Assembly: GCF_031624635.1 (NCBI RefSeq)
Contig: NZ_JAMQOQ010000001.1
Location: 62,001 to 126,000 of the forward strand
Origin: Halogeometricum sp. S3BR5-2
GTDB taxonomy: Archaea > Halobacteriota > Halobacteria > Halobacteriales > Haloferacaceae
DNA: 64,000 nt
Direction of reading: 5' to 3'
Shown: positions 1 through 64,000 of the stretch, in pieces
How the letters are laid out: every line of letters begins with the position of its first letter
Numbering within the stretch: the stretch's first letter is position 1
Notes under the pieces: model-generated
What the model was told of the DNA's origin: nothing
The model's database searches: none
The model's input: only the letters and a program-made list of their open reading frames with translations
Made by a program: the position numbers and the translations under genes

Positions 1-47
1 CGCCGCGTGTCCGCCCGCGTCGCCGTCGCGCCCCGTCTCGGCGCGAC

Positions 48-503
48 TCACCCGAGGTAGTTCACGTCCACGTCGTGGGCGCCCGACGGCGTCTCCAGCG
101 TCGCCCGCCCCTCCAGGCTGTCGCGGACGGTCCGTCGCCACGCCTCGACGGCCTCGGCGTGACGCTCGCGGTGTCGCTCGCGGCTGTAGGGTTCCTCGGA
201 GGCGCGGAGTTCGTCGCCCGTCTCGTCGACGGCCGGGAAGGACGGGGCGTCGCGGACCAGTCGCTCCGGCGGGAGGTGGACGGGCCGCGCGTCGTCGTCG
301 TACCCGCCCTCGGCGCCCGCGAGGTGGAGACGCGCGCGCATCCGCCCCGCGAACGGCGGCGTCACGCGCAGGACGGCGTTCCGGCCGCGCCGCTCGTTGG
401 CTTCGAGCGCCGTGACCACGTCTTCGGTCGTCACCGCCAGCGACCTGATCCGCTCGGGACTCCCTCGCGACTCGCCGGCGCTCGGGTCCGACTCGTCAGT
501 CAC
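48..503 (-). CDS. Conserved haloarchaeal protein of unknown function (151 aa)
   Basis: No family is recognised. The protein is strongly charged: an N-terminal Asp/Ser/Glu stretch is followed by a segment on regulation-like helix residues (VTTEDVVTALEANERRG), then an aliphatic patch with a proline-rich LPPERLV and an Arg/Glu-rich C-terminus. There is no signal peptide or membrane segment. The start chosen is a GTG at 503 whose bases overlap the stop of the upstream zinc-ribbon gene (GTGACTGA), a usual sign of translational coupling in haloarchaea; an in-frame start further upstream would lie inside that zinc-ribbon gene. The two genes are therefore probably one operon. Function is unknown. Confidence 0.7.
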   Translation of the reverse strand: MTDESDPSAGESRGSPERIRSLAVTTEDVVTALEANERRGRNAVLRVTPPFAGRMRARLHLAGAEGGYDDDARPVHLPPERLVRDAPSFPAVDETGDELRASEEPYSRERHRERHAEAVEAWRRTVRDSLEGRATLETPSGAHDVDVNYLG

Positions 504-630
504 CGGTGACTCTCGTCGGTCCGTCGAACGGACCGAGCTCTCCGCCGCAGTCGGGGCAGGTCGACCGGAACGACCCCGCCGAGACACGGTTCCCGCAGTC
601 GCGACAGACGAAAGGTGACCGTTCGCTCAT
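496..630 (-). CDS. Small rubredoxin-like zinc-ribbon protein (44 aa)
   Basis: This short gene reads MSERSPFVCRDCGNRV, then a 10-residue spacer and CPDCGGEL. The two knuckles CxxCG and CxxCG are the four-cysteine arrangement of rubrerythrin/rubredoxin-like zinc ribbons, which bind one structural zinc or iron. Such 40-60 residue ribbons are abundant in haloarchaea. Its stop overlaps by eight bases the GTG start of the following gene, so both are probably translated from one message. The start ATG follows a plain upstream region without a clear ribosome binding site, consistent with a leaderless transcript. It was found by reading the region, being too short for most gene callers. Confidence 0.75.
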   Translation of the reverse strand: MSERSPFVCRDCGNRVSAGSFRSTCPDCGGELGPFDGPTRVTGD

Positions 631-793
631 CGTTGACGGCAGATAATTAGAGACTCCGCGTGTTAAACGTTACCGCAGCGTAGGGGGTGCCCCGCAGTTC
701 GATTTTTCACTGTATAGCGTCGCGATTTCGGGGGTGCTATGAGTCTAGATACTGTTCTTTCGGGGTTAGGGACCTTCCATGAGGGTGGATCTC

Positions 794-1012
794 ATGAGCA
801 AGAGACCACGCGGAATCGACGGCGCGTTCCTGTGGGGGTTCGCCTGCCCGCGGTGCGGGGGCGACACCGACGTGTTCGTCGACGAGCGGTCGGAAACCTA
901 CGGGTGGATCTGCCCCGCGGCGGACTGTACTGCCGTCGGGTTCGGATTCGAATCGCGCCGCGCGGCGCGAGTGGGCCTTCGCGCGTACCTCGACGAAGGA
1001 CCCGCGTCCTGA
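794..1012 (+). CDS. Small zinc-binding protein, CPxCG type (72 aa)
   Basis: The protein opens MSKRPRGIDGAFLWGFACPRCGGD and has a second cysteine group WICPAADC about 25 residues later, so one zinc is likely held by four cysteines. The remaining sequence is amphipathic and ends in a helix rich in Arg/Ala. An upstream in-frame ATG at 779 would add five residues; the ATG at 794 is preferred because GGTGGATCTC, resembling a ribosome binding site, lies directly before it. It stands alone between a minus-strand zinc-ribbon operon and the levansucrase. Role unknown; small CPxCG proteins in haloarchaea have been tied to regulation and stress phenotypes, but no such link can be read here. Confidence 0.65.
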   Translation: MSKRPRGIDGAFLWGFACPRCGGDTDVFVDERSETYGWICPAADCTAVGFGFESRRAARVGLRAYLDEGPAS

Positions 1013-1122
1013 CGGTCGCGGTGCCGGCGCCCGAGCATCGCCGGCGGGAGCGGTGATTCCCTCCCGCCTCCGCGACCGCCTGTTTTACTCGTGTGTGTCC
1101 TCGCCTCGCGCGAGGATTCGAG

Positions 1123-2469
1123 TCAGTGCTGCTTGGCCCGACCGTTGCCCCGTTGCTGGGCGCCGATGGCGGGCGAGAAGTAGCCGTCCTTCATCTCGCG
1201 CACGATTTCGGTCTCCGCGCCGTCTATCCGGACCTGGAGGCTCGGTGCGAGCGTCCCCCCGAACAGCCGTTTTTGCTCCTCCGGGGGGAGGCTCCCGACG
1301 TCCTGCAACGAATCCGTCTCGCGGAAGTTGTAGAAGCTGGTGACCGCGAGGTCGTCGCCCATCGGGAGCGCGAGCCACGAGTACGTCTGGAACGGCGCAG
1401 ACTCGGGGTTCGAGACGACGAGTCCGCCCTCGTTCAGCGGTTCGTAGTCGCCGTCGAGCGAGTCGGCGACGAAGCCGTAGAGACCGTCGGGACCGGTGAG
1501 TCCGGGGGCGAACGTGAACTTGTGGCTGATGGTGAACAGGTAGTAGTTCCCGTCGTTCACGACGACGTGCGGCCGTTCGAGTTGCTGGTTGACCGTGATG
1601 GCCTCCACGAGCGGTTCCTGCAGTTCCCACTCGTCCAATCCGTCGCCGGTCGCCTTCGCGACGCCGACGTTGCCGTTCCAGTCGGTGTACTCCGAGGGGT
1701 TCTCGATGGGCGTGTTGCCCTCGAACAGGGCGTACACCGCTCCCGTCTCCGGGTCCTCGAAGAACCACGGGTCGCGGAAGGCGTAGATGATGCCTTGGTC
1801 GCGCGACTGCTCCAGCGTCTGGTAGAGTTCGCCGTCCGCTTCGGCGATGATGTCGTGGTCGAACCCGTCGGTTATCTCGACGCCGTCGCCCGACGTCTCG
1901 ATGGACGCCCCCGTGCCGACGGCGAGTCGCTGGCGGTACTCCGGCGCCGCGCTGACGGCGGTGTAGAACACGTTGACGTCGCCCGTCTCCTCGTCGTACA
2001 TCGCGGACCCCGCCCACTGGTGGTGGCCGAGGGCGGCGTCCGCGTCGAACACCTCGCCGCCCTGTTGCCAGTCGTGGCCGTTGTGCGAGTAGAAGTAGCG
2101 GATGCTGGCGAGGTTGTGCCGGGCGCCCGGTACCACGTCGTCCGTCGCGGTCAGCGAGAAGATGACCTGGTAACCGTTCACCTTCGCGAGCGACCCGTCG
2201 CGGTTTCGGAGCGGCCACGTGTCCCAGACGTACTGCTCCTCGGAGAGTTGCTCGACGGAGTCGTCGATGAGCGGTGCGGTCGTGTCGTCCGTCCGCTCTA
2301 TCTGTTCGGCCTGCTCGCGCGTCCAGTCCGCGGCGTCCGGGTAGCCGAGCGAGGCGGCGGCCGACCCCGACCCGGCGGCGAGGCCGGTGGTAGCGGCGAC
2401 GCCGAGCGAACCGACGCCTTTCAGGAACGAACGGCGAGTCGCGTCTCTCGCTTCGCTGTCGTCTTCCAT
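1123..2469 (-). CDS. Tat-exported GH68 levansucrase/inulosucrase-type fructosyltransferase
   Basis: A glycoside hydrolase family 68 enzyme that splits sucrose and transfers the fructosyl group to water or a growing fructan. The three catalytic signatures are visible: W82-D83 in VWDTWP (nucleophile), R232-D233-P in FRDPWFFED (transition-state stabiliser) and E298 in ERPHVV (acid/base). Residues 1-40 form a twin-arginine signal (RRSFLKG followed by an Ala/Gly-rich hydrophobic stretch), so the folded enzyme is exported. At 448 residues it is a single-domain GH68 without repeats or an anchor. It stands alone, transcribed from its own AT-rich upstream region, with no sugar transporter or fructokinase nearby. 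Whether it mainly hydrolyses or polymerises cannot be told from sequence. Confidence 0.93.
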   Translation of the reverse strand: MEDDSEARDATRRSFLKGVGSLGVAATTGLAAGSGSAAASLGYPDAADWTREQAEQIERTDDTTAPLIDDSVEQLSEEQYVWDTWPLRNRDGSLAKVNGYQVIFSLTATDDVVPGARHNLASIRYFYSHNGHDWQQGGEVFDADAALGHHQWAGSAMYDEETGDVNVFYTAVSAAPEYRQRLAVGTGASIETSGDGVEITDGFDHDIIAEADGELYQTLEQSRDQGIIYAFRDPWFFEDPETGAVYALFEGNTPIENPSEYTDWNGNVGVAKATGDGLDEWELQEPLVEAITVNQQLERPHVVVNDGNYYLFTISHKFTFAPGLTGPDGLYGFVADSLDGDYEPLNEGGLVVSNPESAPFQTYSWLALPMGDDLAVTSFYNFRETDSLQDVGSLPPEEQKRLFGGTLAPSLQVRIDGAETEIVREMKDGYFSPAIGAQQRGNGRAKQH

Positions 2470-2678
2470 CGCTCATAATACAATACGCAACCGAGTAAAA
2501 GTTTTTGACCGTTTGAAAACAGGCTAAATATTATTCGTGGTCGGAGGATAAAACAGTCAACCCCGACGGTAGGTTTCCCCCGTCGCGTTCGGAGGCGTCG
2601 ACCGACGGCACGGAGACGGCGAGCACCTTCCCGGCGCGAAATGTAAGTGTGTACCTCGCGCGTCGGCGCGGGAGGATG

Positions 2679-5099
2679 TCAGGTCGAGAGGTCGACCCGT
2701 TTGAGCCCTCGGGCGTTGATCGCGACGATGACCGTCGACAGCGACATGAACACCGCACCGACGGCGGGCGACAGGAGGACGCCGACGGGAGCCAGCACCC
2801 CCGCGGCGAGGGGAAGCGCGAACACGTTGTACCCCGTCGCCCAGACGAGGTTCTCCTGCATCTTCCGGTAGCTGGCTTTCGAGAGTTTGATCAGTCGAAC
2901 GACGTCGAGCGGGTTGTTCTCGACGAGGACGATGTCGCCCGACTCGATGGCGACGTCCGTCCCCGACCCGATGGCGATGCCGACGTCCGCGCGGGTCAGC
3001 GCCGGCGCGTCGTTGACGCCGTCGCCGACCATCGCGACCAGTCTCCCCTCCGATTGGAGCCGTTCGACCGTCGTGTCCTTCTCCTCGGGGAGGACTTCGG
3101 CGAAGTACTGGTCGATGCCGAGTTCCTCGGCGACGGCCCTCGCGACGTCCTCGGAGTCGCCGGTCAGCATCGCCACCTCGATGCCCATCTCGTGCAGGGC
3201 CTCGACGGTCCGTCTGCTCTCCTCGCGAACGACGTCGGCGAGGGCGAACGCGGCCGCGACCTCGCTCTCGCCGCGAATCAGGTAGACGACCGTCTGCGCG
3301 TTCGCGCCCGCCTCCGCTGCGAACGAGACCATCGCGTCGGACCGCTCGACGCCGAGTTTCTCGACGAGGTTAGGACCGCCGAGGTGAACCGTCTCGCCGT
3401 CCCCCGGGTCACTCCGCTCCCCGTCGACGGTCGCCTTCACCCCGAGGCCGCGGAGGTTCTCGAAGTTCGAGACCCGCGCCGGTCGGACGCCGCGTTCCTC
3501 GGCGGCGTCTCGGACGGCGCGAGCGATCATGTGTTCGGAGTCGCCCTCGACGCCGGCGGCCACCGCGAACGCCCGTTCCTCGTCCCAGTCGCCCGCCTCG
3601 ACGGCTTCACCGTCTTCCTGCCGCGTCTCCGACGCGACGCGGACCCCGACGACGCCCTGTTCGCCCTTCGTGAGCGTCCCGGTCTTGTCGAACATCACCG
3701 TATCGAGGTTCCGGGCCTCCTCCATGGCGATGCGGTCCCGAATCAGCATCCCGTTCCGCGCGGCGGTAGAGGTGTTGATGGCGACGACCAGAGGGACGGC
3801 GAGGCCGAGCGCGTGCGGGCAGGCGATGACGAGGACGGTGACGACCCGTTCGAGGACGGCGACTTCGAACCCCTCGACGGCAACCCACGCTACGGCCGTG
3901 AGAGCGGCGACGCCGAGGGCGACGTAGAACAGCCATCCCGCCGCCCGGTCTGCCAGCAGTTGAGTGCGGGACTTCGACTTCTGCGCCTCGTCGACGAGGC
4001 GCATGATTCCCGCGAGCGTCGTCTCCTCACCGGTCTTCGTTACGCGGACGCGGAGACTGCCGTCCTGATTCACGGTCCCGGCGACGACGTCGGACCCGGA
4101 TTCCTTGTCGACGGGCTTCGATTCGCCCGTTATCATCGACTCGTCGACCGACGACTCCCCCTCGACGACTTCGCCGTCGGCGGGGACGCTGGCGCCCGGA
4201 CGGACGAGGACGACGTCACCCACAACGAGGTCCGAGACGGGGACCTCCTCCGTCCCTCCGCTCTCCGTCACTCGCTCGGCGGTGTCGGGCATGAGTTTTG
4301 CTAGTTCGTCCAGCGCGCCGGACGCCTGCCTGACCGAGCGCATCTCCATCCAGTGGCCCAAGAGCATGATGTCGATGAGCGTGACGAGTTCCCAGAAGAA
4401 CGGCGTCGTGCCTTCGATAAACAGGCTCGCGACGGAGTAGACGAACGCCACCGTGATGGCCAAAGAGATGAGCATCATCATCCCCGGTTCGCGGTTCGTC
4501 AGTTCCGTTCGCGCCATCGAGAGGAAGGGGACGCCGCCGTAGGCGAAGACGACGACGGAGAGCACGGGCGTAATCCAGGCGCTTCCGGGGAACGTCGGCG
4601 CGGCGTACCCGAACACGTCCTGGACGAACTCGCTGAAGAAGACGACCGGAATCGAGAGGACGAGCGACACCCAGAACCGCCGCCGGAACATCCGCTCGTG
4701 GCCGGTGTGGTCGGTGTGGGCCGCGTGACCCTCGTGACCGCCTCCGCGGCCATCGTGGCCGCTCCCGTGACCCTCGTGCTCGCCTTCTCCGTGTTCGCCT
4801 CCGCCGTGCTCCACCGCCTCTTCGGGCGGTTCGCCGTTCGTCTCGGGCGCCGTGCGGTGCGTCCGGTCGCCCGTCTCCGCGTGACCACCCGCGTGCTCGC
4901 TCCCGCGTTCGCGGGCCGAGCGGACGTCTTCCGCGGTCGGCCGCCCTTCGCGCCCTCCGTGCCCGGCGTGAGGGTCGGGACTCGCGGCCGCTCCGTCCCC
5001 TCGCGCGTCGGCGCCGGCCTCCAGCCGACAGATTCGACAGCACCGGACGCTATCGCTCGTCTCCCGTCTCGCCTCGTTCTGACTCGGATGGTCGTTCAT
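2679..5099 (-). CDS. copB: CopB-type copper-translocating P1B ATPase with His-rich N-terminus
   Basis: Membrane ATPase that expels copper (possibly silver). All P-type ATPase marks are present: TGES near residue 324, the transmembrane metal-binding motif C427-P428-H429, the phosphorylated D471 in DKTGT, and GDGVNDAP near residue 691. CPH rather than CPC places it in the CopB (P1B-3) group. Residues 1-30 carry a cysteine cluster (CCRIC, C20/C21/C24), and residues about 35-130 are dominated by His-Gly/Glu-His repeats, the soluble metal-binding region usual in CopB in place of an HMA domain. The start ATG is at 5099. A decayed HMA chaperone gene lies just upstream on the same strand, and a sulfur cluster follows beyond it. 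Confidence 0.93.
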
Positions 5100-5219
5100 G
5101 GGTTCGTCTCGCCCCGTTCTCTCCGATTCGTTCCCTCGCGACGCTCTTCGACCGCGTCTCGGGACCGATTTCGCGACCCGATTCGTTCGTTCGCGACTCG
5201 GCGCCTCCGGTCGACCGGG

Positions 5220-5416
5220 CTACGCGTGCGCGGCGTACCCGGCGTCTTCGACCGGTCGGACGAGTGCCGCGGGGTCTGCATCCCCCTCGTGTTCGCCCTC
5301 TCGCCGGCGCGGTCGGCGGCCGCGGCGGTGACGCCGTCGACGCCGCGGAGGGCCGCTTCGACGGCCCGTTCGCGGTGTTCACACGACAGTCCTTCCACGG
5401 CGATCGTCGTCGCCAT
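5220..5416 (-). pseudogene. Decayed CopZ-like heavy-metal-associated (HMA) chaperone
   Basis: Begins MATTIAVEGLSCEHRERAVEAAL, clearly an HMA copper chaperone, but the metal-binding CxxC is CEHR: the second cysteine codon TGC is CGC. About 45 codons in, the frame shifts. Reading past a run of five G (plus-strand CCCCC at about 5280-5285) with one extra base restores the expected ending DADPAALVRPVEDAGYAAHA and a stop at 5220, giving the usual 65 residues. Without that base the reading frame runs on into low-quality Arg-rich sequence. Loss of a ligand plus a frameshift suggests a true pseudogene; a base-call error could explain the frameshift but not the cysteine. An intact copy would have fed the adjacent CopB ATPase. 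Confidence 0.75.
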
Positions 5417-5606
5417 CCGTCTCTCGATACGCGCTCCCCTCTTATGCGGATTATTCTATCGAACCATCCGATGCGACGGGGCTCACACCTTCGAAACCAA
5501 AGCTTTCGGGAGTCACTCACGATGCAGGGTCGCCTGGATCGGTGTCTCTCCGTGGCCGTTTCCGCTGCGACCGGTCGACACAATCCATATCGACTCTCGA
5601 ACACGA

Positions 5607-5632
5607 TATTGTGCATAATTCACTATACAATA
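5607..5632. promoter_or_regulatory. Putative operator A: inverted repeat TATTGT-14 nt-ACAATA
   Basis: An AT-rich imperfect palindrome in the region before the SHOCT gene at 5692. Read on the plus strand it contains TTGTG, then eight bases, then ACTATACAA. The same elements recur upstream of other genes of the sulfur cluster (6604, 7833, 10169, 10323). Inference: binding site for the TrmB-like regulator encoded at 6163. Confidence 0.4.
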
Positions 5633-5691
5633 CGTCCGGAGACCGACAGTGCGCTCGGAGTCATCGGTGGAGCGACGGGAGGCGTCTGACG

Positions 5692-6051
5692 ATGGCGACG
5701 TCGGACCGACGCAGTCTGACGGTCGTCGTTCTGGTCGTCCTCGCCGCCCTCCTCCTGTGGCCCGCGCTGATGATGCTGGGATTCGGCGGCATGGGGATGA
5801 TGCGGTACGGCGGCTACGGCGGGATGATGGGCCCGTACGGCGCGTCCGGCTACGGCTGTGTCGGCCTCGGCGTTCTGGTCGCCTTCCCGCTCCTCGTCCT
5901 CGGCGGGGGTTACCTCCTCGCCCGACGGCTACTCGACGAACGCGAGGCCGGCGACCCGGCGCTGGAGGAACTCCGTCGGGCCTACGCTCGCGGCGAACTC
6001 ACGGACGAGGAGTACGAGACGCGACGGACGAAACTCCGGTCCGAGGACTGA
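5692..6051 (+). CDS. Two-helix membrane protein with C-terminal SHOCT domain (119 aa)
   Basis: Two hydrophobic segments (residues about 9-30 and 58-78) flank a Gly/Met/Tyr-rich loop (GGMGMMRYGGYGGMMGPYG), followed by a cytoplasmic SHOCT motif in which LEELRRAYARGELTDEEYE (residues about 93-111) shows the usual short two-helix pattern. SHOCT domains are small oligomerisation modules and do not reveal a substrate. The start ATG at 5692 sits just before the first membrane segment; an upstream in-frame start would add a non-conserved stretch crossing the putative operator. It lies between the copper ATPase block and the sulfur cluster. The Met/Gly-rich loop could bind soft metals, which is a guess. 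Confidence 0.75.
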   Translation: MATSDRRSLTVVVLVVLAALLLWPALMMLGFGGMGMMRYGGYGGMMGPYGASGYGCVGLGVLVAFPLLVLGGGYLLARRLLDEREAGDPALEELRRAYARGELTDEEYETRRTKLRSED

Positions 6052-6162
6052 GCGCGACCGCGACGCCGCGAGCGCTCCGAGCGGGAACGTATCGCGGTTT
6101 CAGAACGAGATACACAGAAGGTCTTCCGAGGCCGGGTCACGCGACACCGGGGGAACGCTCCG

Positions 6163-6564
6163 CTATCCTTCGGCGGCGGACGTCGTCTCGGACCGCTCGT
6201 ACTTGGTCTCGAACTCCTGGATGAGTTGACCCATCATCGCGTACCAGTCGTTGAGCATCCGCTGCATGTCGTTCGTGATTTTCGTGGGGTCCGTCGGCGA
6301 GTAGACGTGGTAGTACCCGCCCTGTTCGTAGTTGACCTGCTCTTTCTGGAGGAGCCCCGTCTGGAGCAGTCGCTGAACGGACCGGTACGCGGTCGAGCGC
6401 TCGCGGTCCACGGCGTCCGCGATTTCGTCCACCGTGAGCGGCTTCGTCTCGTTCACGAGTACCTCGAAGCAGTCCCTGTCCAACTGCTTGAGCCCGTGGA
6501 AACACTCGAGTAGCCCCTCGCACTCCATATCCTGTTGGAGCTGGGCGGACATCGAATCTGGCAT
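6163..6564 (-). CDS. TrmB-like winged-helix transcriptional regulator of the sulfur cluster
   Basis: A 133-residue protein with a winged helix at residues about 40-85 (LTVDEIADAVDRERSTAYRS then VQRLLQTGLL), the form seen in TrmB/MarR-like haloarchaeal regulators, and a C-terminal helix likely to dimerise. CECEGLLECF near the N-terminus has two cysteines that might sense sulfur species; this is inference. The ATG at 6564 is chosen over a GTG nine bases upstream because that GTG is inside the Shine-Dalgarno-like GGCGGTGAT, correctly spaced for the ATG. It is the last gene of a same-strand series running from the persulfide dioxygenase, and a palindrome at 6604-6622 lies in its upstream gap, consistent with autoregulation. 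Confidence 0.8.
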   Translation of the reverse strand: MPDSMSAQLQQDMECEGLLECFHGLKQLDRDCFEVLVNETKPLTVDEIADAVDRERSTAYRSVQRLLQTGLLQKEQVNYEQGGYYHVYSPTDPTKITNDMQRMLNDWYAMMGQLIQEFETKYERSETTSAAEG

Positions 6565-6603
6565 GGTTATCACCGCCGAGTAGTCGATACGCGAGTAAAA
6601 GAC

Positions 6604-6622
6604 TTGTGTATAGTTGATACAA
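6604..6622. promoter_or_regulatory. Putative operator B before the TrmB-like regulator
   Basis: TTGTGTATAGTTGATACAA is a near-palindrome (TTGT-TAT against ATA-ACAA) 40-58 nt upstream of the regulator ATG. Read on the minus strand it contains ACTATACACAA, close to the ACTATACAA in site A at 5607. Probably contacted by the regulator itself; not demonstrable from sequence alone. Confidence 0.4.
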
Positions 6623-6657
6623 TTTTGCGTTCTCCTCGCCGGCGGGACGAGGGGGGC

Positions 6658-7656
6658 TTAGGCCGCGGTGAACCGACACCACGTCCCCGTCCCGTCGTTC
6701 CGGAGACGGCAGACGGCGGCGAGCACGACCGCACCGCTGACGAGGACCGCCGCACCGAAGATGAGCGCGATGCTCACCGCGCTCAGGAGTTCGATTCCGT
6801 ACGCGGCCCCGAGTTCCTTCGCCGCCACGGCGACGCTCCCGGCGAGCAGCATCGCCGCGAAGTAGCCCTTGATGGCGCCCTCTTCGACGAGTCGCGTCGC
6901 GCCTGCCCCGATGCGCGCGCCGAGTGCGCTCCCGGCGAGCAGCGCCGCGACGACCGGGAGCGCGACCGACCCGGACTGCGCGTAACGGAACGCGCCGAAC
7001 GCCCCCGAGACGGTGATCTGGAGGATGTCTGTTCCGACGGCGACGGCGGCCGGGACGCCGAGGCCGTACATCATCGCGGGCATCAGGAGGAACCCGCCGC
7101 CGACGCCGAGGAATCCGGACAGCACGCCGACGACGAGTCCGACCGCGGCGATTACCCACCCGGACACGCGGACGTCGCCGCGCAGCGTCACCATCGGCGG
7201 GACGCGAAGCGACTGCACGCGGTCGGCGAGGGTGCGTCCCTCGGAGTCGGTGTCAGCCGAACCCCGCGCGTCGCGCAGCGTGAACAGGCCGACGACCGCG
7301 AGCAGTCCGACGTACGCGACGCTGAGAACGAGGTCGGCCGTCCCGGTCGCATCCAGGAAGAACACGACCCGCTTTCCGCCCTCGATACCGACCGTCATGG
7401 CGGCGGTCATGATGAGCGCGAGTTTGTAGTCGACCTGCCCGTGGTTCCGGTGACGAAGCGCGCCGATGACGCTCGTCCCGAAGACGAACGCCAGACCGCT
7501 TCCGACGGCGACCGTCGAGGGGTAGCCCATCACCAACAGGGCGGGCGTCACGAGGAACGACCCTCCCATCCCGAAGAAGCCGAACAGGATTCCGACGAGC
7601 AGGCCGAAGCCGACGAATATCACCGCCAGCAACGGGCTCAATCCGAGGAACTCCAC
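6658..7656 (-). CDS. TauE/SafE-family sulfite/organosulfonate exporter
   Basis: A 332-residue integral membrane protein with about nine hydrophobic segments in two related halves. Each half has the family's glycine-rich turn: FGFFGMGGSFLVTPALLV near residue 30 and LSGFLGVGGGFLLMPAMM near residue 185. TauE/SafE proteins move sulfite, sulfoacetate or related anions across the membrane. The start is the GTG at 7656: a perfect GGAGGTGAT lies five bases upstream, while the in-frame TTG at 7662 would sit too close to it. It follows directly the 48-residue membrane protein gene, so they are coupled. Sulfite is a product of the persulfide dioxygenase encoded upstream on the same strand, so export of that sulfite is a reasonable role. 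Confidence 0.88.
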   Translation of the reverse strand: MEFLGLSPLLAVIFVGFGLLVGILFGFFGMGGSFLVTPALLVMGYPSTVAVGSGLAFVFGTSVIGALRHRNHGQVDYKLALIMTAAMTVGIEGGKRVVFFLDATGTADLVLSVAYVGLLAVVGLFTLRDARGSADTDSEGRTLADRVQSLRVPPMVTLRGDVRVSGWVIAAVGLVVGVLSGFLGVGGGFLLMPAMMYGLGVPAAVAVGTDILQITVSGAFGAFRYAQSGSVALPVVAALLAGSALGARIGAGATRLVEEGAIKGYFAAMLLAGSVAVAAKELGAAYGIELLSAVSIALIFGAAVLVSGAVVLAAVCRLRNDGTGTWCRFTAA

Positions 7657-7658
7657 CC

Positions 7659-7805
7659 TCAATCACCTCCGAGTGCGTCGAGGACCGCCGACTCGACGAG
7701 GCCGCCGAGGGCGCCGTACCCCACGTACAGGACGACGGCCTCCGCGAGGACGAGCCCTACCGTCGTTATCGCTTCCATCCCGCTCACGGCTTCTACTCCG
7801 GACAT
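7659..7805 (-). CDS. 48-residue single-span membrane protein (DUF7512-like)
   Basis: Reads MSGVEAVSGMEAITTVGLVL and continues through a hydrophobic helix ending VVLYVGYGALGG, then a short amphipathic tail LVESAVLDALGGD. One membrane span, N-terminus probably outside. GGAGTGAC immediately precedes the ATG. The stop lies three bases before the GTG start of the TauE-type exporter, whose ribosome binding site is inside the end of this gene, so the two are tightly coupled; a small accessory subunit of the transporter is a fair inference. I recall similar haloarchaeal miniproteins under the label DUF7512, but cannot verify that assignment here. Confidence 0.7.
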   Translation of the reverse strand: MSGVEAVSGMEAITTVGLVLAEAVVLYVGYGALGGLVESAVLDALGGD

Positions 7806-7832
7806 GTCACTCCGTTCTCTTTTGTGTGCCTA

Positions 7833-7854
7833 ATAGTTCCATTTCTACACAATA
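7833..7854 (-). promoter_or_regulatory. Putative operator C before the small membrane protein/TauE genes
   Basis: On the minus strand this reads TATTGTGTAGAAAT, then GGA, then ACTAT, matching site A at TATTGTG and ACTAT. It lies 28-49 nt upstream of the ATG at 7805, overlapping where a TATA box would sit, so a bound protein would be expected to repress. Confidence 0.35.
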
Positions 7855-7900
7855 CTACTTGTCGTCGTTTACCGAGTTGATTTCTTCGAAACATGAGGAC

Positions 7901-8377
7901 TCAGTCGCCGGAGGCGGCGGTTCCGGCGTCGGCCTCGTCGGCGCGGGAGGCGCGGACGAACCCCTGCGCGTACGCCCCGAGGAACATTCCGAGGACGGCC
8001 CACAGGATGGGGAGGTTCCCGACGCCGACGCTCGCGTAGGCGGCGCCCGGACAGATGCCCGAGAGCCCCCATCCGACGCCGAAGATGGCCCCGCCGACGG
8101 GGACGTTCCTGTCCATGGTCTTCAGCCGACGCGTGTACCGGCGACCGGTCAGCGGCGCGCGGCCGAGGAACCGCGTCGCCCCGAAGAACGTCACCCCGGA
8201 GACGACGGCGGCCCCGCCCATCACGAACAGCAGGCCGAGGTCCTCGAACTGGAGGAAGCCCAGCACGATTTCGGGCTTCGCCATCCCGCTGAGTCCGAGG
8301 CCGAACCCGAACACGAGTCCGCCCAGCAGGATGACGAGGGTGAACGCGGGTCCGCGCCCGTCGTCGTCGTCGCTCAC
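7901..8377 (-). CDS. YeeE/YedE-family sulfur transporter, second half (158 aa)
   Basis: Membrane protein with about four hydrophobic segments and the family signatures GFGLGLSGMAKPEIVLGFL (residues about 25-43) and WGLSGICPGAAYAS (about 110-123). YeeE/YedE (TsuA-like) proteins import thiosulfate or move sulfur using conserved cysteines; here the CPG cysteine is retained. In many bacteria this is one chain of about 350 residues, but in this genome it is split into two adjacent genes. The GTG start at 8377 overlaps the stop of the first-half gene (GTGA), so the two are co-translated and presumably assemble into one transporter. The C-terminus is a short charged tail. Confidence 0.82.
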   Translation of the reverse strand: MSDDDDGRGPAFTLVILLGGLVFGFGLGLSGMAKPEIVLGFLQFEDLGLLFVMGGAAVVSGVTFFGATRFLGRAPLTGRRYTRRLKTMDRNVPVGGAIFGVGWGLSGICPGAAYASVGVGNLPILWAVLGMFLGAYAQGFVRASRADEADAGTAASGD

Positions 8378-8871
8378 GGGGACACCCCCAGCGCGGCGAC
8401 GACCTGCGCCGTCCCGATGGCGACGGCCATGAACGTCGCGACGTTCACCAGCGACGTCTCCGAGAGCGACCCGACCCCGCAGACGCCGTGCCCGGAGGTA
8501 CAGCCCTTGCCGACGCGGGTGCCGACGCCGACGAGGAAACCCCCGCCGAGCAGACGCCACGGTTGCACGTCGGTCGTCCAGCCGAACTCGCCGAACGCGA
8601 GGGCGTACACGGCCCCTCCGCCGACGATGCCCAGCGTGAACACCACGCGCCAGTCGCGCGAGGCGAGGTACTTCGCCCGGTTGAACCGGGGAACGTCCGA
8701 GACGTACGACAGCGTCGACTCGAGGAACGTGCTCGCGCCCGCGATGATGCCCGTTCCGAGGTATATCACGGCGACGCCGAGGCCGATGAGTAGCCCACCG
8801 GCGGCGTACTGGGCGACGCCCCGCGGGAACAGGTCCGCGAACGCGATAAGCGGGAGTGTCATCATATCCAT
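8374..8871 (-). CDS. YeeE/YedE-family sulfur transporter, first half (165 aa)
   Basis: About four membrane segments with the diagnostic motif GKGCTSGHGVCGVG near residues 121-134; its paired cysteines are the sulfur-handling site known from TsuA-type thiosulfate importers. It lies 24 bp downstream of the persulfide dioxygenase fusion gene and overlaps the second-half gene by four bases. The ATG at 8871 is taken; methionines at positions 3 and 4 could also start the protein. Context (rhodanese-dioxygenase, TusA, DsrE-like, sulfite exporter) argues for thiosulfate or sulfane-sulfur uptake feeding the cytoplasmic sulfur carriers. Confidence 0.85.
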   Translation of the reverse strand: MDMMTLPLIAFADLFPRGVAQYAAGGLLIGLGVAVIYLGTGIIAGASTFLESTLSYVSDVPRFNRAKYLASRDWRVVFTLGIVGGGAVYALAFGEFGWTTDVQPWRLLGGGFLVGVGTRVGKGCTSGHGVCGVGSLSETSLVNVATFMAVAIGTAQVVAALGVSP

Positions 8872-8895
8872 TAGCTTAGCTTCAGAGCTCCGTCA

Positions 8896-10131
8896 TCAGT
8901 CGCTCGTCATCGCGTCGCCGCTGGCGGCGCAGTTGTTCGGTCCCAGTTCGAGTTCGAACGCCTCCTCGTCGCCGGCGTCCCGCCGACCGAGGTTCGTCGC
9001 GATGATCTCTTCGTAGTTCGAGGGGCGCGGCGGCATGTCCGAGAGGATGAACTCGACGAACTCGTCGCGGTCCATCGACAGCGCGTCCATCCGCGCCGTC
9101 AGGTCGCCGAGGCGCGCGGCGTAGGTGCCGTCCTCGCGGGGGGTCGCGGCGTCATCGGACTGCGTCCGATTGCCCGACACGTCGCCTTGCGACGTGTCGA
9201 CGTCGCTGAAGTGCGCCGGCGCGACGAGCACGTCGTCGTCCAGCGGGAGAATCGTCGACCGGAGGGTGTCGTACAGTTCGCCCGCGGCCGCGCGGGCCGC
9301 CTCGTCGTCGGCGCCTTCGAGGTCCGGCCGGGCGACGCTCTCGGTGAACAGGCCGTCGCCGGTCAGGAGCACCGCGTCGTCGACGAGATAGGAGGTCATC
9401 CCGGAGGTGTGGCCGGGGGTGTGGAGCACGTCGATGTCGACGGCGCCGACCGAGAGCGCGTCGCCGTCGGCGACCGTCTCGTAGTCGGTGTCGTACTCGA
9501 CGCCGCGTTCGACCGCCGACTCGGGGAGGACGACCCGCGCGCCCGTCTCGGCGGCGAGTTCGCGGACGCCGCTGACGTGGTCGGCGTGGACGTGCGTGTC
9601 GACCGCGTACTCGATGTCCGCGCCCATCACCCGCGCGTCGGCGACGTACTCGCCGACGAACGCCCGCAGGGGGTCGACGACGACGGCCTCGCCGTCGCTG
9701 ACGACCATGTAGGCCAGACAGCCGCTGGAGGGGCGCTGGTACTGGGCTATCGTCGCTTCGGTGTCGGCGTCGAGTTCGCGGTAGTCGTATATCCGCGCCC
9801 ACCCCTTCATGCCGCCTTCGAGGTTCGCGGCGTTCACGCCCGCCTCTACGAGGTGGCCCGCGACGTACTCGCTGGAGCCGCCCTTCGCGCAGACGACGAT
9901 TGTCGGGTCGCCCGCCGGGATGCGTTCGAGTTGGTCGTCGTCGATGCCGTCGAGGAGTTCGAAGTAGGGGACGTTGACGACTTCGACGCCGTCGCCGTCG
10001 ATGCGCCACTCCTCGAACTCGCTCTCGGCGCGCACGTCGAGGATGGCGACCCGCTCACCGTCGTCGATGCGCCGCTTGACCGTCTCGGGTGCGACCGATT
10101 CCACTTCCGCGTTCGGTTCCGGAGCGTCCAT
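8896..10131 (-). CDS. Rhodanese-persulfide dioxygenase (ETHE1-like) fusion
   Basis: Residues 1-120 form a rhodanese domain with the active cysteine C81 in VVCAKGG. Residues about 130-380 are a metallo-beta-lactamase fold with T-H180-x-H182-x-D-H185, H241 in TPGHT and D259, the mononuclear iron site of ETHE1-type persulfide dioxygenases, which oxidise glutathione- or thiol-persulfide to sulfite. A fused rhodanese would pass persulfide between thiosulfate, thiol and dioxygenase. In the S. aureus fusion CstB the dioxygenase comes first; here rhodanese leads. The likely thiol in haloarchaea is gamma-glutamylcysteine, whose synthase is encoded at 16053. It heads the minus-strand series, with a candidate operator at 10169-10186. 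Confidence 0.9.
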   Translation of the reverse strand: MDAPEPNAEVESVAPETVKRRIDDGERVAILDVRAESEFEEWRIDGDGVEVVNVPYFELLDGIDDDQLERIPAGDPTIVVCAKGGSSEYVAGHLVEAGVNAANLEGGMKGWARIYDYRELDADTEATIAQYQRPSSGCLAYMVVSDGEAVVVDPLRAFVGEYVADARVMGADIEYAVDTHVHADHVSGVRELAAETGARVVLPESAVERGVEYDTDYETVADGDALSVGAVDIDVLHTPGHTSGMTSYLVDDAVLLTGDGLFTESVARPDLEGADDEAARAAAGELYDTLRSTILPLDDDVLVAPAHFSDVDTSQGDVSGNRTQSDDAATPREDGTYAARLGDLTARMDALSMDRDEFVEFILSDMPPRPSNYEEIIATNLGRRDAGDEEAFELELGPNNCAASGDAMTSD

Positions 10132-10168
10132 CTGTACCTCTCGCTACCATGCCCTCTCACATAAGAGT

Positions 10169-10186
10169 TTGCATAGTATTTCACAA
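10169..10186 (-). promoter_or_regulatory. Putative operator D before the rhodanese-dioxygenase gene
   Basis: Read on the minus strand: TTGTG-AAAT-ACTATGCAA. TTGTG and ACTATxCAA are the two blocks seen in site A. It is 38-55 nt upstream of the dioxygenase ATG and next to a TATTGCA on the same strand (10191-10197). It sits between divergent units, so it may serve both directions. Confidence 0.4.
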
Positions 10187-10322
10187 GAGATGCAATACTA
10201 GATGGGGCGGATAGAGGCGAAGACGCGCCGGAACGGCGTAGTCAGGGGTCGGTGTAGAGGTTACTAGACGCAGTAGTGTGCGACAAACCCAAGAATCGAC
10301 ACACTTTTCAGTGGCCCAGTGA

Positions 10323-10343
10323 TATTGTGGGGTAAGCCCAATA
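10323..10343. promoter_or_regulatory. Putative operator E before tusA
   Basis: An imperfect palindrome with arms TATTG(T)GGG and GCCCAATA around TAA, 21-41 nt upstream of the TusA ATG. Its left part GATATTGTG is identical to nine bases of site A. The right half differs from the other sites, so membership in the same motif family is the least certain. Confidence 0.3.
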
Positions 10344-10363
10344 CGGAAACGGGCAACCCAACA

Positions 10364-10609
10364 ATGAGTACGGAATACACTGTCACCGAGACGCTCGACG
10401 TACAGGGCGAATCCTGTCCGATGCCGGTCGTGAAGACGAAGGGAGCCACCGACGGTCTGAGCGAGGGCGACGTGCTGGAGGTGCTCGCCACCGATTCCGG
10501 CAGCGTGAGCGACATCGCCGGCTGGGCGGAGACGACCGACGGCGTCGAACTCCTTGACCAAGAAGAGGACGGAGACGTGTTCAAACACTACGTGCGCAAG
10601 ACCGAGTGA
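10364..10609 (+). CDS. tusA: TusA/SirA-family sulfur carrier protein
   Basis: An 81-residue protein with the TusA signature: C18 in ESCPMPVVKTKGA and the acidic-to-hydrophobic pattern EGDVLEVLATDSGSVSDI. TusA proteins carry persulfide sulfur on that cysteine between donors such as rhodanese and acceptors such as DsrE-like proteins or tRNA thiolation. The ATG at 10364 aligns with family starts; an in-frame upstream ATG at 10319 would add 15 non-conserved residues that cross the operator-like palindrome. It leads a plus-strand operon with DsrE-like and DUF302 genes, and its stop overlaps a possible GTG start of the next gene. Confidence 0.92.
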   Translation: MSTEYTVTETLDVQGESCPMPVVKTKGATDGLSEGDVLEVLATDSGSVSDIAGWAETTDGVELLDQEEDGDVFKHYVRKTE

Positions 10610-10611
10610 AC

Positions 10612-11220
10612 ATGAGTACGGACACCTCCGACACCTCGGACACGCAGGAAATCGCCGAATCGGTCGACGCGACCGGAGACCGCTCCGCGGCGGAACTCGC
10701 CGCCGAGGTCGAAGAGCTACGCGAGGAACTCGCGGACCTGAAGGCCGACGTCGCCGACGACGGGACGTCCATGGTCATCGTGTCGACGAAGGGGACGCTC
10801 GACATGGCGTACCCGCCGCTCATCCTCGCCTCGACGGCCGCGGCCTTCGGCTGGGACGTCACGGTGTTCCACACGTTCTGGGGGCTGGACATCCTCCACG
10901 AGGAGAAGTCGAAGAACCTCAAGCTCTCGGCGGTCGGGAACCCGAGCATGCCGATGCCGAACGCCATCGCGTCGCTCCCCGGCATGGACTCGATGGCGAC
11001 GAAGATGATGAACAAGAAGATAGCCGACAACGGGACGGCGACCATCGAGGAACTCATCGACGTGTCGCTCGACCAGGGCGTCGACCTGCAGGCCTGTCAG
11101 ATGACCGTCGAACTGATGGACTACGACGAGGAGGAGTTCTACGACGGCGTCACGACGGGCGTCGGCGCCGCGACGGCGCTCCAGCGCATGGCCGACGCCG
11201 ACGTGCAACTCCTCGTCTGA
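10612..11220 (+). CDS. DsrE/DsrF-like sulfur-transfer family protein
   Basis: After a 50-residue acidic, coiled-coil-prone N-terminus (VEELREELADLKAD) the sequence has the DsrE-like fold: STKGTLDMAYPPLILASTAAAFGWDVTVFHTFWGLDIL, then a conserved cysteine in LQACQMTVELM near residue 162. This is the large DsrE/F/H-like family linked to TusA and rhodanese in sulfane-sulfur transfer; it is predicted to accept sulfur from TusA. Start: ATG at 10612, with a GTG six bases earlier overlapping the tusA stop as an alternative. The coiled-coil suggests oligomerisation. The next gene, DUF302, follows after 45 bp. Confidence 0.88.
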   Translation: MSTDTSDTSDTQEIAESVDATGDRSAAELAAEVEELREELADLKADVADDGTSMVIVSTKGTLDMAYPPLILASTAAAFGWDVTVFHTFWGLDILHEEKSKNLKLSAVGNPSMPMPNAIASLPGMDSMATKMMNKKIADNGTATIEELIDVSLDQGVDLQACQMTVELMDYDEEEFYDGVTTGVGAATALQRMADADVQLLV

Positions 11221-11265
11221 GCACCGCCCGCCGAACACGCGATACCACCACTACTCCACCACATC

Positions 11266-11652
11266 ATGAGTTACACGACGCGGAAACAGGTAGACGGACA
11301 GTTCGACGACGTCGTCGACCGGACGGTCGGAGCGCTCGAAGACGAAGGGTTCGGCGTCCTCTGCGACGTCGACGTGCAGGCGACGTTCGCGGAGAAACTC
11401 GACGAGGAGTTCCGTCGGTACCGGATCCTCGGCGCGTGCAATCCGCAACTGGCCTTCGAGGGTCTCCAAGAGGAAATCGAACTCGGGGCGCTCCTCCCGT
11501 GCAACGTCGTCGTCTACGAGGGAGACGACGGGTCGGTCACGGTGAGCGCGGTCGACCCCGGTCGACTCGTCGGGATGGCCGACAACTCCGACCTCGATTC
11601 GATCGCCGAAGACGTCTCCGAGCGGTTCGAGCGCGTGTTCGACGCCCTATGA
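11266..11652 (+). CDS. DUF302 domain protein (128 aa)
   Basis: A compact soluble protein matching DUF302: FDDVVDRTVGALEDEGFGVLCDVDVQATFAEKL at the start, RILGACNPQLAFEGLQEE in the middle and LLPCNVVVYEGDDG near residue 90. Two cysteines (in GACNP and LPCNV) are at the positions usual for the family. Its biochemical function is unknown, but DUF302 is often found with sulfur-transfer and persulfide genes and thiosulfate respiration genes. It is in the tusA operon and its stop overlaps the start of a 29-codon reading frame (ATGA). A role in binding persulfide or heme is speculation. Confidence 0.85.
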   Translation: MSYTTRKQVDGQFDDVVDRTVGALEDEGFGVLCDVDVQATFAEKLDEEFRRYRILGACNPQLAFEGLQEEIELGALLPCNVVVYEGDDGSVTVSAVDPGRLVGMADNSDLDSIAEDVSERFERVFDAL

Positions 11653-11738
11653 GTGAGGCGCCGAACGGCCCGGTCACGACGGACCACGAGCAGGAGGCCG
11701 CCGCGCCGCCCTCCACGGGAACCTCCCCGGCTATCTGA
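11649..11738 (+). CDS. Possible 29-residue coupled small protein
   Basis: Reads MSEAPNGPVTTDHEQEAAAP and ends PPSTGTSPAI. The start codon overlaps the DUF302 stop as ATGA, the arrangement used by many translated haloarchaeal genes, and the stop is eight bases before the DUF2270 gene. The sequence is disordered and acidic with no motif. It resembles the N-terminal tail of a larger haloarchaeal protein, so it could be the remnant of a deleted gene as well as a real miniprotein. Confidence 0.3.
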   Translation: MSEAPNGPVTTDHEQEAAAPPSTGTSPAI

Positions 11739-11746
11739 CCCACCAC

Positions 11747-12520
11747 ATGACCGACTCTACCTCGAATACGGACGAAGGAACGCGCTCCGACCCCGCGAGC
11801 GACGGGTACGACTGCGACGAGTCGTTCGACGCGGCGAGCGAGGAGGCCCGGACGATGGGTCGGGGGTTCTTCGAGGAGTCGAGCGCCCCCGGGTCGGCGA
11901 TGGCGCACCTCTACCGGGGAGAGATCCACCGGATGAAACTGTGGCGCGAGCGCCTCGACCGCACCTCGAACTGGGCGGTGACGCTCATCGCCGCCATCCT
12001 CACGTACGCGTTCTCCAGCGCGACCCGCCCGCACTACGTCATCCTCGTCGGTATCGTGATGGTGACGGTGTTCCTCGTCATCGAAGCCCGACGATACCGG
12101 GGGTACGACATGTGGCGGTCGCGGGTTCGACTGCTCCAGCGGAACGTGTTCGCGTACTCGCTGGACCCCTCGCAGGGAATCGAGGACCAGAACTGGCGCC
12201 CGCGCCTCTCGCGGGACTACCGCGAACCCCGCACGAAAATCTCCTACGAGGAGGCCATCGCCCACCGACTGCGCCGGGTGTACCTCCCGCTCTTCACCGT
12301 GCTCCTCGCCGCGTGGGCGTTCCGCATCTCCGTGACGCCCGACGTCGGAAGCGCGTGGCCCGCGAGCGCGTCGGTCGGCGTCCTGCCCGGTGTCGCCGTC
12401 GCCGCCCTCGTCGGCGTGTTCTACGCGGTGCTCCTGGGCATCACGTTCCGCCCCCGCGCCTGGCAGGCGACCGGAGAGCTTCGACGGAGCGACGTCGGCG
12501 CGTGGGACGACATCGAGTGA
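11747..12520 (+). CDS. DUF2270 membrane protein
   Basis: A 257-residue protein with a 35-residue acidic N-terminus, then MGRGFFEESSAPGSAMAHLYRGEIHRMKLWRERLD, the conserved DUF2270 opening, and membrane helices at about 75-93, 96-112, 180-197 and 207-228. Between the pairs lies a charged cytoplasmic segment (MWRSRVRLLQRNVFAYSLDPSQGIED). The family is widespread in haloarchaea and cyanobacteria but uncharacterised. It ends the plus-strand sulfur operon, although the gap of about 90 bp from DUF302 leaves open whether it is co-transcribed. No transport motif is evident. Confidence 0.85.
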   Translation: MTDSTSNTDEGTRSDPASDGYDCDESFDAASEEARTMGRGFFEESSAPGSAMAHLYRGEIHRMKLWRERLDRTSNWAVTLIAAILTYAFSSATRPHYVILVGIVMVTVFLVIEARRYRGYDMWRSRVRLLQRNVFAYSLDPSQGIEDQNWRPRLSRDYREPRTKISYEEAIAHRLRRVYLPLFTVLLAAWAFRISVTPDVGSAWPASASVGVLPGVAVAALVGVFYAVLLGITFRPRAWQATGELRRSDVGAWDDIE

Positions 12521-12555
12521 GGTTCGCTCGCGCGCACGAAGCGCTCCGATACTGC

Positions 12556-13686
12556 TTATCCGACCACGGCCACCCCGATGAGCGTGCCGACGCCGTACGT
12601 GAGCACCGCCGCGGCGAGTCCGATGCCGACCTGCCTGAACCCCGAGTACAGGACGCTTCGTCCCGTCAGAAGCGTGATTCCGGCGCCGATCGCGAAGAGC
12701 GCGAGCGCGCTCAGCGTCAGGCTCGCTCCGATCGCGGCGACGCCGCCGAAGAGGAAGAACGGAAGCACGGGGACGATCGCACCGAGTGCGAACAGGACGA
12801 ACGACGCGGCGGCCGCTTCCCACGCCGAGCCGCCGAGTTCCTCGGGGTCGATACCGAGTTCCTCGCGAGCGAGCGTGTCGAGCGCCATCTCCTCGTCCCC
12901 GACGAGTCGCGCCGCCAGCGATTCGGCCTGTTCCCTCGGAAGTCCTTTCGCCTCGTAGATGAGCGCCAACTCCCGTTCTTCCTCCTCGGGGATCTCGGCG
13001 AGCTCCGCCGCCTCGATATCGATCTGACGCTGGTAGAGTTCGCGAGAGCTCTGAACCGAGAGCCACTCGCCCATCGCCATCGAACCCGCGCCCGCGATGA
13101 GTCCGGCGAGCCCCGTGACCAGTATCGTCCCCGATTCGAGCGCCGCTCCCGCGACGCCCATCACCAGGCTGAGATTCGAGACGAGACCGTCGTTCGCACC
13201 GAGCACCGCGGCGCGGAGCGCGTTGCCGCTCGTCGCGCGGTGACGCCCCTCCAGTCGGGCCAAGACGCCGCCTTCGACCCCTCGCCCCGGAACCTCCGCT
13301 ATCGCCGCCAACAGCCGGTCGTGAGAGTGCTCCTCCGCTGACAGTTCGGTCCCCCGCGTCTCGGGCTGCGTCGCGTACCCTCGACCGCCGGCGACTTCGC
13401 CCGCTCGCATCGTCGAGAGCACGACGCCGGGACCGACGCGTCGCGCGAGCCACGCCAGCGCTCTCGCCCGCGCGGTCGGTCCGGGGGCCGGTTCGTTCAC
13501 TCCGGCCTCGTCGAGCCGCTCCGTCCAGAACTCGGCGTGTCGCGTCTCCGTCTCGGCCAACCGGCGGTACACTTCGGCGACCTGCGGGTGTGACTCCGCC
13601 TCCGCCATCGCGCGATAGACCGCCGCGCTGTCGACCTCGTCCTGTCGATTTCGGCGGTAACGCGCGACCGAATCTTCGTCCGGCAT
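12556..13686 (-). CDS. Ferritin-like domain fused to VIT1/CCC1 iron/manganese transporter
   Basis: Residues about 10-145 are a rubrerythrin/ferritin-like four-helix segment with Glu and ExxH ligands (YRAMAEAESHPQVAEVYRRLAETETRHAEFW, then ELSAEEHSHDRLLAA). Residues 155-376 are a VIT1/CCC1 transporter: five membrane helices with LGANDGLVSNLSLVMGVAGA and the cytosolic metal-binding helices GEWLSVQSSRELYQRQIDIEAAEL and EEERELALIYEAKGL. This order matches bacterial MbfA-type proteins, in which the ferritin-like part captures Fe2+ and the VIT1 part exports it. The gene is convergent with the sulfur operon. Its role is most likely protection from excess iron or peroxide. Confidence 0.88.
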   Translation of the reverse strand: MPDEDSVARYRRNRQDEVDSAAVYRAMAEAESHPQVAEVYRRLAETETRHAEFWTERLDEAGVNEPAPGPTARARALAWLARRVGPGVVLSTMRAGEVAGGRGYATQPETRGTELSAEEHSHDRLLAAIAEVPGRGVEGGVLARLEGRHRATSGNALRAAVLGANDGLVSNLSLVMGVAGAALESGTILVTGLAGLIAGAGSMAMGEWLSVQSSRELYQRQIDIEAAELAEIPEEEERELALIYEAKGLPREQAESLAARLVGDEEMALDTLAREELGIDPEELGGSAWEAAAASFVLFALGAIVPVLPFFLFGGVAAIGASLTLSALALFAIGAGITLLTGRSVLYSGFRQVGIGLAAAVLTYGVGTLIGVAVVG

Positions 13687-14069
13687 CGTCGGTCTCTATT
13701 CAACGAGATGTCACATAGTAGTACCGCGCAGTCGACCCGCGTGGGATAAATGCGGTTCTCCCCGCCCTCCGGCCCGCGCGTCGAACGGCGCCGTGCTCAA
13801 CCCACCATTCGGGTTTCGCCCGTAGAAAGAGCCGAGACCCGGGTCGCTCGTCGTCCGCTCCAAACCATGATGGTTGCCAACTATCGACACTCTGCGCTCG
13901 CTCTCTCCTACTGCTCTGTTCTGCCCCGAACCACCCTCAGTTCGCCCAACCGGGGTTGCGGTTCGGCGGGGTTCGACCGACTCGACGGAGAGCGAACGGG
14001 GTCGACGGCGCCGAGGTATGCGCTCTCCGTACCGGGACGGATATACTGGTCCGGGGACAGCGTGAAACC
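13687..14069. other. 383-bp gap with no supported gene
   Basis: Contains the divergent upstream regions of the VIT1 and NOP5 genes. A TATA-like GATAAATG at 13745-13752 has no gene behind it, and ATATACT at 14041 fits the NOP5 promoter. Reading frames here have random-looking composition. No tRNA, RNase P or SRP RNA motif was found. Confidence 0.5.
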
Positions 14070-14924
14070 ATGAACGACGGAGCGCCCTCGGCGCGCGCGG
14101 GTTGGTTCGAGGGCATCGACCCCGGCGACGTGGACAGTGCGAGCGAGGCGATAACCGACGGCGAGGCCGAGGCGCCGCGGGACTGGCCCGCGGTCGCGGT
14201 CGAGTCGGGATTCGCCGACTCGGAGGCGGAGTACTACGAACGGCTTCGCGAGGCGACGCTGAACGCCACGAGGGAGGAAGTCCGCGAACGGGAACGAGCC
14301 GACGACAAGCAGTTGGTCCACGCCGTCCGCGCGATGGACGACGCCGAACGGACCGCGAACGAACTCGCGGAACGACTCTCCGAGTGGGCCGGAACGCTGT
14401 TCGAGGACGCCGACGTCGGCGTCGACGGCGCCCGCGCGGTGGCCGACAGGGAGCCGGAGACCCCCCTGGAAGAGCGCGTCGTCTCCTTCGCCGGGCGCAT
14501 CGCGGACCTCGCGGACGAACGCGACGACTTGCGGGCGTTCGTCGAGTCGCGGGCGCCGGCCGTCGCGCCGAACCTCGCGGAGATGGCCGGCCCCGTCCTC
14601 GCGGCCCGCCTCGTCGCCCTCGCGGGCGGCCTCGAATCGCTGGCCAAGAAGCCCTCCGGGACCGTGCAGGTGCTCGGCGCGGAGGACGCCCTGTTCGCGC
14701 ACCTGAAGGGGCGTGCGTCCTCCCCGAAGCATGGTATCATCTACGTCCACGACTACGTGCGCGGTACCCATCCCGACCACCGCGGGTCCGCCGCGCGCGC
14801 GTTCGCCGGCAAACTGACCATCGCCGCCCGAATCGACCACTACTCCGGGGAGCTGAAACCGGAGGTACACGAGGAGTTGCGCGAACGGATGGAGACGATT
14901 CGGGCGCGGGAGGTGGACGAGTGA
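14070..14924 (+). CDS. nop5: NOP5/NOP58-family box C/D snoRNP core protein
   Basis: Scaffold of the archaeal box C/D RNA-guided 2'-O-methylation complex, joining L7Ae-bound guide RNA to fibrillarin. The C-terminal half carries the Nop signature: APNLAEMAGPVLAARLVALAGGLESLAKKPSGTVQVLGAEDALFAHLKGRASSPKHGIIYVHDYVRG (residues about 165-232), followed by the basic RNA-binding end. A coiled-coil (residues about 75-130) precedes it. At 284 residues it is short because the N-terminal domain is reduced, as in other haloarchaea. The TATA-like ATATACT lies about 26 nt before the ATG. The fibrillarin gene starts inside its stop codon (GTGA), so both are made together. Confidence 0.93.
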   Translation: MNDGAPSARAGWFEGIDPGDVDSASEAITDGEAEAPRDWPAVAVESGFADSEAEYYERLREATLNATREEVRERERADDKQLVHAVRAMDDAERTANELAERLSEWAGTLFEDADVGVDGARAVADREPETPLEERVVSFAGRIADLADERDDLRAFVESRAPAVAPNLAEMAGPVLAARLVALAGGLESLAKKPSGTVQVLGAEDALFAHLKGRASSPKHGIIYVHDYVRGTHPDHRGSAARAFAGKLTIAARIDHYSGELKPEVHEELRERMETIRAREVDE

Positions 14925-15556
14925 CCGACATACCCGAGGGCGTCGAGCGCCGCGCGTTCGACGGCCGCGAGCGACTCGCCACGCGGGGGGAGACGGTGTA
15001 CGGCGAACCCCGCGACGAGGAGGGGTGGCGCGCGTGGGACGCCGGCCGGTCGAAACTCGGCGCGATGCTCGAACTCGGAATGGACACCGGTCTCGTCGGC
15101 GGCGAGTCGGTGCTGTATCTCGGTGCGGCGTCGGGCACCACCGTCTCGCACGTCGCCGACTTCGCGGGTCCGACGTACGCCGTCGAGTTCGCGGCGCGAC
15201 CGGTCCGCGACCTCCTCGGCGTCGCCGAGGACAGGGAGAACCTCTTTCCCCTCCTGAAGGACGCGCGGAAACCCGAGACGTACGCCCACGTCGTCGAATC
15301 GGACCTCGACTGCATCGTGCAGGACGTGGCGACGCGCGGGCAGGCCGACGTGGCGGTGCGCAACCGGCGGTTCCTCGGCGACGACGGCCGCCTCCTCGCG
15401 GCCGTGAAGGCGCGGAGCGAGGACGTGGTGGCCGACCCCGAGGACGTGTTCGAGGCGTTCCTCGAGGACCTGCGGGAGTCCTACGAAGTGCTGGAGACGG
15501 AGCGATTGGACCGCTTCCACGAGGACCACCTCGGCGTCGTCGCCCGGCCGAAGTAG
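14921..15556 (+). CDS. flpA: Fibrillarin-like rRNA/tRNA 2'-O-methyltransferase
   Basis: The methyltransferase of the box C/D RNP. It has the fibrillarin AdoMet pocket VLYLGAASGTTVSHVADFAG (residues about 63-82), YAVEFAARPVRDLL for the acidic ribose contact, and the catalytic region SDLDCIVQDVA. The 211-residue length is normal for archaeal FlpA. The GTG start at 14921 overlaps the nop5 stop, and no other start fits between the N-terminal RAFDGRERLATRGETVYGE segment and the upstream gene. The nop5-flpA pair is the standard archaeal operon. Confidence 0.95.
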   Translation: MTDIPEGVERRAFDGRERLATRGETVYGEPRDEEGWRAWDAGRSKLGAMLELGMDTGLVGGESVLYLGAASGTTVSHVADFAGPTYAVEFAARPVRDLLGVAEDRENLFPLLKDARKPETYAHVVESDLDCIVQDVATRGQADVAVRNRRFLGDDGRLLAAVKARSEDVVADPEDVFEAFLEDLRESYEVLETERLDRFHEDHLGVVARPK

Positions 15557-15639
15557 TCTACAGAAATCGCCGTCTTGCTCCCGAAACGATAGAACTCTGC
15601 ATGATATGTTCGGATAATAGAATGAACCGGAGCGATTGC

Positions 15640-15684
15640 ACTACTCCTGAGCGGGTGTTCGACGAACACCCGCTCATACGTAGT
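15640..15684. repeat. Extended perfect stem-loop (13 bp + 5 bp)
   Basis: TGAGCGGGTGTTC (15648-15660) and GAACACCCGCTCA (15664-15676) pair perfectly around a 3-nt GAC loop. Outside a symmetric 3-nt internal loop, ACTAC (15640-15644) pairs with GTAGT (15680-15684), giving 18 paired bases. It lies between flpA and the 79-residue gene. No T-run follows it, so a simple terminator is doubtful; a structured RNA, an operator or a miniature-element end are alternatives. Confidence 0.6.
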
Positions 15685-15727
15685 CCTCGGTAGTAACACT
15701 TAGCCTCCGCTATCTACAGTACATAGT

Positions 15728-15967
15728 ATGACTGGCCGACCTCGAATAACCGATCTGTCGGTCATCGAACCTGAAAACTTCAAATTCCGGAACACGCAGT
15801 TTCTCGAAGACACGTCACTCACATACGAGGGGTACGGTGACTACCAATCGACCCGGCGGAATATCTGGAGTACGCGAAACCACGACCTTCGTCGAGTCCT
15901 ACGCGAATTCCCAACTGACGAGCCGCTCGCCTCTGGCCAGATCGAAAAGCGGGTCGGGTTAGATTGA
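15728..15967 (+). CDS. Hypothetical protein, 79 aa
   Basis: Not recognised. The protein is soluble and polar (MTGRPRITDLSVIEPENFKF...), with aromatic residues spread through the middle and a C-terminal segment HDLRRVLREFPTDEPLASGQIEKRVGLD that could form a small helical unit resembling the end of a winged helix. It is less acidic and more AT-rich at codon third positions than its neighbours, which hints at recent arrival. It sits alone, preceded by the strong stem-loop at 15640-15684. The start ATG at 15728 is the only good one. Confidence 0.5.
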   Translation: MTGRPRITDLSVIEPENFKFRNTQFLEDTSLTYEGYGDYQSTRRNIWSTRNHDLRRVLREFPTDEPLASGQIEKRVGLD

Positions 15968-16052
15968 GATACTGCTCACCGGTTCGTCGGTCGCCCGCAC
16001 GGGTCGCCGGGGTCCACGACCTATTTAATGAGCCCCCCCCAACGACCGTGCG

Positions 16053-17129
16053 ATGGAACTAGGGTCCGCGGACGCCTTCGACCGGATGGGCACGCTCGGC
16101 GTCGAAGAGGAGTTCTACATCGTCGACGGCGACGGCCGCCCCGCCTCGGGCATCTCGGACCTCGTCTACGACAACCCTCCGGGGGGACTTCTCGGCGACC
16201 GCATCGACCACGAACTGTTCCGGTTCACCGTCGAGACGCAGACGCCGCTCATTGAGGACCCCTCGGAGGCGGGCGACCTCGTCCGCGCCGTCCGGGAGGC
16301 ACTCGTCGACCACGCGGCCGACCACGGCTACCGCATCGCGGCAGCGGGTCTCCACCCGGCGGCGAAGTGGCGCGAACTCGACCACGCGACGAAGCCGCGG
16401 TACAAATCGCAACTCGACCGCATCCAGTACCCGCAGCACCGAAACACGACCGCCGGCCTGCACGTCCACGTCGGCGTCGACGACGCGGACAAGGCGATCT
16501 GGGTCGCCAACGAGGCGCGGTGGTATCTCCCGCCGCTGCTCGCCCTGTCGGCGAACTCCCCCTTCTGGAACGGGTTCGACACGGGCCTCTCCTCGGCGCG
16601 AGCGAAGATATTCGAGAACCTCCCGAACACCGGGATGCCCTCGCGCTTCGCGGACTTCGAGGCGTTCCAGGAGTTCGAGCGCCGGATGGTCGAGTTCGGC
16701 TCTATCGAGGACCGCGGCGAACTCTGGTTCGACGTGCGCCCGCACACCGGCCACGGCACCGTCGAGGTCCGGACGCCCGACGCGCAGTCGGACCCCGAGA
16801 AGACGATGGCGTTCGTCGAGTACGTCCACGCTCTCGTCCTCGATTTGGCCGAACGCTACGAGGACGGCGAGTCGGGGACGGACCTCCGTCGGGAACTCCT
16901 CGACGAGAACAAGTGGCGCGCGACGCGACACGGCCACGACGCCGGGTTCGTCGCCCGGGACGCCGAGGGGACGGTGTCGCTCGGCGAGTTCGTCGACCGG
17001 GAGTGCGACCGACTCGGCGTCGACGGCCTCCGAGCGGTGTACGACGCCGAGAGCGGAACCGAACGACAGCGACGGATTCGCGCCGAATCGGGCCTCGATG
17101 CCCTCTGTGAACGCCTGTGTCTCGACTGA
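16053..17129 (+). CDS. gshA: Glutamate-cysteine ligase (YbdK/GCS2 type)
   Basis: Joins glutamate to cysteine to give gamma-glutamylcysteine, the main low-molecular-weight thiol of haloarchaea. GCS2 marks: [11 protein letters not shown] (residues about 14-24), the metal-binding [14 protein letters not shown] (about 130-143) and the basic end [15 protein letters not shown] (about 232-246), with CRHGxD-like [10 protein letters not shown] near residue 290. The 358-residue length is right for the family. A TATA-like CTATTTAATG lies about 25 nt upstream of the ATG, so the message is likely leaderless. The product is the likely acceptor thiol for the persulfide dioxygenase encoded at 8896. Confidence 0.92.
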
Positions 17130-17166
17130 CCGTTCGGAAAGGTTTTTAACTGGCTGGTTTTGACCT

Positions 17167-17712
17167 ATGGGGCAGAACAGTATGTCTGCGGACGATACTC
17201 CCGACGACACGAGAGAGGAGGGTTCGGAGAGCGACGCGGTGGCCGACCCGACCGAAACGCCCTCGGAGCAGTCGACCCGCGAGCGACTCGAAGCGGAGGC
17301 CGACCGGGCCGTCTCGGAGTTCGACGAGAACATCGTCGACCTCCTGGCCTGGTTGCTCGATACGGAGACGCGCGCTCGCATCTACGTCTACCTCCGACAG
17401 CACCCCCACACCACGAGCGACGAGGTGGCCGACGGCACCGGCCTCTACCCCAGCACCGTCCGCGAAGCGCTCGCGGAACTCCACTCCGAGGAGACGGTGA
17501 CGCGGCGCAAGCGAAAGAACTCGGGAGCGGGCAACAACCCCTACGAGTACACCGCTATCGCGCCGAGCGACCTCGTCCAGAGCGTCGTCGGGCAGGTCCA
17601 ATCGCAACTGAACACGGTCTTCAACCTCGACCGGCGTCTGCTCGGGGACGACGAGGCGGGCGATATCGAACCCGTCACCATCACCGTTCGCCCGGACGGC
17701 GGCGACGACTGA
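17167..17712 (+). CDS. Haloarchaeal winged-helix transcriptional regulator (181 aa)
   Basis: After an acidic 45-residue leader, residues about 50-125 make an ArsR/HTH-like winged helix: DLLAWLLDTETRARIYVYLRQHPHTTSDEVADGTGLYPSTVREALAELHSEETVTRRKRKNSG, with the wing in the basic KRKNSGAGNNPYEYTA. The C-terminal 55 residues form a helix (LVQSVVGQVQSQLNTVFNLDRRLLG) likely for dimerisation. The target is unknown. A TTTTTAAC element 18-24 nt upstream favours the ATG at 17167 as a leaderless start; an ATG five codons later is an alternative. Flanked by gshA and coaD, but the gaps with separate TATA boxes suggest individual transcription. Confidence 0.8.
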   Translation: MGQNSMSADDTPDDTREEGSESDAVADPTETPSEQSTRERLEAEADRAVSEFDENIVDLLAWLLDTETRARIYVYLRQHPHTTSDEVADGTGLYPSTVREALAELHSEETVTRRKRKNSGAGNNPYEYTAIAPSDLVQSVVGQVQSQLNTVFNLDRRLLGDDEAGDIEPVTITVRPDGGDD

Positions 17713-17779
17713 ACCCCGGCCCCGCCGCCCTCGCTCCGTGAGCCGACCTTTTTAAGTCACGAGCCCCCGACCCCCGGAT

Positions 17780-18280
17780 ATGAACGTCGCGCTCGGCGGG
17801 ACCTTCGACCCGGTTCACGACGGCCACCTCGCGCTGTTCGCGAGGGCCTTCGAACTCGGCGACGTGACCGTCGGTCTCACGAGCGACGAACTCGCGCCGC
17901 AGACCCGCCACGTCGACCGGTACGTCCGACCGTTCGAGGAGCGGAAGCGCGACCTCTTGAACCACCTGCGACCGCTGGCCGAGGAGTACGGTCGAGAGTT
18001 CGACATCCGGGAACTCGCCGAACCGACCGGCATCGCCACCGAACCCGGCTTCGACGTGCTCATCGTCTCCCCGGAGACGAAAGACGGCGGCGCGCGGGTG
18101 AACGAGATTCGCGAGGAACGCGGCCTCGACCCCCTCGACATCGAAGTGGTCGGCCACGTCGCCGCCGAGGACGGCGAGCGCATCTCCTCGACGCGCATCG
18201 TCCGCGGGGAGATAGACCGCCACGGCAACCTCACGCCCGAGCGAGACGGCCGCGAGGCGACCCGTCCGGAGGACGCTTGA
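17780..18280 (+). CDS. coaD: Archaeal phosphopantetheine adenylyltransferase
   Basis: Transfers AMP to 4'-phosphopantetheine to make dephospho-CoA. Nucleotidyltransferase motifs are VALGGTFDPVHDGHLALF (residues 3-20, with the HxGH-type D-G-H) and the ISSTRIVRGEID (about residues 137-148) of the ISSTxxR signature. It belongs to the archaeal/eukaryotic PPAT type rather than bacterial CoaD. The ATG at 17780 follows a TTTTTAAG box by about 25 nt. The last 25 residues are a charged non-conserved tail. It is transcribed as a single gene. Confidence 0.92.
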   Translation: MNVALGGTFDPVHDGHLALFARAFELGDVTVGLTSDELAPQTRHVDRYVRPFEERKRDLLNHLRPLAEEYGREFDIRELAEPTGIATEPGFDVLIVSPETKDGGARVNEIREERGLDPLDIEVVGHVAAEDGERISSTRIVRGEIDRHGNLTPERDGREATRPEDA

Positions 18281-18327
18281 GGTCGCGTTCGGTTACGATT
18301 TCCACTCTCACCCCCCCTCGACCCGCC

Positions 18328-18636
18328 TCACCACGTCGGCGGCCGAAACCCCGCGTCTTCGAGGATGTCCTTCCAGCGCTGTTGGATGCTGAGCCGCGTC
18401 ACGTCCATCGCGTCGGCGACGCGCGACTGCGAGCGCTCCTCGCCCGCGATGAGTGCGGCGGCGTACAGGCTCGCGGCGGCGACGGCCCGCTTCGAGCGGT
18501 CGGTGTCGGGCACGTGCGAGAGGAACATGTCGCTCGCGTACGACCGCGCCTCGGACCCGAGTTCCAAGCGGTCCCCGCCCGCCTCGATCCGCTGTAACCA
18601 CTCCTCGTTGTCGACCCTGTCCCGGGCGCTGTACAT
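18328..18636 (-). CDS. Single-cyclin-repeat TFB-like protein (102 aa)
   Basis: Contains one cyclin repeat of the TFIIB/TFB core: ARSYASDMFLSHVPDTDRSKRAVAAASLYAAALIAGEERSQSRVADAMDVTRLSIQQRWKDILEDAGF, ending in the helix-turn-helix that in TFB contacts the BRE. There is no zinc ribbon and only one repeat, so it cannot act as a complete TFB; related short haloarchaeal proteins are annotated as transcription initiation factor IIB family. The start ATG at 18636 matches the MYSARDRVDN opening. It may modulate transcription or be an evolutionary fragment. It lies beside the tRNA-Leu that hosts the integrated element, on the opposite strand. Confidence 0.8.
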   Translation of the reverse strand: MYSARDRVDNEEWLQRIEAGGDRLELGSEARSYASDMFLSHVPDTDRSKRAVAAASLYAAALIAGEERSQSRVADAMDVTRLSIQQRWKDILEDAGFRPPTW

Positions 18637-18781
18637 ACTGACTGCTCCGCGTCGACGCACTTGACGCTTGCTCCGACCGACGCCGCGAATCGGCCGACGG
18701 GGTCGATTCCGCGGAGGCGGTGGGACCCGTGCCGGAGACGAACGACAGCTTCTTACCTCGATTCCTGATACTACCGGGTGC

Positions 18782-18866
18782 GCGCGGGTAGCCAAGCCAG
18801 GCCAACGGCGCAGCGCTTAGGACGCTGTCCCGTAGGGGTCCGCCGGTTCGAATCCGGTCCCGCGCA
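18782..18866 (+). tRNA. tRNA-Leu (anticodon UAG)
   Basis: A complete 85-nt tRNA. The acceptor stem GCGCGGG (18782-18788) pairs with CCCGCGC (18859-18865), with discriminator A at 18866 and no encoded CCA. The anticodon stem CAGCG/CGCTG encloses loop CTTAGGA (anticodon TAG). The long variable arm CCCGTAGGGG marks a class II tRNA, and the T-arm is CCGGTTCGAATCCGG. Its 3' half is the attachment site of the element that follows; it remains intact because the element brought or restored this end. Confidence 0.96.
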
Positions 18867-18867
18867 T
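18813..18867 (+). repeat. Left attachment repeat (3' part of tRNA-Leu)
   Basis: A 55-nt segment from the anticodon stem to one base past the tRNA. It matches 28896-28950 at all positions except the ten bases of the variable arm: 16 bp identical (GCGCTTAGGACGCTGT), then CCCGTAGGGG against GTGGAAGCAC, then 29 bp identical through the acceptor end. This is the attL side, next to the integrase. Confidence 0.85.
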
Positions 18868-18916
18868 CCGCGGCTTCGCCGCGTCTTGCGATTTTCACTT
18901 CGGCAGGAGACCCTAC

Positions 18917-20077
18917 ATGGAAGACCTGCCAATCACGCTCTCGCGCTGTAACGTTTTCACCAACGGGGAGTTGGACACCGAACGCCCCATCCCGGTGGTG
19001 CCAAAATCGCACGACGGCGTACTGAACGAGAAGCAATTCGTAGACTACAAAGACAGGCGTGTTCGATTCCTGTCATGGCTGTTGAAGGTTGGGAAGTACC
19101 CCGACAAGGCCGAAGGGTACTCGCCGTACACCGTTTACTCGACGGCGTACCGAACCGCGCGGTTCGACCTGTGGCTCTGGGAGCAGAAGAACGAGTACAC
19201 GTACCCGCCTCAATCCGATGACGCCGCCGCCTACATGGACTGGTTGGCGTTCTCCGACCAGAGTCAAGTGATGAAGGGGAAGGCGCAGGAAGGCCTCCAG
19301 CACCTCTCGAAGTGGCTCCACCACGAGTACGGCTACGACGAGTGGGAGTTCGAGTACACCTTTGACGGCTCCGGCGGCAACCACCAGCCGCAGGACTTCC
19401 TCACGCGTGAGGAGCGCCGTGCCATCCGACAGGCGGCCCTCAACGAGGGGAACATCCCCGCCTACGACTCCCTCACCGCAGAGGAGCGGAACGGGTGGAA
19501 ACTCTACATCTCGAACGCACTCGGGAAGGCGTACGACGAGGTAACGCGCGAGGACTGGGACGAGGTGAACGGGTGGGAAATCACCTCTCTCGTTTGGACG
19601 AGTCTCGACGCCGGTCTCCGTCCCAACGAGGTCCGCAACGCTCGGACGGAGTGGGTGGACACGAGGAACGGCGTTCTCCGCATCCCGAAAGACGAGTCCT
19701 CGAAGAACGAGGGCAACTGGACCGTCAGCCTCACCGAGCGGACCGCGACGGCGTTGTCTCGCTGGCTTGAGGAGCGCGAGCAGTACGAACGGTACGAGGA
19801 CACCGACACGCTCTGGCTAACGAGTCACGGCAATCCTCACGGCTCCAGCAGCCTTCGGAGACTCCTTCACCGACTCTGCGACCAAGCCGGTATCGAGACC
19901 GCGAATCGAAAGATGTCGTGGTACACGATACGGCACTCGGTGGGGACCTACATGACCAAGGAGCGGGACCTCGCCGCGGCGAAAGCCCAACTCCGCCATA
20001 AGAACCCCATGACGACGATGAAGTACGACCAAGTGCCGGTTGAGGACCGCCGTAGCGCCCTCGACAGGATGGGGTAA
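18917..20077 (+). CDS. Tyrosine recombinase (phage-type integrase)
   Basis: A 386-residue site-specific recombinase. The N-terminal part (residues about 35-140) is a SAM-like core-binding domain. The catalytic part contains the first arginine in SLDAGLRPNEVRNAR (about residue 235), a Lys in the beta-hairpin IPKDESSKNEGNWTVSL, the box II RH in WYTIRHSVGTYM (about residue 344), a His in AKAQLRHKNPMTTMKYDQ, and a terminal Tyr in MKYDQV (near residue 374) as likely nucleophile. It begins 50 bp after the tRNA end and reads away from it, the standard arrangement for archaeal tRNA-targeting integrases. The zinc-finger gene follows after six bases. Confidence 0.93.
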   Translation: MEDLPITLSRCNVFTNGELDTERPIPVVPKSHDGVLNEKQFVDYKDRRVRFLSWLLKVGKYPDKAEGYSPYTVYSTAYRTARFDLWLWEQKNEYTYPPQSDDAAAYMDWLAFSDQSQVMKGKAQEGLQHLSKWLHHEYGYDEWEFEYTFDGSGGNHQPQDFLTREERRAIRQAALNEGNIPAYDSLTAEERNGWKLYISNALGKAYDEVTREDWDEVNGWEITSLVWTSLDAGLRPNEVRNARTEWVDTRNGVLRIPKDESSKNEGNWTVSLTERTATALSRWLEEREQYERYEDTDTLWLTSHGNPHGSSSLRRLLHRLCDQAGIETANRKMSWYTIRHSVGTYMTKERDLAAAKAQLRHKNPMTTMKYDQVPVEDRRSALDRMG

Positions 20078-20083
20078 AAACCG

Positions 20084-20643
20084 ATGACGCCGCAGACAAA
20101 CCCCCACCGGAACGCCGAGAAAGTCGTCAAGTGCCCTGTGGACGGCTGTGAGGCCGAGAAGTTGAGCCGCGGAATGCACCTTCACGTCCTTCGGAGTGCC
20201 GGTAACGGACACGGCCCACAGGGAGAGGTCCCCGAACATCTCGACTTCGAGAATCTGGAGGATGTCGGGACGCGAGAGGTCGAAGTCAACTACCCCGAGG
20301 AACGGAAGACCGAGTCGGTCGCTCGGCTCTGCCCGTACTGCGGGAAGCCGTTCAAGGGCAAGAACGGGGTGCTGATTCATCTCGGACAGGTAGAAGGCCG
20401 GAAGAACCACCTGCCAACGCCTCCGAGGTCCACGAGCCGGGTGACTTCCCCGTGGTCGAACTCGATGAGGCCGAGAACGTCGTCGCCGTCGTTGAGGGAC
20501 GGATACCGTCTTTGGCGGGGAACTGGCCCTACGAGGAGAGCGTCCCGGTCGAACGGGTCTACCGCCTCATCGCGGAGTTGCTGGCCGAAGGAAAACCCGA
20601 AACGGCGTCACGAGCGCGAAGCCTACTGCTCACCGACGAGTGA
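20084..20643 (+). pseudogene. Zinc-finger protein gene interrupted by a one-base frameshift
   Basis: The first frame gives a double zinc-finger protein: CPVDGCEAEKLSRGMHLHVLRSAGNGH and CPYCGKPFKGKNGVLIHLGQVEGRKNH (C2H2-like). At about 20420-20424 the frame breaks. Adding one C to the sequence AACCACCTGCC restores a continuation PANASEVHEPGDFPVVELDE through a plausible C-terminus ending SRARSLLLTDE and a stop at 20643. Without it, translation runs into Ser/Arg-rich nonsense. The joined protein would be about 186 residues and probably DNA-binding, consistent with control of the adjacent integrase (six-base gap). The break is a decay event or a base-call error in a C-run. Confidence 0.7.
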
Positions 20644-20671
20644 CTGAGAACTCGTTCTGAAACGACGGACG

Positions 20672-20693
20672 GGTGCGTGGGAATCCACGCACC
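20672..20693 (+). terminator. Stem-loop after the zinc-finger gene
   Basis: GGTGCGTGG (20672-20680) pairs perfectly with CCACGCACC (20685-20693) around GAAT, 29 bases after the stop. The downstream sequence is pyrimidine-rich (TATCCTCCGTTTGTCC). It fits a transcription end or mRNA-stabilising hairpin for the integrase/zinc-finger unit. Confidence 0.5.
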
Positions 20694-21372
20694 TATCCTC
20701 CGTTTGTCCTACCGGAACGGCGGGACACAACCGGGAGTCGGAGACCCCCGGATTGGGTGTCTCGTCGTCCGCATTAAGTCCGAGCAACAACTCTTTGCCT
20801 TCCTCCCTCACTCCGTTACTGTTGGACCACACTAAACCAACCCCGAAAATGGAGTGATTTTCGCCCTCAGTTCGTGACGGAACTTACTAACAAGCATGCG
20901 TTCGCCCGTTTGCTGGTGTAACAACCTATGGCAGTAACGAGTCCGGCGAAAGAGGTCGAGAGGAGGGCGAGTTGACGCAGATGTGTTTTGACGAATCTAA
21001 ACCATAATGTCTGATAGACTGGACAAATGTCAAAATTGCTTTAGAGCAGAGAATCCTCCATTCCGCCGACCCTCTCCAAACGAAAATCGCCGAAGCCCTG
21101 TGCGGCCACGAGAGCGGTTCTTTTGCGACAGATGATGGATGCCACTCACAACTTGCAAAAACCGATTCTGAAGGCCATCAGGGGCCTTAAAATGGAACCT
21201 GGCCGTTTGTCTCAGCCCCTACTCGCTCTGGCCGCTAAGATGGAGGCATTTTCCTGCCTGCTTATCGCGTGACTCGTACTCTATTAACCGTCTCTCCTTG
21301 AAGAACCTACTCGTTGTGGGAACGAGTTTTGAAGGCGTTACAGAATGGCGGGGTCATCGGATGGTTACTCAA

Positions 21373-21404
21373 GGGGGGACTACAGGGGGGATACTACTAC
21401 AGGG
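21373..21404 (+). repeat. G-run / ACTACA repeat cluster 1
   Basis: Six G, ACTACA, six G, ATACTACTACA, three G. ACTACAGGG occurs twice within 26 bp. It resembles the G-run cluster 110 bp further on (21513-21558), where TACTACTACGGGG appears. Iteron-like or quadruplex-prone DNA is possible. Confidence 0.5.
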
Positions 21405-21512
21405 TATCAACTCGTTGTTCCTATCCGATGAGGGCCGCCTTTAGAGTACGTTAGTGTAAACACGTCTTTCTCTACAGTATCGAACTACGTGCTGTAAGAA
21501 CGGTAATGAAAC

Positions 21513-21558
21513 ACGGGGTAGTCCACGAGGGGAAACCCTACGGGGTACTACTACGGGG
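21513..21558 (+). repeat. G-run cluster 2 (four GGGG runs in 44 bp)
   Basis: Runs of GGGG at 21515, 21529, 21542 and 21555. ACGGGGTA occurs at 21513 and 21540, and CTACGGGG at 21538 and 21551. Four G4 runs at short spacing meet the usual pattern for an intramolecular quadruplex on the plus strand. Confidence 0.5.
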
Positions 21559-21587
21559 ATGTGTGCCCCATGGATGTGTGCCCCATG
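21558..21587 (+). repeat. Tandem 15-bp duplication
   Basis: GATGTGTGCCCCATG is present twice without spacer (21558-21572 and 21573-21587). It directly follows the G-run cluster. Two copies only; either slipped replication or a pair of binding sites. Confidence 0.75.
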
Positions 21588-22066
21588 TTTGACACACCTG
21601 TACCGCGGCATTCTGCAATCGAGCCGCCGACCGAAGCGCGGGTGAACTGCTTGACGAAGTCGTTGCGTCCAATACCGCGTCACCACGGTATGTTATCTCC
21701 CGACACGGACAGAATTGTTTGGAAAACAACGTTCGTATTGGATTTTTGTGATTGAGTATGCTTTTGTCAAATTCAATCTTTTGCACAAATGTCTCCCTTC
21801 ATGCGATTCAACGAGATGAATTCAAATTGCCACCGTCCATAAAGGTGGGAATTCCGCCTCTGAGAAAAAGACAAATTTGGGTTGACTGGCTACCCTGTAC
21901 TGGGTTACTTTACCCGAACACAACAGTCCACTACGAGACACCCGCGCCGCCCTCATCGGCTGACTGCCGAATACCAAACGAGTGAGGAGCAACGTAGACG
22001 CCGGGGTATCCTGAAATCAGAGAAATTTGACAGACTTCCCGAGTTGACTCTCAGCAACTCGGCTAC

Positions 22067-22073
22067 TTTTATG
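22067..22073 (+). promoter_or_regulatory. TATA-like box for the restriction gene
   Basis: TTTTATG lies 26-32 nt upstream of the ATG at 22099, the spacing expected for a leaderless archaeal transcript. The inverted repeat GAGTTG-8 nt-CAACTC (22041-22060) just upstream could bind a regulator of restriction expression. Confidence 0.45.
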
Positions 22074-22098
22074 AAGGCCTATTGAGTTGAGGCCGCTA

Positions 22099-25000
22099 AT
22101 GGCAGACCCTTCGGCTCTACACGACTCTCTCCAAGCCATCGCCGGACAGGTCGATGGCGACATGAGCGAGCGTGATGTTGAAAACCTCTTTCTGGAACAC
22201 GGGTTCTACGACGCGCTCGACTACGAAGGAACAGGCACGGACATCCGTAGCGAGTTCACGCTTCCAGATGACCGGCGACCCGACTACATCACTCTCGATT
22301 CGAACGAAGCGGTCACGGCGGTCTACGAGTTCAAGACGACCGGTCGTGACCTCCCGCCCCACGAGTCGCAACTGTTCCACTACATGGACTACCTCCGTTC
22401 GGAGTTCGGCGTCCTAACCAACGGGGAACAACTGCGTCTCTACCGCCGAGGACAGGATTCTCCGATTCTGATTGTCTCGCTTGACTCCGCGACAGAAAGT
22501 GACGCCCGAGACCTCGTCAGTTCGCTCCAGAAACGGGAGTTCGACCTCACGAACCCGGACGACGTGAACCGATTTCTGTCCGAACTTGACCCGATTCCGC
22601 TCAACGAGGAGGCCGAACTCGGGCAGGCTCACTTCTTCGACACCTTCCGACTTGAAGATGGAAGCCCCTTCGCCGACCTCGTCACAGGGATGATGGACCT
22701 GCTCCACGAACTGCGCGACGAGGAGGAGGCCAAGTTCGTCAAAGGGGCGTACGACTTCTGGGAAGCGACCTACGCGAGCGAGCCGGATGAGGTCCCGGCC
22801 TCTTGGGACCCGTTCATCGACGGGAAGCAGTCCCTCCGTGATTTCATGTTTTGCTTGGAGAGCGGTCACGCCGTCCTCGCGCGGTTGCTACTGGCGAAGG
22901 CGACCGAAGACCACCAGTTTTTCGCGGGTACGGGTTACGACGGGATGGAGGACTACTTCCGCGGACTTCAGGGCTTCAGCGACTCAATCAACCTCGACGC
23001 CTTCCCGGTCGCCGCGGACAACCTCATCGACGACATGCAGGAACAGTTGGTCGAAGGGCTGTTCCAAGACGACATCTTCGTGTGGTGGACCGACGGCTAC
23101 GCGGAACAACTCTCCCGGTTGCACGAGTCAGGGGCGAACCAGTTCAAGGCCGTGGCCGAGGGGACGGGGTCGGTCGAACGAATTAGCGCGGCCACTCGGG
23201 ACCGCTTCAGTCGGGCAGTCGCCGAAGTGTTCCTCAACATCCTTCGATTCGATTTCTCCCACGTCGAAGGAGACCTGCTCGGCGACCTCTACCAGCGGTA
23301 CTTCGACCCGGAGACGCGGAAGGCACTCGGGGAGTTCTACACGCCGCAACCGGTCGTTGACTACATCATGGACGGCGTCGGCTACGACCGCGGCGTCTCG
23401 AACAGACGACTCATCGACCCCTCCTGTGGGTCCGGGACGTTCCTCGTGGAAGCCGTGGAGCGGTACATCGCCGACGTTGAACGCTACGAGGACAACCCCG
23501 ACTGGCAGGACAAACTCCGCGACCTCTGTACCCGCCCGCGCATCGTCGGTCTCGACATCCACCCGTTCGCCGTGCTGATGGCTCAGATTCGGTTCGTGGT
23601 CGCCATCCTCCCCGCCTACAGAAAAGCGAAGCAGGAGAACTCAAACTTCACTATCCGGCGGCTTCCGATTTACCGGACGGACTCGCTCCGGAACGAGCGC
23701 AAACTCTCCGGGGTGGATTTGGGTACCGGAGACGCGGAGACGTGGCAGTCGCCCCTCGATGCATGGGACGAGGACGAGAAGGAGGTCAAAGTCCCGGTCC
23801 CGCTTCCGGTCGAAGTGGACGAGGAAGACGGGGTCGAAACCGAGGACGGCTTCCTCGTTCGCCGCGTCCGTATGCCGCTCTATACGACGATTCGAGCGGA
23901 GACGAGCGTGAAGAACTTCGGGGAGTATTTCGCCGCCCTGCAAGGCGTGCTGGACACCGTAAAAGACCACATGGCCCAGTTCGGCGACACCACCGACTGG
24001 GATTGGACCTACGGCGGCGGCCTCGAACCTCGAATCAACCGGTACACCTCCCAAGAGTACGACGGCTTGGAGGAGTTCTTCGAGGAGTACGTCAACGACA
24101 TGTTGGAGAACGTCCGGTACCTCAAGGAGGAACACAACGACGGGCGGCTGTTCAAGATGTTCGAGGACACGGTGTTGGCCCTCGTCGTGAAGAACTACAT
24201 GGAATACGACTACGTGGTGGGCAATCCCCCGTACGTCCGAATCCAGAACCTCCCGGACAAGCAGAAGGCCATGATGAGCCGTCTGTACGACGCCACGACC
24301 GGGAACTACGACATCTACTGCCCCTTCTACGAGCGAGGTCTCGACTGGCTGCGGGACGATACGGGGAGACTCGGATTTATCACCCCGAATCAGTTCATGG
24401 TCACGGACTACGGCGAGGGTCTACGGAAGGTGATGCTCGAAGATAGCCGCATCAAGGAAGTGTACGACTTCCGCGACTCCGGGGTCTTCGAGGACGCGAC
24501 CAACTACCCCGCCATCGTGATTCTTGAGGACGAATCCGATGAGGCCGCCCGTGAGGAGAACCAGATTCGGTGTGTTCGGGTGAAGGCGAACACGGACGAT
24601 GGCGATGACCGCGAACTGGACGAGGCCATCATCGAGTCGGTACGCGACCACCGCGGCGAGCCGGGCCACTCTGACGAGTTCATCGACGTGTTCGACTTCC
24701 CGCAGGCGGAGTTGAACGAGGGGTACTGGTCGTTGATGCCTCCCGAGGAGTTGCAGGTATTCAACAAACTGGAGGAGCAGAAAGACGCGTTCATCGGGGA
24801 CGTGACCGATGCCGTTTTCCAAGGTATCCGAACCAGCGCGAACAAAATCTACGTTGTAGACGTGGTGGATGCAGACCGGGTAGACTCGGACGATGAAGGC
24901 AGTACTGTGACTATAGTCCCTACTGGCGAATCAAGAGAGTACGAAGTCGAAACAGACCTTCTCCGACCGTTCCTGAAAGGCAACGACGTTGAGCGATGGC

Positions 25001-26010
25001 GGGGTGATTGGTCCGGATTACACGTCATTTACCCCTATCACGTTGAGGAAGGAGAGTCAGGGGAAACAGAAGCAACCCTCTATTCAGAGGATGAACTAAG
25101 AGAAAACCTCCCTCTATCTTGGGACTACTTTAGCCATCACGAGGAGGCACTTCGGGGGAGAGAGCGAGGGAATTGGGAAGACAGTAACACGTGGTGGGAG
25201 TTCGGACGAACGCAAAATCTGGAGAAATTTGAGCAACCCAAAATCATCCAAGCCCACATCTGTCAAAATGCCACGTTCATGATTGACGAAGTAGGGACGT
25301 GGTATTTTACTACGGCGTACTCCGTGCTTCTTTCGGACGACTACCGTGACTTTACCGAGGAGATGGCCTGTCAACTCAACTCGAAAGCCCTCGACTTCTA
25401 CTTCAAGCACATCACGACGGTCAAGATGGGCGGATACTACGAGTACCGCTCACAGTACGTCGAGAAACTCCCCTGCGTGACCGACGACACCGCGGGCGTC
25501 TTCGGATTGATGCGCGAGAAAGCCGGGGAGATTGTGGACTCCATCGACCTCGACAGCAAGACCGACCGCTTCCCGGAGGCGTACCTCGGAGACTACGACG
25601 GTGAACTCGACTACATCACCTACGAGTGGCAGACTCGCCGCTACCCGGTGAGCGCCAACGTGCAGGGGGACGTTGGGGGGGATTTCACGGTGCAGGCCGG
25701 TCGCTCCGACACCATCAACGACCCTGCGATGTACTCCGAGGACCGCGAGGCCCGGAAGATGCGAGCCGAGTACGTCCGCGCGGCTGTGGACGGTCGGAAC
25801 GTCAAGAGCGGTGAGGAGACGACCATCCCGATACCCCGGAGTGACGCAGGCGTGGGGACGCTTCTCGACAGGCTCGAATCGGACCGCAGCCGAGTTGCGG
25901 AGACAGACATCGAGGCATTGGAGGCCGAGATTGATGAGGCTGTGTACGACCTGTTCGACCTCGATGAGGGCGAGCGCGAGGTCATCGAGGACTACTTGCA
26001 AGTGTTCTGA
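22099..26010 (+). CDS. Type IIG-like fused restriction endonuclease-methyltransferase (1303 aa)
   Basis: A single chain joining nuclease, adenine methylase and target recognition. N-terminal PD-(D/E)xK nuclease: P61-D62 followed by E77-F-K79 in VYEFKTT. A helical spacer leads to the methylase: GEFYTPQPVVDYI (about residue 417), motif I DPSCGSGTFLVEA (about 440) and catalytic motif IV NPPYVRIQ (about 708), the Eco57I-type gamma class N6-adenine pattern. The C-terminal 500 residues, with QGIRTSANKIYVV and LRPFLKGNDVERW, are the TaqI-like specificity region. The ATG at 22099 is preferred to an in-frame TTG at 22087. It might also belong to a phage-exclusion system such as BREX-type PglX relatives, but the fused nuclease argues for stand-alone restriction. 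Confidence 0.88.
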   Translation: MADPSALHDSLQAIAGQVDGDMSERDVENLFLEHGFYDALDYEGTGTDIRSEFTLPDDRRPDYITLDSNEAVTAVYEFKTTGRDLPPHESQLFHYMDYLRSEFGVLTNGEQLRLYRRGQDSPILIVSLDSATESDARDLVSSLQKREFDLTNPDDVNRFLSELDPIPLNEEAELGQAHFFDTFRLEDGSPFADLVTGMMDLLHELRDEEEAKFVKGAYDFWEATYASEPDEVPASWDPFIDGKQSLRDFMFCLESGHAVLARLLLAKATEDHQFFAGTGYDGMEDYFRGLQGFSDSINLDAFPVAADNLIDDMQEQLVEGLFQDDIFVWWTDGYAEQLSRLHESGANQFKAVAEGTGSVERISAATRDRFSRAVAEVFLNILRFDFSHVEGDLLGDLYQRYFDPETRKALGEFYTPQPVVDYIMDGVGYDRGVSNRRLIDPSCGSGTFLVEAVERYIADVERYEDNPDWQDKLRDLCTRPRIVGLDIHPFAVLMAQIRFVVAILPAYRKAKQENSNFTIRRLPIYRTDSLRNERKLSGVDLGTGDAETWQSPLDAWDEDEKEVKVPVPLPVEVDEEDGVETEDGFLVRRVRMPLYTTIRAETSVKNFGEYFAALQGVLDTVKDHMAQFGDTTDWDWTYGGGLEPRINRYTSQEYDGLEEFFEEYVNDMLENVRYLKEEHNDGRLFKMFEDTVLALVVKNYMEYDYVVGNPPYVRIQNLPDKQKAMMSRLYDATTGNYDIYCPFYERGLDWLRDDTGRLGFITPNQFMVTDYGEGLRKVMLEDSRIKEVYDFRDSGVFEDATNYPAIVILEDESDEAAREENQIRCVRVKANTDDGDDRELDEAIIESVRDHRGEPGHSDEFIDVFDFPQAELNEGYWSLMPPEELQVFNKLEEQKDAFIGDVTDAVFQGIRTSANKIYVVDVVDADRVDSDDEGSTVTIVPTGESREYEVETDLLRPFLKGNDVERWRGDWSGLHVIYPYHVEEGESGETEATLYSEDELRENLPLSWDYFSHHEEALRGRERGNWEDSNTWWEFGRTQNLEKFEQPKIIQAHICQNATFMIDEVGTWYFTTAYSVLLSDDYRDFTEEMACQLNSKALDFYFKHITTVKMGGYYEYRSQYVEKLPCVTDDTAGVFGLMREKAGEIVDSIDLDSKTDRFPEAYLGDYDGELDYITYEWQTRRYPVSANVQGDVGGDFTVQAGRSDTINDPAMYSEDREARKMRAEYVRAAVDGRNVKSGEETTIPIPRSDAGVGTLLDRLESDRSRVAETDIEALEAEIDEAVYDLFDLDEGEREVIEDYLQVF

Positions 26011-26072
26011 GATTAGTTAGAATTCGTTATGTTACCCAGAAGACACTTGTTGAATCGGCGACTAATTTGTGT

Positions 26073-26708
26073 ATGCCGGAACATTGGCCTCCAAACGGTC
26101 ACACAGAACCGAAAGAGTACAACCGAAGTGAACGCGCCGTTCTCGTCCTCGGGCTAATACTGACGGGGCTGTTTGGGTTCACTACCTTTCAGCCAATCGC
26201 GGCCGGGTCTGAAGCGTACGTCAATTTGTGGTTCGACTTCGCCGCGGGCATAGGGCTTTCAATCCTTCCTGCTCTCGTCGCAGGTGTCGCAATAGTCTTT
26301 GTGGGACTCGCAGTCCTGCTCTATGGTATCGTGACGCCGGTTCACGAGGGGATACACTACGGAGTTGCCAGTTACCTGAATCTGAACCCGGACTTCGGCT
26401 TTGACGAGATGTGGCGCGTAAAAAACCCTCGCGTAGTCGCACTCTCGACGGGTATTCCGGTCTGGAAGAACATGCTGATGCTCATCACACCGTTCGTTGC
26501 GATTGGGCTTGTCTCGGCAGGAGTCCTGCTTGTCGCTAACGGTCTCGTCGCGGGCGTCGCCGGAGTCGTGCTGTGGGTTAACTCGGCGGCGTCAGCACAG
26601 GACGTGTACCATTATCTCCGCCTCCTTCGGATGGACCCAAAGGCGAAGTTCGCAAACTTCGAGCGAGACGGAGAAATCAGGACGGAGTACGTCGTTCCGG
26701 AGCGGTAA
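26073..26708 (+). CDS. DUF3267 membrane zincin (putative metalloprotease)
   Basis: A 211-residue protein with four hydrophobic segments (about residues 22-44, 56-85, 133-156 and 160-175). Between the second and third is PVHEGIHYGVASYLNLNP: H91-E92-x-x-H95 is an HExxH zinc-protease motif at the membrane surface, as in DUF3267 and related site-2-like or YwbE-like zincins. No soluble protease domain is present. The ATG at 26073 is used rather than a TTG two codons upstream. It is placed between two restriction genes on the same strand with gaps of 62 and 159 bp, so it may be a functional part of the defence cargo or an unrelated passenger. Confidence 0.75.
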   Translation: MPEHWPPNGHTEPKEYNRSERAVLVLGLILTGLFGFTTFQPIAAGSEAYVNLWFDFAAGIGLSILPALVAGVAIVFVGLAVLLYGIVTPVHEGIHYGVASYLNLNPDFGFDEMWRVKNPRVVALSTGIPVWKNMLMLITPFVAIGLVSAGVLLVANGLVAGVAGVVLWVNSAASAQDVYHYLRLLRMDPKAKFANFERDGEIRTEYVVPER

Positions 26709-26867
26709 CGTAGTTCCTCCGTTCTGAATTTACGTGACCCGGATAGTTCTCGCTACCCTGAGAGGACGTGAGCGAGGCGTCATAATTGTATTTCATGAAG
26801 GCGGTACACCCACCAAACAGACTATTCAACAGAAATACCTATTACTGAAACCTGTTTTCAAAGGGTC

Positions 26868-28562
26868 ATGAGCGGAAGTCTCGGTATCTCTGCTAACGAA
26901 GATACCATCGAGAGCGTTCTCTCCCGGAACTATCGGTACACCGTCCCGGACTACCAACGCCAGTATTCGTGGGGGGAGGAACAATGGCGCGCCCTGTGGG
27001 AAGACCTCCAAGCGCTTGACAATGGAGAAACGCACTTTCTCGGTTCCATCGTCGTCATCGAACGTTCATCCGGACTGAACGAACTGGACCGACTCGAAGT
27101 CGTTGACGGACAGCAGCGAATGGCGACCATCCTTACGATGCTCGCCGTGATGCGCCAGAAGTACCTTGATGAAGGGGAGAGCGGGCAGGCCAACGCAATT
27201 CGAAGTGAATACCTGTTTGAACAGGACCTTGACCAGCAGGAATACCAGAACCTCACTCTCAGCCGTTATGACAATGACTCCTTCTCGGCGATACTCAACT
27301 GTAACTTCGGGCAGGTAGATAACGAGAATCTAAATGAAGCACTCGAATTTTTCGGCTCACGGATTCATGGCTTGACCGTAGATGAGACGGATACACTTAG
27401 AAAGCGACTGCTGAGTTCTGTCACACTTGTTTCAATCGAGTGTACTGAGGAGCAGTCGGCGTTCCGGCTATTCGAGACTCTGAACGAGCGGGGGCTGGAA
27501 CTTTCCTCGGTTGACCTCATGAAGAACCACATCTTCAGTATCGCCGCACAAGACGATGATGTCGATTACGAAGCGGTCAAGCAATCGTGGCAAACGACCG
27601 TTGACAACACGGTCCCGTATCTCAACAAGCCAAGCCGATTCTTCCGCCACTACATTATGTCGGCACCGGCTCCGGACCATCCCGACGACGTTTCCGATTA
27701 CAAACTTTATGACACCTTCCAAGGCATCATCAGCGATGTTCGGGACTCGGAAGACCTCACGCTCGAATCCTATCTGGCTGACGCGGCTAACCAGTCGGAG
27801 TTGTACCTACAGATAGTCCACGCGGACATTGACCGGTATGACCACGGAGGAAACGACGCCATCAACGAGAAACTGACTCATCTCCACCACATCAAGTCCG
27901 TTCAGGCCCGAACGCTACTCCTGCGTATCTTCCGGGAGTTCGACAACCCAAACAAGGTTATGGAAGCACTCGGTGTCCTTGAACGGTTCTTGGTTCGTTG
28001 GAAGGTGGCCAACTACGCGACGGGTGGACAGTTAGACCGCATCTATTCTGAACTCTGTTCGACCGTTTTCGATGAGAGCGACCCCGTAGAGGAGATGCGG
28101 GGATACCTCCGCGGCAAGTACCCGAGCGATGCCGAATTTAAGGCTGGTATTGAGAACAAGAGGGTCAAACTCAATAACCGGACAAAGTACATGCTCAAAC
28201 GAATTGAGGAAGTCCACTACAACGGAAATGTGGGCCGATTGGAAGACTACGACATAGAACACATCGCACCTCGCTCCGCGTACACCGCGACTCGCCATAG
28301 TGCGTGGGTTACCACGTTGAACACTACTCAGGCAACGTTTGAACAGCACCGGGACCGACTCGGGAATCTTACGCTCCTCGAAACAGACAAGAACATCCGC
28401 GCAAGCAACGACCCCTTCGAGACAAAAAAGAGCGAATACAGCACATCGGACATCGCTATGACTCGGTCTGTCGCAGAGACCTACGACAACTGGAACCTCA
28501 ACACCATCGAAGAACGAACTTCCGAACTCGCCGAAGTCGCCCTAAACATCTGGTCTCTTTAG
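26868..28562 (+). CDS. GmrSD-like DUF262/DUF1524 restriction protein
   Basis: The N-terminal DUF262 domain (residues about 10-250) has VPDYQRQYSW (26-35) and the nucleotide-binding D80-G-Q-Q-R84, the ParB-like NTPase signature of GmrS. The C-terminal DUF1524 domain has the HNH-type nuclease motif: D462-I-E-H465-I-A-P and N about 499 in RLGNLTLLETDKN. The two domains fused in one 564-residue chain match the GmrSD type IV family that cuts modified (for example glucosylated hydroxymethylcytosine) viral DNA. Its own AT-rich upstream region suggests separate transcription. Together with the type IIG-like gene it covers both unmodified and modified invading DNA. Confidence 0.88.
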   Translation: MSGSLGISANEDTIESVLSRNYRYTVPDYQRQYSWGEEQWRALWEDLQALDNGETHFLGSIVVIERSSGLNELDRLEVVDGQQRMATILTMLAVMRQKYLDEGESGQANAIRSEYLFEQDLDQQEYQNLTLSRYDNDSFSAILNCNFGQVDNENLNEALEFFGSRIHGLTVDETDTLRKRLLSSVTLVSIECTEEQSAFRLFETLNERGLELSSVDLMKNHIFSIAAQDDDVDYEAVKQSWQTTVDNTVPYLNKPSRFFRHYIMSAPAPDHPDDVSDYKLYDTFQGIISDVRDSEDLTLESYLADAANQSELYLQIVHADIDRYDHGGNDAINEKLTHLHHIKSVQARTLLLRIFREFDNPNKVMEALGVLERFLVRWKVANYATGGQLDRIYSELCSTVFDESDPVEEMRGYLRGKYPSDAEFKAGIENKRVKLNNRTKYMLKRIEEVHYNGNVGRLEDYDIEHIAPRSAYTATRHSAWVTTLNTTQATFEQHRDRLGNLTLLETDKNIRASNDPFETKKSEYSTSDIAMTRSVAETYDNWNLNTIEERTSELAEVALNIWSL

Positions 28563-28895
28563 GTTTGATTTCTCCGCGTGTCGGCTGTCTCTGAAAACAG
28601 GAGGAACGAAAGCAGCATGAAGGCCGGTATACCTCGGAGTCTAAACGTGATTCTGAAAAACGCAGTCAAAATCGACCCAATGACGCGAGCCGACTTACCA
28701 AAATGCGCGCTCGAAAGGCCCGCTCGTGTGCCAACCCGGACCCGCCCCAACGCCCCGGCCCTCATCGGATTGGTGCGAAAGGGAACAGCGACTGGGGCTG
28801 TCTCGTAGAAGCACTTTTAGCACTTGCCGTTTAGTTACGTACTGTCGAAGTGGAAATTGGGGATAGCCACCCAAAGTGCCGGGTAACGGCCCGAG
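28563..28895. other. Right-end non-coding stretch of the element
   Basis: Between the GmrSD-like gene and the displaced tRNA fragment. Reading frames on both strands (plus 28617-28808, minus 28559-28765) overlap each other, lack acidic haloarchaeal character and match nothing known to me. Sequence before 28896 (GGATAGCCACCC... GGTAACGGCCC) is faintly similar to the D-arm half of tRNA-Leu but cannot form an acceptor stem. Confidence 0.45.
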
Positions 28896-28950
28896 GCGCT
28901 TAGGACGCTGTGTGGAAGCACTCCGCCGGTTCGAATCCGGTCCCGCGCAT
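28896..28950 (+). repeat. Right attachment repeat (displaced tRNA-Leu 3' fragment)
   Basis: Copy of the tRNA-Leu 3' part. Identical to 18813-18867 over the first 16 and last 29 bases; the middle ten are GTGGAAGCAC instead of CCCGTAGGGG. The variable arm still forms a 3-bp stem (GTG/CAC for CCC/GGG). It has no matching 5' acceptor strand, so it is not a functional tRNA. Confidence 0.85.
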
Positions 28951-29038
28951 GGCTTCTCCGAACGTCAGTGAGGAGAGCCGTCGGTACTGCCGGATTCGAA
29001 GCAGGGAGCGTCGCGAGCGAAGCGAGCAGAGCGACCGG

Positions 29039-29061
29039 GGTTCGAATCCGGTCCCGCGCAT
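29039..29061 (+). repeat. Second, shorter tRNA-Leu 3' fragment
   Basis: GGTTCGAATCCGGTCCCGCG plus CAT: 23 bases identical to the end of tRNA-Leu and to 28928-28950. It follows a short GCGAGC-repeat stretch (29011-29030). It suggests an additional attachment site left by another integration at the same tRNA. Confidence 0.75.
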
Positions 29062-29254
29062 TTTGCAGGTCCCACCGTCGACCGAGAATCGAACCCGCGC
29101 TGTCGACACCGACGCCTCCGTCGGTCTCCCGCCGGCAGCCCCCGGTCTCCCGTTCTCGCGCTTCCCTCGACCCCGTTGTCTGACGCACGTCAGCCGATAT
29201 CACCTCCGAGAACGTCCCACAAGCCTTTTTCTCGCTGCAAGAGACGTGTAGTTG

Positions 29255-30076
29255 ATGGTGGCGCTATCGGACCTCCTCGACGACGTCGTAGCCGACGTGG
29301 ACGCGTTGTTTGTTTTCTCACCCAGCGGTTCGTACTACGAACGGTTCACCGACCCCGATTCGACCCTCGACACGCCCGTCGTGGTCGTCGCCCCCGAGAA
29401 CGCCGTCGACGCGGACACGTACATCGAACTCCCCTTGGAGTTCGACAACGTCCGCGACCGCATCCGCTTCGGTATCGAGGGGGCGATGGAAGCCGACGTC
29501 GTCGAGGAGGGTGACGTCGTCGCCTGCAGCGTCGCCGTGTTCGACGGCGACCAGGACGCGGTCATCCGCGTCCGCGTCGAGGAGAAGATGCGCTCGGGCA
29601 TCTACGAGTTGTTCGCCAACTCGCGGGCGGACCCCAGCGTCATCCGCGACGTGTTCGAGGTGGCCATCGAACTCGGCAAGAAGGGCCAGAAGGGCAAGCC
29701 CGTCGGCGCCCTGTTCGTCGTCGGCGACGCGGGCAAGGTGATGAACAAGTCCCGACCGCTGTCGTACAACCCCTTCGAGAAGTCCCACGTCCACGTCGGC
29801 GACCCCATCGTGAACGTGATGCTCAAGGAGTTCTCCCGCCTCGACGGCGCGTTCATCATCTCCGACTCGGGGAAGATAGTCAGCGCCTACCGCTACCTCG
29901 AACCCGCCGCCGAGGGCGTCGACATCCCGAAGGGTCTCGGCGCGCGCCACATGTCCGGCGCGGCCATCACCCGCGATACGAACACGACGAGCATCGTGCT
30001 CTCCGAATCGGACGGCCTCGTCCGCGCGTTCAAAGGCGGAAAGATGATCTTGGAGATAGATCCGGAGGACTACTGA
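29255..30076 (+). CDS. dacZ: Diadenylate cyclase DacZ (cyclic di-AMP synthase)
   Basis: Makes c-di-AMP from two ATP. The C-terminal DAC domain (residues about 125-265) holds D197-G-A in LDGAFIISDSG and R231-H232 in GARHMSGAAIT, the two catalytic signatures. The N-terminal 120 residues are the archaeal DacZ-specific domain. In Haloferax volcanii DacZ is essential and its product level affects osmotic balance. A CCTTTTTC box lies about 26 nt upstream of the ATG at 29255; the preceding in-frame TTG is not needed. The gene ends in TGATG shared with the MscS channel gene, so the two are translationally coupled. It lies just outside the integrated element. Confidence 0.93.
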   Translation: MVALSDLLDDVVADVDALFVFSPSGSYYERFTDPDSTLDTPVVVVAPENAVDADTYIELPLEFDNVRDRIRFGIEGAMEADVVEEGDVVACSVAVFDGDQDAVIRVRVEEKMRSGIYELFANSRADPSVIRDVFEVAIELGKKGQKGKPVGALFVVGDAGKVMNKSRPLSYNPFEKSHVHVGDPIVNVMLKEFSRLDGAFIISDSGKIVSAYRYLEPAAEGVDIPKGLGARHMSGAAITRDTNTTSIVLSESDGLVRAFKGGKMILEIDPEDY

Positions 30077-30915
30077 TGACGCCCGCGGCGACGCTCCTCG
30101 CGGCGCAGACCGGCGTGCCGACCGAGGCGCCCGACGCCGCCGAACCGTTCTTGGAGGGGATTTTCGGTCTCCTCCCCCGCGATATCTGGTTCGCCCTCGT
30201 CGTCCTCGTCGTCGGCGTCGCCGTCGCCCTCCTCCTCGGGACGCTCACGCGGCGCGTCCTCGAAGGCCTCGGCGTTCCCGACTCCATCGAGGGCACGTCG
30301 TTCGAGCGAACCGCGCGCAACTTCGACACCTCCACGGTCGAACTGCTCGGGTGGCTAGTCCGCTACTTCGTCGTCGGCGTCGCCGTCCTCGCGGCGCTCT
30401 CCATCGCGAACGTGAACTACGCCGACCGCTTCTGGAGTCAGGTCGTCGAGTTCCTCCCGATGCTGTTCTTCGCGGTGGTTATCGTCATCGTCGGCATCGT
30501 CGTCGGCGACAAGGTGGGACTGCTCATCGCGGAGCGACTGCGCGGCGTCAAACTCCCGCAGGTCGGCGTCATCCCCGCGGCCGCGAAGTTCACCGTGTTC
30601 TTCCTCGCGGCGCTCATCGCCCTCTCGCAACTCGGCGTCGCCACGACGGCGCTGGTGGTCCTCCTGGCCGCCTACCTGTTCGCCGTGGTGTTCCTCGGCG
30701 GCATCGCCTTCCGGGATATGCTCCAGTCGGGCGCGGCGGGGACGTACCTCCTCCTCACCCAACCCTACGCCATCGGGGACGAGGTGCGCGTCGGCGACAC
30801 CGGCGGCATCGTCCAAGAGGTCGATCTGTTCGTCACGCGCGTCGAGAGCGACGACGAGGAGTACATCGTCCCGAACCGGAAAGTGTTCGACGAGGGTATC
30901 GTCCGAGTTCGGTGA
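30076..30915 (+). CDS. MscS-family mechanosensitive channel
   Basis: A 279-residue membrane protein. Helices at about 35-58, 92-110, 125-150 and 170-215 lead into the MscS pore segment (VVLLAAYLFAVVFLGGIAFRDMLQSGAAGTYLLLTQPYAIGDEVRVGDTGGIVQEVDLFVTRVESDDEEYIVPNRKVFDEGIVRV), whose QPYxIGDEVxVG... PN pattern is the beta-domain hallmark. The cytoplasmic cage domain beyond this is missing, so the chain is short. Its ATG shares one base with the dacZ stop. Such channels release solutes on hypo-osmotic shock; coupling to a c-di-AMP synthase fits joint control of turgor. Confidence 0.9.
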   Translation: MTPAATLLAAQTGVPTEAPDAAEPFLEGIFGLLPRDIWFALVVLVVGVAVALLLGTLTRRVLEGLGVPDSIEGTSFERTARNFDTSTVELLGWLVRYFVVGVAVLAALSIANVNYADRFWSQVVEFLPMLFFAVVIVIVGIVVGDKVGLLIAERLRGVKLPQVGVIPAAAKFTVFFLAALIALSQLGVATTALVVLLAAYLFAVVFLGGIAFRDMLQSGAAGTYLLLTQPYAIGDEVRVGDTGGIVQEVDLFVTRVESDDEEYIVPNRKVFDEGIVRVR

Positions 30916-31005
30916 TAACGGCCCTAACTGACACATCAGTTACCGAAACTGTTTTGCGCTGTCAGGGGGACTATCTCCCGAACGCGAACATCCCGCACAG
31001 CATAC

Positions 31006-31734
31006 ATGAATCCGGACTCCCCTCCGACGCTCCGCTCCGACGCTCCCTGCGCGGCGGCACGCGACGTCGCCGAGACCCTCCTCGAAGCGTTCTATCAACA
31101 GGATATCCGCGAGGAGTGTCTTCTGAGCGGTGACGCGGCGGGTGCGGTCGAGGCGGCCGACGCGAGCGCCGAGGCGATGGCCGCGGTGTTCCGGGCGGAG
31201 TTTCCCGGACGCCCGCCCGAACGCGCCGAACGCGCCGGGAGGACGTTCGCACGCGCCCTGTTCGTCCAGGACGAAATCGAGAACTGGTTCGCGCTCCGGT
31301 CGAACGCCGCGGCGTTCGACCGGCCCGCGACGGAGTTCCTCTTCACCGACCTCTCCGAGGAGTACGACGGGGACGTCGGGGACGACCCTCGCTGGGCGAG
31401 AGTGCGGGGACTGCTCCGCCGCGTCTGTGCGGAGACCGGTATCGACGCCGCCTACGGCGACCGACAGACCGAGTTCTGGCGCCAACACGGTCAACGCGAC
31501 GAGAACTGGGTGCGGACGGCGCTGGAAGCCCACCGGCTGAAAGTCGAGGCGATGGTCGCGGGCTGCGAGGCGGAGGAGGCGACGGCGCTCTCGGAGCGGT
31601 TCCTCTCCGGGGTGAAGTTACACGACCGGTGGAGTCGGGTCGACCGCGACCGGGATTTCGCCGCGATACGCGAAATCGTCACCGCGTACTACCAACGGGT
31701 CTTCGAACTCCGGGGAACCCCTCCCTCGGCGTGA
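31006..31734 (+). CDS. Conserved haloarchaeal protein, function unknown (242 aa)
   Basis: An all-helical, acidic, soluble protein with no recognised family. Helices with regular Ala/Glu/Arg spacing (ARDVAETLLEAFYQQDIREECLL, AMAAVFRAEFPGRPPERAERAGRTFARALFVQDEIENWFALR) are followed by a Trp-rich middle (DPRWARVRGLLRRVC) and a C-terminal helix (LSERFLSGVKLHDRWSRVDRDRDFAAIREIVTAYY). No catalytic motif or cysteine pair is apparent. It lies between the MscS and histidine kinase genes, with gaps of 90 and 50 bp, so no operon partner can be assigned. Confidence 0.65.
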   Translation: MNPDSPPTLRSDAPCAAARDVAETLLEAFYQQDIREECLLSGDAAGAVEAADASAEAMAAVFRAEFPGRPPERAERAGRTFARALFVQDEIENWFALRSNAAAFDRPATEFLFTDLSEEYDGDVGDDPRWARVRGLLRRVCAETGIDAAYGDRQTEFWRQHGQRDENWVRTALEAHRLKVEAMVAGCEAEEATALSERFLSGVKLHDRWSRVDRDRDFAAIREIVTAYYQRVFELRGTPPSA

Positions 31735-31754
31735 CCGACCTGTCGAACCCCGAG

Positions 31755-31762
31755 GATAAAAT
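31755..31762 (+). promoter_or_regulatory. TATA box for the histidine kinase gene
   Basis: ATAAAATA lies 23-30 nt before the GTG at 31785, the distance for a leaderless transcript, and supports the choice of that GTG as the start. Confidence 0.55.
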
Positions 31763-31784
31763 ACTCTGAGCGTCTGGTGGACGT

Positions 31785-32822
31785 GTGGAGTGGAGCCCCG
31801 ACGGAGACGACGACCGCCCCGGCGGCGAGGTGTACCGCCAGGCCTTCCGCAGTACCGGCGCTCCCGCGCTCATCGCCGACCCCAACTTCGTCATCCGCGA
31901 CGTCAACGACAGCGGTCTGGAGTTTCTGGGCTACCAGCCGGGCGAACTCGTCGGACGCTCGGCGGCCGAGATATCCGGCGACGACGACATCTACGCCGAC
32001 ATCGTCGACCACCTCTCGCGCGGCGAGACCTGGAGCGGTCGGTTCGTCGCCCGGACGAGCAGCGGTGACAAGGTGTATGGCCGCGGGTCCGCGGCTCCCA
32101 TCCTGGTGGACGGCAGCGTCGAGGGCGTCGTCGCCATCTTCGTCGACACGACGAAACAACAGCAGTACGAGAACGCCTCGGAGGTGCTGAACAGGCTGCT
32201 CAGACACGACCTGCGCAACGAACTCAACGTGATGTACGGCCACGTCCAGCGCGCGCAGTCGGCCGCCTCGAAGGACGAGGCGGCCGAGAGCCTGCAGAAG
32301 GCCCAGAAACTGATACTCGAAATCGTCCGTAAATCCGAACGCGCGCGCGACCTGCGCGACCTGTTGGAGCGCTCGTACGGCGCGACCAACCGCCCCGTCC
32401 GTCTCGATATCGTCCTCAACAACGCGATGGTCGAGGTGATGCGGGAGTTCCCCGACGCGGCCTTCCGCTTCGAGGTGTTCCCCGAAGTCGTCGTCAGCGC
32501 GGACGACCTGCTGTCGACGGCGGTGGAGGCGGTGCTGGAGAACGCCGTCACGCACAACGACAGCGCCGACCCGGTGGTCACCGTCGACGTGGAGGTCCGC
32601 GAGGACCACGTCGTCCTCGCCATCTCCGACAACGGCCCCGGCGTCCCGGAACCCCAACGCGACCTGATATTCGGGCGCGAGGAGTACGACCAACTCCACC
32701 ACGGCACCGGAATCAGCCTGTTCTTCGCCGACAGCGTCTTCGACAGTTACGGCGGCGACATCTGGGTGGAGGACAACGACCCGCGCGGCGCGACGTTCAA
32801 GATTCGACTGACGCGCGTCTGA
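31785..32822 (+). CDS. PAS-domain sensor histidine kinase
   Basis: Residues about 15-125 are a PAS domain (ALIADPNFVIRDVNDSGLEFLGYQPGELVGRSAAEI). The phosphoacceptor is H in RLLRHDLRNELNVMYG (about residue 142). The ATPase domain has the N-box ENAVTHND (about residue 258), G1 ISDNGPGVP and G2 HGTGISLFFA motifs. There is no membrane segment, so it senses something in the cytoplasm. No response regulator is adjacent; haloarchaeal kinases are often orphans. The GTG start at 31785 is set by the TATA box 23 nt upstream. Confidence 0.9.
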   Translation: MEWSPDGDDDRPGGEVYRQAFRSTGAPALIADPNFVIRDVNDSGLEFLGYQPGELVGRSAAEISGDDDIYADIVDHLSRGETWSGRFVARTSSGDKVYGRGSAAPILVDGSVEGVVAIFVDTTKQQQYENASEVLNRLLRHDLRNELNVMYGHVQRAQSAASKDEAAESLQKAQKLILEIVRKSERARDLRDLLERSYGATNRPVRLDIVLNNAMVEVMREFPDAAFRFEVFPEVVVSADDLLSTAVEAVLENAVTHNDSADPVVTVDVEVREDHVVLAISDNGPGVPEPQRDLIFGREEYDQLHHGTGISLFFADSVFDSYGGDIWVEDNDPRGATFKIRLTRV

Positions 32823-32874
32823 TCGGTAACACGCTCCCCTCTCAACTCACTGTCCTGCCTCCTCTCGGGGGTAG

Positions 32875-33435
32875 TCAGTCGTCGTCGTCCTCGTCTCCGC
32901 CGTCCCCGTCCTCGAACTCCGCGCTCGACATCGGGCGGGCGGGCACGCCGGCCACCGTCGTCCCCGGCGGCACGTCTCGCGTCACCAGCGAGTTCGCGGC
33001 CACCTGCGCGTCCTCGCCGACGGTGACGCCCGGGAGAATCACGGCCTTCGCGCCTATCATCGCCCGGTCTTCGAGGACGACTTCGCCCGTGCGGTACTCC
33101 TCCTGCAGGAACTCGTGACAGAGGAGCACCGAGTCGTAGCCGACGATAACGTCGTCTCCCAGTGTGATGAGTTCGGGCCAGAAGACGTCGGGCGTGGCTT
33201 CGAGGCCCCACGAGACGCCGCTGCCGACGGTGACGCCGAGGCGCCGGAGCGCCCAGTTCTTCCACCGGAGGAACGGCGCGACGCGGGCGACCCACACCAG
33301 AACGTAGTTCAGCGCCACCCGCCAGACGGGCTTGGCGTCGGTCCAGTACTGGAGGGAGTTCAGGGGACCGGGCGTCGGGTGCGAGGTCACCCGGCGGTGT
33401 CGGGGTCCCGCCGCGTCGTCGGTGTCGTCGCTCAC
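32875..33435 (-). CDS. Hexapeptide-repeat acyltransferase (186 aa)
   Basis: Left-handed beta-helix acyltransferase of the maltose/galactoside O-acetyltransferase group: GVTVGSGVSWGLEATPDVFWPELITLGDDVIVGYDSVLLCHEF (His of the active site in CHEF), then EDRAMIGAKAVILPGVTVGEDAQVAANSLVTRDVPPGTTVAGVPARPM, which shows the six-residue turns and the usual ending VAGVPAR. Substrate unknown; a sugar or lipid-linked glycan is typical. The GTG at 33435 is preferred to a TTG 27 bases earlier because CCTTTTGTA lies at TATA distance. It ends in an Asp-rich tail. It is tail-to-tail with the histidine kinase. Confidence 0.85.
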   Translation of the reverse strand: MSDDTDDAAGPRHRRVTSHPTPGPLNSLQYWTDAKPVWRVALNYVLVWVARVAPFLRWKNWALRRLGVTVGSGVSWGLEATPDVFWPELITLGDDVIVGYDSVLLCHEFLQEEYRTGEVVLEDRAMIGAKAVILPGVTVGEDAQVAANSLVTRDVPPGTTVAGVPARPMSSAEFEDGDGGDEDDDD

Positions 33436-33494
33436 GTCCGTCGATTGGTCGCGTTCGTACAAAAGGCTCCGCAGTCGACGCGGCGCCGACCCGC

Positions 33495-34787
33495 TTACTC
33501 CCCGCGCAACTCGGCCATGTGGTCGATTCGCTGCTGCACCAACTCCGGCGTACCGATATCGTGCCGGACGCGGAGTCCGTCGCCCGCGGCCGACAGGGCC
33601 GCCTCGGCGGACTCCTCGGCGGCTTCGATGGTGTCCTCGACGCCGACGACGGCGAACGACCGCGAGGTGGTGGTGTAGAGGCCGTCCTCGCGGGCGTCGA
33701 CGCTGGCGTAGAAGAGGAGGGCGTCACCGGCGCTCTCCTCGTCCACCTCGATTCTCGCGCCCGAGTTCGGGTCCGTCGGGTAGCCGTCGGGGACGGCGTA
33801 CTTACACACCGTCGCCTTCCCCGAGAACGCAAGTTCCGGCAGTTCGTCGCCGTCGCGCGCGGCGGTCACCACGTCGAGGAACGGGGTTTCGAGGACGGGC
33901 AGGGTGTTCATCGCCTCCGGGTCGCCGAAGCGGGCGTTGAACTCGACGACTTTGATTCCGTCAGTCGTCAGCATGAACTGGCCGTACAGGACCCCTTTGT
34001 AGTCTTCGAGCGACTCCACGACGGCCTCCAGCACGTCGACGGCATCGGCGTACTCCTCGAACGACATGAACGGCAGTTCGGCGGCGGCGTCACTGTAACT
34101 CCCCATGCCGCCAGTGTTCGGCCCCTCGTCGCCCTCGTAGGCGCGCTTGTGGTCCTGCACGGCGGGCGTCGGGCGCACCTCGCCGTTCGCCACGAACGCC
34201 TGCACGGTGAACTCCTCGCCCACCAGACGCTCTTCGAGGACGACCTCGTCGTAGTCGGAGTCGCGGAGGTACTCCTTGGCCTCCTCCTTGGTCACCTGGT
34301 CGCCGGTGACCTTCACGCCCTTGCCCCCCGTCAAACCGGCCGGCTTGACCGCCAGGTCGCCGTCGTAGTCGTCGATGTAAGCGCACGCCTCGTCGGTATC
34401 CTCGAAGACGGCGAAGTCCGGACAGCCCGGAACGTCGTGGTCGGCCATGAACTCCCGCTGAAAGGCCTTGTCCGTCTCGATGCGCGCGTCGTCGGACGTC
34501 GGACCGAACGTGTAGACGCCCGCGTCGTCCAACGCGTTGGCGACGCCCGCTTCGAGGGCCGACTCGGGGCCGACGACGGCGACGTCGGCGCCGACGTCCC
34601 CGGCGTAGTCGACGATGGCCTCGGCGTCCGTCTCCGACACCTGCCGGAACCCGGCCGAGAGCGACGCGATGCCGGGGTTGCGGTTGCTCGCGCAGGCGTA
34701 CAGTTCGCAGTCCGAATCCGACGTCAGCGCGCGCGCGATGGCGTGTTCGCGGCCGCCGCCGCCGACGAGGAGCGCAGTCTCCGTCAT
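33495..34787 (-). CDS. purD: Phosphoribosylamine-glycine ligase
   Basis: Second step of purine synthesis: phosphoribosylamine + glycine + ATP to GAR. An ATP-grasp enzyme with the N-terminal ALLVGGGGREHAIA (residues 5-18), VAVVGPESALEAGVANAL (about 75-92), KPAGLTGGKGVKV (ATP loop, about 146-158) and EFNARFGDPEAMNTLP (metal site, about 284-299). The 430-residue length is standard. Its ATG is at 34787, with CCTTTACA about 25 nt upstream. It is divergent from the lipoprotein gene at 34951. Confidence 0.96.
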   Translation of the reverse strand: MTETALLVGGGGREHAIARALTSDSDCELYACASNRNPGIASLSAGFRQVSETDAEAIVDYAGDVGADVAVVGPESALEAGVANALDDAGVYTFGPTSDDARIETDKAFQREFMADHDVPGCPDFAVFEDTDEACAYIDDYDGDLAVKPAGLTGGKGVKVTGDQVTKEEAKEYLRDSDYDEVVLEERLVGEEFTVQAFVANGEVRPTPAVQDHKRAYEGDEGPNTGGMGSYSDAAAELPFMSFEEYADAVDVLEAVVESLEDYKGVLYGQFMLTTDGIKVVEFNARFGDPEAMNTLPVLETPFLDVVTAARDGDELPELAFSGKATVCKYAVPDGYPTDPNSGARIEVDEESAGDALLFYASVDAREDGLYTTTSRSFAVVGVEDTIEAAEESAEAALSAAGDGLRVRHDIGTPELVQQRIDHMAELRGE

Positions 34788-34950
34788 ACTCGCCTGACCT
34801 CGGCACGAGGGTGTAAAGGTTGCTCTTCTCGGGGGCGAATCTGTGCGCGGTCGTGCACACCCGAACCCTCTCGGCGCGACGCCCGCACGTCTGTCAAACC
34901 GACGTTTGACCCACCAGAAGACCCTTTCCGTCCTCTTCACCAGTGGGCGT

Positions 34951-36354
34951 ATGGTCTCTCGTAGACGCTTCCTCCGACTCGGCACCGGCGCGGTGACGGC
35001 GACGGCGGCCGCCGGATGCATCGGCAGTTCCCACGGCGGCGACGACACCGTCCCGGTCACCGACGCGTCCGACTCGACCGACGGGACGACGACGGGAGGG
35101 AACGGAGACGAGTCCGCGTCTCCCCTCGAACTCCCCGAGTGGGACCCCGACTGGACGCTGTCGTTCGACGGGCCGAACGTGCTCGGAGTCGATGCCGACG
35201 GCGCCGGTCCGCTGTTCGTCACGCTGAGCGACGACGGCGGCGACGCTCCGTCCTCCGCCGTCGTCGCCGTCGACCCCGCCGAGCGCTCGGTTCGCTGGCG
35301 GACCGAGATACGGGGCGAAGCGGTCGCCGGGTCGCACGCCGCCGCGCGGGGCGTCGCTCGTGGCAGATGGGGCGCGACGCTCTCCGACGATGCGCTGTAC
35401 GCCGTCGCCGGCCGGACGGACGAACGGGAGTGGACGGCGCTCCACGCCCTCGACCGGTCGACCGGCGAGCGCCGCTGGTCGCTCGAACGCGGGCGGGAAC
35501 TCGGCGTCGCCGGCCGCTCGGAGGGCCTCGTCGTCGCCGCCGGGACGGAGTTCTTCCCGCCGCCGGGCGTGACGCCGACCAGCCACCAGACGCCGGAGGA
35601 CCCGCTGACGACCGTCGTCTACGGCCTCGGCGCGGACGACGGGAGCGTTCGGTGGACGCGCGAGTTCGAGGCCGTCTCGGACGTCGCCGTCGGAGACCGG
35701 AGCACCTTCGTCGTCGCTTCCGGCCGCCTCGTCGCCCTCGGCCGCGACGGCGAGACGCGGTTCACGCTCGGCGGCGGCGCTCCGGCCGCGCGCGTCGAAA
35801 CCATCGACGACCGACCGTACCTGCTCGCCGGGGAGGACGGGGGCGCGACGCTCTCGGGCGTCGCCCCGAACGGCGACGTGGACTGGCGGGTCGACGCCCC
35901 CGTCGGCGAACTCCTCGCGGGGGAACGCCGCCTGTACGCCGGCGGCGACGCAGTCCTCGCCGTCGACCCGGACGGGACCGTCCGCTGGCGCGACGACGAC
36001 TACGGGAAGTGGCTCCTCCTCGACCCCGACGGCGACACGCTGTACGCGCGGTCGGGCGTGGCCGCGGACGCCGCGACGGCGTACGGTGCGGGCGGTTCGA
36101 ACGGAGGGAAGCGCTGGACGTTCGACCCGCCGTCGAGAAACGCGTGGCCCGAGGCGGCGACGGAGGATTCGCTGGCCGCCACAGCCATCACCGGCGACGA
36201 CGCGGACGACCCGTTCTACACCGTCTACTCGGTGACCGGGGACGGCGAGGCGACGAAGTCACTCGGCGTCGACACGGTCTTCGACGCCCTCGGACGCGAG
36301 GAGCGGGTGTACCTCGGCGACGGCGAGTCGAACCTGCTGGCGCTGACGCCCTGA
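34951..36354 (+). CDS. Tat-exported lipoprotein with PQQ-like beta-propeller
   Basis: The N-terminus MVSRRRFLRLGTGAVTATAA with A-G-C23 is a twin-arginine signal with lipobox, so the protein is exported folded and anchored by lipid at C23. An acidic Ser/Thr/Gly linker follows, then about seven beta-propeller blades with the PQQ-repeat pattern (VVAVDPAERSVRWRTE, LHALDRSTGERRWSLE, VYGLGADDGSVRWTRE, VLAVDPDGTVRWRDDD). Probably a surface binding protein; no PQQ ligand residues can be assigned and BamB-like function is not indicated in archaea. The gene is alone. Confidence 0.85.
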   Translation: MVSRRRFLRLGTGAVTATAAAGCIGSSHGGDDTVPVTDASDSTDGTTTGGNGDESASPLELPEWDPDWTLSFDGPNVLGVDADGAGPLFVTLSDDGGDAPSSAVVAVDPAERSVRWRTEIRGEAVAGSHAAARGVARGRWGATLSDDALYAVAGRTDEREWTALHALDRSTGERRWSLERGRELGVAGRSEGLVVAAGTEFFPPPGVTPTSHQTPEDPLTTVVYGLGADDGSVRWTREFEAVSDVAVGDRSTFVVASGRLVALGRDGETRFTLGGGAPAARVETIDDRPYLLAGEDGGATLSGVAPNGDVDWRVDAPVGELLAGERRLYAGGDAVLAVDPDGTVRWRDDDYGKWLLLDPDGDTLYARSGVAADAATAYGAGGSNGGKRWTFDPPSRNAWPEAATEDSLAATAITGDDADDPFYTVYSVTGDGEATKSLGVDTVFDALGREERVYLGDGESNLLALTP

Positions 36355-36456
36355 GGCTCGCGCGCGGCCGTGTCGCCACTATCTCGTCCTGCGTCGTCGC
36401 CGTCGGGACTCGCCGTCTCCACGGCCCTTTAGTCTCCGCGGCGTCGTCTATTCGAT

Positions 36457-38634
36457 ATGAGCGACGCGACGGGGCGAAATCGGCTCGGCGACGAACAGAG
36501 CCCGTACCTCCGACAGCACGCCGACAACCCGGTCAACTGGCAGCCGTGGGACGAGGCGGCCCTCGAAACCGCCCGCGAGGAGGACAAACCCATCTTCCTC
36601 TCGGTGGGCTACTCGGCGTGTCACTGGTGTCACGTCATGGCCGACGAGAGCTTCGAGGACGAGGAGGTGGCGCGGGTGCTGAACGAGTCGTTCGTCCCCG
36701 TCAAGGTCGACAGGGAGGAGCGGCCCGACCTGGACAGAATCTACCAGACCATCTGCCAACTCGTCTCCGGCGGCGGCGGGTGGCCGCTGTCGGTGTGGCT
36801 CACTCCTGAAGGAAAGCCGTTCTACGTCGGGACGTACTTCCCGAAGGAGGAACGGCGCGACAGGGGGAACGTCCCCGGATTTCTCGACCTCTGTCGGTCG
36901 TTCGCGGACGCGTGGGAGACGGATAGAGAAGAGATAGAGAACCGCGCGCAGCAGTGGACGGACGCCCTGAAGGACCAGTTGGAGGAGACGCCCGACGAGG
37001 CGGGCGAGGCGCCCGGGACGGAGGTGCTCGGCGAGGTGGCGAAGGCCGCCCTGCGCGGCGCGGACCGCGAGTACGGCGGGTTCGGTTCCGGCGGGCCGAA
37101 GTTCCCCCAACCCGGTCGAATCGAGGCGCTGCTCCGTTCGTACGTCCACTCCGACGAGGAGGAACCGCTCGACGTGGCGATGGAGGCGCTGGACGCCATG
37201 GCCGGCGGCGGGATGTACGACCACGTCGGCGGCGGCTTCCACCGCTACGCAACCGACCGACAGTGGACCGTCCCGCACTTCGAGAAGATGCTGTACGACA
37301 ACGCCGAGATTCCGCGCGTCTACCTCGCGGCCCACCGTCTCACGGGCCGGGAGGACTACGCCGACGTCGCCCGCGAGACGTTCGACTTCGTCGCGCGCGA
37401 ACTCCGCCACCCGGACGGCGGCTTCTACAGCACGCTCGACGCCCAGAGCGGCGGCGAGGAGGGGACGTTCTACGTCTGGACGCCCGAACAGGTGCGCGAA
37501 GCGCTGGACGACGAGACGCGCGCCGACGTGTTCTGCGACTACTACGGCGTCAGTTCTGGGGGTAATTTCGAGAACGGCACCACCGTCCTCACCGTCTCGA
37601 CGCCGATAGACGAGGTGGCCGAGGAACACGGCCTGACGACCGACGAAGCGGTCGACCACCTCGATTCGGCGCGCGAGACGCTGTTCGAGGCGCGGGAGTC
37701 GCGGACCCGCCCGCCGCGCGACGAGAAGGTGCTCGCCGGCTGGAACGGCCTGATGATTTCGAGCCTCGCGCAGGGGTCCTTGGTCCTCGGCGAGGAGTAC
37801 GCCGAACGCGCGGCCGACGCGCTCGGGTTCGTCCGCGAGCACCTGTGGGACTCGGATAGAGAGCGGCTCTCCCGCCGGTTCAAGGACGGCGACGTGAAGG
37901 GGGACGGTTACCTCGAGGACTACGCGTTCCTCGCGCGTGGCGCGTTCGACCTGTACCAGGCCACCGGCGACGTCGACCACCTCGCGTTCGCCGTCGACCT
38001 CTCGCGGACGCTGGTCGACCTGTTCTACGAGGAGTCGGCGGGAACGCTGTACTTCACGCCGGCCGACGGCGAGGCGCTGGTCACCCGCCCGCAGGAGCTA
38101 CAGGACCAGTCGACGCCCTCCAGCGTCGGCGTCGCCGCCTCCCTGCTCCTCGACCTCGACTCGTTCGCCCCCGACGCCGACTTCGCCGCCGTCGCGGGGT
38201 CGGTGCTCGACACGCACGCCGACCGGATTCGGGGTCGGCCGCTCGAACACGTCTCCCTCGCTCTCGCCAGCGAGAAGCGCGCCCGCGGCGGGTCCGAGAT
38301 AGTCGTCGCCGCCGACGCCCTGCCCGAGTCGTTCCGCGAGACGCTGGCGGCGCGGTACGTCCCCGGGTCGGTCCTCTCCGTCCGACCGCCGACGGAGGAG
38401 GAACTGGCGCCGTGGCTCGATACGCTCGGTCTCTCGGAGGCGCCGCCCGTCTGGAAGGGCAGGGAGATGCGCGACGGCGACCCGACAGTCTACGCCTGCG
38501 AGGGGCGGGCCTGCTCGCCGCCCGCGCACTCGGTCGACGAGGCGCTGTCGTGGTTCGGCGGCGACGGCGGCCTCGACGTGGAGCCCTCGGACGTGGACCT
38601 CGACGAGTCGGGACTCGACCTCGACGGCGAGTGA
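36457..38634 (+). CDS. DUF255 thioredoxin-fold / six-hairpin glycosidase-like protein (YyaL/SSP411 family)
   Basis: The first 165 residues are a DUF255 thioredoxin domain: [22 protein letters not shown] and C55-H-W-C58-H in [13 protein letters not shown]. Residues about 190-720 form an alpha/alpha toroid similar to N-acylglucosamine 2-epimerases ([63 protein letters not shown]). The family (human SPATA20) has no settled function; a redox or sugar-related role has been proposed. The 725-residue length is normal. It overlaps nothing, and its stop is two bases from the convergent gene on the minus strand. Confidence 0.92.
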
Positions 38635-38635
38635 G

Positions 38636-39442
38636 TCAGCTCCGAATCCCGCGGCCGTCGTAGCCTCGGAGCGTTTCGGCGAGGAAGTCGGCGACCGACT
38701 CCGCCCGTTCGACGTCCGCGCAGGGGAGCGCTCTCGGCGGTCGGTGCAGTTTCTCCAGCGTCCACGACAGCGCCTTTCCTATCGGGTCTTCGGAGACGGG
38801 TTCGCCGAGGCTCCACGACAGTTCGAGCGCCGTTCCGTCGGCGGTGACGCGGAGTCCCCTGAGGTTCGAGATACCGTAGCAACTGCTCCGGCGTTCGTCC
38901 AGCGTCTCCTCGCAGACGGCGGGGCCGACGCTCCACCGCCGGTTTTCGGCCTCCCACTCGGTGTGGGGTTCGCCCGCGACGAGGCAGGCGTCGAGACCCG
39001 CGAGCGAGGCTTCCGCCGCCGCGAACGCGTCTTCCGGAAGTACGCCCGCGTCGACGGCGAGGTCCGTGTGGTGCGGCATCGCCGACAGCACCGTCCGACC
39101 GTCGCGGACGAGACGAATCTCGGCGACGAAGTGCGAACCGACGACGTCGTTCGTCAGTTCGACGAGGCGGCGCATCGCGTCGCGGCCCGGTCCGTCGAGT
39201 TCGACGCCCCACGCCGTCCAGCCGTGTTCGTCTCGGTTCGGGAGTCTATCGAACTCCCCGCGAATCGCGTCCCACGCCCGCGCGCAGTCTTCGATGTCCG
39301 GCGTTTCGTCCAGCCATTCTTCGTCCAGTCTGACGAGTCCGCGGCCCGCGTACGGGGACAGGGCGTCGAACAGACCGAACAGGGCGTCGACGTAGTCGCC
39401 GCTCAGGAGGGTGTGCGTCCCGTGAAAGTCGGTGGAGGGCAT
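38636..39442 (-). CDS. Haloarchaeal protein of unknown function (268 aa)
   Basis: Soluble and acidic with no recognised domain. Segments include DALFGLFDALSPYAGRGLVRLDEEWLD, GWTAWGVELDGPGRDAMRRLVELTNDVVGSHFVAEIRLVRDGRTVLSAMPHHTDLAVD and RRSSCYGISNLRGLRVTADGTALELSWSLGEP. The mix of predicted strands and helices suggests a compact enzyme or binding protein, with a possible His pair in MPHHTD. It is tail-to-tail with the DUF255 gene and 33 bp downstream of the thioredoxin-family gene on the same strand, so the two minus-strand genes may be co-transcribed. Confidence 0.65.
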   Translation of the reverse strand: MPSTDFHGTHTLLSGDYVDALFGLFDALSPYAGRGLVRLDEEWLDETPDIEDCARAWDAIRGEFDRLPNRDEHGWTAWGVELDGPGRDAMRRLVELTNDVVGSHFVAEIRLVRDGRTVLSAMPHHTDLAVDAGVLPEDAFAAAEASLAGLDACLVAGEPHTEWEAENRRWSVGPAVCEETLDERRSSCYGISNLRGLRVTADGTALELSWSLGEPVSEDPIGKALSWTLEKLHRPPRALPCADVERAESVADFLAETLRGYDGRGIRS

Positions 39443-39475
39443 GTCGCCGGGGAGTCGGACGCGGCGACCGTCAGC

Positions 39476-39907
39476 TTACCGCCGCAGTTCGTCCGCGAGG
39501 TAGACGGCGATGGAGACGGGTTCCTCCTCGACGAACCGCGCCACTTCCTCGCCGTTGACGGCTTCGCCGTCTGCTCGGGGCGTCTCCGACGACCCGGTGT
39601 CGCGTTCGACGACGACCGTCGGAATCAGTTCGATGTCGTACTCCTCGACGAGCGGTCCGGTCTTGCTGCCGTCGTCCTCTTTCTCCACCGGGTAGTGGTG
39701 GATGTTCTCGTCCGGGACCTCGGCGGCGTCGAGGGCGGCCCCGAAGTCGGGTAGTTGGTTTCGGCAGTCGCTGCACCAGTCGCCGCCCCAGATTCGGAAG
39801 ACGAGTCCGTCCTCCGAGAGGGTCTCGACGGCGTCGGCGTAGGAGTCGGCGTCCCACGCGGGGTTCGGTCGCATCGTCTCCAGCGTTCCGGATTCGGCGT
39901 CGGCCAT
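39476..39907 (-). CDS. Thioredoxin-family protein with WCSDC motif
   Basis: A 143-residue thioredoxin fold with the redox pair C45/C48 in GGDWCSDCRNQLP and the cis-proline region in IELIPTVVV. The WCxDC pattern belongs to the haloarchaeal/TlpA-like branch acting on small proteins or as a peroxiredoxin reductant; the exact partner is unknown. No signal peptide, so it is cytoplasmic. It sits divergent from LtrA and just upstream of an unknown gene. Confidence 0.85.
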   Translation of the reverse strand: MADAESGTLETMRPNPAWDADSYADAVETLSEDGLVFRIWGGDWCSDCRNQLPDFGAALDAAEVPDENIHHYPVEKEDDGSKTGPLVEEYDIELIPTVVVERDTGSSETPRADGEAVNGEEVARFVEEEPVSIAVYLADELRR

Positions 39908-40034
39908 GGGGGAGGATAGCGAACGCGGGGACGTAAACCGCGCGGTGGCGGTGAGGCTCGCCGCGCGCCCGTCTCATCGGTCGCGTGGGCTCCCCGAAGT
40001 GCTTTTGTCGATTCCTTGCTACCATATCCCATTC

Positions 40035-41207
40035 GTGTCGAGAACGACGCCGCGGACCGACGGCGGGACGGAGGACGACCCAGAGCGGTCGGTGACGCCG
40101 CTGGAACTGTTCTTCGACTTGGTGTTCGTCTTCGCGTTCACGCAGGTTTCGAGTCTGCTCGCGCACGACCTCACGTGGACCGGATTCGCCAGCGGCGCGG
40201 CGCTGTTGGCCGCCCTGTGGTGGGCGTGGGTCGGCTACTCGTGGCTGACGGGTGCCGTGGACGCCGAGGCAGTGCTTCCGGTTCGGCTGGTGGTTCTGAC
40301 CGCGATGGCGGCGATGCTCCTCGTCGCGCTGGCGGTCCCCGACGCGTTCGGCGACGACGCACTCCTCTTCGCCGCCGGCTACCTCGTCGTCCGGACGTTG
40401 CACCTCGTGCTGTACGCCGTCGTCGCCGCTTCCGAGAGTCGCTCGGCGGTCCGACGGGTCGCGCCGGGGTTTCTCGGCGGTCCACTCATCTTGGTCGCCG
40501 CGGCGTTCTCCGACGGAGCGGTGCAGGCGGGCCTGTGGCTGTCGGCGCTCGCGTTGGACTACGGCGTCGTCTTCGTGCGCGGTGTCGAGGGTTTCCGCGT
40601 CACCGTCTCGCACTTCGTCGAACGACACCGGCTCGTCGTCATCATCGCCCTCGGCGAGTCGCTCGTCGCCATCGGAATCGGCGCCGACGGCCTGCCGTTG
40701 AGGGCGGGCGTCGTCGTCGCGGCGCTGCTCGGCATCGTCCTCGTCGTCGCGCTCTGGTGGCTCTACTTCGACTACGTCGTGCTCGCCGCGGAACGCCGAC
40801 TGGCGCGCGAACGCGGGGACGCCCGGGCGGCGCTGGCGCGCGACTCGTACAGTTACATCCACCTTCTCATGGTCGGCGGGGTCATCTACGTCGCCCTCGG
40901 CATCGAACGGACGCTCGCTCACTTCGACGAACCGCTCGGCCTGCTCCCCGCCGTCGCGCTCTGCGGCGGGTGCGCGCTCTACCTCTTCGGACACAACGCG
41001 TTCCGGTACCGCGACCACCGGACGGTCAGCGTCCCGCGACTGGTCGTCGCCGCCGCGGTGCTGGCGCTGATTCCGCTCGCCGTCCGCGTCCCGTCCGTCG
41101 CCGCGCTCGCGGCCGTCACGGCGCTGTTCGTCGGACTCGCGGGCTACGAGACGGTTCGGTCGGAGCATCGCAAGCGGCTCCGGGCCGCCGGAACCGACGC
41201 CGGGTGA
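40035..41207 (+). CDS. Low temperature requirement protein A (LtrA) family membrane protein
   Basis: A 390-residue protein with about eleven hydrophobic segments. The LtrA signature is at the start, VTPLELFFDLVFVFAFTQVSSLL, and in the middle, FRVTVSHFVERHRLVVIIALGESLVAIGIG, both with conserved acidic and histidine residues inside or beside membrane helices. The family was named from a Listeria gene for growth in the cold; function is unresolved. The GTG at 40035 begins just before the conserved region; an in-frame ATG upstream at 39906 would run back across the divergent thioredoxin gene start. Confidence 0.88.
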   Translation: MSRTTPRTDGGTEDDPERSVTPLELFFDLVFVFAFTQVSSLLAHDLTWTGFASGAALLAALWWAWVGYSWLTGAVDAEAVLPVRLVVLTAMAAMLLVALAVPDAFGDDALLFAAGYLVVRTLHLVLYAVVAASESRSAVRRVAPGFLGGPLILVAAAFSDGAVQAGLWLSALALDYGVVFVRGVEGFRVTVSHFVERHRLVVIIALGESLVAIGIGADGLPLRAGVVVAALLGIVLVVALWWLYFDYVVLAAERRLARERGDARAALARDSYSYIHLLMVGGVIYVALGIERTLAHFDEPLGLLPAVALCGGCALYLFGHNAFRYRDHRTVSVPRLVVAAAVLALIPLAVRVPSVAALAAVTALFVGLAGYETVRSEHRKRLRAAGTDAG

Positions 41208-41286
41208 CCGGCGACACCTCGGCGATATCGGCGTCTCTTGCCCCCGTCCGCCATCGTTTTCGGTCGGAGTCTACTACTGAGTCCCA

Positions 41287-42321
41287 ATGGACGCGAACAT
41301 CCTCGAGACCATCGGCTCCCCGCTGGTCGAGGTGTCGTCGCCCGAGGGGGCGACGGTGGCGGCGAAGGTGGAGTCGAAGAACCCGGGCGGGTCGGCGAAG
41401 GACCGCCCGGCGCTGGCGATGATAGAGGCGGCCGAGCGTGAGGGCGACATCTCGCCGGGCGACAGCCTGGTCGAACCGACCAGCGGCAACACGGGCATCG
41501 GCCTCGCGATGGTGTCGGCGGCGAAGGGCTACGACATGACCATCGTGATGTCCGATTCCGCCTCGAAGGAGCGCCGCGACGTCATGCGCGCCTACGGCGC
41601 GGACATCGAACTCGTCGAGGGCGACATCTCCGCGGCGAAGGAGCGCGCCGACGAGTTGGAGGCCGAGGGGATGACGCAACTGCGCCAGTTCGAGAACGAG
41701 GCGAACCCCCGCGCGCACTACCGGACGACGGCCGAGGAGATTCTCGAACAGGTCGGCGACAGGGAGATAGACGCCCTCGTCGCGGGCGTCGGTACCGGCG
41801 GCACGCTCTCGGGCATCGGCCGCCGCCTCCGCGAGGAGTTCCCCGAGATGACCGTCGTCGCCGTCGAACCCGCCGGGAACGCCGTGCTCTCGACGGGCGA
41901 ACCCGGCCGCGACGACTATCAGGGGATGGGACCGGGGTTCGTCAGCCCCAACCTCGACAGGGACCTCTTGGACGACATCGAAGTCGTCGCCCTCGGAGAC
42001 GCCGAGGCGGAGTGCCGCCGCCTCGCCCGCGAGGAGGGGATTCTGGTCGGCCAGTCGTCGGGCGCCTCGAACCTCGCCGCTCGTCGCGTCGCCGAGGAAC
42101 TCGCCACGCCCGAGGCGAACTGCCCCGAACCGCCGGAACGGTACGTCATCGAGGACGCGGCGGACGACGTGCGCTCGGAGGAGTCTCGCTCCGGCGACGT
42201 GCGCGCCGACGGCGGCCCGGCGGGCGCCGGCGGGGGCGCCGAAGCCGACGACTGCCCCCTCGTCGTCACGGTGTTTTGGGACAGCGGCGAGCGCTACATG
42301 TCGACTGGAATGTTCGACTGA
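41287..42321 (+). CDS. cysK: Cysteine synthase (O-acetylserine sulfhydrylase type)
   Basis: PLP enzyme making cysteine from an activated serine and sulfide. The PLP lysine is K38 in NPGGSAKDRPA; the phosphate and substrate loops are PTSGNTGIGLAM (about 64-75) and VAGVGTGGTLSGIG (about 163-176). The C-terminal serine QSSGASNLAA is in place. Residues about 285-322 form an unusual Asp/Gly/Ala-rich insertion ahead of CPLVVTVFWDSGERYMSTGMFD, likely a disordered surface loop. The product feeds gamma-glutamylcysteine synthesis. Cystathionine-beta-synthase activity cannot be excluded. Confidence 0.92.
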   Translation: MDANILETIGSPLVEVSSPEGATVAAKVESKNPGGSAKDRPALAMIEAAEREGDISPGDSLVEPTSGNTGIGLAMVSAAKGYDMTIVMSDSASKERRDVMRAYGADIELVEGDISAAKERADELEAEGMTQLRQFENEANPRAHYRTTAEEILEQVGDREIDALVAGVGTGGTLSGIGRRLREEFPEMTVVAVEPAGNAVLSTGEPGRDDYQGMGPGFVSPNLDRDLLDDIEVVALGDAEAECRRLAREEGILVGQSSGASNLAARRVAEELATPEANCPEPPERYVIEDAADDVRSEESRSGDVRADGGPAGAGGGAEADDCPLVVTVFWDSGERYMSTGMFD

Positions 42322-42330
42322 GGCGGCGAC

Positions 42331-42786
42331 TCACGCGCCGAACTCCGACTCGTGGACGCGGACGACCACCGTCTCCTCCACCTCGCGCAAGTCGTAGGAC
42401 GGAATCGACCCGTCCGGACGGCGCGAGACGAACATCGGTTCGACGAGGCGGCCGTCCGCGAGGCCGTAGACGGCGAGTCGCTCGCCCGTCTCCTCGGGAC
42501 GCATCTCGCCGTCGCGCACCGCCTCCGCGAGGCGGCGCGAGAGCCACTCCTCCGAGGAGATACTCGGCTCCCGCACCAGGACGTGGTCGACGAAGCGGAC
42601 GAGATACCAGTTCAGGTCGTTACACAGCGAGACGGCGGCGCCGACGCTCACCGTGTCGACGGCCAGGGAGTTCTCGAACGGGGTGCGGATTTCGTACGTC
42701 GAGAGGGCGGCCCGGGCGGTGTCTCTCGACAGGAGTTCGTACTGCACGTTCGCGTCGGGCGACCCTACGAAACAGACCCGCGTCAC
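42331..42786 (-). CDS. Haloarchaeal DUF5804-like protein (151 aa)
   Basis: Opens MTRVCFVGSPDANVQYELLSRDTARAALSTYEI and ends with a beta-rich segment (PSYDLREVEETVVVRVHESEF). The pattern agrees with my memory of the haloarchaeal DUF5804 family, which has no known function; the assignment is unverified. A mixed alpha/beta soluble protein with one N-terminal cysteine. It is tail-to-tail with cysK and has its own upstream region; the next minus-strand gene lies 97 bp upstream. Confidence 0.65.
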   Translation of the reverse strand: MTRVCFVGSPDANVQYELLSRDTARAALSTYEIRTPFENSLAVDTVSVGAAVSLCNDLNWYLVRFVDHVLVREPSISSEEWLSRRLAEAVRDGEMRPEETGERLAVYGLADGRLVEPMFVSRRPDGSIPSYDLREVEETVVVRVHESEFGA

Positions 42787-42883
42787 GGTCTGAGACCTGA
42801 CGCGGGCGGGGTTTATCCGTTCCGATGCGGGCCGCCGGTCCGGCGGGGACTCGCCGTTCTGAGCGTTCGCGCGGAGAAGAGAA

Positions 42884-43156
42884 CTACGCGTCGTGTTCGT
42901 ACGCTTCGACCCAGTCGGCGGCGCACGCCTCGTCGCAGAAGGCGAGGAGACGACGCTCCCGGGTCAACTTCTCCGTTCGGTTCGGCGAGCGCTCGCGGTC
43001 GAGTTCGGCTTGGTAGTGCGGTCCGTCCAGTTCGACCGTCGCGCCGCAGGTGGGACAGGTGTCGGTGCCGGTCCGCCAGCGACTGCGCGGGACGACTTGC
43101 AGGACGGTCCATCCCGCGCCGGCCGCCGGAGTGGAGGGGCTGCGAGTCTCAGACAT
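42884..43156 (-). CDS. Small zinc-binding protein (CPxCG...FCxxxC, 90 aa)
   Basis: Cysteine groups TCPTCGATVELDGPHYQAEL and FCDEACAADWVEA give a CxxC + CxxxC zinc site, a treble-clef or HNH-like knuckle typical of small haloarchaeal proteins. The N-terminus is Ser/Pro-rich and flexible. It precedes the DUF5804-like gene on the same strand and is downstream of thiI. The function is not known; nucleic-acid or protein binding is the usual guess for this type. Confidence 0.7.
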   Translation of the reverse strand: MSETRSPSTPAAGAGWTVLQVVPRSRWRTGTDTCPTCGATVELDGPHYQAELDRERSPNRTEKLTRERRLLAFCDEACAADWVEAYEHDA

Positions 43157-43280
43157 GGTCGAACGTACGAGTTCGTACTATGTAAAGGCATTTACACCCG
43201 GTTTTTCATTCGGTACGCGTCCGTTCGTGTGGAAAATAGTGAGGTTACTCCGGATATGTAATCTGTCCAGTGGTAGCCAA

Positions 43281-44459
43281 TCACACGTCCCGGTCCAGCG
43301 GTTCCACCGACGCCTCCCGCCCCGCGCGTCGCGCCGCGTCGAGCAGTCCGTCGGGTTCGGCGGCGACGACGTCCGCCAGGGAGGCGTTCGTCTCGGGATG
43401 TGAGGGGGCGACCCGTTCGCACCCGACGGGCAGCGTCGAGTCGTCGTAGGTGCCGAGGCGGCGCGCCTCCTCGACGATGTCGGACTTGTCGGCCGTCGAC
43501 ACCGGTCGGTGGACGGGGAGCGCCGCCGCCGCGTCCGTGACGGCGAGGTTCGGACCGGTCTGACTCGACTTCTGCCCGATGGACTCCCCGGTCGCTATCG
43601 AGTGGGCGCCGTCGCGCCGGGCCACCGCCTCTGCCATGACGAGCATCGCGCGGCGGAGCGACAGCATGCGCGTGTCGTCGACGGCCGCGACGAGACGGTC
43701 GACCACGGCCGCGCCGTCGACGACGCGCGGGCGCAGGTCCTCGTCGGGGGCGCGCGCCGCGAGCGTCCGAACCACCTCGAACGCCCGGGCGCGGTGGTCG
43801 GCGCCACCGTAGTCGCCGATGTCGACGTACACCGGAATCGGAACGCATCCGCGGCGCATCAGTCGCCACGCGGCGACGGGGGAGTCGATGCCGCCGCTGA
43901 CGAGGACGGCGACGCGGCCCTGCGTCCCGAGGGGGAGGCCGCCGGGGCCGTCGAACCGGACGACGGAGACGTACGCCTCCCCGCCCCGGACCTCGATGCG
44001 GTACGTCCGGTCGGGGTCGTCCAATTCAACCGTCGCATCCGTCAGGTCCTCCACGAGTCGCCCGCCCCCGACGTTCAGGTCCCGGCCGGAGAACCCGTGC
44101 TCCTCGGCGGGGCCGACCCGTTTCGCGTCGACGGCGAACGTCGCCCCCTCGGGGTGGCCGGCGGCGAGGGCTTCGAGGGCGCCGTACACCGCTTCGCGCG
44201 TCGCGTCGACGGCGAGCACCGGGCGGGCGAAGGAGACGCCGGGAAGCGTCGCCACCGCCGCCGCGACGGCCCGCGCCTCCTCGGCGTCCGACGGGCGGAC
44301 GACGATACGGGACCACCGACGCTGCACCTCCGCCTCGAACCCGCGTTCGCGGAGGAGGGCGCGCACGCTCGCGGCCAACCGGTCGGCCATCTTCGCTCTG
44401 ACCTCGCTGCTCTTGGCCCCGAACTCGCCGAACCCGACGAGGACGGCGTCCGCTCGCAT
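43281..44459 (-). CDS. thiI: tRNA 4-thiouridine synthetase / thiamine thiazole sulfurtransferase ThiI
   Basis: Adenylates U8 of tRNA and transfers sulfur to give 4-thiouridine. Order: N-terminal ferredoxin-like region, THUMP domain (residues about 60-170), then the PP-loop ATPase S188-G-G-I-D-S-P194. A CxxxC-like pair is not evident and the C-terminal rhodanese domain of E. coli ThiI is absent, as in other archaea, so sulfur must come from a separate carrier; the TusA or rhodanese proteins at 8.9-10.6 kb are candidates by inference. The start chosen is MRADAVLVGFGEFGAKSSEV (44459); longer in-frame starts cover a non-conserved region. Confidence 0.9.
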   Translation of the reverse strand: MRADAVLVGFGEFGAKSSEVRAKMADRLAASVRALLRERGFEAEVQRRWSRIVVRPSDAEEARAVAAAVATLPGVSFARPVLAVDATREAVYGALEALAAGHPEGATFAVDAKRVGPAEEHGFSGRDLNVGGGRLVEDLTDATVELDDPDRTYRIEVRGGEAYVSVVRFDGPGGLPLGTQGRVAVLVSGGIDSPVAAWRLMRRGCVPIPVYVDIGDYGGADHRARAFEVVRTLAARAPDEDLRPRVVDGAAVVDRLVAAVDDTRMLSLRRAMLVMAEAVARRDGAHSIATGESIGQKSSQTGPNLAVTDAAAALPVHRPVSTADKSDIVEEARRLGTYDDSTLPVGCERVAPSHPETNASLADVVAAEPDGLLDAARRAGREASVEPLDRDV

Positions 44460-44655
44460 CACGACGCGGAGTTGACCCCCGACCGGTATCAGCGTCCCGG
44501 TGCGTCCGCGGGAGTTATATACCATATGTATGCTACTACTTCCCACACGAGACGGACGGGGACCCAATATAAACCGATTAGTGCGGATTCGGGATACTCT
44601 CCGCTACGTACCCCGACTCCCGCCCATCGCTCCCCTTCACCCCGACCATACCACA

Positions 44656-47379
44656 ATGGACGAAACTGACGGTTACGCCCCGTACGAACCGGCCGACCGA
44701 GACGTCGACCTGACGGACCCGACGTACTACCTCAACCGCGAGTTGAGCGAACTGGAGTTCCAGCGGCGCGTCCTCCACGAGGCCGTCGACGACCGGCAAC
44801 CGCTCCTCGAACGCGTCCGGTTTCTCTCCCTCTTCACGAAGAACATGGACGAGTTCTTCATGAAGCGGGTCGGCGGTCTCAAACAGCAGATAGACGCCGA
44901 CGTGACCGAACGCACCGTCGACGGCCGGACGCCGAGAGAGCAGTTGACCGCGGTGCTGGAGAAGGCCCGCCCGATGTTCCGGGCGCAGGCGTCGTGTTAC
45001 CTCGAAGCGGTCCGCGGCGCCCTCGCCGCGGAGGGCATCCGCGTCCGCGACTACGGCGACCTGACCGCCGACCAGCGAGGGCGGATGCGCGAGTACTTCC
45101 GGGAGTCGGTGCTGCCGACGCTGACGCCGCTGGCGTTCGACCCCGCGCATCCGTTCCCGTTCATCTCGAACCTCAGCCTCTCCCTGGCCGTGATGACCCG
45201 CCGCGAGGCGAGGGCCGACCCGACGTTCACCCGGGTGAAGATTCCGCAGAACCGCCCGCGACTGGTCGAGGTGCGGGGGAACGGCGAGGGGAGAGACGGG
45301 AGCGAGGGGGTCGAGTACGTCCTCCTCGAGGACGTCGTCCGCTCGAACCTCGACCTGCTGTTCCCGAACGTCGAGATAGTGGACACGACGCTGTTCCGCC
45401 TCACGCGCAACGCCGAGGTGCGGCGCAACGAGGAGGTGGCCGAGGATCTCATCGACATGATCGAGGAGGTCATCGAACAGCGACGCTTCGCCACCGTCGT
45501 CCGCCTGGAGGTCGAAGAGGACGCGCCGGAGGCGGTGGTGGACCTCCTCGCCGAACAGCTAGCTCTGTCGGACGAGGAGGTGTTCCGCCTGCCCGGTCTG
45601 CTCGACTACCGGGAACTGCTGTCGCTGACCGACCTCGACCGGCCGGACCTGAAACTCGACTCGTGGACGCCGCGGCCGCACCCCCGCCTCGAACGCGACG
45701 CGACGCCGGCGGTCGGCGCGGACCGCGCCGCCGACGTGTTCTCCGAGATTCGCCGCGACGACGTGCTGCTCCACCACCCCTACCACTCCTTCGACGACAC
45801 CGTCCAGCGGTTCCTCGACGAGGCGGCGAACGACCCCGACGTGCTCGCCATCAAGGCGGCCATCTACCGGACGGCGTCGGATTCGCAGGTCATCCAGAGC
45901 CTCATCGACGCCGCCGAGAACGGCAAGCAGGTGGCGGTGATGGTCGAACTGAAGGCGCGGTTCGACGAGCGGAACAACGTCGAGTGGGTGCGCCGCCTCG
46001 AAGAGGAGGGCATCCACGTCGCCTACGGCACCATCGGGCTGAAGACGCACACGAAGACGGCGCTGGTCGTCCGCGAGGAAGACGACGGCGTGCAGTTGTA
46101 CTCGCACGTCGCTACCGGAAACTACCACTCGGAGACGGCGAAGGGGTACGTCGACCTCGGATTGCTCACCGCCGACCGCGACGTGGGACAGGACCTCGTG
46201 AAGGTGTTCAACTTCTTCACCGGCCCCTCGCTGGACGAGGAGTTCCGCAAACTGCTCATCGCGCCGGTGACGATGCGCGAGGAGTTGACCGAGTGTATCC
46301 GGCGCGAGGCGTGGCACGCGCGGAACGGCCGGGACGCGCGCATCGTCGTCAAAGTGAACGGACTGGAGGACCCGCAGATGGTCGAGGAACTGTACCGCGC
46401 GTCGATGGCGGGCGTCGACATCGACCTCGTGGTGCGCGACATCTGCCGGCTCCGACCCGGCCTCGACGGCGTGACCGAGAACGTCACCGTCCACAGCGTC
46501 GTGGGGCGCTTCCTCGAACACTCCAGGATATTCTACTTCGAGAACGGAGCGAGCGCGGCGCCCTCGCAGGTGCCCGACGACGGCGAGTGGGGAGAACCGG
46601 AGTGGTACGTCGGTTCGGCCGACTGGATGACCCGAAACCTCGACAAGCGCGTGGAGGCCGTCGCGCCCGTCGAGGACCGCGAACTCCGCGAACAGCTTCG
46701 ATTCGTCCTCGAACTGGCGACGAACGACAACCGCAAGCGCTGGACGATGAACGCCGACGGGACGTACGACCAGTGTCACCCTACGGACGGCGAACCCGTC
46801 GTCGAGATGCAGCGAATCCTGATGGACCGGACGGCGGCCGCCGCCGAGAACGGGGACGGCCGGGGGGTGCGAACGGACCACCCCGCCGCGCCCGGCGAAC
46901 TCCTCGTCGAACCGCGTCGGGACGGGGATGAGAGAGACGAGGAGAGCGGAGCGGCGGACGGGGAAAGCGACGCGGACGCCGACGCCGACGGCTCACCCGA
47001 CGACGCCGACACCGGCACCGGCACCGCCGACGCCCCCGGTACCGCGGACAACGTGACCCCCGACGCGGCGGCGCCGTCGGCCGAGGCGGACGCGACGGGG
47101 ACAGGGAGGGCCGACTTGGGAGACGGCGTCGACGGACCGGACGAGAGCGAGAAACGCAGCGACGCATCGCGTGCGGACGAGACCGACGCGGGGTCGGGTT
47201 CGGACTCGGACCCGAACTCGGGGGCCGACCTCCCGCCGGCGATGCGCGAACACGGGGACCGCTGGTACGTCCCCGACAGCGACCACTACGCGTACGCGGT
47301 CCGGACGCCGGACGGGGACCGGCGCTACCGGAAGACGCGCGAGGCGACGGAGGAGTTGTTGGCGCGCTACTACGGGTGA
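44656..47379 (+). CDS. ppk: Polyphosphate kinase 1 with acidic insertion
   Basis: Reversibly transfers phosphate from ATP to polyphosphate. The four PPK1 regions are present: N-terminal LNRELSELEFQRRVLHEAVD and FTKNMDEFFMKRVGGL, the head domain HPFPFISNLSLSLAV, and catalytic C1/C2 domains. H465 in GLKTHTKTALV is the phosphorylated histidine, with HVATGNYHSETAKGYVDLGLLT nearby. After about residue 720 an acidic low-complexity stretch of about 130 residues (Asp/Ala/Gly/Thr) precedes a small terminal domain with MREHGDRWYVPDSDHYAYAVRTPDGDRRYRKT. The ATG at 44656 aligns with family starts. PPK1 is patchy in archaea; this one is complete. Confidence 0.93.
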   Translation: MDETDGYAPYEPADRDVDLTDPTYYLNRELSELEFQRRVLHEAVDDRQPLLERVRFLSLFTKNMDEFFMKRVGGLKQQIDADVTERTVDGRTPREQLTAVLEKARPMFRAQASCYLEAVRGALAAEGIRVRDYGDLTADQRGRMREYFRESVLPTLTPLAFDPAHPFPFISNLSLSLAVMTRREARADPTFTRVKIPQNRPRLVEVRGNGEGRDGSEGVEYVLLEDVVRSNLDLLFPNVEIVDTTLFRLTRNAEVRRNEEVAEDLIDMIEEVIEQRRFATVVRLEVEEDAPEAVVDLLAEQLALSDEEVFRLPGLLDYRELLSLTDLDRPDLKLDSWTPRPHPRLERDATPAVGADRAADVFSEIRRDDVLLHHPYHSFDDTVQRFLDEAANDPDVLAIKAAIYRTASDSQVIQSLIDAAENGKQVAVMVELKARFDERNNVEWVRRLEEEGIHVAYGTIGLKTHTKTALVVREEDDGVQLYSHVATGNYHSETAKGYVDLGLLTADRDVGQDLVKVFNFFTGPSLDEEFRKLLIAPVTMREELTECIRREAWHARNGRDARIVVKVNGLEDPQMVEELYRASMAGVDIDLVVRDICRLRPGLDGVTENVTVHSVVGRFLEHSRIFYFENGASAAPSQVPDDGEWGEPEWYVGSADWMTRNLDKRVEAVAPVEDRELREQLRFVLELATNDNRKRWTMNADGTYDQCHPTDGEPVVEMQRILMDRTAAAAENGDGRGVRTDHPAAPGELLVEPRRDGDERDEESGAADGESDADADADGSPDDADTGTGTADAPGTADNVTPDAAAPSAEADATGTGRADLGDGVDGPDESEKRSDASRADETDAGSGSDSDPNSGADLPPAMREHGDRWYVPDSDHYAYAVRTPDGDRRYRKTREATEELLARYYG

Positions 47380-47410
47380 GCCGACTCGGAGCGTTCGCTC
47401 GTCGCTCGCC

Positions 47411-48616
47411 TCAGAACGTCGTCAGTTCGCCGTCGATGACGCGGCGCGTCACGTTCGTCACGTTCGCCAGTTTGTCGTCGATGATGGCCTCCACGTCGGC
47501 CTCGATGTCCGAGAGGGGGACGCCCTCCTCGGTGACGACTTTCGCGTCGGCGACGTGGGGTTCGTCGATGGGACGACCGATCTGCGAGAGCAGGCGCACC
47601 TGCAGGTCGCGGATGCCGTCGACGTCGGCGACGACAGATTCGGCCACGTCGGTCGACAGCAGGTTGTATATCTTCCCGATGTGGTTGACGGGGTTCTTCC
47701 CGGAGGTGGCCTCCATGCTCATCGGCCGGTTGGGCGTGATGAGGCCGTTCGCACGGTTGCCGCGGCCGACGGAGCCGTCGTCGCCCATCTCGGCGCTGGT
47801 GCCGGTGACGGTGAGGTAGATGGAGCCCTCGTCGTAGTCGTCGGCCGTGTTCACCTGCACGTTCACCTCGCGGTCGGTGTAGTCTCCGGCCACGTCGCCG
47901 ACGTACTCGCGGACGTGTTCGACGGCCTCTTTGTACTCTCCGAGGTCGGCGATGTACGCGTCGACCATCGCGGCGGCGACGGTGATGTCTATCTGGTCGT
48001 CCTCGCGCTTGCCCATCACCTTCACGTCGGGGCCGAGGTAGGGGTGGCGTTCCGCGTACGGGCCGTTGAGCTGTCGCTCGACGTTCAGCACGATGCTCTC
48101 GGTCTCGGTGAGGGGGGCGTGACCGACGCCGAAGGAGGTGTCGTTCGACATCGGCACCTCGACGGCGTCCTCGCCGAAGACGTCCTGGAGGTCGCCGGAG
48201 CCCTCGCCGAGTTTCACGTCGACGATGACGTCGGTGCCGAACTCCAGTTCGGGGATGTTCTCCGCGAGGTAGTCGCGCGCGGCCTCGAGGGCGACGGCGT
48301 CGACGGGGAGTTTCTCGCCGTCGTACTGCTTGGTCGCGCGGCCCACGAGGAGGATGTAGATGGGTTCGATGACCTCGCCCCCGCCGAACCCGGGCGCGGA
48401 CTCGCCGGCGACGATCTGGGTCTCGTCGGTGTTGTAGTGGAGGACTTTGCCGACCCGGTCGAGATAGAGGTTCGAGAGCGCCCGCGAGACGTTCTCCGCG
48501 ATGCCGTCGGCGATGGAGTCGGGGTGACCGATACCCTTCCGCTCGACGATTTCGACGCTCTGATCCTCGACGGCGAGTCGCTCGACCGCCTCGATCTTGA
48601 TGTTCCGCTCGGTCAT
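47411..48616 (-). CDS. mat: Archaeal-type S-adenosylmethionine synthetase
   Basis: Makes AdoMet from methionine and ATP. The sequence is the archaeal MAT family (distinct from bacterial MetK): VEIVERKGIGHPDSIADGIAENVSRAL, VLHYNTDETQIVAGESAPGFGGG, PLTETESIVLNVERQLN, DGSVGRGNRANGLITPNRPMSMEATSGKNPVNHIGKIYN. The 401-residue length is right. GAAGGAGACGTA precedes the ATG as a ribosome binding site, with AAGTTATAGC further upstream as a likely TATA element. Its product serves FlpA, Dph2 and the element-borne methylase, among others. Confidence 0.96.
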   Translation of the reverse strand: MTERNIKIEAVERLAVEDQSVEIVERKGIGHPDSIADGIAENVSRALSNLYLDRVGKVLHYNTDETQIVAGESAPGFGGGEVIEPIYILLVGRATKQYDGEKLPVDAVALEAARDYLAENIPELEFGTDVIVDVKLGEGSGDLQDVFGEDAVEVPMSNDTSFGVGHAPLTETESIVLNVERQLNGPYAERHPYLGPDVKVMGKREDDQIDITVAAAMVDAYIADLGEYKEAVEHVREYVGDVAGDYTDREVNVQVNTADDYDEGSIYLTVTGTSAEMGDDGSVGRGNRANGLITPNRPMSMEATSGKNPVNHIGKIYNLLSTDVAESVVADVDGIRDLQVRLLSQIGRPIDEPHVADAKVVTEEGVPLSDIEADVEAIIDDKLANVTNVTRRVIDGELTTF

Positions 48617-48707
48617 TACGTCTCCTTCCGACCCACTCGGTGCTATAACTTGCGGAAAACTTCTTCCGCTCTCGTATTACTGGTGAGAATACGCCCCGGA
48701 CGGGCGG

Positions 48708-49268
48708 TCACTCCGCGAGGAGGAGTGCGAGGTAGGAGGTCCGAATCTGGTCGTCCGGGTCGAGGCCGAGGCGGCGGAGAACCTCGAAGGCGCCCTCTCT
48801 GACGGCGTCTATCTCCGCTTCCGTCTCGGCCGCCGCCTCGACTTCCACGAACTCGCCGAGGCCCGCCACGGCGTCGAGGGTGACCGTGTAGCCGTCGAGG
48901 GCGAAGAACTCCCGGTCTTTCTCCACCGTCTCGACCGGTTCGAAGCCGAGGCCCGAGAGGATGCCCTCGACGCTCTCGCCGTCTCCGACGGTCGTCTCGT
49001 GTTCGCTCCGCGTCTTCGACGCCTCGTCGACGAGGGGGCCTTTGTACGTCACCTTCGTCGTCTCCCCCTCGTCTCCGCCGTCGCCGTCGTCGACGCGCGC
49101 CTCCCGGCGGATTCGGAGCGCCTCGTCCGTCTCCGCGAAGTCGCGGTGCGGGGCACCGTAGTAGGTGTCTGTCTGCTTGACACCGGCCTCGCGGACGGCG
49201 CCCGCCTCGGCGAGTCGCTCCCGAACCGTCCCGTGGTCCGCGCGGAGTTTGACCTCCACCTCGTACAT
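48708..49268 (-). CDS. CYTH-domain protein (class IV adenylate cyclase / thiamine triphosphatase-like)
   Basis: A 186-residue CYTH tunnel-fold protein. The defining E3-x-E5-x-K7 is in MYEVEVKLRAD, and basic and acidic residues follow in RIRREARV, KVTYKGPLVDEASKTRSEHETTV and EKDREFF...VTLDAVAGLGEFVEVEA. Archaeal members are named CyaB, but most bind triphosphates or polyphosphate; cAMP synthesis is not shown. The ATG at 49268 gives the correct start of the EVEVK motif. A gap of about 90 bp separates it from mat. A role with the nearby polyphosphate kinase is possible but unsupported. Confidence 0.88.
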   Translation of the reverse strand: MYEVEVKLRADHGTVRERLAEAGAVREAGVKQTDTYYGAPHRDFAETDEALRIRREARVDDGDGGDEGETTKVTYKGPLVDEASKTRSEHETTVGDGESVEGILSGLGFEPVETVEKDREFFALDGYTVTLDAVAGLGEFVEVEAAAETEAEIDAVREGAFEVLRRLGLDPDDQIRTSYLALLLAE

Positions 49269-49379
49269 ACCCGGACTGGCGCCCCCCGCGGCTAAAAACG
49301 CACGTTCTCTCTCGCCGCCAGAACACTCAGAAATTCTATGTAATGGTTTATCACTCACAAGAGCGTGCTAGTATGTACC

Positions 49380-49898
49380 ATGAGTGGAGAGCTCGCGGAG
49401 CGGGAGTCCGTCGGCGCCGAGGAATCGCTGGCCGAATCGTTCGAGATACCCATCAGCGGGCGCGTCGTCCTGATGGCGATGTCCGGCGGGTTCGTCGGCA
49501 CGGTGCTGATGATGCCCGTCCTCGTCGGCATCCCCGAACTGCTGGGACTGTTTCAGACGGCGCCCATCACCGGGTTCGCCGGGTTCGCCGCGTTCTTCGG
49601 CCTCGAACCCACCCTGTTGCTCGGCGTCGTCCTGTTCGGGTTCGGCGGCACCGTCGTCCTCCCCCTGACGTTCCTCGTCCTCGGGGCGTTCCTCCCGCCG
49701 GAGTCGCCGCGCTACCTCCGCGGCGCGACGTTCGCGACGTTCTTCTGGACGGGGTTCCTCCCGGCGTTCTGGCCGGACGCCGGCCTCCTCACCGTCCTCT
49801 CCTTCCTCGTCTTCTCGCTTCTCGCCCACTGGGTGTACGGGCTGACGCTCGGCGTGGTGCTCCACCGCACGACCGGCATCCCGCAGCACGACGTCTGA
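49380..49898 (+). CDS. Four-span membrane protein upstream of the oxidase operon
   Basis: A 172-residue protein with membrane helices at about 26-48, 58-75, 77-103 and 115-165 (two). No catalytic motif; a few acidic and Pro residues lie at the helix ends (PELLGLFQ, FLPPESPRYLRG). It resembles small haloarchaeal proteins next to terminal oxidase genes (DUF6789-like as I recall), which may aid assembly. A hairpin (49927-49943) and a strong promoter between it and coxB indicate separate transcription. The ATG at 49380 is preceded by an AT-rich TATGTAATGGTTTATC stretch. Confidence 0.7.
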   Translation: MSGELAERESVGAEESLAESFEIPISGRVVLMAMSGGFVGTVLMMPVLVGIPELLGLFQTAPITGFAGFAAFFGLEPTLLLGVVLFGFGGTVVLPLTFLVLGAFLPPESPRYLRGATFATFFWTGFLPAFWPDAGLLTVLSFLVFSLLAHWVYGLTLGVVLHRTTGIPQHDV

Positions 49899-49926
49899 AC
49901 CTCCCCCTGTCCGCCCCTCCCGCACT

Positions 49927-49943
49927 CCCGGCGCGCCGCCGGG
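49927..49943 (+). terminator. Stem-loop between membrane gene and cox operon
   Basis: CCCGGCG (49927-49933) pairs perfectly with CGCCGGG (49937-49943) around CGC and is followed by AAAA. Likely 3' end of the preceding transcript. Confidence 0.5.
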
Positions 49944-49950
49944 AAAACAG

Positions 49951-49975
49951 ATAAATAGTATAAATAATAATTAAC
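49951..49975 (+). promoter_or_regulatory. AT-rich promoter of the cytochrome oxidase operon
   Basis: A run of almost pure A/T containing TATAAATA (49959-49966), 23-30 nt upstream of the coxB ATG, in an otherwise GC-rich region. The strength of the box suggests high expression of the operon. Confidence 0.65.
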
Positions 49976-49988
49976 CACTCGTGCTCTC

Positions 49989-50753
49989 ATGCCAACTACT
50001 ACCACGGGCGTGGGGCTCGGCGTCCTCGCCCAGACGGGCCTGATTCCGCGCGGGACCCGCGCGTTCGTCTTCGAGCGCATCTTCGTCGTGTTCCTCGTGT
50101 TGGGCACCGCCGTCGGCGTCGTCGTCGTCGGCTACATGCTGTACAACGCGTACAAGTACCGCGCGGGCGGCGGGCGAGGCAGCGACGCCGACCGCCCCGT
50201 CCTCGGCGAACTGCCGTCCGGGAGCGGCGGCGGGCGGAAACTGTTCACCTCCTTCTTCCTCAGCACCGTCGTCGTCATCTCGCTCGTCTCGTGGACGTAC
50301 GGGACCCTCCTGTTCGTCGAGGAGGGGCCGCAGGCGGAGGACACGATGGAGGTCCGCGTGGAGGGCTACCAGTTCGGGTGGCGGTTCGTCTACCCGAACG
50401 GGTACGAGTCCGACACCCTCTACGTCCCGCAGAACGAGTCGGTCAGACTCGTCGTCACCTCCGACGACGTGTTCCACAACTTCGGTATCCCCGCGTTGCG
50501 GGTGAAGACAGACGCCATCCCCGGACAGGAGACGGAGACGTGGTTCCGGGCCGAGGAGACGGGCAACTACACCGCTCGGTGCTACGAACTCTGCGGGTCC
50601 GGCCACTCGTTCATGACGGCGACGGTGGTCGTGATGGAACCCGGGGAGTACGAGGCGTGGTACGACGGAACCGAGGGTAACGCGTCCGTCACGGGAGGCG
50701 CGTCGGGCACCGAGACGGCGGCGAACGAGGCGGTCGCGGAGGCGGCGAAATGA
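49989..50753 (+). CDS. coxB: Cytochrome c oxidase subunit II
   Basis: Carries the dinuclear CuA centre that receives electrons. Two membrane helices (residues about 29-54 and 85-108) are followed by a cupredoxin domain with the ligands H163 (VFHNFG), C198, E200, C202, H206 and M209 (CYELCGSGHSFM), all intact. A Gly/Ser loop lies between the helices and a Thr/Gly/Ala tail closes the chain. No signal peptidase site is obvious. The stop overlaps the coxA start by ATGA. In haloarchaea the electron donor is likely halocyanin (a blue copper protein) rather than cytochrome c; that gene is not in the window. Confidence 0.94.
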   Translation: MPTTTTGVGLGVLAQTGLIPRGTRAFVFERIFVVFLVLGTAVGVVVVGYMLYNAYKYRAGGGRGSDADRPVLGELPSGSGGGRKLFTSFFLSTVVVISLVSWTYGTLLFVEEGPQAEDTMEVRVEGYQFGWRFVYPNGYESDTLYVPQNESVRLVVTSDDVFHNFGIPALRVKTDAIPGQETETWFRAEETGNYTARCYELCGSGHSFMTATVVVMEPGEYEAWYDGTEGNASVTGGASGTETAANEAVAEAAK

Positions 50754-53413
50754 GCGACGAACGCCGCACCGACGGCGGACACCCTGCAGACGACCAACCG
50801 AACACCGCGGACCGACGACCCGACGGCGGCAGCGCGGAACGGGCGGACGCCTCGACGGCCGTCGGCGAACTGACCGTCCCGGCCGCGGAGAGCGACTACG
50901 AGGAGACGGCCTCGGAGTTCCCGTCGACGGGGAGCATCCGCCGGTGGTTCGTCACGACCAATCACAAGGACGTGGGCATCCTCTACGTCGTCACCTCGCT
51001 GTTCTTCCTCGTCCTCGGCGGCGTGCTCGCGTGGCTCCTCAGAATCCAACTGTGGGCGCCGCGGACGCCGACGACGACGGTGCTGGAACCGCTGGCGTAC
51101 AACCAGGCCGTCTCCGCGCACGGACTCATCATGGTGTTCTGGTTCCTCTCGCCGTTCGCGTTCGGCTTCGCCAACTACGTCGTCCCCCTGCAAATCGGCG
51201 CGAAGGACCTCGCGTTCCCTCGGCTGAACGCCCTCTCCTACTGGCTCTACCTCTTCTCGGGCATCCTGTTCGGCGTCTCCTTCTTCCAGGGCGGGACGTT
51301 CGCCGGCGGGTGGACGATGTACGCGCCGCTGAACGTCCCGACGTTCACGCCGGACGTGGGCGCGAGTACGGCGGTGCTGGCGCTGACGCTGTTCGTCGCG
51401 TCGGTCACCGTCTCCTCGGTCAACTTCCTCACCTCGATGCACACGATGCGCGCGGAGGGGCTAACGCTCAGGAAACTCCCCCTGTTCACGTGGTCTATCC
51501 TCCTCACGGTCTGGATGATGCTGTTCGCGTTCGCCGCGTTGCTGGCGGCGCTCATCATCCTCTCCTCCGACAGGCTCCTGGGGACGACCTACTTCGCGCT
51601 CGAATCGCCCGCCGGGTCGATGCTGTGGGCGCACCTGTTCTGGTTCTTCGGCCACCCCGAGGTGTACATCGTCTTCTTCCCGGCGTTGGGGGTGATGGCC
51701 GAGGTGTTCCAGACGTTCACCGGCCGCCGCATCGTCGGCCGCAAGTGGTTCATCGCGGCGATGGTTCTGGTTGCGCTCCAGAGCTTCGTCGTCTGGATGC
51801 ACCACATGTTCCTGACGACCATCAACCTCCAGATAAAGACGCTCTTTATGATAACCACCATCGGCATCTCGCTGCCGTTCGACCTGATGGTGTTCGCGCT
51901 CATCTACACGATGCTGAAGGGGAAGATACGCTTCACCACGCCGTTCCTGTTCGTGTTCGGCGCCCTCCTGCTGTTCATCATCGGCGGAATTACGGGCGTC
52001 TTCCTCGGCGCCATCGTCCTCGACTACGAATTCAGAGGGACGTACTGGGTCGTCGCGCACTTCCACTACGTGATGGTCGGCGGCGTCACCGCCCTCGTCG
52101 GAGGGCTGTACTACTGGTTCCCGAAGATGACCGGGCGGATGTACGACGAGTTCCTCGGGAAACTCCACTTCGGCGTCTACTTCGTCGGCTTCAACCTCCT
52201 CTACTTCCCTCTGTTCGTCGCGTGGGAGACGCCGCGCCGCGTGTTCGACTACTCGGCCGGCCTCCAAATCTGGCACCAACTCGCCACCGTCGGCGCGTTC
52301 GTCCTCGGCCTCTCGTTTCTCATCATGTTCTACAACCTGACGAAGAGCGCGTTCTCCGGCGACCCGGCGGGCGACAACCCCTGGGAGTACGCCACCACCG
52401 CCGAGTGGGCCGTCCCCTCGCCGCCGCCGTTGGAGAACTTCCCCGGCCTGCCGACGTACCGGGACGGGTCGCTCGGGTTCCGCGAGGAGTCGACGGCGGC
52501 GGACGGCGGGGAGGCGGCCGCCGACGGCGGCGAGGCGGCGACGGACGGCGGGGAACGAGACGGGGACGCCGCCACGGACGGCGGCGTCGCCACCGCCGAC
52601 GCGGCGACGCCCCCGGCGCGGCACGACGAACAGGAAGAGCACGCCAGCCACGCGAGTATCTGGCCGTTCGTCGTCGGCGCCGGGACGTTCCTCCTGTTCC
52701 TCGGCCTCTCGGGCCTCCGAGACGCGTCGTTCCCGGAGGGTGTCGCCGGGAGTTTCTACCTCGGCACCGCCGCCCTCGGCGGCGTCGTCACGCTCGGGTC
52801 GCTCGTGTTCATGGGGCTGGAACCGTTCCACGGCCCCGAACTCGCCGACGGCGAGGCGTGGCCGTTCAGCGGCCTGGAGTACGGGAAAGTCGGAATGTGG
52901 ATATTCCTCGCCAGCGACGTGGTGCTGTTCGGCGGGTTCATCGGCGCCTACGTGTTCACGCGCGTGGCGTTCGGGTGGACGGCGTGGGAGCCGATTCCGT
53001 CGAATCCGGTTCCGGGGCTGGTGAACACCTACCTCCTCCTGACGAGCAGTTTCACCGTCGTCCTCGCTCTCGTCGCCGCGGAGAAGAGGAACCGGGCGGG
53101 GCTGGTCACCAGCCTCGCCGCGACGTTCCTCCTCGGCGTCGGCTTCCTCGTCAACAAGGGTATCGAGTGGGACCACCTGTTCCACGAGGGCCTGTGGCTC
53201 TCCTCGAACGTGCGCGCCTCGACGTTCTTCCTCACAACGGGACTGCACGCCGCGCACGTCATCGTGGGTCTCATCGTGACGCTGTATCTCGTCGCCCGCG
53301 CGTGGCGCGGGGCCTACTTGGAGGACAGCAGTTCGGTGGAGTACTTCGGCCTCTACTGGCACTTCGTCGACATCGTCTGGCTGTTCCTCTTCCCGCTGTT
53401 CTACATCCTGTGA
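50750..53413 (+). CDS. coxAC: Cytochrome c oxidase subunits I and III fused
   Basis: Residues about 55-580 are subunit I with heme a and heme-copper ligands: AHGLIMVFWF, GHPEVYI (His-Tyr pair and Glu), WMHHMF and AHFHYVMVGG. Residues about 581-632 are a linker of Asp/Gly/Ala repeats. Residues about 633-887 are subunit III (GKVGMWIFLASDVVLFGGFIGAYVF, TTGLHAAHVIVGL, YWHFVDIVWLFLFPLFYIL). The D-channel residues (ANYVVPLQ, KDLAFPRLN) fit an A-type oxidase, but the usual K-channel lysine position (PTGIK in aa3 enzymes) reads PFDLM. Fusion of I and III is known from other archaea and thermophiles. It follows coxB directly. Confidence 0.94.
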   Translation: MSDERRTDGGHPADDQPNTADRRPDGGSAERADASTAVGELTVPAAESDYEETASEFPSTGSIRRWFVTTNHKDVGILYVVTSLFFLVLGGVLAWLLRIQLWAPRTPTTTVLEPLAYNQAVSAHGLIMVFWFLSPFAFGFANYVVPLQIGAKDLAFPRLNALSYWLYLFSGILFGVSFFQGGTFAGGWTMYAPLNVPTFTPDVGASTAVLALTLFVASVTVSSVNFLTSMHTMRAEGLTLRKLPLFTWSILLTVWMMLFAFAALLAALIILSSDRLLGTTYFALESPAGSMLWAHLFWFFGHPEVYIVFFPALGVMAEVFQTFTGRRIVGRKWFIAAMVLVALQSFVVWMHHMFLTTINLQIKTLFMITTIGISLPFDLMVFALIYTMLKGKIRFTTPFLFVFGALLLFIIGGITGVFLGAIVLDYEFRGTYWVVAHFHYVMVGGVTALVGGLYYWFPKMTGRMYDEFLGKLHFGVYFVGFNLLYFPLFVAWETPRRVFDYSAGLQIWHQLATVGAFVLGLSFLIMFYNLTKSAFSGDPAGDNPWEYATTAEWAVPSPPPLENFPGLPTYRDGSLGFREESTAADGGEAAADGGEAATDGGERDGDAATDGGVATADAATPPARHDEQEEHASHASIWPFVVGAGTFLLFLGLSGLRDASFPEGVAGSFYLGTAALGGVVTLGSLVFMGLEPFHGPELADGEAWPFSGLEYGKVGMWIFLASDVVLFGGFIGAYVFTRVAFGWTAWEPIPSNPVPGLVNTYLLLTSSFTVVLALVAAEKRNRAGLVTSLAATFLLGVGFLVNKGIEWDHLFHEGLWLSSNVRASTFFLTTGLHAAHVIVGLIVTLYLVARAWRGAYLEDSSSVEYFGLYWHFVDIVWLFLFPLFYIL

Positions 53414-53424
53414 GGTGACAAAAA

Positions 53425-53682
53425 ATGAACACGAAACTGTACACGGTAATCTACGTGGTGTTGTTCGTCTCGGCGACGGTGCAAGTGCTGGTCGAGTTCG
53501 CCGGACTGGCCTACTGGACGGCGTTCGCGCTCATCATGGTGCTGTCGGCGGCGAAGGCGGTGCTCGTCGCCGCCTACTTCCAGCACCTGCGGTGGGAGCC
53601 CCGTTCGCTCACGTACCTCGTCGGAATCGGCCTCGCGGCGGCGCTGGCGCTGACGTTCGCCGCGTCGTACTCCATCCTCTGA
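53425..53682 (+). CDS. Cytochrome c oxidase subunit IV-like protein (85 aa)
   Basis: Three hydrophobic segments and the prokaryotic COX4 pattern: TVQVLVEFAGLAYWTAFALIMVLSAAKAVLVAAYFQHLRWE. The K-x5-YFxHL part is typical of the small accessory oxidase subunit. GAGGTGA lies before the ATG at correct spacing, and the start is 11 bases after the coxAC stop, so it belongs to the operon. It stabilises the complex; no cofactor is bound. Confidence 0.85.
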   Translation: MNTKLYTVIYVVLFVSATVQVLVEFAGLAYWTAFALIMVLSAAKAVLVAAYFQHLRWEPRSLTYLVGIGLAAALALTFAASYSIL

Positions 53683-53697
53683 GGTGGAGGTGGAGAG

Positions 53698-53916
53698 ATG
53701 AGTCTCACACGCGCGCCCGCGAGGCGGTTCGACCGGCGCGCCCTCGGCTACGCCCTGCTGTTCTCGCTCCCGATGGCGCTCGGCATCACGGTGATGATGC
53801 TGAAGGTTGTCGGCGGACCGCTCTCGCGGCCCCTCGTGTTCGCGCCGGGCGCCGTCGTCGCCGCCTGCGTGTTCCTCCTCGTCGCCGTCGCGGCGACGGG
53901 GGGCGAGGCCGAGTAG
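53698..53916 (+). CDS. Small two-span membrane protein of the oxidase operon (72 aa)
   Basis: Two membrane helices (residues about 17-37 and 46-66) separated by a short loop (KVVGGPLSRPLVF). No family is recognised. GAGGTGGAGGTGGAGAG precedes the ATG, a strong purine-rich ribosome binding region, and the gap to the subunit IV gene is 15 bp. Position suggests an oxidase accessory or assembly protein. Confidence 0.65.
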   Translation: MSLTRAPARRFDRRALGYALLFSLPMALGITVMMLKVVGGPLSRPLVFAPGAVVAACVFLLVAVAATGGEAE

Positions 53917-53931
53917 GGTCCCGCCCCCGCC

Positions 53932-54483
53932 CTACAGTTCGTCGGCGGAGACGACCATCCGGTGGCGCCGCGTCTCGAATCCAAGCGAGTCGTAGAACGA
54001 GCGCGCCCGCTCGTTGTCCGCGTCCACGTCGAGGGCGAGTTCGCCGCACTCGGCCTCCTCCGCGTAGCGCGCGGCCCGGCGGACGAGTCGGTGCGCGAGC
54101 CCCGTTCCCCGGAACGCCGAGCGCACGTAGATATCGCCCACGACCAGCCTGTCGGGTCGGTCGAAGACGCTCGGGGACCGCTCGACGTCCGCCGAGACGA
54201 ACCCGGTGAGCGCGCTCTCGGGGTCGGTCAGGACGGACGCCCCCTCGCCCTCCTCCCTCTCCGTCCCCATCGTCTCCGACTCGTCGACGGCGACCCACGT
54301 CCGATAGTCCTCCGAGGCGAGGCGGTCGAGCCGGAAGGGTGTCTCCTCCTCTACGACGTCGACGTCCCCGGCGAGGCCGTGGTCGGCGACGGTCCGCGAC
54401 AGTTCGCGGTGGTAGGGCAGCCACAACTTCTCGACGTAGCGGCGAACGGCGGGTTCCTCGGCGGGGAGACGACGGAGGTGCAT
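53932..54483 (-). CDS. GNAT-family N-acetyltransferase
   Basis: Residues about 100-175 form the acetyl-CoA fold: VGDIYVRSAFRGTGLAHRLVRRAARYAEEAECGELALDVDADNERARSFYDSLGFETRRHRMVV. The R-x-x-G-x-G/A signature is RGTGLA and the NxxAxxFYxxxGF end is clear. The N-terminus MHLRRLPAEEPAVRRYVEKLWLPYH matches haloarchaeal GNATs, which is why the ATG at 54483 is chosen; a further ATG at 54540 would add 19 residues. Substrate unknown. It is convergent with the oxidase operon. Confidence 0.85.
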   Translation of the reverse strand: MHLRRLPAEEPAVRRYVEKLWLPYHRELSRTVADHGLAGDVDVVEEETPFRLDRLASEDYRTWVAVDESETMGTEREEGEGASVLTDPESALTGFVSADVERSPSVFDRPDRLVVGDIYVRSAFRGTGLAHRLVRRAARYAEEAECGELALDVDADNERARSFYDSLGFETRRHRMVVSADEL

Positions 54484-54569
54484 GCGAACCCCGATTCCGA
54501 CGGGGCGCACTTCGTTCCTCCGCAGTTCCGGAACGAGCATTTAACATGTTCTATGATAACATCACACAC

Positions 54570-54773
54570 ATGGACGCAGAGCTGTTCGCGCTCGGGGCCG
54601 CGACGGCGGCGCTCGTCGTCGGCCTGTCAGCGCTCCTGTACGGCGAGTACGCCGGCATGACCACCACGCTCGTTCCCGTCGGGGGCGTCGTCGCCCTCAC
54701 CGGCGTCGGCGTCCTCACCGCGCACGTCGCCCGCCTCCCCGACCCCGAGGAGTCCGACGAGACGGGGCACTGA
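54570..54773 (+). CDS. Two-span membrane protein (67 aa)
   Basis: MDAELFALGAATAALVVGLS begins a first helix; TTLVPVGGVVALTGVGVLTAHVA is the second; the tail is acidic (DPEESDETGH). An in-frame ATG at 54546 would add eight residues. The upstream TTTAACATG is shared with the divergent GNAT gene. No family recognised; similar two-helix miniproteins are common in haloarchaea. Confidence 0.55.
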   Translation: MDAELFALGAATAALVVGLSALLYGEYAGMTTTLVPVGGVVALTGVGVLTAHVARLPDPEESDETGH

Positions 54774-54824
54774 GAGTTCTTCCGCCTCCCCGCTCGCTCC
54801 CGCGACGCGAACGGTTTGGACGGT

Positions 54825-55112
54825 TCACCCGGCGATACTGAACCCGATGATGCCGAGGATGACGAACGCGGCGTAGACGCTCCCGAGCGCCGCGACCACT
54901 TTCAGGTGGTAGAGAAAGAGGTCGTCCTCCTCGGCCGTCACCGCGGACTCGTATGCTTCCTGCTCGGACTCGGTCCGGCGCGCCGCGTGCGCCTCGCCGA
55001 CGTGGAGGGCTCGAAGCCGCGCCGTGCGGAACGGGCGGCCGCAGTAGGGGCACGTCGCCGGCGGCGTCTCCCCGTCGGGAACCGCCGTCTCGGGTCGGAC
55101 GCGCTCTCTCAT
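54825..55112 (-). CDS. C2H2-like zinc finger joined to one membrane span (95 aa)
   Basis: Near the N-terminus is CPYCGRPFRTARLRALHVGEAH (22 residues; C-x2-C...H-x4-H), a classical C2H2 finger; after a charged helix, one or two C-terminal hydrophobic segments (FLYHLKVVAALGSVYAAFVILGIIGFSIAG) anchor it. A membrane-bound zinc finger is unusual; I recall similar haloarchaeal proteins labelled DUF7410. Its ATG overlaps the stop of the 475-residue membrane protein gene (ATGA), so the two are co-translated and may interact. Confidence 0.75.
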   Translation of the reverse strand: MRERVRPETAVPDGETPPATCPYCGRPFRTARLRALHVGEAHAARRTESEQEAYESAVTAEEDDLFLYHLKVVAALGSVYAAFVILGIIGFSIAG

Positions 55113-56536
55113 CGCACCGCCTCCGCGACGGGTTGGGCGACGACCCAGAGGCTGACCACGGTGTACAGAACGGTGACGGCGACGAACGGGTACTGGCTCC
55201 GGAGCGGTTGGAGTCGGCCGGGGAACAGGTCGAACGACCGCGCGTGCGCCACCCAGACGGCGACGAGGTGTCCGCCGACGACGGCGGCCAACTGGACCGC
55301 GCCGAACCACGGCGGGAGGGCGAGGACGGGCACGGCCGCGGGCGGCGAGAGGGGCGTCGAGGCGACGGCGACGAACGCCGGGAGCAGACCGAGGAAGTAG
55401 CCGAGGAAGTGCGCGAGGTGGTAGCCCGCGGCGATGGGGACGAGGGCGGGCGCGAACCACCCGGCGACGAACCGCGCGGCGACGTAGGTGTCCGCCGTTC
55501 GGCGGGCGAGACGGGCCGCGAGGCGGTAGACGGCGAGGAAACAGGCGAACCCCGCGAACGCGAGGGCGAGGCCGAGGAGCCACCCGGGCACGCCGACGCC
55601 CGCGGCCGACTCGCGCACGCCGTCCCACGCGGTAGTGGCGGCGAGGCCGTCGTACGTCGTCACCCAGAGGAGGGCGACGACGAACGCCGCGTCGTCCTCG
55701 GCCATCGCCGCCGGGTGGCGGACGAGCGCGGCTCCCGGCACCAAGACGGCGAGGCCATCCTCGGTCCGCTGGACCGGCGCGAGCAGCCCGTACAGCCGGA
55801 AGACGCGCGAGACGGGGTCGACGCGCTCGAACCACGCCGACCCGTAGCGCGCCGCCCCGGCGACGGTGACGACGGTGTAGGCGAGGACGGCGGCGGAGAG
55901 GACGCGCGGGTCCGAGGCGACGGGGCTCTCCACCTCGACCCAGACGAGGGCGAGGAGGCCGAGGACGCTCGGCCACGCGCCGAGACGTTCGGGCAGTCGG
56001 GCGGACGCGCGGCCCGGTGCCCCGGGGGCGGCCCGGCGGACGGCGCGCGCGAGCGTCCGCCACGGGTTCACGACCGGCCACGCGTCGACGACGAGGTAGG
56101 TGAACATCGTGAAGCCGGCCCACCAGCCGACCCAGACGACCAGGACGGCGAGGTTCGCCAGCGGCGCCCGCGGCCCGGCGAGTCCCGCCCACACCACGAG
56201 CGCGAGGACGGCGACGGCCGCCCACCCGAGGAGCCGACGGACCCGTTCCGCGGCCGCGCGGCGTCCAACGCGGAGGGGACGGCGCGGGCGGGCGAACGCG
56301 TCCAGCGCCGCGGCGTCGGTGACGAAACTGGAGAACAGAAAGGAGACGCCGACGACGCCGCCGCCGGAGAGGAGGACCAGCCAGAACGGGGCGGGCGCCG
56401 AGCGGAGCGACCCGGCAAGCGACCCCGCGTGCGCGAGCGCCGGACGGGAGTACAGCGTCGCTCCCAGCGCAGCGACGAGGGCGAGCGACCCGAGACGGGC
56501 GGGGAGTCGGGCGGAACGAGCGCGGTCGGAGGACAC
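55109..56536 (-). CDS. Eleven- to twelve-span membrane protein (475 aa)
   Basis: Signal-like first segment, then many Ala/Val/Leu-rich helices with conserved aromatics: VWVGWWAGFTMFTYLVVDAWPVVNPWRTL, ADTYVAARFVAGWFAPALVPIAAGYHLAHFLGYFLGLLPAF (HLAHFLGY may bind metal or heme) and QPLRSQYPFVAVTVLYTVVSLW. It resembles haloarchaeal and actinobacterial proteins annotated fenitrothion-hydrolase-like, with no demonstrated activity. It is the middle gene of a minus-strand set; the upstream gene ends nine bases before its start, and the zinc-finger gene overlaps its stop. Confidence 0.75.
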   Translation of the reverse strand: MSSDRARSARLPARLGSLALVAALGATLYSRPALAHAGSLAGSLRSAPAPFWLVLLSGGGVVGVSFLFSSFVTDAAALDAFARPRRPLRVGRRAAAERVRRLLGWAAVAVLALVVWAGLAGPRAPLANLAVLVVWVGWWAGFTMFTYLVVDAWPVVNPWRTLARAVRRAAPGAPGRASARLPERLGAWPSVLGLLALVWVEVESPVASDPRVLSAAVLAYTVVTVAGAARYGSAWFERVDPVSRVFRLYGLLAPVQRTEDGLAVLVPGAALVRHPAAMAEDDAAFVVALLWVTTYDGLAATTAWDGVRESAAGVGVPGWLLGLALAFAGFACFLAVYRLAARLARRTADTYVAARFVAGWFAPALVPIAAGYHLAHFLGYFLGLLPAFVAVASTPLSPPAAVPVLALPPWFGAVQLAAVVGGHLVAVWVAHARSFDLFPGRLQPLRSQYPFVAVTVLYTVVSLWVVAQPVAEAVR

Positions 56537-56545
56537 GGTCGCGGG

Positions 56546-56995
56546 TCAGAACGCGCCGAGCAGTTTGAGGGTGACGGCGAGGACGAACAGCGACCCGAGC
56601 GCCCACACCCCCAGCAGGGCGGCCTGCGCGTTCTTCAGCCCCCGACCGCGCGCGGAGACGAACGTCCCGTAGAAGACGTAGAGGGCGAAGACGAGCACCG
56701 CGGCGGCGAGGAGGAACGCCCCGCCCGCGGCGGCCAGTTCGGCCGGCACGTCCCCACCGGCGACGAACAGGACGCCGGCCCCGCCGAACGCCAATGCGAC
56801 GACGACGAACGCGGCGGTCCACGCCGCGGGACTGTCGGCGGCCCGGGACAGCGCCGACGGCCGCGTGCCCGTCCCCGTCCGCGTCGACCACCCGCCGGCG
56901 ACGGAGTACTCTCGCCGCCCCCGACCGGTGAGGACGACGGCGGCCGCGAGGGCGACTCCGAAGACGAGACCGGCGAACAGCGCTTCCTGTGCCAT
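56546..56995 (-). CDS. Four-span membrane protein, first gene of the zinc-finger operon (149 aa)
   Basis: Hydrophobic helices at about 5-22, 57-78, 85-106 and 125-145, with a positively charged loop near VSARGRGLKNAQAAL. No motif or family recognised. The ATG at 56995 has AGGTGAG eight bases upstream, preferred to a GTG at 57007 within that element. The gene is followed nine bases later by the 475-residue membrane protein, so all three form one operon with unknown role, possibly a membrane complex. Confidence 0.7.
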   Translation of the reverse strand: MAQEALFAGLVFGVALAAAVVLTGRGRREYSVAGGWSTRTGTGTRPSALSRAADSPAAWTAAFVVVALAFGGAGVLFVAGGDVPAELAAAGGAFLLAAAVLVFALYVFYGTFVSARGRGLKNAQAALLGVWALGSLFVLAVTLKLLGAF

Positions 56996-57243
56996 GTCAA
57001 CACTCACCTATCATTAACTATTATTACAGTATCGGCCATAAACGTTCGCTTCCGCGCCCGTCCGGTCGTTCGGAAGAGCCGAGACGACGGTAGACGGGCG
57101 ACGCGGCGGTCCTCCGGGCGGCCGGGACCGCGAGACGGCGTCGACCGCCGCGGCCGAACGCGTCGATCGTGCGGTCGTGAGCGGTCCGTTCGGGCCATCG
57201 ACGAAACGTGATTCTTAAGGGTCGCACGGGTATTGTTGCGCGT

Positions 57244-58251
57244 ATGAGTGACGAACAGCAGGCGGAGGCCGCCGAGGCGGAGGCCGATGCAGCGGAGGAC
57301 GTCGAAGAAGAGGTCGCCGAGGAGGAGACCGAGGGCGGGATTCAGGACGGCGACTTCGTCCGCCTCGCCTACACGGTCCGAACGGTCGAAGACGACACCG
57401 TCGTCGACACGACCGACGAGGAGGTGGCCGAGGAGGCCGAGATAGACACCGACGAGTACGACTTCGAACCCCGCGTCATCATCGTCGGCGCGGGCCACAT
57501 CTTCGAGTCGGTCGACGACGCTCTCGTCGGCGCCGAGGTGGGCGACACCGGCACCGTCGAGATTCCGGCCGCCGAGGCGTTCGGCGAGTTCGACGACGAC
57601 GAGGTGCGCACGGTCAGCGCCAACAAGATAGACGAGGACGACCGCTACCCCGGCGCGCAGGTGCAGGTCGACGGCGACCAGGGCCGCATCGAGACCATCA
57701 TCGGCGGCCGCGCCCGCGTCAACTTCAACCACCCCCTCGCCGGCGAGGACCTCGAGTACGAGTACGAGATTCTCGAACTCGTCGACGACCGCGAGGAGCA
57801 GGCCGAGGGCCTCCTCGGCATGTACCTCCAGCAGGTCCCCGAGGTCTGGATCCAGACCGACGAGGAGGAAGAAGAGCAGGTCGTCGAGTCCGACGACGAG
57901 GACGACGACGCCGAACCCGAGACGGAGACGGTCACGACCGAAAAGGAGACGCTGTACATCGAGGCCACCCAGCAGATGACGATGAACCAGCAGTGGATGT
58001 TCTCGAAGCAGCAGATCGCACAGGACCTCATGGACCGTCTCGACCTCGACCGCGTCATCGTCCAGGAGACCATCGACGGCATGGGCGGCATGATGGGCGG
58101 CATGGGCGGTATGATGGGCGGCATGGGCGGCGGCGCCGACGCCGAGGACATCGAGGACGCCATGGAGGACGTCGACGTCGACGCCGACGAACTCGTCGAG
58201 GAACTCGAAGAGGGCGACCTCGACGTCGAAGCGGACGCCGACGAGGAGTAG
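57244..58251 (+). CDS. Long FKBP-type peptidyl-prolyl isomerase with Gly-Met tract (335 aa)
   Basis: After an acidic leader, residues about 35-120 form an FKBP domain with a SlyD-like flap: IQDGDFVRLAYTVRT and IVGAGHIFESVDDALVGAEVGDTGTVEIPAAEAFGEFDD. A C-terminal extension runs RARVNFNHPLAGEDLEYEYEI, then a charged region, then a Met-rich helix (QQMTMNQQWMFSKQQIAQDLMDRL) and a tract of Met and Gly near residues 279-298 reminiscent of GroEL/thermosome tails, ending in an acidic tail. Probably a folding chaperone with prolyl isomerase activity. TTCTTAAGG lies about 25 nt before the ATG. Confidence 0.9.
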   Translation: MSDEQQAEAAEAEADAAEDVEEEVAEEETEGGIQDGDFVRLAYTVRTVEDDTVVDTTDEEVAEEAEIDTDEYDFEPRVIIVGAGHIFESVDDALVGAEVGDTGTVEIPAAEAFGEFDDDEVRTVSANKIDEDDRYPGAQVQVDGDQGRIETIIGGRARVNFNHPLAGEDLEYEYEILELVDDREEQAEGLLGMYLQQVPEVWIQTDEEEEEQVVESDDEDDDAEPETETVTTEKETLYIEATQQMTMNQQWMFSKQQIAQDLMDRLDLDRVIVQETIDGMGGMMGGMGGMMGGMGGGADAEDIEDAMEDVDVDADELVEELEEGDLDVEADADEE

Positions 58252-58321
58252 CGCGGACGCTCGCAGTCGAACTCGAACCAGCGCTTTCTTTTGCGACACC
58301 CGCCCAGCAACACCGAGAGCC

Positions 58322-58591
58322 ATGTCCGAGGAGTCGCCGCCGACGTCCGTCCCCACCGACGACCTGAAACTGGCCGCCGTCGCCGCCGGGTGTACGGTCG
58401 GATTGACGCTCGTCCTCCAGTTCGTCCTGAACCGCGACGTCTCCTTTCTCGTCCGTCTCGCGCCGCTGGTTCCCTACTTCGCGTACCTCGTCGCCAAGCG
58501 GACGGGGGTGGACGCACTCGCCAGCGTCCGCAACTGGTCGGCGCTGACCGTCGCGCTGACCGTCGCGACGCTCCTCTATTACGCGGTCTGA
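58322..58591 (+). CDS. Small membrane protein (89 aa)
   Basis: Three short hydrophobic segments (residues about 20-38, 42-58 and 70-88), with a charged loop KRTGVDALASVRNW. No family recognised. It lies about 70 bp behind the FKBP gene with its own upstream region. The start ATG at 58322 is the only suitable one. Confidence 0.6.
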   Translation: MSEESPPTSVPTDDLKLAAVAAGCTVGLTLVLQFVLNRDVSFLVRLAPLVPYFAYLVAKRTGVDALASVRNWSALTVALTVATLLYYAV

Positions 58592-58611
58592 GCGGGTCGA
58601 AATAGCTCGAA

Positions 58612-59235
58612 TCAGGCGATGTCGCGGCTGGTGTCGACGGCCACCTGCTCGCTGAGGCGGAGTTTGATGGTCTCCTCCGGGGCGCGGCCGCCGCGGAACT
58701 TCGGGACGGCCAAGCGATTCTCTATCTCCGCGCCGTCGACGGCCGTCCGCAGGTCGAACACCACGTCGGCCATGTGTTCGGTGTACCGTCGGTTCGTCGG
58801 CGCGTCCCCCTTCATCCCGTGGAGGACGGCGAGGCCGCCGGTATTCACCATGTGCGTCTGGAGACCGTTCAGGAACGCCCGGTACCGAACGGGGTCGGCC
58901 GCCTCCAACACGTCCACCACGTCCACGATGAGGTTCGCGCCCTCCGGCAGGTCGCGGACGAGTTTGTTCGCCGCGTCGAGGGGCGCCTCCGCGCCCACGT
59001 CGCGGACGGTGGGCGACCCGACGCGCGTTCGCGTGCGCGAGATGGCGTCTTCGACCGCCTGATCCGAGCGGACGGTCGTCAGATACAGCGTCCCGCGGAC
59101 GGCGGTGAGTTCGTAGAGGAACAGTTCGGACTGACTGGCCGGGTCGGCCAACAGGGCGACGATGCTCCCCGCCGGGATGCCGCCGCCGAGTTCGCGGTCG
59201 AGGACCGTGATACCGGTCGTCAGTCGGTCGGACAC
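58612..59235 (-). CDS. RAD55/KaiC-like protein with a degenerate P-loop
   Basis: A 207-residue RecA-fold protein (TTGITVLDRELGGGIPAGSIVALLADPASQSELFLYEL...). Where RecA-like ATPases have GDPGSGKS, residues 30-37 here are ADPASQSE: the two glycines and the catalytic lysine are lost, so ordinary ATP binding is unlikely. A Walker-B-like segment LIVDVVDVLEAAD and the β-strand pattern remain. Haloarchaeal proteins of this type act in archaellum, circadian-like or recombination regulation; the role here is unknown. A MinD-like ATPase gene on the same strand lies 21 bp upstream. Confidence 0.8.
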   Translation of the reverse strand: MSDRLTTGITVLDRELGGGIPAGSIVALLADPASQSELFLYELTAVRGTLYLTTVRSDQAVEDAISRTRTRVGSPTVRDVGAEAPLDAANKLVRDLPEGANLIVDVVDVLEAADPVRYRAFLNGLQTHMVNTGGLAVLHGMKGDAPTNRRYTEHMADVVFDLRTAVDGAEIENRLAVPKFRGGRAPEETIKLRLSEQVAVDTSRDIA

Positions 59236-59256
59236 GACACGTATACAGACAGTCAG

Positions 59257-59955
59257 CTATATTATGTCTTTGTGATGCTGTAGACTGACTGCCACGTCTC
59301 GGTACGCGCTCCCGACGCGCGCGTCGTCCAGCACGGGCGGGTCGACGGGGGGGACGACGCCGAGAAGGGGACACCCGAGCAGCGACTCGACGCTCGCCGG
59401 CGACAGCCGCGAGCGGGTGAGGACGGCGCCGACGACGGGCGTTCCCAGCGCTCGGGCCGTCGCCCCCGTCTTCGCCGCGTCGCGCAGGGAGGGGGCGCAC
59501 GCGGACGCGACGAGGAGGACGCCGTCCGCCGCGCGTACGGGCGCGGCGGCGTCCGGCCCCGCGCCGGCGGGACAGTCGACCAGCACCGTTCCCGCGTCCG
59601 GCGCGGCCTCGCGGACTCGGTCGAGGCGCGCGGTCGTTCCGTCGTCCGTCCGCCCTCCTCCGGCCGTTCGTCTCGCTTCGCCCGACGCCGCCGGTGCCGG
59701 ACAGACTCTCACCCCGTCGTGGTCGGGGTGGCGGTGACCGAGGGAGTTCGGGTTCCAGTTCGGGTCGGGATTCCGATTCGGGTCCGAGTCGGCATCCGGC
59801 GCGGGCGGGTCGCGCGGGACGCCCGCCATCGCGTGGAGGTTCGGCATGTCGGCGTCGGCGTCGACGACGAGGGTCGGACCGTCGAGGGCGACGGCCAACC
59901 CGAGCGCCGTCGTGGTCTTGCCGCATCCGCCCTTGCCGCCGGCTATCGCGAGCAT
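59257..59955 (-). CDS. MinD/ParA-family ATPase
   Basis: Deviant Walker A motif K-G-G-C-G-K-T-T at about residues 8-15, then VVDADADMPNLHAM (Walker A' / switch I), VLVDCPAGAGPDA (Walker B/switch II) and VGAVLTRSRLSPASVESLLGCPLLGVVP near the C-terminus. A 70-residue insertion (residues about 50-115) is rich in Asp, Asn, Pro and Gly with short NP repeats and no predicted structure. No membrane-targeting helix is seen at the end. It sits just upstream of the P-loop-less RAD55-like gene on the same strand, suggesting a pair. MinD-like ATPases position other proteins at the membrane. Confidence 0.85.
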   Translation of the reverse strand: MLAIAGGKGGCGKTTTALGLAVALDGPTLVVDADADMPNLHAMAGVPRDPPAPDADSDPNRNPDPNWNPNSLGHRHPDHDGVRVCPAPAASGEARRTAGGGRTDDGTTARLDRVREAAPDAGTVLVDCPAGAGPDAAAPVRAADGVLLVASACAPSLRDAAKTGATARALGTPVVGAVLTRSRLSPASVESLLGCPLLGVVPPVDPPVLDDARVGSAYRDVAVSLQHHKDII

Positions 59956-60008
59956 GGGGCGACTGGCCGCCTCATCGGAGAAAAAGTCGCGGGTCCGGTC
60001 TCCCCCGC

Positions 60009-60383
60009 TCAGTCCTGACAGCAGCCGCCGGCCTCGCCGCCGAAGTCGACGGCGAGGGGGTCGGAGATGGCCTTGTTGACCGCTTCGAGCCGCTCCTGAA
60101 GCGTCTCTTGGGCCTCCAGGTACGTCGCCATCTTGTCCTTCGAGTGCAGTTCGCGCTGCGCCGTCTGGACCTCCTCCAGGCCCTCCTGCGTCGCCTCGCC
60201 TCGCTGTCGGGCGAGCATGAACTCCTCGCGGCGCTGCTGGAACTCGCGTATCTCCGCCTGCAGTTCCTCGTCGTTCTCGACGGCTTCCTTCGCCTCCTCG
60301 AACGCCTCGTACTCCGGCGTCCCCGCGATGGCGTCGCCGAGTTCGCGCCCCATGTCTTCGAGTCGCTCGGTCTGGATGCTCAT
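60009..60383 (-). CDS. YlbF/YmcA-family protein (124 aa)
   Basis: A long, mostly helical protein: MSIQTERLEDMGRELGDAIAGTPEYEAFEEAKEAVENDEELQAEIREFQQRREEFMLARQRGEATQEGLEEVQTAQRELHSKDKMATYLEAQETLQERLEAVN. It matches the YlbF family of bacterial regulators of RNase Y and competence/biofilm; haloarchaeal members are uncharacterised. The C-terminus GGEAGGCCQD has paired cysteines that could bind iron-sulfur or zinc. The ATG at 60383 starts the conserved region. Confidence 0.85.
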   Translation of the reverse strand: MSIQTERLEDMGRELGDAIAGTPEYEAFEEAKEAVENDEELQAEIREFQQRREEFMLARQRGEATQEGLEEVQTAQRELHSKDKMATYLEAQETLQERLEAVNKAISDPLAVDFGGEAGGCCQD

Positions 60384-60518
60384 ACTTCGAGTTGGAAGTC
60401 GATTCGTTTGAACCTGCCGGAGGCGGCGGTGGTCGGCCGCCGTCCCCCGTCCCGCCGCGCTTCCCGCCGGACTCCCGAAGGGGAAAGAACCGTCACCGCT
60501 CGAGTGGTACGGTATCGT

Positions 60519-62009
60519 ATGCCGGTCGTCACGTCCGACGAGTTCGCCCGGTGGCTCCGCCGACTCGACGGGGACGCGCTGACGGCGTTCGTCGCCGACC
60601 TGTACGCCGCCCGGGGGGAGTCGGTCGCCGTCCGCGACGACGGGGCGGTCGTCCTCCGCGACGGCGGCAGAGTGTTCTCGCCCGTCCCCGGACGGCGACG
60701 GCTCCGCCGACCGAGCGTCGCGGCCGACGCCGACGCCGTGGTCGCGGCGAGACCCACGTCCGCGCTTCTGCGCCGCGCCGCGCGGGCGGACGCCTCCGTC
60801 GTCGGCCCCGCGGAACTTCGCGACCTGGCGCTGTACGGCCTCGACCGCCGGGACGCCGAGCGCCTCTTCCGGAAGCACTTCGACGCCTCGCCCGTCGTCG
60901 ACGCGCCGAACCCGGACGAGTCGTCCGGCCGCCGGGCCGCGCTCGGGCGGGTCGGGGACTCCCTCGGGATGGGCGTCGCCGCCGTCGTCCTCGCCGCGCT
61001 CGTCGTCGCGGCGCTATTCGGCCCGTTCGGTCTCGCGCTCCCCCCGACGGACGGCGCCGCGGGGTCGACGTCGGGTTCGGGCGGGGGCGCCGAACCCACC
61101 GCCCGGACCGAGAGCGAGTCGTTCCCGCCGGGTATCGGCCCGACGGGCGTGACGGATCCCGAAGGGCTCGCGGCCGCCCACGCCGACGCCGCCGTCGACC
61201 GGTCCTACCGCCTCGTCGTTCGCGCCTCGGGCACCGAGACGTGGGACGGAGACGTCTGGACCGACGTTCGACGGCGGGCCGCCGTCGCGGGGCCGCTGAC
61301 GTACCGGTACGCCGTCGTCGGGTCCCTCCGCGACGGCGACGACGGAGCGACGGCGGACGGAAGCCTCGTCCGGTACGCCGCGTACGCGGACGGGCGGTAC
61401 ACGTACGTCCGAAACAACCCCGAAGGGGAAGAAGAGCGGTTCCGGCGCTATCCGGCCCGCCTCGACGAGGGCGGCCACGGCGTCATCGAGCGGGGGGCCG
61501 CCGTGGCCGTCGCGCGCTACCTGAACGCGACGCGGACGTCGGTCGCGCGCGAGGCGGAGTCGTCTCGGCTCCGCGTCGTCGCCACCGGCGTTCCGGAAGC
61601 GGTCGACGACCCGGCGAGCGTCGACGACTACCGCGCTGAGGCCCGGGTCGCCCCCGACGGCTTCGTGGAGACGCTGGTCGTCTCCTACAACCGGACCGAC
61701 GGCGGAGAGGCACGGCGGGTGACGTACCGACTGACGTACGACGACGTCGGCGCCGTCGACGTCTCCCCGCCGGCGTGGTACGAGCGCGCCCGGACGGAGA
61801 CGCGGCCCGACTCACCCCCGCCGATGTCGACGCCGGACCGGATGCCGCCGGGCGGGCGCGCGACGGGAAGCGAGTCGTCCGCCGACGCGACGGCGGCCTG
61901 CCGCGCGAACCCGACCGGCGACGACTCCGCCGACGGGTCCGCGCCGTCGCCGGCCGTGGCGACCGAGAGCCCGTCGCACAGCCTCGTAACGGCCGAACCG
62001 ACGTGTTAG
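60519..62009 (+). CDS. Membrane-anchored haloarchaeal protein with secreted C-terminal domain (496 aa)
   Basis: A cytoplasmic N-terminal region of about 145 residues (TSDEFARWLRRLDGDALTAFVADLYAARGESV..., an alpha/beta restriction-like/PIN-like or DUF2437-like module), one membrane helix (residues about 152-172, MGVAAVVLAALVVAALFGPFGLAL), a Ser/Gly/Thr linker and an outer domain of beta-strands (DRSYRLVVRASGTETWDGDVWTDVRRRAAVAGPLTYRYAVVGSL ... RVTYRLTYDDVGAVDVSPPAWYERA). Similar architecture occurs in haloarchaeal proteins with a REase_AHJR-like N-terminus and lipoprotein-like outer part. No enzyme function assigned. The gene is followed 48 bp later by dph2. Confidence 0.65.
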   Translation: MPVVTSDEFARWLRRLDGDALTAFVADLYAARGESVAVRDDGAVVLRDGGRVFSPVPGRRRLRRPSVAADADAVVAARPTSALLRRAARADASVVGPAELRDLALYGLDRRDAERLFRKHFDASPVVDAPNPDESSGRRAALGRVGDSLGMGVAAVVLAALVVAALFGPFGLALPPTDGAAGSTSGSGGGAEPTARTESESFPPGIGPTGVTDPEGLAAAHADAAVDRSYRLVVRASGTETWDGDVWTDVRRRAAVAGPLTYRYAVVGSLRDGDDGATADGSLVRYAAYADGRYTYVRNNPEGEEERFRRYPARLDEGGHGVIERGAAVAVARYLNATRTSVAREAESSRLRVVATGVPEAVDDPASVDDYRAEARVAPDGFVETLVVSYNRTDGGEARRVTYRLTYDDVGAVDVSPPAWYERARTETRPDSPPPMSTPDRMPPGGRATGSESSADATAACRANPTGDDSADGSAPSPAVATESPSHSLVTAEPTC

Positions 62010-62057
62010 GGGGAGGAACCGCCGACGTTATCCCTCCCGACTGGCAAGAGAGGTGCA

Positions 62058-63092
62058 ATGAGCCAAGACGCGACCTCGGAGGGGGACCTCAGAAACACCG
62101 GGATGTCCCTGCGGCACGACCGGGAGTGGGACTACGAACTCGAACGCATCGTCGAGGAGGTCGAAGAGCGCGGCGCGAGCCGCGTCGGCCTCCAGTTCCC
62201 CGAGGGCCTGAAGCGCCGCGGTCCGGCCGTCGCCGACGACCTGCGCGAACTGTGCGGCGACGACGTGACGTTCATGCTGTCGGGGCAGCCCTGTTACGGC
62301 GCCTGCGACCTCGACACCTACCTGATGCGCCGGACGGACGTGTTCGTCCACTTCGGCCACTCGCCGATGAAGCAGTCGGACAAGATCATCTACGTCCCGC
62401 TGTTCTCGAACGTCGACCCGATGCCCATCCTGGAGGACTCCCTCGAGGAACTCGACGGCGAGGAGGTCGGCCTCGTGACGACGGCCCAGCACATGAACCG
62501 CTTCGAGGACATGTGCGATTGGCTCGAAGAGCGCGGCTACGACGTCCACACCCGCCGCGGCGACGACCGACTCTCCCACGAGGGGCAGGTGCTCGGCTGC
62601 AACTACGCCTCCGCCGACATCGACGCCGACCAGGTGCTGTACGTCGGCGGCGGGAAGTTCCACCCGCTCGGTCTGGCGATGGAACACCCCGAGAAGAAGG
62701 TGGTCATCGCCGACCCCGTCAACAACGTCGTGAAGATAGCCGACACGGAGCAGTTCATGAAGCAGCGCTACGCCTCCGTCCACAAGGCGATGGACGCCGA
62801 GAAGTGGGGCGTCATCTTCTGTACGAAGATCGGACAGGGTCGCATGGAGATAGCCGAGAAGATACTCGAGGACAACCCGAACGCCTACCTCATCACGATG
62901 GACGAGGTGACGCCCGATAGACTGCGAAACTTCGACATGGACGCGTTCGTCAACACCGGGTGCCCGCGCATCACCACCGACGACGGCCCGCGCTTCCACA
63001 AGCCGATGCTGACGCCCGGCGAGTACCGAATCGCCGTCGGCGACAAACCACTCGACTCCTTGGAGTTCGACACGTTCCACGGGACGTGGTGA
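62058..63092 (+). CDS. dph2: Diphthamide synthase subunit Dph2
   Basis: Transfers the 3-amino-3-carboxypropyl group of AdoMet to a histidine of elongation factor 2, using a [4Fe-4S] cluster in a non-classical radical mechanism. The three cluster cysteines are C83 (QPCYGACDLD), C181 (VLGCNYASAD) and C302 (VNTGCPRITTDD), as in archaeal Dph2. The 344-residue length is usual and the three-domain pattern is kept. AdoMet is provided by Mat (47411). The gene begins 48 bp after its neighbour. Confidence 0.94.
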   Translation: MSQDATSEGDLRNTGMSLRHDREWDYELERIVEEVEERGASRVGLQFPEGLKRRGPAVADDLRELCGDDVTFMLSGQPCYGACDLDTYLMRRTDVFVHFGHSPMKQSDKIIYVPLFSNVDPMPILEDSLEELDGEEVGLVTTAQHMNRFEDMCDWLEERGYDVHTRRGDDRLSHEGQVLGCNYASADIDADQVLYVGGGKFHPLGLAMEHPEKKVVIADPVNNVVKIADTEQFMKQRYASVHKAMDAEKWGVIFCTKIGQGRMEIAEKILEDNPNAYLITMDEVTPDRLRNFDMDAFVNTGCPRITTDDGPRFHKPMLTPGEYRIAVGDKPLDSLEFDTFHGTW

Positions 63093-63171
63093 GGTAGCCC
63101 TCCCGCCCGGGACTCTCTTCTCCACAAGGATTTTATCCGATTCGCGCTCTCTCCGGCCGTTCCCTCCACAC

Positions 63172-63341
63172 GTGTCAACGAAACGCCGTTCGTAGCGTCC
63201 GCGTTCGCCCTCCTCGTCGGCGCCGTCGTCGTCTCCGCGCTCTCGGTGATTCCCGTCGTCGGCGACCTGACCAACTTCGTCCTCGGAACCGTCGGGACGG
63301 GCGCCGTCGCGTCGCGGTTCTGGGAGAATCGGAAGGAATGA
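63172..63341 (+). pseudogene. Small two-span membrane protein gene, apparently frameshifted at its start
   Basis: From 63177 an open frame reads NETPFVASAFALLVGAVVVS, then ALSVIPVVGDLTNFVLGTVGTG and ends RFWENRKE at 63341. No start codon is in that frame. A GTG at 63172 lies at the right distance (about 35-40 nt) after a TTTTATCC box but is one base out of frame; a single added base after GTGTC would give MSNETPF and a 55-residue membrane protein. Either a deletion has killed the gene or one base is missing in the assembly. Confidence 0.45.
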
Positions 63342-63363
63342 CGGGCACCACCGTACGGTGGTA

Positions 63364-63810
63364 CTAGACACCTAACTCGTCTTCGACGTACCGAACCGCC
63401 TCCTCGGGCGTCTCACAGGCCTCCACGCCCGGAACATCGTGGGTGCCTAACCCCGCGATGGGCCGGTCGAACACGAGCGAGAAACCCACCTCCGAGAGCG
63501 TCCCGCCCGCGCCGTCGATAGCTATCACGCCGTCGCCGTTCATCACGACGAGGCCGTTGCGCGCGTGGCCGAGACCGGTGGCGACGGCGATATCTACGTA
63601 GTCGTTCGCGTCCGCGCGTCGCTCCGTGGGGAGGATTCCGACGGTGTCGCCGCCGGCCTCCTTCGCGCCGCGGCAGGCCGCCTCCATCACGCCGCCGAGG
63701 CCGCCGCAGACGACGGTGTGACCGCGCTGGGCGACGATACGGCCGGCGGCGACGGCCGTCTCGCGGGCCTCTTCGCCGACCGTGCCGCCGCCGATGATGC
63801 TGATTCGCAT
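63364..63810 (-). CDS. TIGR00725-family protein, LOG-like Rossmann fold (148 aa)
   Basis: A compact nucleotide-binding fold: ISIIGGGTVGEEARETAVAAGRIVAQRGHTVVCGGLGGVMEAACRGAKEAGGDTVGILP and, at residues about 100-110, the PGGxGTxxE-like IDGAGGTLSEVGFSL. TIGR00725 is related to LOG/lysine-decarboxylase-like phosphoribohydrolases; most members lack proven activity. The start ATG at 63810 follows an ordinary upstream region. It is tail-to-tail with the small membrane gene. Confidence 0.88.
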   Translation of the reverse strand: MRISIIGGGTVGEEARETAVAAGRIVAQRGHTVVCGGLGGVMEAACRGAKEAGGDTVGILPTERRADANDYVDIAVATGLGHARNGLVVMNGDGVIAIDGAGGTLSEVGFSLVFDRPIAGLGTHDVPGVEACETPEEAVRYVEDELGV

Positions 63811-63927
63811 ATCGGTTCGTCAGCGCCGCGGCTGGTACGTGTTTCGTCCGAAAACGGACCGAGAGAACGGTCGTCGTTGAGGGCGGGCGATTCGGTTGCG
63901 GGGGGACGGACGGCGCGCCGCGCGGGT

Positions 63928-64000
63928 TCAGTCCAGGTCGGAAGCCGGCGGTTCCGGCTCCCACTGTCCGAGCAGGCGCATCGTCTCGTCCATCTGCGAG
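63928..64000 (-). CDS. C-terminal end of an incomplete gene
   Basis: A minus-strand frame enters from the right edge and ends at 63928. The visible residues are SQMDETMRLLGQWEPEPPAS followed by DLD and a stop. Too short to assign; acidic and Pro-rich like many haloarchaeal C-termini. Confidence 0.5.
   Translation of the reverse strand, partial: SQMDETMRLLGQWEPEPPASDLD

What the first reader, a model, noticed from the sequence alone, without database searches (positions are those of the whole stretch)
22099..28562. Three-gene restriction cargo: type IIG-like enzyme, membrane zincin, GmrSD-like nuclease
The only substantial cargo of the element is a fused nuclease-methylase, an HExxH membrane protein and a DUF262/DUF1524 protein, all on one strand. 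The outer two would target unmodified and modified foreign DNA respectively. Whether the trio is a fixed combination has not, to my knowledge, been described.
Basis: partly seen in the sequence, partly recalled or inferred. Interest (0 to 1): 0.6.

Follow-up and report, generated by a model that had tools for sequence, protein, structure and literature searches.

The report
Swappable restriction cargo on haloarchaeal element
A small piece of mobile DNA in a salt-loving archaeon carries a DNA-cutting-and-marking enzyme, a membrane protease and a second DNA-cutting enzyme; the two cutters recur together in relatives, but the three-gene set is a rare, swappable combination, not a fixed system.

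Summary
The three genes are real, intact and on one strand. They are the only substantial cargo of a 10,083-bp tyrosine-integrase element in a tRNA-Leu gene, confirmed by empty sites in four congeners. Gene 1 is a PD-(D/E)XK / N6-MTase / TRD type IIG enzyme. Gene 2 is a PF11667 (DUF3267) S2P-clan-like membrane protease. Gene 3 is a DUF262-DUF1524 protein of the HEC-06/"Orf5" branch, nearest in the PDB to DndI.

The trio is not fixed: 2 of 391 Halobacteria genomes have it (own; Halobellus captivus). The IIG enzyme is common (49 loci in the sample). A sibling element at the same site (G267) has integrase 98% and IIG 91% identical, but its TRD is replaced, and a different cargo segment sits where DUF3267+DUF262 lie here.

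The outer pair does recur: IIG upstream of the DUF262 gene, same strand, in four genomes (0.01 expected by chance). An Eco57I-type methylase lies within 5 kb of 13 of 50 DUF262 loci (0.8 expected within 8 kb). The middle slot holds DUF3267, nothing, or an unrelated 329-aa gene.

Best reading: complementary restriction as in BREX+BrxU or type I RM+TgvAB, with DUF3267 an optional passenger. New variant of a known kind; "modified DNA as target" remains inference.

The parts
18868..28950 (.). integrative element (10,083 bp), inserted at the 3' end of tRNA-Leu
   Evidence: 23-bp att repeats 18845-18867 / 28928-28950; congeners have tRNA-Leu and the DACZ flank without the insert; in G331 (L148) host sequence runs on directly from the att copy
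18782..18866 (+). target tRNA-Leu gene (its 3' end is the left att)
   Evidence: ARAGORN
18917..20077 (+). tyrosine integrase, 386 aa
   Evidence: PF00589 1.8e-18; 98% identical in G267 at the same site
20084..20647 (+). zinc-finger-like element protein; reading frame shifted near nt 20410-20420 relative to relatives
   Evidence: homologues in L090, L091, L111, L018
22099..26010 (+). type IIG restriction-modification enzyme, 1303 aa: PD-X14-EXK (P61 D62 / E77 K79), MTase motifs DPSCGSG (440-446) and NPPY (709-712), C-terminal TRD (about 880-1090, nt 24736-25368)
   Evidence: motifs invariant or nearly so in 21 homologues and TRD replaced in the G267 copy
26049..28656 (+). exchanged cargo segment (DUF3267 + DUF262 genes); replaced in the sibling element G267 by 1,018 bp carrying a 317-aa ORF
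   Evidence: homology blocks end at 26048 and resume at 28657
26073..26708 (+). DUF3267 (PF11667) S2P-clan-like membrane protease, 211 aa; H91 E92 H95 (nt 26343-26357) and distal D177 invariant in the five full-length homologues aligned
   Evidence: family assignment to the S2P clan from PMC13252029
26868..28562 (+). DUF262-DUF1524 (GmrSD superfamily) nuclease, 564 aa, HEC-06/Orf5 branch; DGQQR 80-84, EHIAP 464-468, GNLTLL 499-504
26812..26867 (+). conserved upstream block GAACAGAAATRCCTAWTA, a probable core promoter that travels with the DUF262 gene
   Evidence: in five genomes homology starts about 55 bp before the ATG and stops at the stop codon; promoter role inferred
28896..28950 (+). right att: copy of the tRNA-Leu 3' half
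   Evidence: 87% identical to 18813-18867

Best explanation
This is a small tRNA-Leu integrative element whose resident gene is a type IIG restriction-modification enzyme and whose downstream slot collects further defence cassettes. The IIG enzyme methylates adenines at its own sequence in the host and cuts DNA lacking that mark. Its specificity changes when the C-terminal recognition domain is replaced. The DUF262-DUF1524 protein, on a separate cassette with its own upstream block, is a nucleotide-driven nuclease that covers what the IIG enzyme misses, most likely DNA with modified bases, as HEC-05/BrxU does beside BREX and TgvAB beside a type I system. The DUF3267 protein is an S2P-like membrane protease that is optional and not part of the core mechanism. 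Shown here: element boundaries, gene identities, intact motifs, cargo exchange, recognition-domain replacement, recurrent IIG-DUF262 pairing. Inferred: enzymatic activities, targets, anti-viral role, promoter.
For: Empty sites. In the G267 sibling the IIG is 96-100% identical per 50-aa block in nearly all the protein (88% in one C-terminal block) but 48-56% within the TRD, and 26049-28656 is replaced by another segment. IIG and DUF262 genes adjacent on one strand in G000, G336 (Halobellus captivus), G196 and G321, in two families and more than one insertion context; chance expectation 0.01. An Eco57I methylase lies within 5 kb of 13 of 50 DUF262 loci, including 10 of the 14 at 54% identity or more; 0.8 expected within 8 kb. 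Several different Eco57I enzymes are involved (1,440-aa DrmMI-like in G063 and a similar one in G146, 1,286-aa in G011), which suggests repeated assembly. HEC-06 profile 7e-98; HEC-06 has antiviral activity in tests (PMC12988326). BREX+BrxU and type I+TgvAB show the complementary arrangement (PMC8565348, PMC11411939).
Against: No methylome or infection data. The clustering could be ordinary defence-island co-location; the expectation was for random placement, not for defence islands. Best solved relative is DndI (E 6.5e-17), not BrxU or GmrSD, so cutting of modified DNA is not certain. The DUF262 cassette has diverged less than its IIG neighbour (fourfold sites 69% against 44% identical to H. 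captivus), so the two do not move as one unit. Only one sibling element (G267) shows the recognition-domain replacement so directly.
Confidence: 0.57

Rival explanations
1. The genes are independent defence cassettes gathered at a chromosomal hotspot (tRNA-Leu / diadenylate cyclase) and do not cooperate; order and strand are a by-product of cassette exchange behind the IIG gene.
For: Cargo behind IIG varies: DUF3267+DUF262, 329-aa+DUF262, 317-aa plus an HSDR_N nuclease, or none. DUF262 and IIG have different divergences. Most IIG loci have no DUF262 neighbour (45 of 49).
Against: Same order and strand in four genomes, with repeated pairing of DUF262 genes with different Eco57I enzymes.
Confidence: 0.27
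2. Self-mark coupling: the DUF262-DUF1524 nuclease reads the IIG enzyme's adenine marks as 'self', as SspE and DndI read phosphorothioates, and attacks unmarked DNA; the pair would be one methylation-gated system.
For: Nearest solved relative is DndI, then SspE-type proteins. The Tyr of PxYQR that aligns with the sulfur-sensing Tyr of DndI/SspE is present. No DndC in the eight genomes searched, so a phosphorothioate mark is unlikely and another mark would be needed. Recurrent pairing with N6-methylases.
Against: PxYQR is shared by nearly all haloarchaeal homologues aligned here, so it is not diagnostic. HEC-06 and BrxU work alone (PMC11411939). Most DUF262 loci have no Eco57I neighbour. BrxU seems not to recognise m6A (PMC8565348).
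Confidence: 0.11
3. The three genes are one fixed three-component system in which the DUF3267 protease is an essential part.
For: Same order in Halobellus captivus on another element.
Against: DUF3267 is missing in two of four IIG-DUF262 pairs (no room in G196, another gene in G321) and its other relatives sit in unrelated contexts, e.g. plasmids, near McrBC or near a DUF1837-helicase pair.
Confidence: 0.05

Closest known systems
BREX type 1 + BrxU (HEC-05), E. fergusonii pEFER (PMC8565348)
   Same: A DUF262-DUF1524 nuclease beside an Eco57I-family adenine methylase (PglX); proposed cover of unmodified plus modified DNA
   Different: Here the partner is a stand-alone type IIG enzyme; no BREX genes among the element's few ORFs; the protein belongs to the HEC-06/Orf5 branch and gave no PDB match to BrxU at E 0.01
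TgvAB embedded in a type I RM cluster, V. cholerae VPI-2 (PMC11411939)
   Same: GmrSD-family restriction encoded with a modification-based system on a mobile island
   Different: TgvAB needs two proteins; here a single chain and a type IIG partner, in archaea
HEC-06 (Hma-embedded candidate 6)
   Same: Single-gene DUF262-DUF1524 protein, profile match 7e-98 over the full length
   Different: Found with a type IIG enzyme on an integrative element rather than inside an Hma cluster; the PADLOC 'Orf5' profile scores better (4e-153), and I could not find what system that name refers to
DndI / SspE
   Same: Same two-domain architecture; DndI is the best PDB hit (6.5e-17)
   Different: They sense phosphorothioate marks; no DndC was found in the genomes searched
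Haloarchaeal type IIG family including HVO_A0006 / HVO_A0237 of Haloferax volcanii (PMC4389544)
   Same: N-terminal PD-X14-EXK nuclease as in HVO_A0006; HVO_A0006 is likewise linked to integrase/transposition genes
   Different: HVO_A0006 is a fragment; this copy is full length with an exchanged recognition domain in a sibling
TmcP (PF11667) of S. aureus TMcin biosynthesis (PMC13252029)
   Same: DUF3267 with HExxH and distal Asp; S2P-clan membrane protease
   Different: No RiPP genes were recognised on this element; substrate unknown

Membership tests
Type IIG restriction-modification enzyme | nuclease and N6-adenine methylase in one chain | tested here: met
   PD-X14-EXK at 61-79; DPSCGSG and NPPY; Eco57I 4.4e-33. 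The HSDR_N match (24.3 bits) is just under its cut-off (25.1)
Type IIG restriction-modification enzyme | C-terminal target recognition domain that sets specificity | tested here: met
   TaqI_C 961-1129; the same region is the replaced part in G267
Type IIG restriction-modification enzyme | methylates and cuts at a defined sequence | not testable with these tools
   needs methylome or purified enzyme
GmrSD superfamily (DUF262-DUF1524) | DUF262 with DGQQR | tested here: met
   GmrSD_N 1.1e-36; D80-R84
GmrSD superfamily (DUF262-DUF1524) | DUF1524 His-Me/HNH nuclease | tested here: met
   GmrSD_C 4.4e-22; EHIAP and GNLTLL conserved in haloarchaeal homologues
Type IV (modification-dependent) restriction | cuts only modified DNA | not testable with these tools
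   inferred from relatives; DndI/SspE behave otherwise
HEC-06 | full-length match to HEC-06 profile | tested here: met
   7e-98, residues 3-563 of 564; the Orf5 profile is better still
DndI/SspE phosphorothioate system | phosphorothioation genes in the same genome | tested here: not met
   no DndC (TIGR03183) match in 8 genomes incl. own; no positive control above cut-off, SspD not searched separately
BREX with BrxU | BREX genes around the pair | tested here: not met
   the element's long ORFs are integrase, zinc-finger-like protein and the trio only; the PglX model scores 148.6 against a cut-off of 400
PF11667 / S2P-clan protease | HExxH plus distal Asp in membrane helices | tested here: met
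   H91 E92 H95 D177 invariant in five homologues; predicted fold of low confidence, mean pLDDT 56
fixed three-gene system | trio conserved across genomes | tested here: not met
   2 of 391 genomes; middle gene absent or different in G196 and G321

The most novel reading that the evidence does not exclude
The IIG enzyme and the DUF262-DUF1524 nuclease form one methylation-gated system in which the nuclease reads the IIG enzyme's adenine marks as self, with a replaceable third effector in the slot between them (S2P-like protease, 329-aa protein, or none).
Probability: 0.1. Interest if true: 0.72.

Novelty: new variant of a known kind. Interest (0 to 1): 0.42.

Why it matters
It extends the 'restriction for unmodified plus restriction for modified DNA' arrangement, known from BREX and type I loci of bacteria, to type IIG enzymes in haloarchaea. 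It also shows a mobile element caught exchanging parts: same integrase and enzyme backbone in two genomes, but another recognition domain and another downstream defence cassette. That makes specificity switching and cargo exchange directly testable in a genetically tractable archaeal group. It removes the proposed fixed trio and leaves the protease as a passenger of unknown substrate.

Tried and rejected
Fixed trio: rejected by genome counts. Trio or parts in viral contigs: four scans found no relative; DUF3267 not in the phage collection. First genome-contig scan with DUF3267 found nothing; with the alignment it found only Halobellus captivus and two distant relatives. Structure: DUF3267 model pLDDT 56 with no PDB match at E<=0.001 (top E 0.89), DUF262 model pLDDT 33, both unusable for fold comparison. 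Phosphorothioate link: no DndC. RNA families in the element: none. Hidden gene in 20650-22090: comparison with G267 shows indels not in threes, so probably non-coding. Third att-like copy at 29039-29061 as an element end: rejected, since congeners without the element have similar sequence there. Literature search for DUF262 with Eco57I returned one paper, on Campylobacter, where the two genes are about 30 kb apart.

Full report
OBSERVATION. Pfam gives Eco57I, N6_Mtase, TaqI_C and a weak HSDR_N for the first, DUF3267 for the second, GmrSD_N plus GmrSD_C for the third. The region is poorer in GC (0.53-0.60) than its surroundings.

THE ELEMENT. A tRNA-Leu gene (18782-18866) is followed by a tyrosine integrase (18917-20077) and a zinc-finger-like gene. 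The tRNA's 3' end recurs as a 23-bp perfect repeat at 28928-28950, inside a 55-nt copy of the tRNA's 3' half. In four species of the same genus the tRNA and the diadenylate cyclase gene lie close together without the insert; in G331 host sequence runs straight on from the tRNA copy. The element is therefore 18868-28950, 10,083 bp. A third att-like copy at 29039 is not needed: congeners without the element have similar sequence there.

GENE 1. The enzyme has PD-X14-EXK (residues 61-79; the same spacing is reported for HVO_A0006 of Haloferax volcanii, PMC4389544), DPSCGSG and NPPY, with these motifs invariant or nearly so among 21 homologues. It is common: 49 loci at or above 50% identity were counted from the 391-genome search. 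The most telling relative is G267, with the same element at the same tRNA-Leu site (integrase 98%, IIG 91%). Per 50-aa block the IIG proteins are 96-100% identical for nearly their whole length (88% in one block near the C-terminus) and 48-56% within residues about 900-1050, the recognition domain, with 70-80% in the blocks on either side. That is a domain replacement, expected for an active enzyme whose specificity is under selection.

GENE 3. The protein matches the PADLOC profiles Orf5 (4e-153) and HEC-06 (7e-98) far better than SspE (8e-22) or mREase_IV (4e-21). Its nearest solved relative is DndI, 9jfl (6.5e-17), then DUF262 proteins of 818 aa and SspE. It keeps DGQQR, EHIAP and GNLTLL. 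In five genomes homology begins about 55 bp before the ATG, with a shared GAACAGAAATRCCTAWTA block, and ends at the stop codon; I infer a core promoter that travels with the gene.

GENE 2. PF11667 proteins have been placed in the S2P clan of membrane proteases, with TmcP shown to need the HExxH and distal Asp (PMC13252029, preprint). Here H91, E92, H95 and D177 are invariant in five homologues. A close homologue (71%) was found only in Halobellus captivus; the others are about 28-40% identical. Those I could read lie in unrelated settings: plasmids, a provirus-like region, beside a McrBC pair, near a DUF1837-helicase pair.

IS THE TRIO FIXED? No. It was found in 2 of 391 Halobacteria genomes, and in the same two of 170 in the family. 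G196 has IIG and DUF262 with no room for a gene between; G321 has a 329-aa protein without a Pfam match above cut-off there; G267 has a 317-aa ORF plus an HSDR_N nuclease on the other strand and no DUF262; G024 and G193 have IIG without DUF262 or DUF3267 at the same site. In the window the exchanged segment is 26049-28656; the element's right end, 28657-28949, is 93-94% identical to G267.

IS THE OUTER PAIR MORE THAN CHANCE? IIG upstream of the DUF262 gene on one strand, with at most one gene between, occurs in four genomes, against 0.01 expected under random placement (in G321 the IIG gene is split over two contig ends). An Eco57I-family methylase lies within 5 kb of 13 of 50 DUF262 loci; 0.8 expected within 8 kb. 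Ten of the 14 loci at 54% identity or more have one. The partners are different enzymes, e.g. a 1,440-aa DrmMI-like protein in G063 with a similar one in G146, and a 1,286-aa one in G011, so the pairing seems to have arisen several times. Random placement is a generous background, because defence genes cluster. The DUF262 gene has also diverged less than its neighbours: fourfold sites are 69% identical to H. captivus, against 44% for IIG and 48% for DUF3267 (p 3e-10 and 7e-4); the latter two are close to saturation, so this shows separate histories rather than dates.

MECHANISM. Most likely the IIG enzyme marks self and cuts unmarked DNA, and the DUF262 nuclease covers viruses whose modified bases block it. 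The precedents are BrxU beside BREX (PMC8565348) and TgvAB within a type I locus (PMC11411939); [quoted passage not shown] The same superfamily also holds SspE and DndI, which are controlled by the host's own phosphorothioate marks (PMC11662687). No DndC was found in the eight genomes searched (no positive control above cut-off), so a sulfur mark is unlikely, but control by adenine methylation cannot be excluded. DUF3267 is best seen as an optional passenger with an unknown membrane substrate.

NOVELTY. The families and the principle of complementary restriction are known. New here, as far as the papers searched show, is the recurrent type IIG + HEC-06-like pair in haloarchaea and an element seen exchanging both recognition domain and downstream cassette.

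LIMITS. The 391 genomes are a sample; the searches score only a few candidates per genome; absence of DUF3267 in the named loci was also checked by gap size and gene content. No activity was tested. The structure predictions were too poor to use.

Noticed in passing
window 20084-20647: The zinc-finger-like element gene is shifted in frame near 20410-20420 relative to its relatives; its conserved C-terminal part lies in another frame (20452-20643). Real decay or sequencing error not decided.
   Followed up: partly
window 18782-30076: The tRNA-Leu / diadenylate cyclase interval is an insertion hotspot: IIG-bearing inserts in G000, G267, G321, G024, G193, in at least three families.
   Followed up: partly
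window 20650-22090: About 1.4 kb without a credible gene, about 55% GC, carrying short copies of CCTCATCGG also found near 28756-28773; possible recombination or replication sites of the element.
   Followed up: partly
L091:10440-11630: HSDR_N_2 nuclease-like gene (396 aa) on the opposite strand, near the IIG gene in 3 of 20 IIG loci examined (L091, L092, L102); a 16-bp overlap of homology blocks suggests a short direct repeat around it in L091.
   Followed up: no
L149:6001-12932: Haloferax alexandrinus plasmid: DUF262 protein (44%) followed by two tRNA-guanine transglycosylase genes, which could be DNA 7-deazaguanine enzymes.
   Followed up: no
L139:2306-8498: Haloplanus rubicundus plasmid: DUF3267 gene near a DUF1837 plus DEAD/DEAH helicase pair, which resembles Hachiman.
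   Followed up: no
L023:3543-7042: DUF3267 gene directly before an AAA_5 plus McrBC-like pair, same strand.
   Followed up: partly
L110:8018-9004: 329-aa protein between IIG and DUF262 genes in G321, no Pfam match above cut-off and no PADLOC match; a candidate unknown effector.
   Followed up: partly
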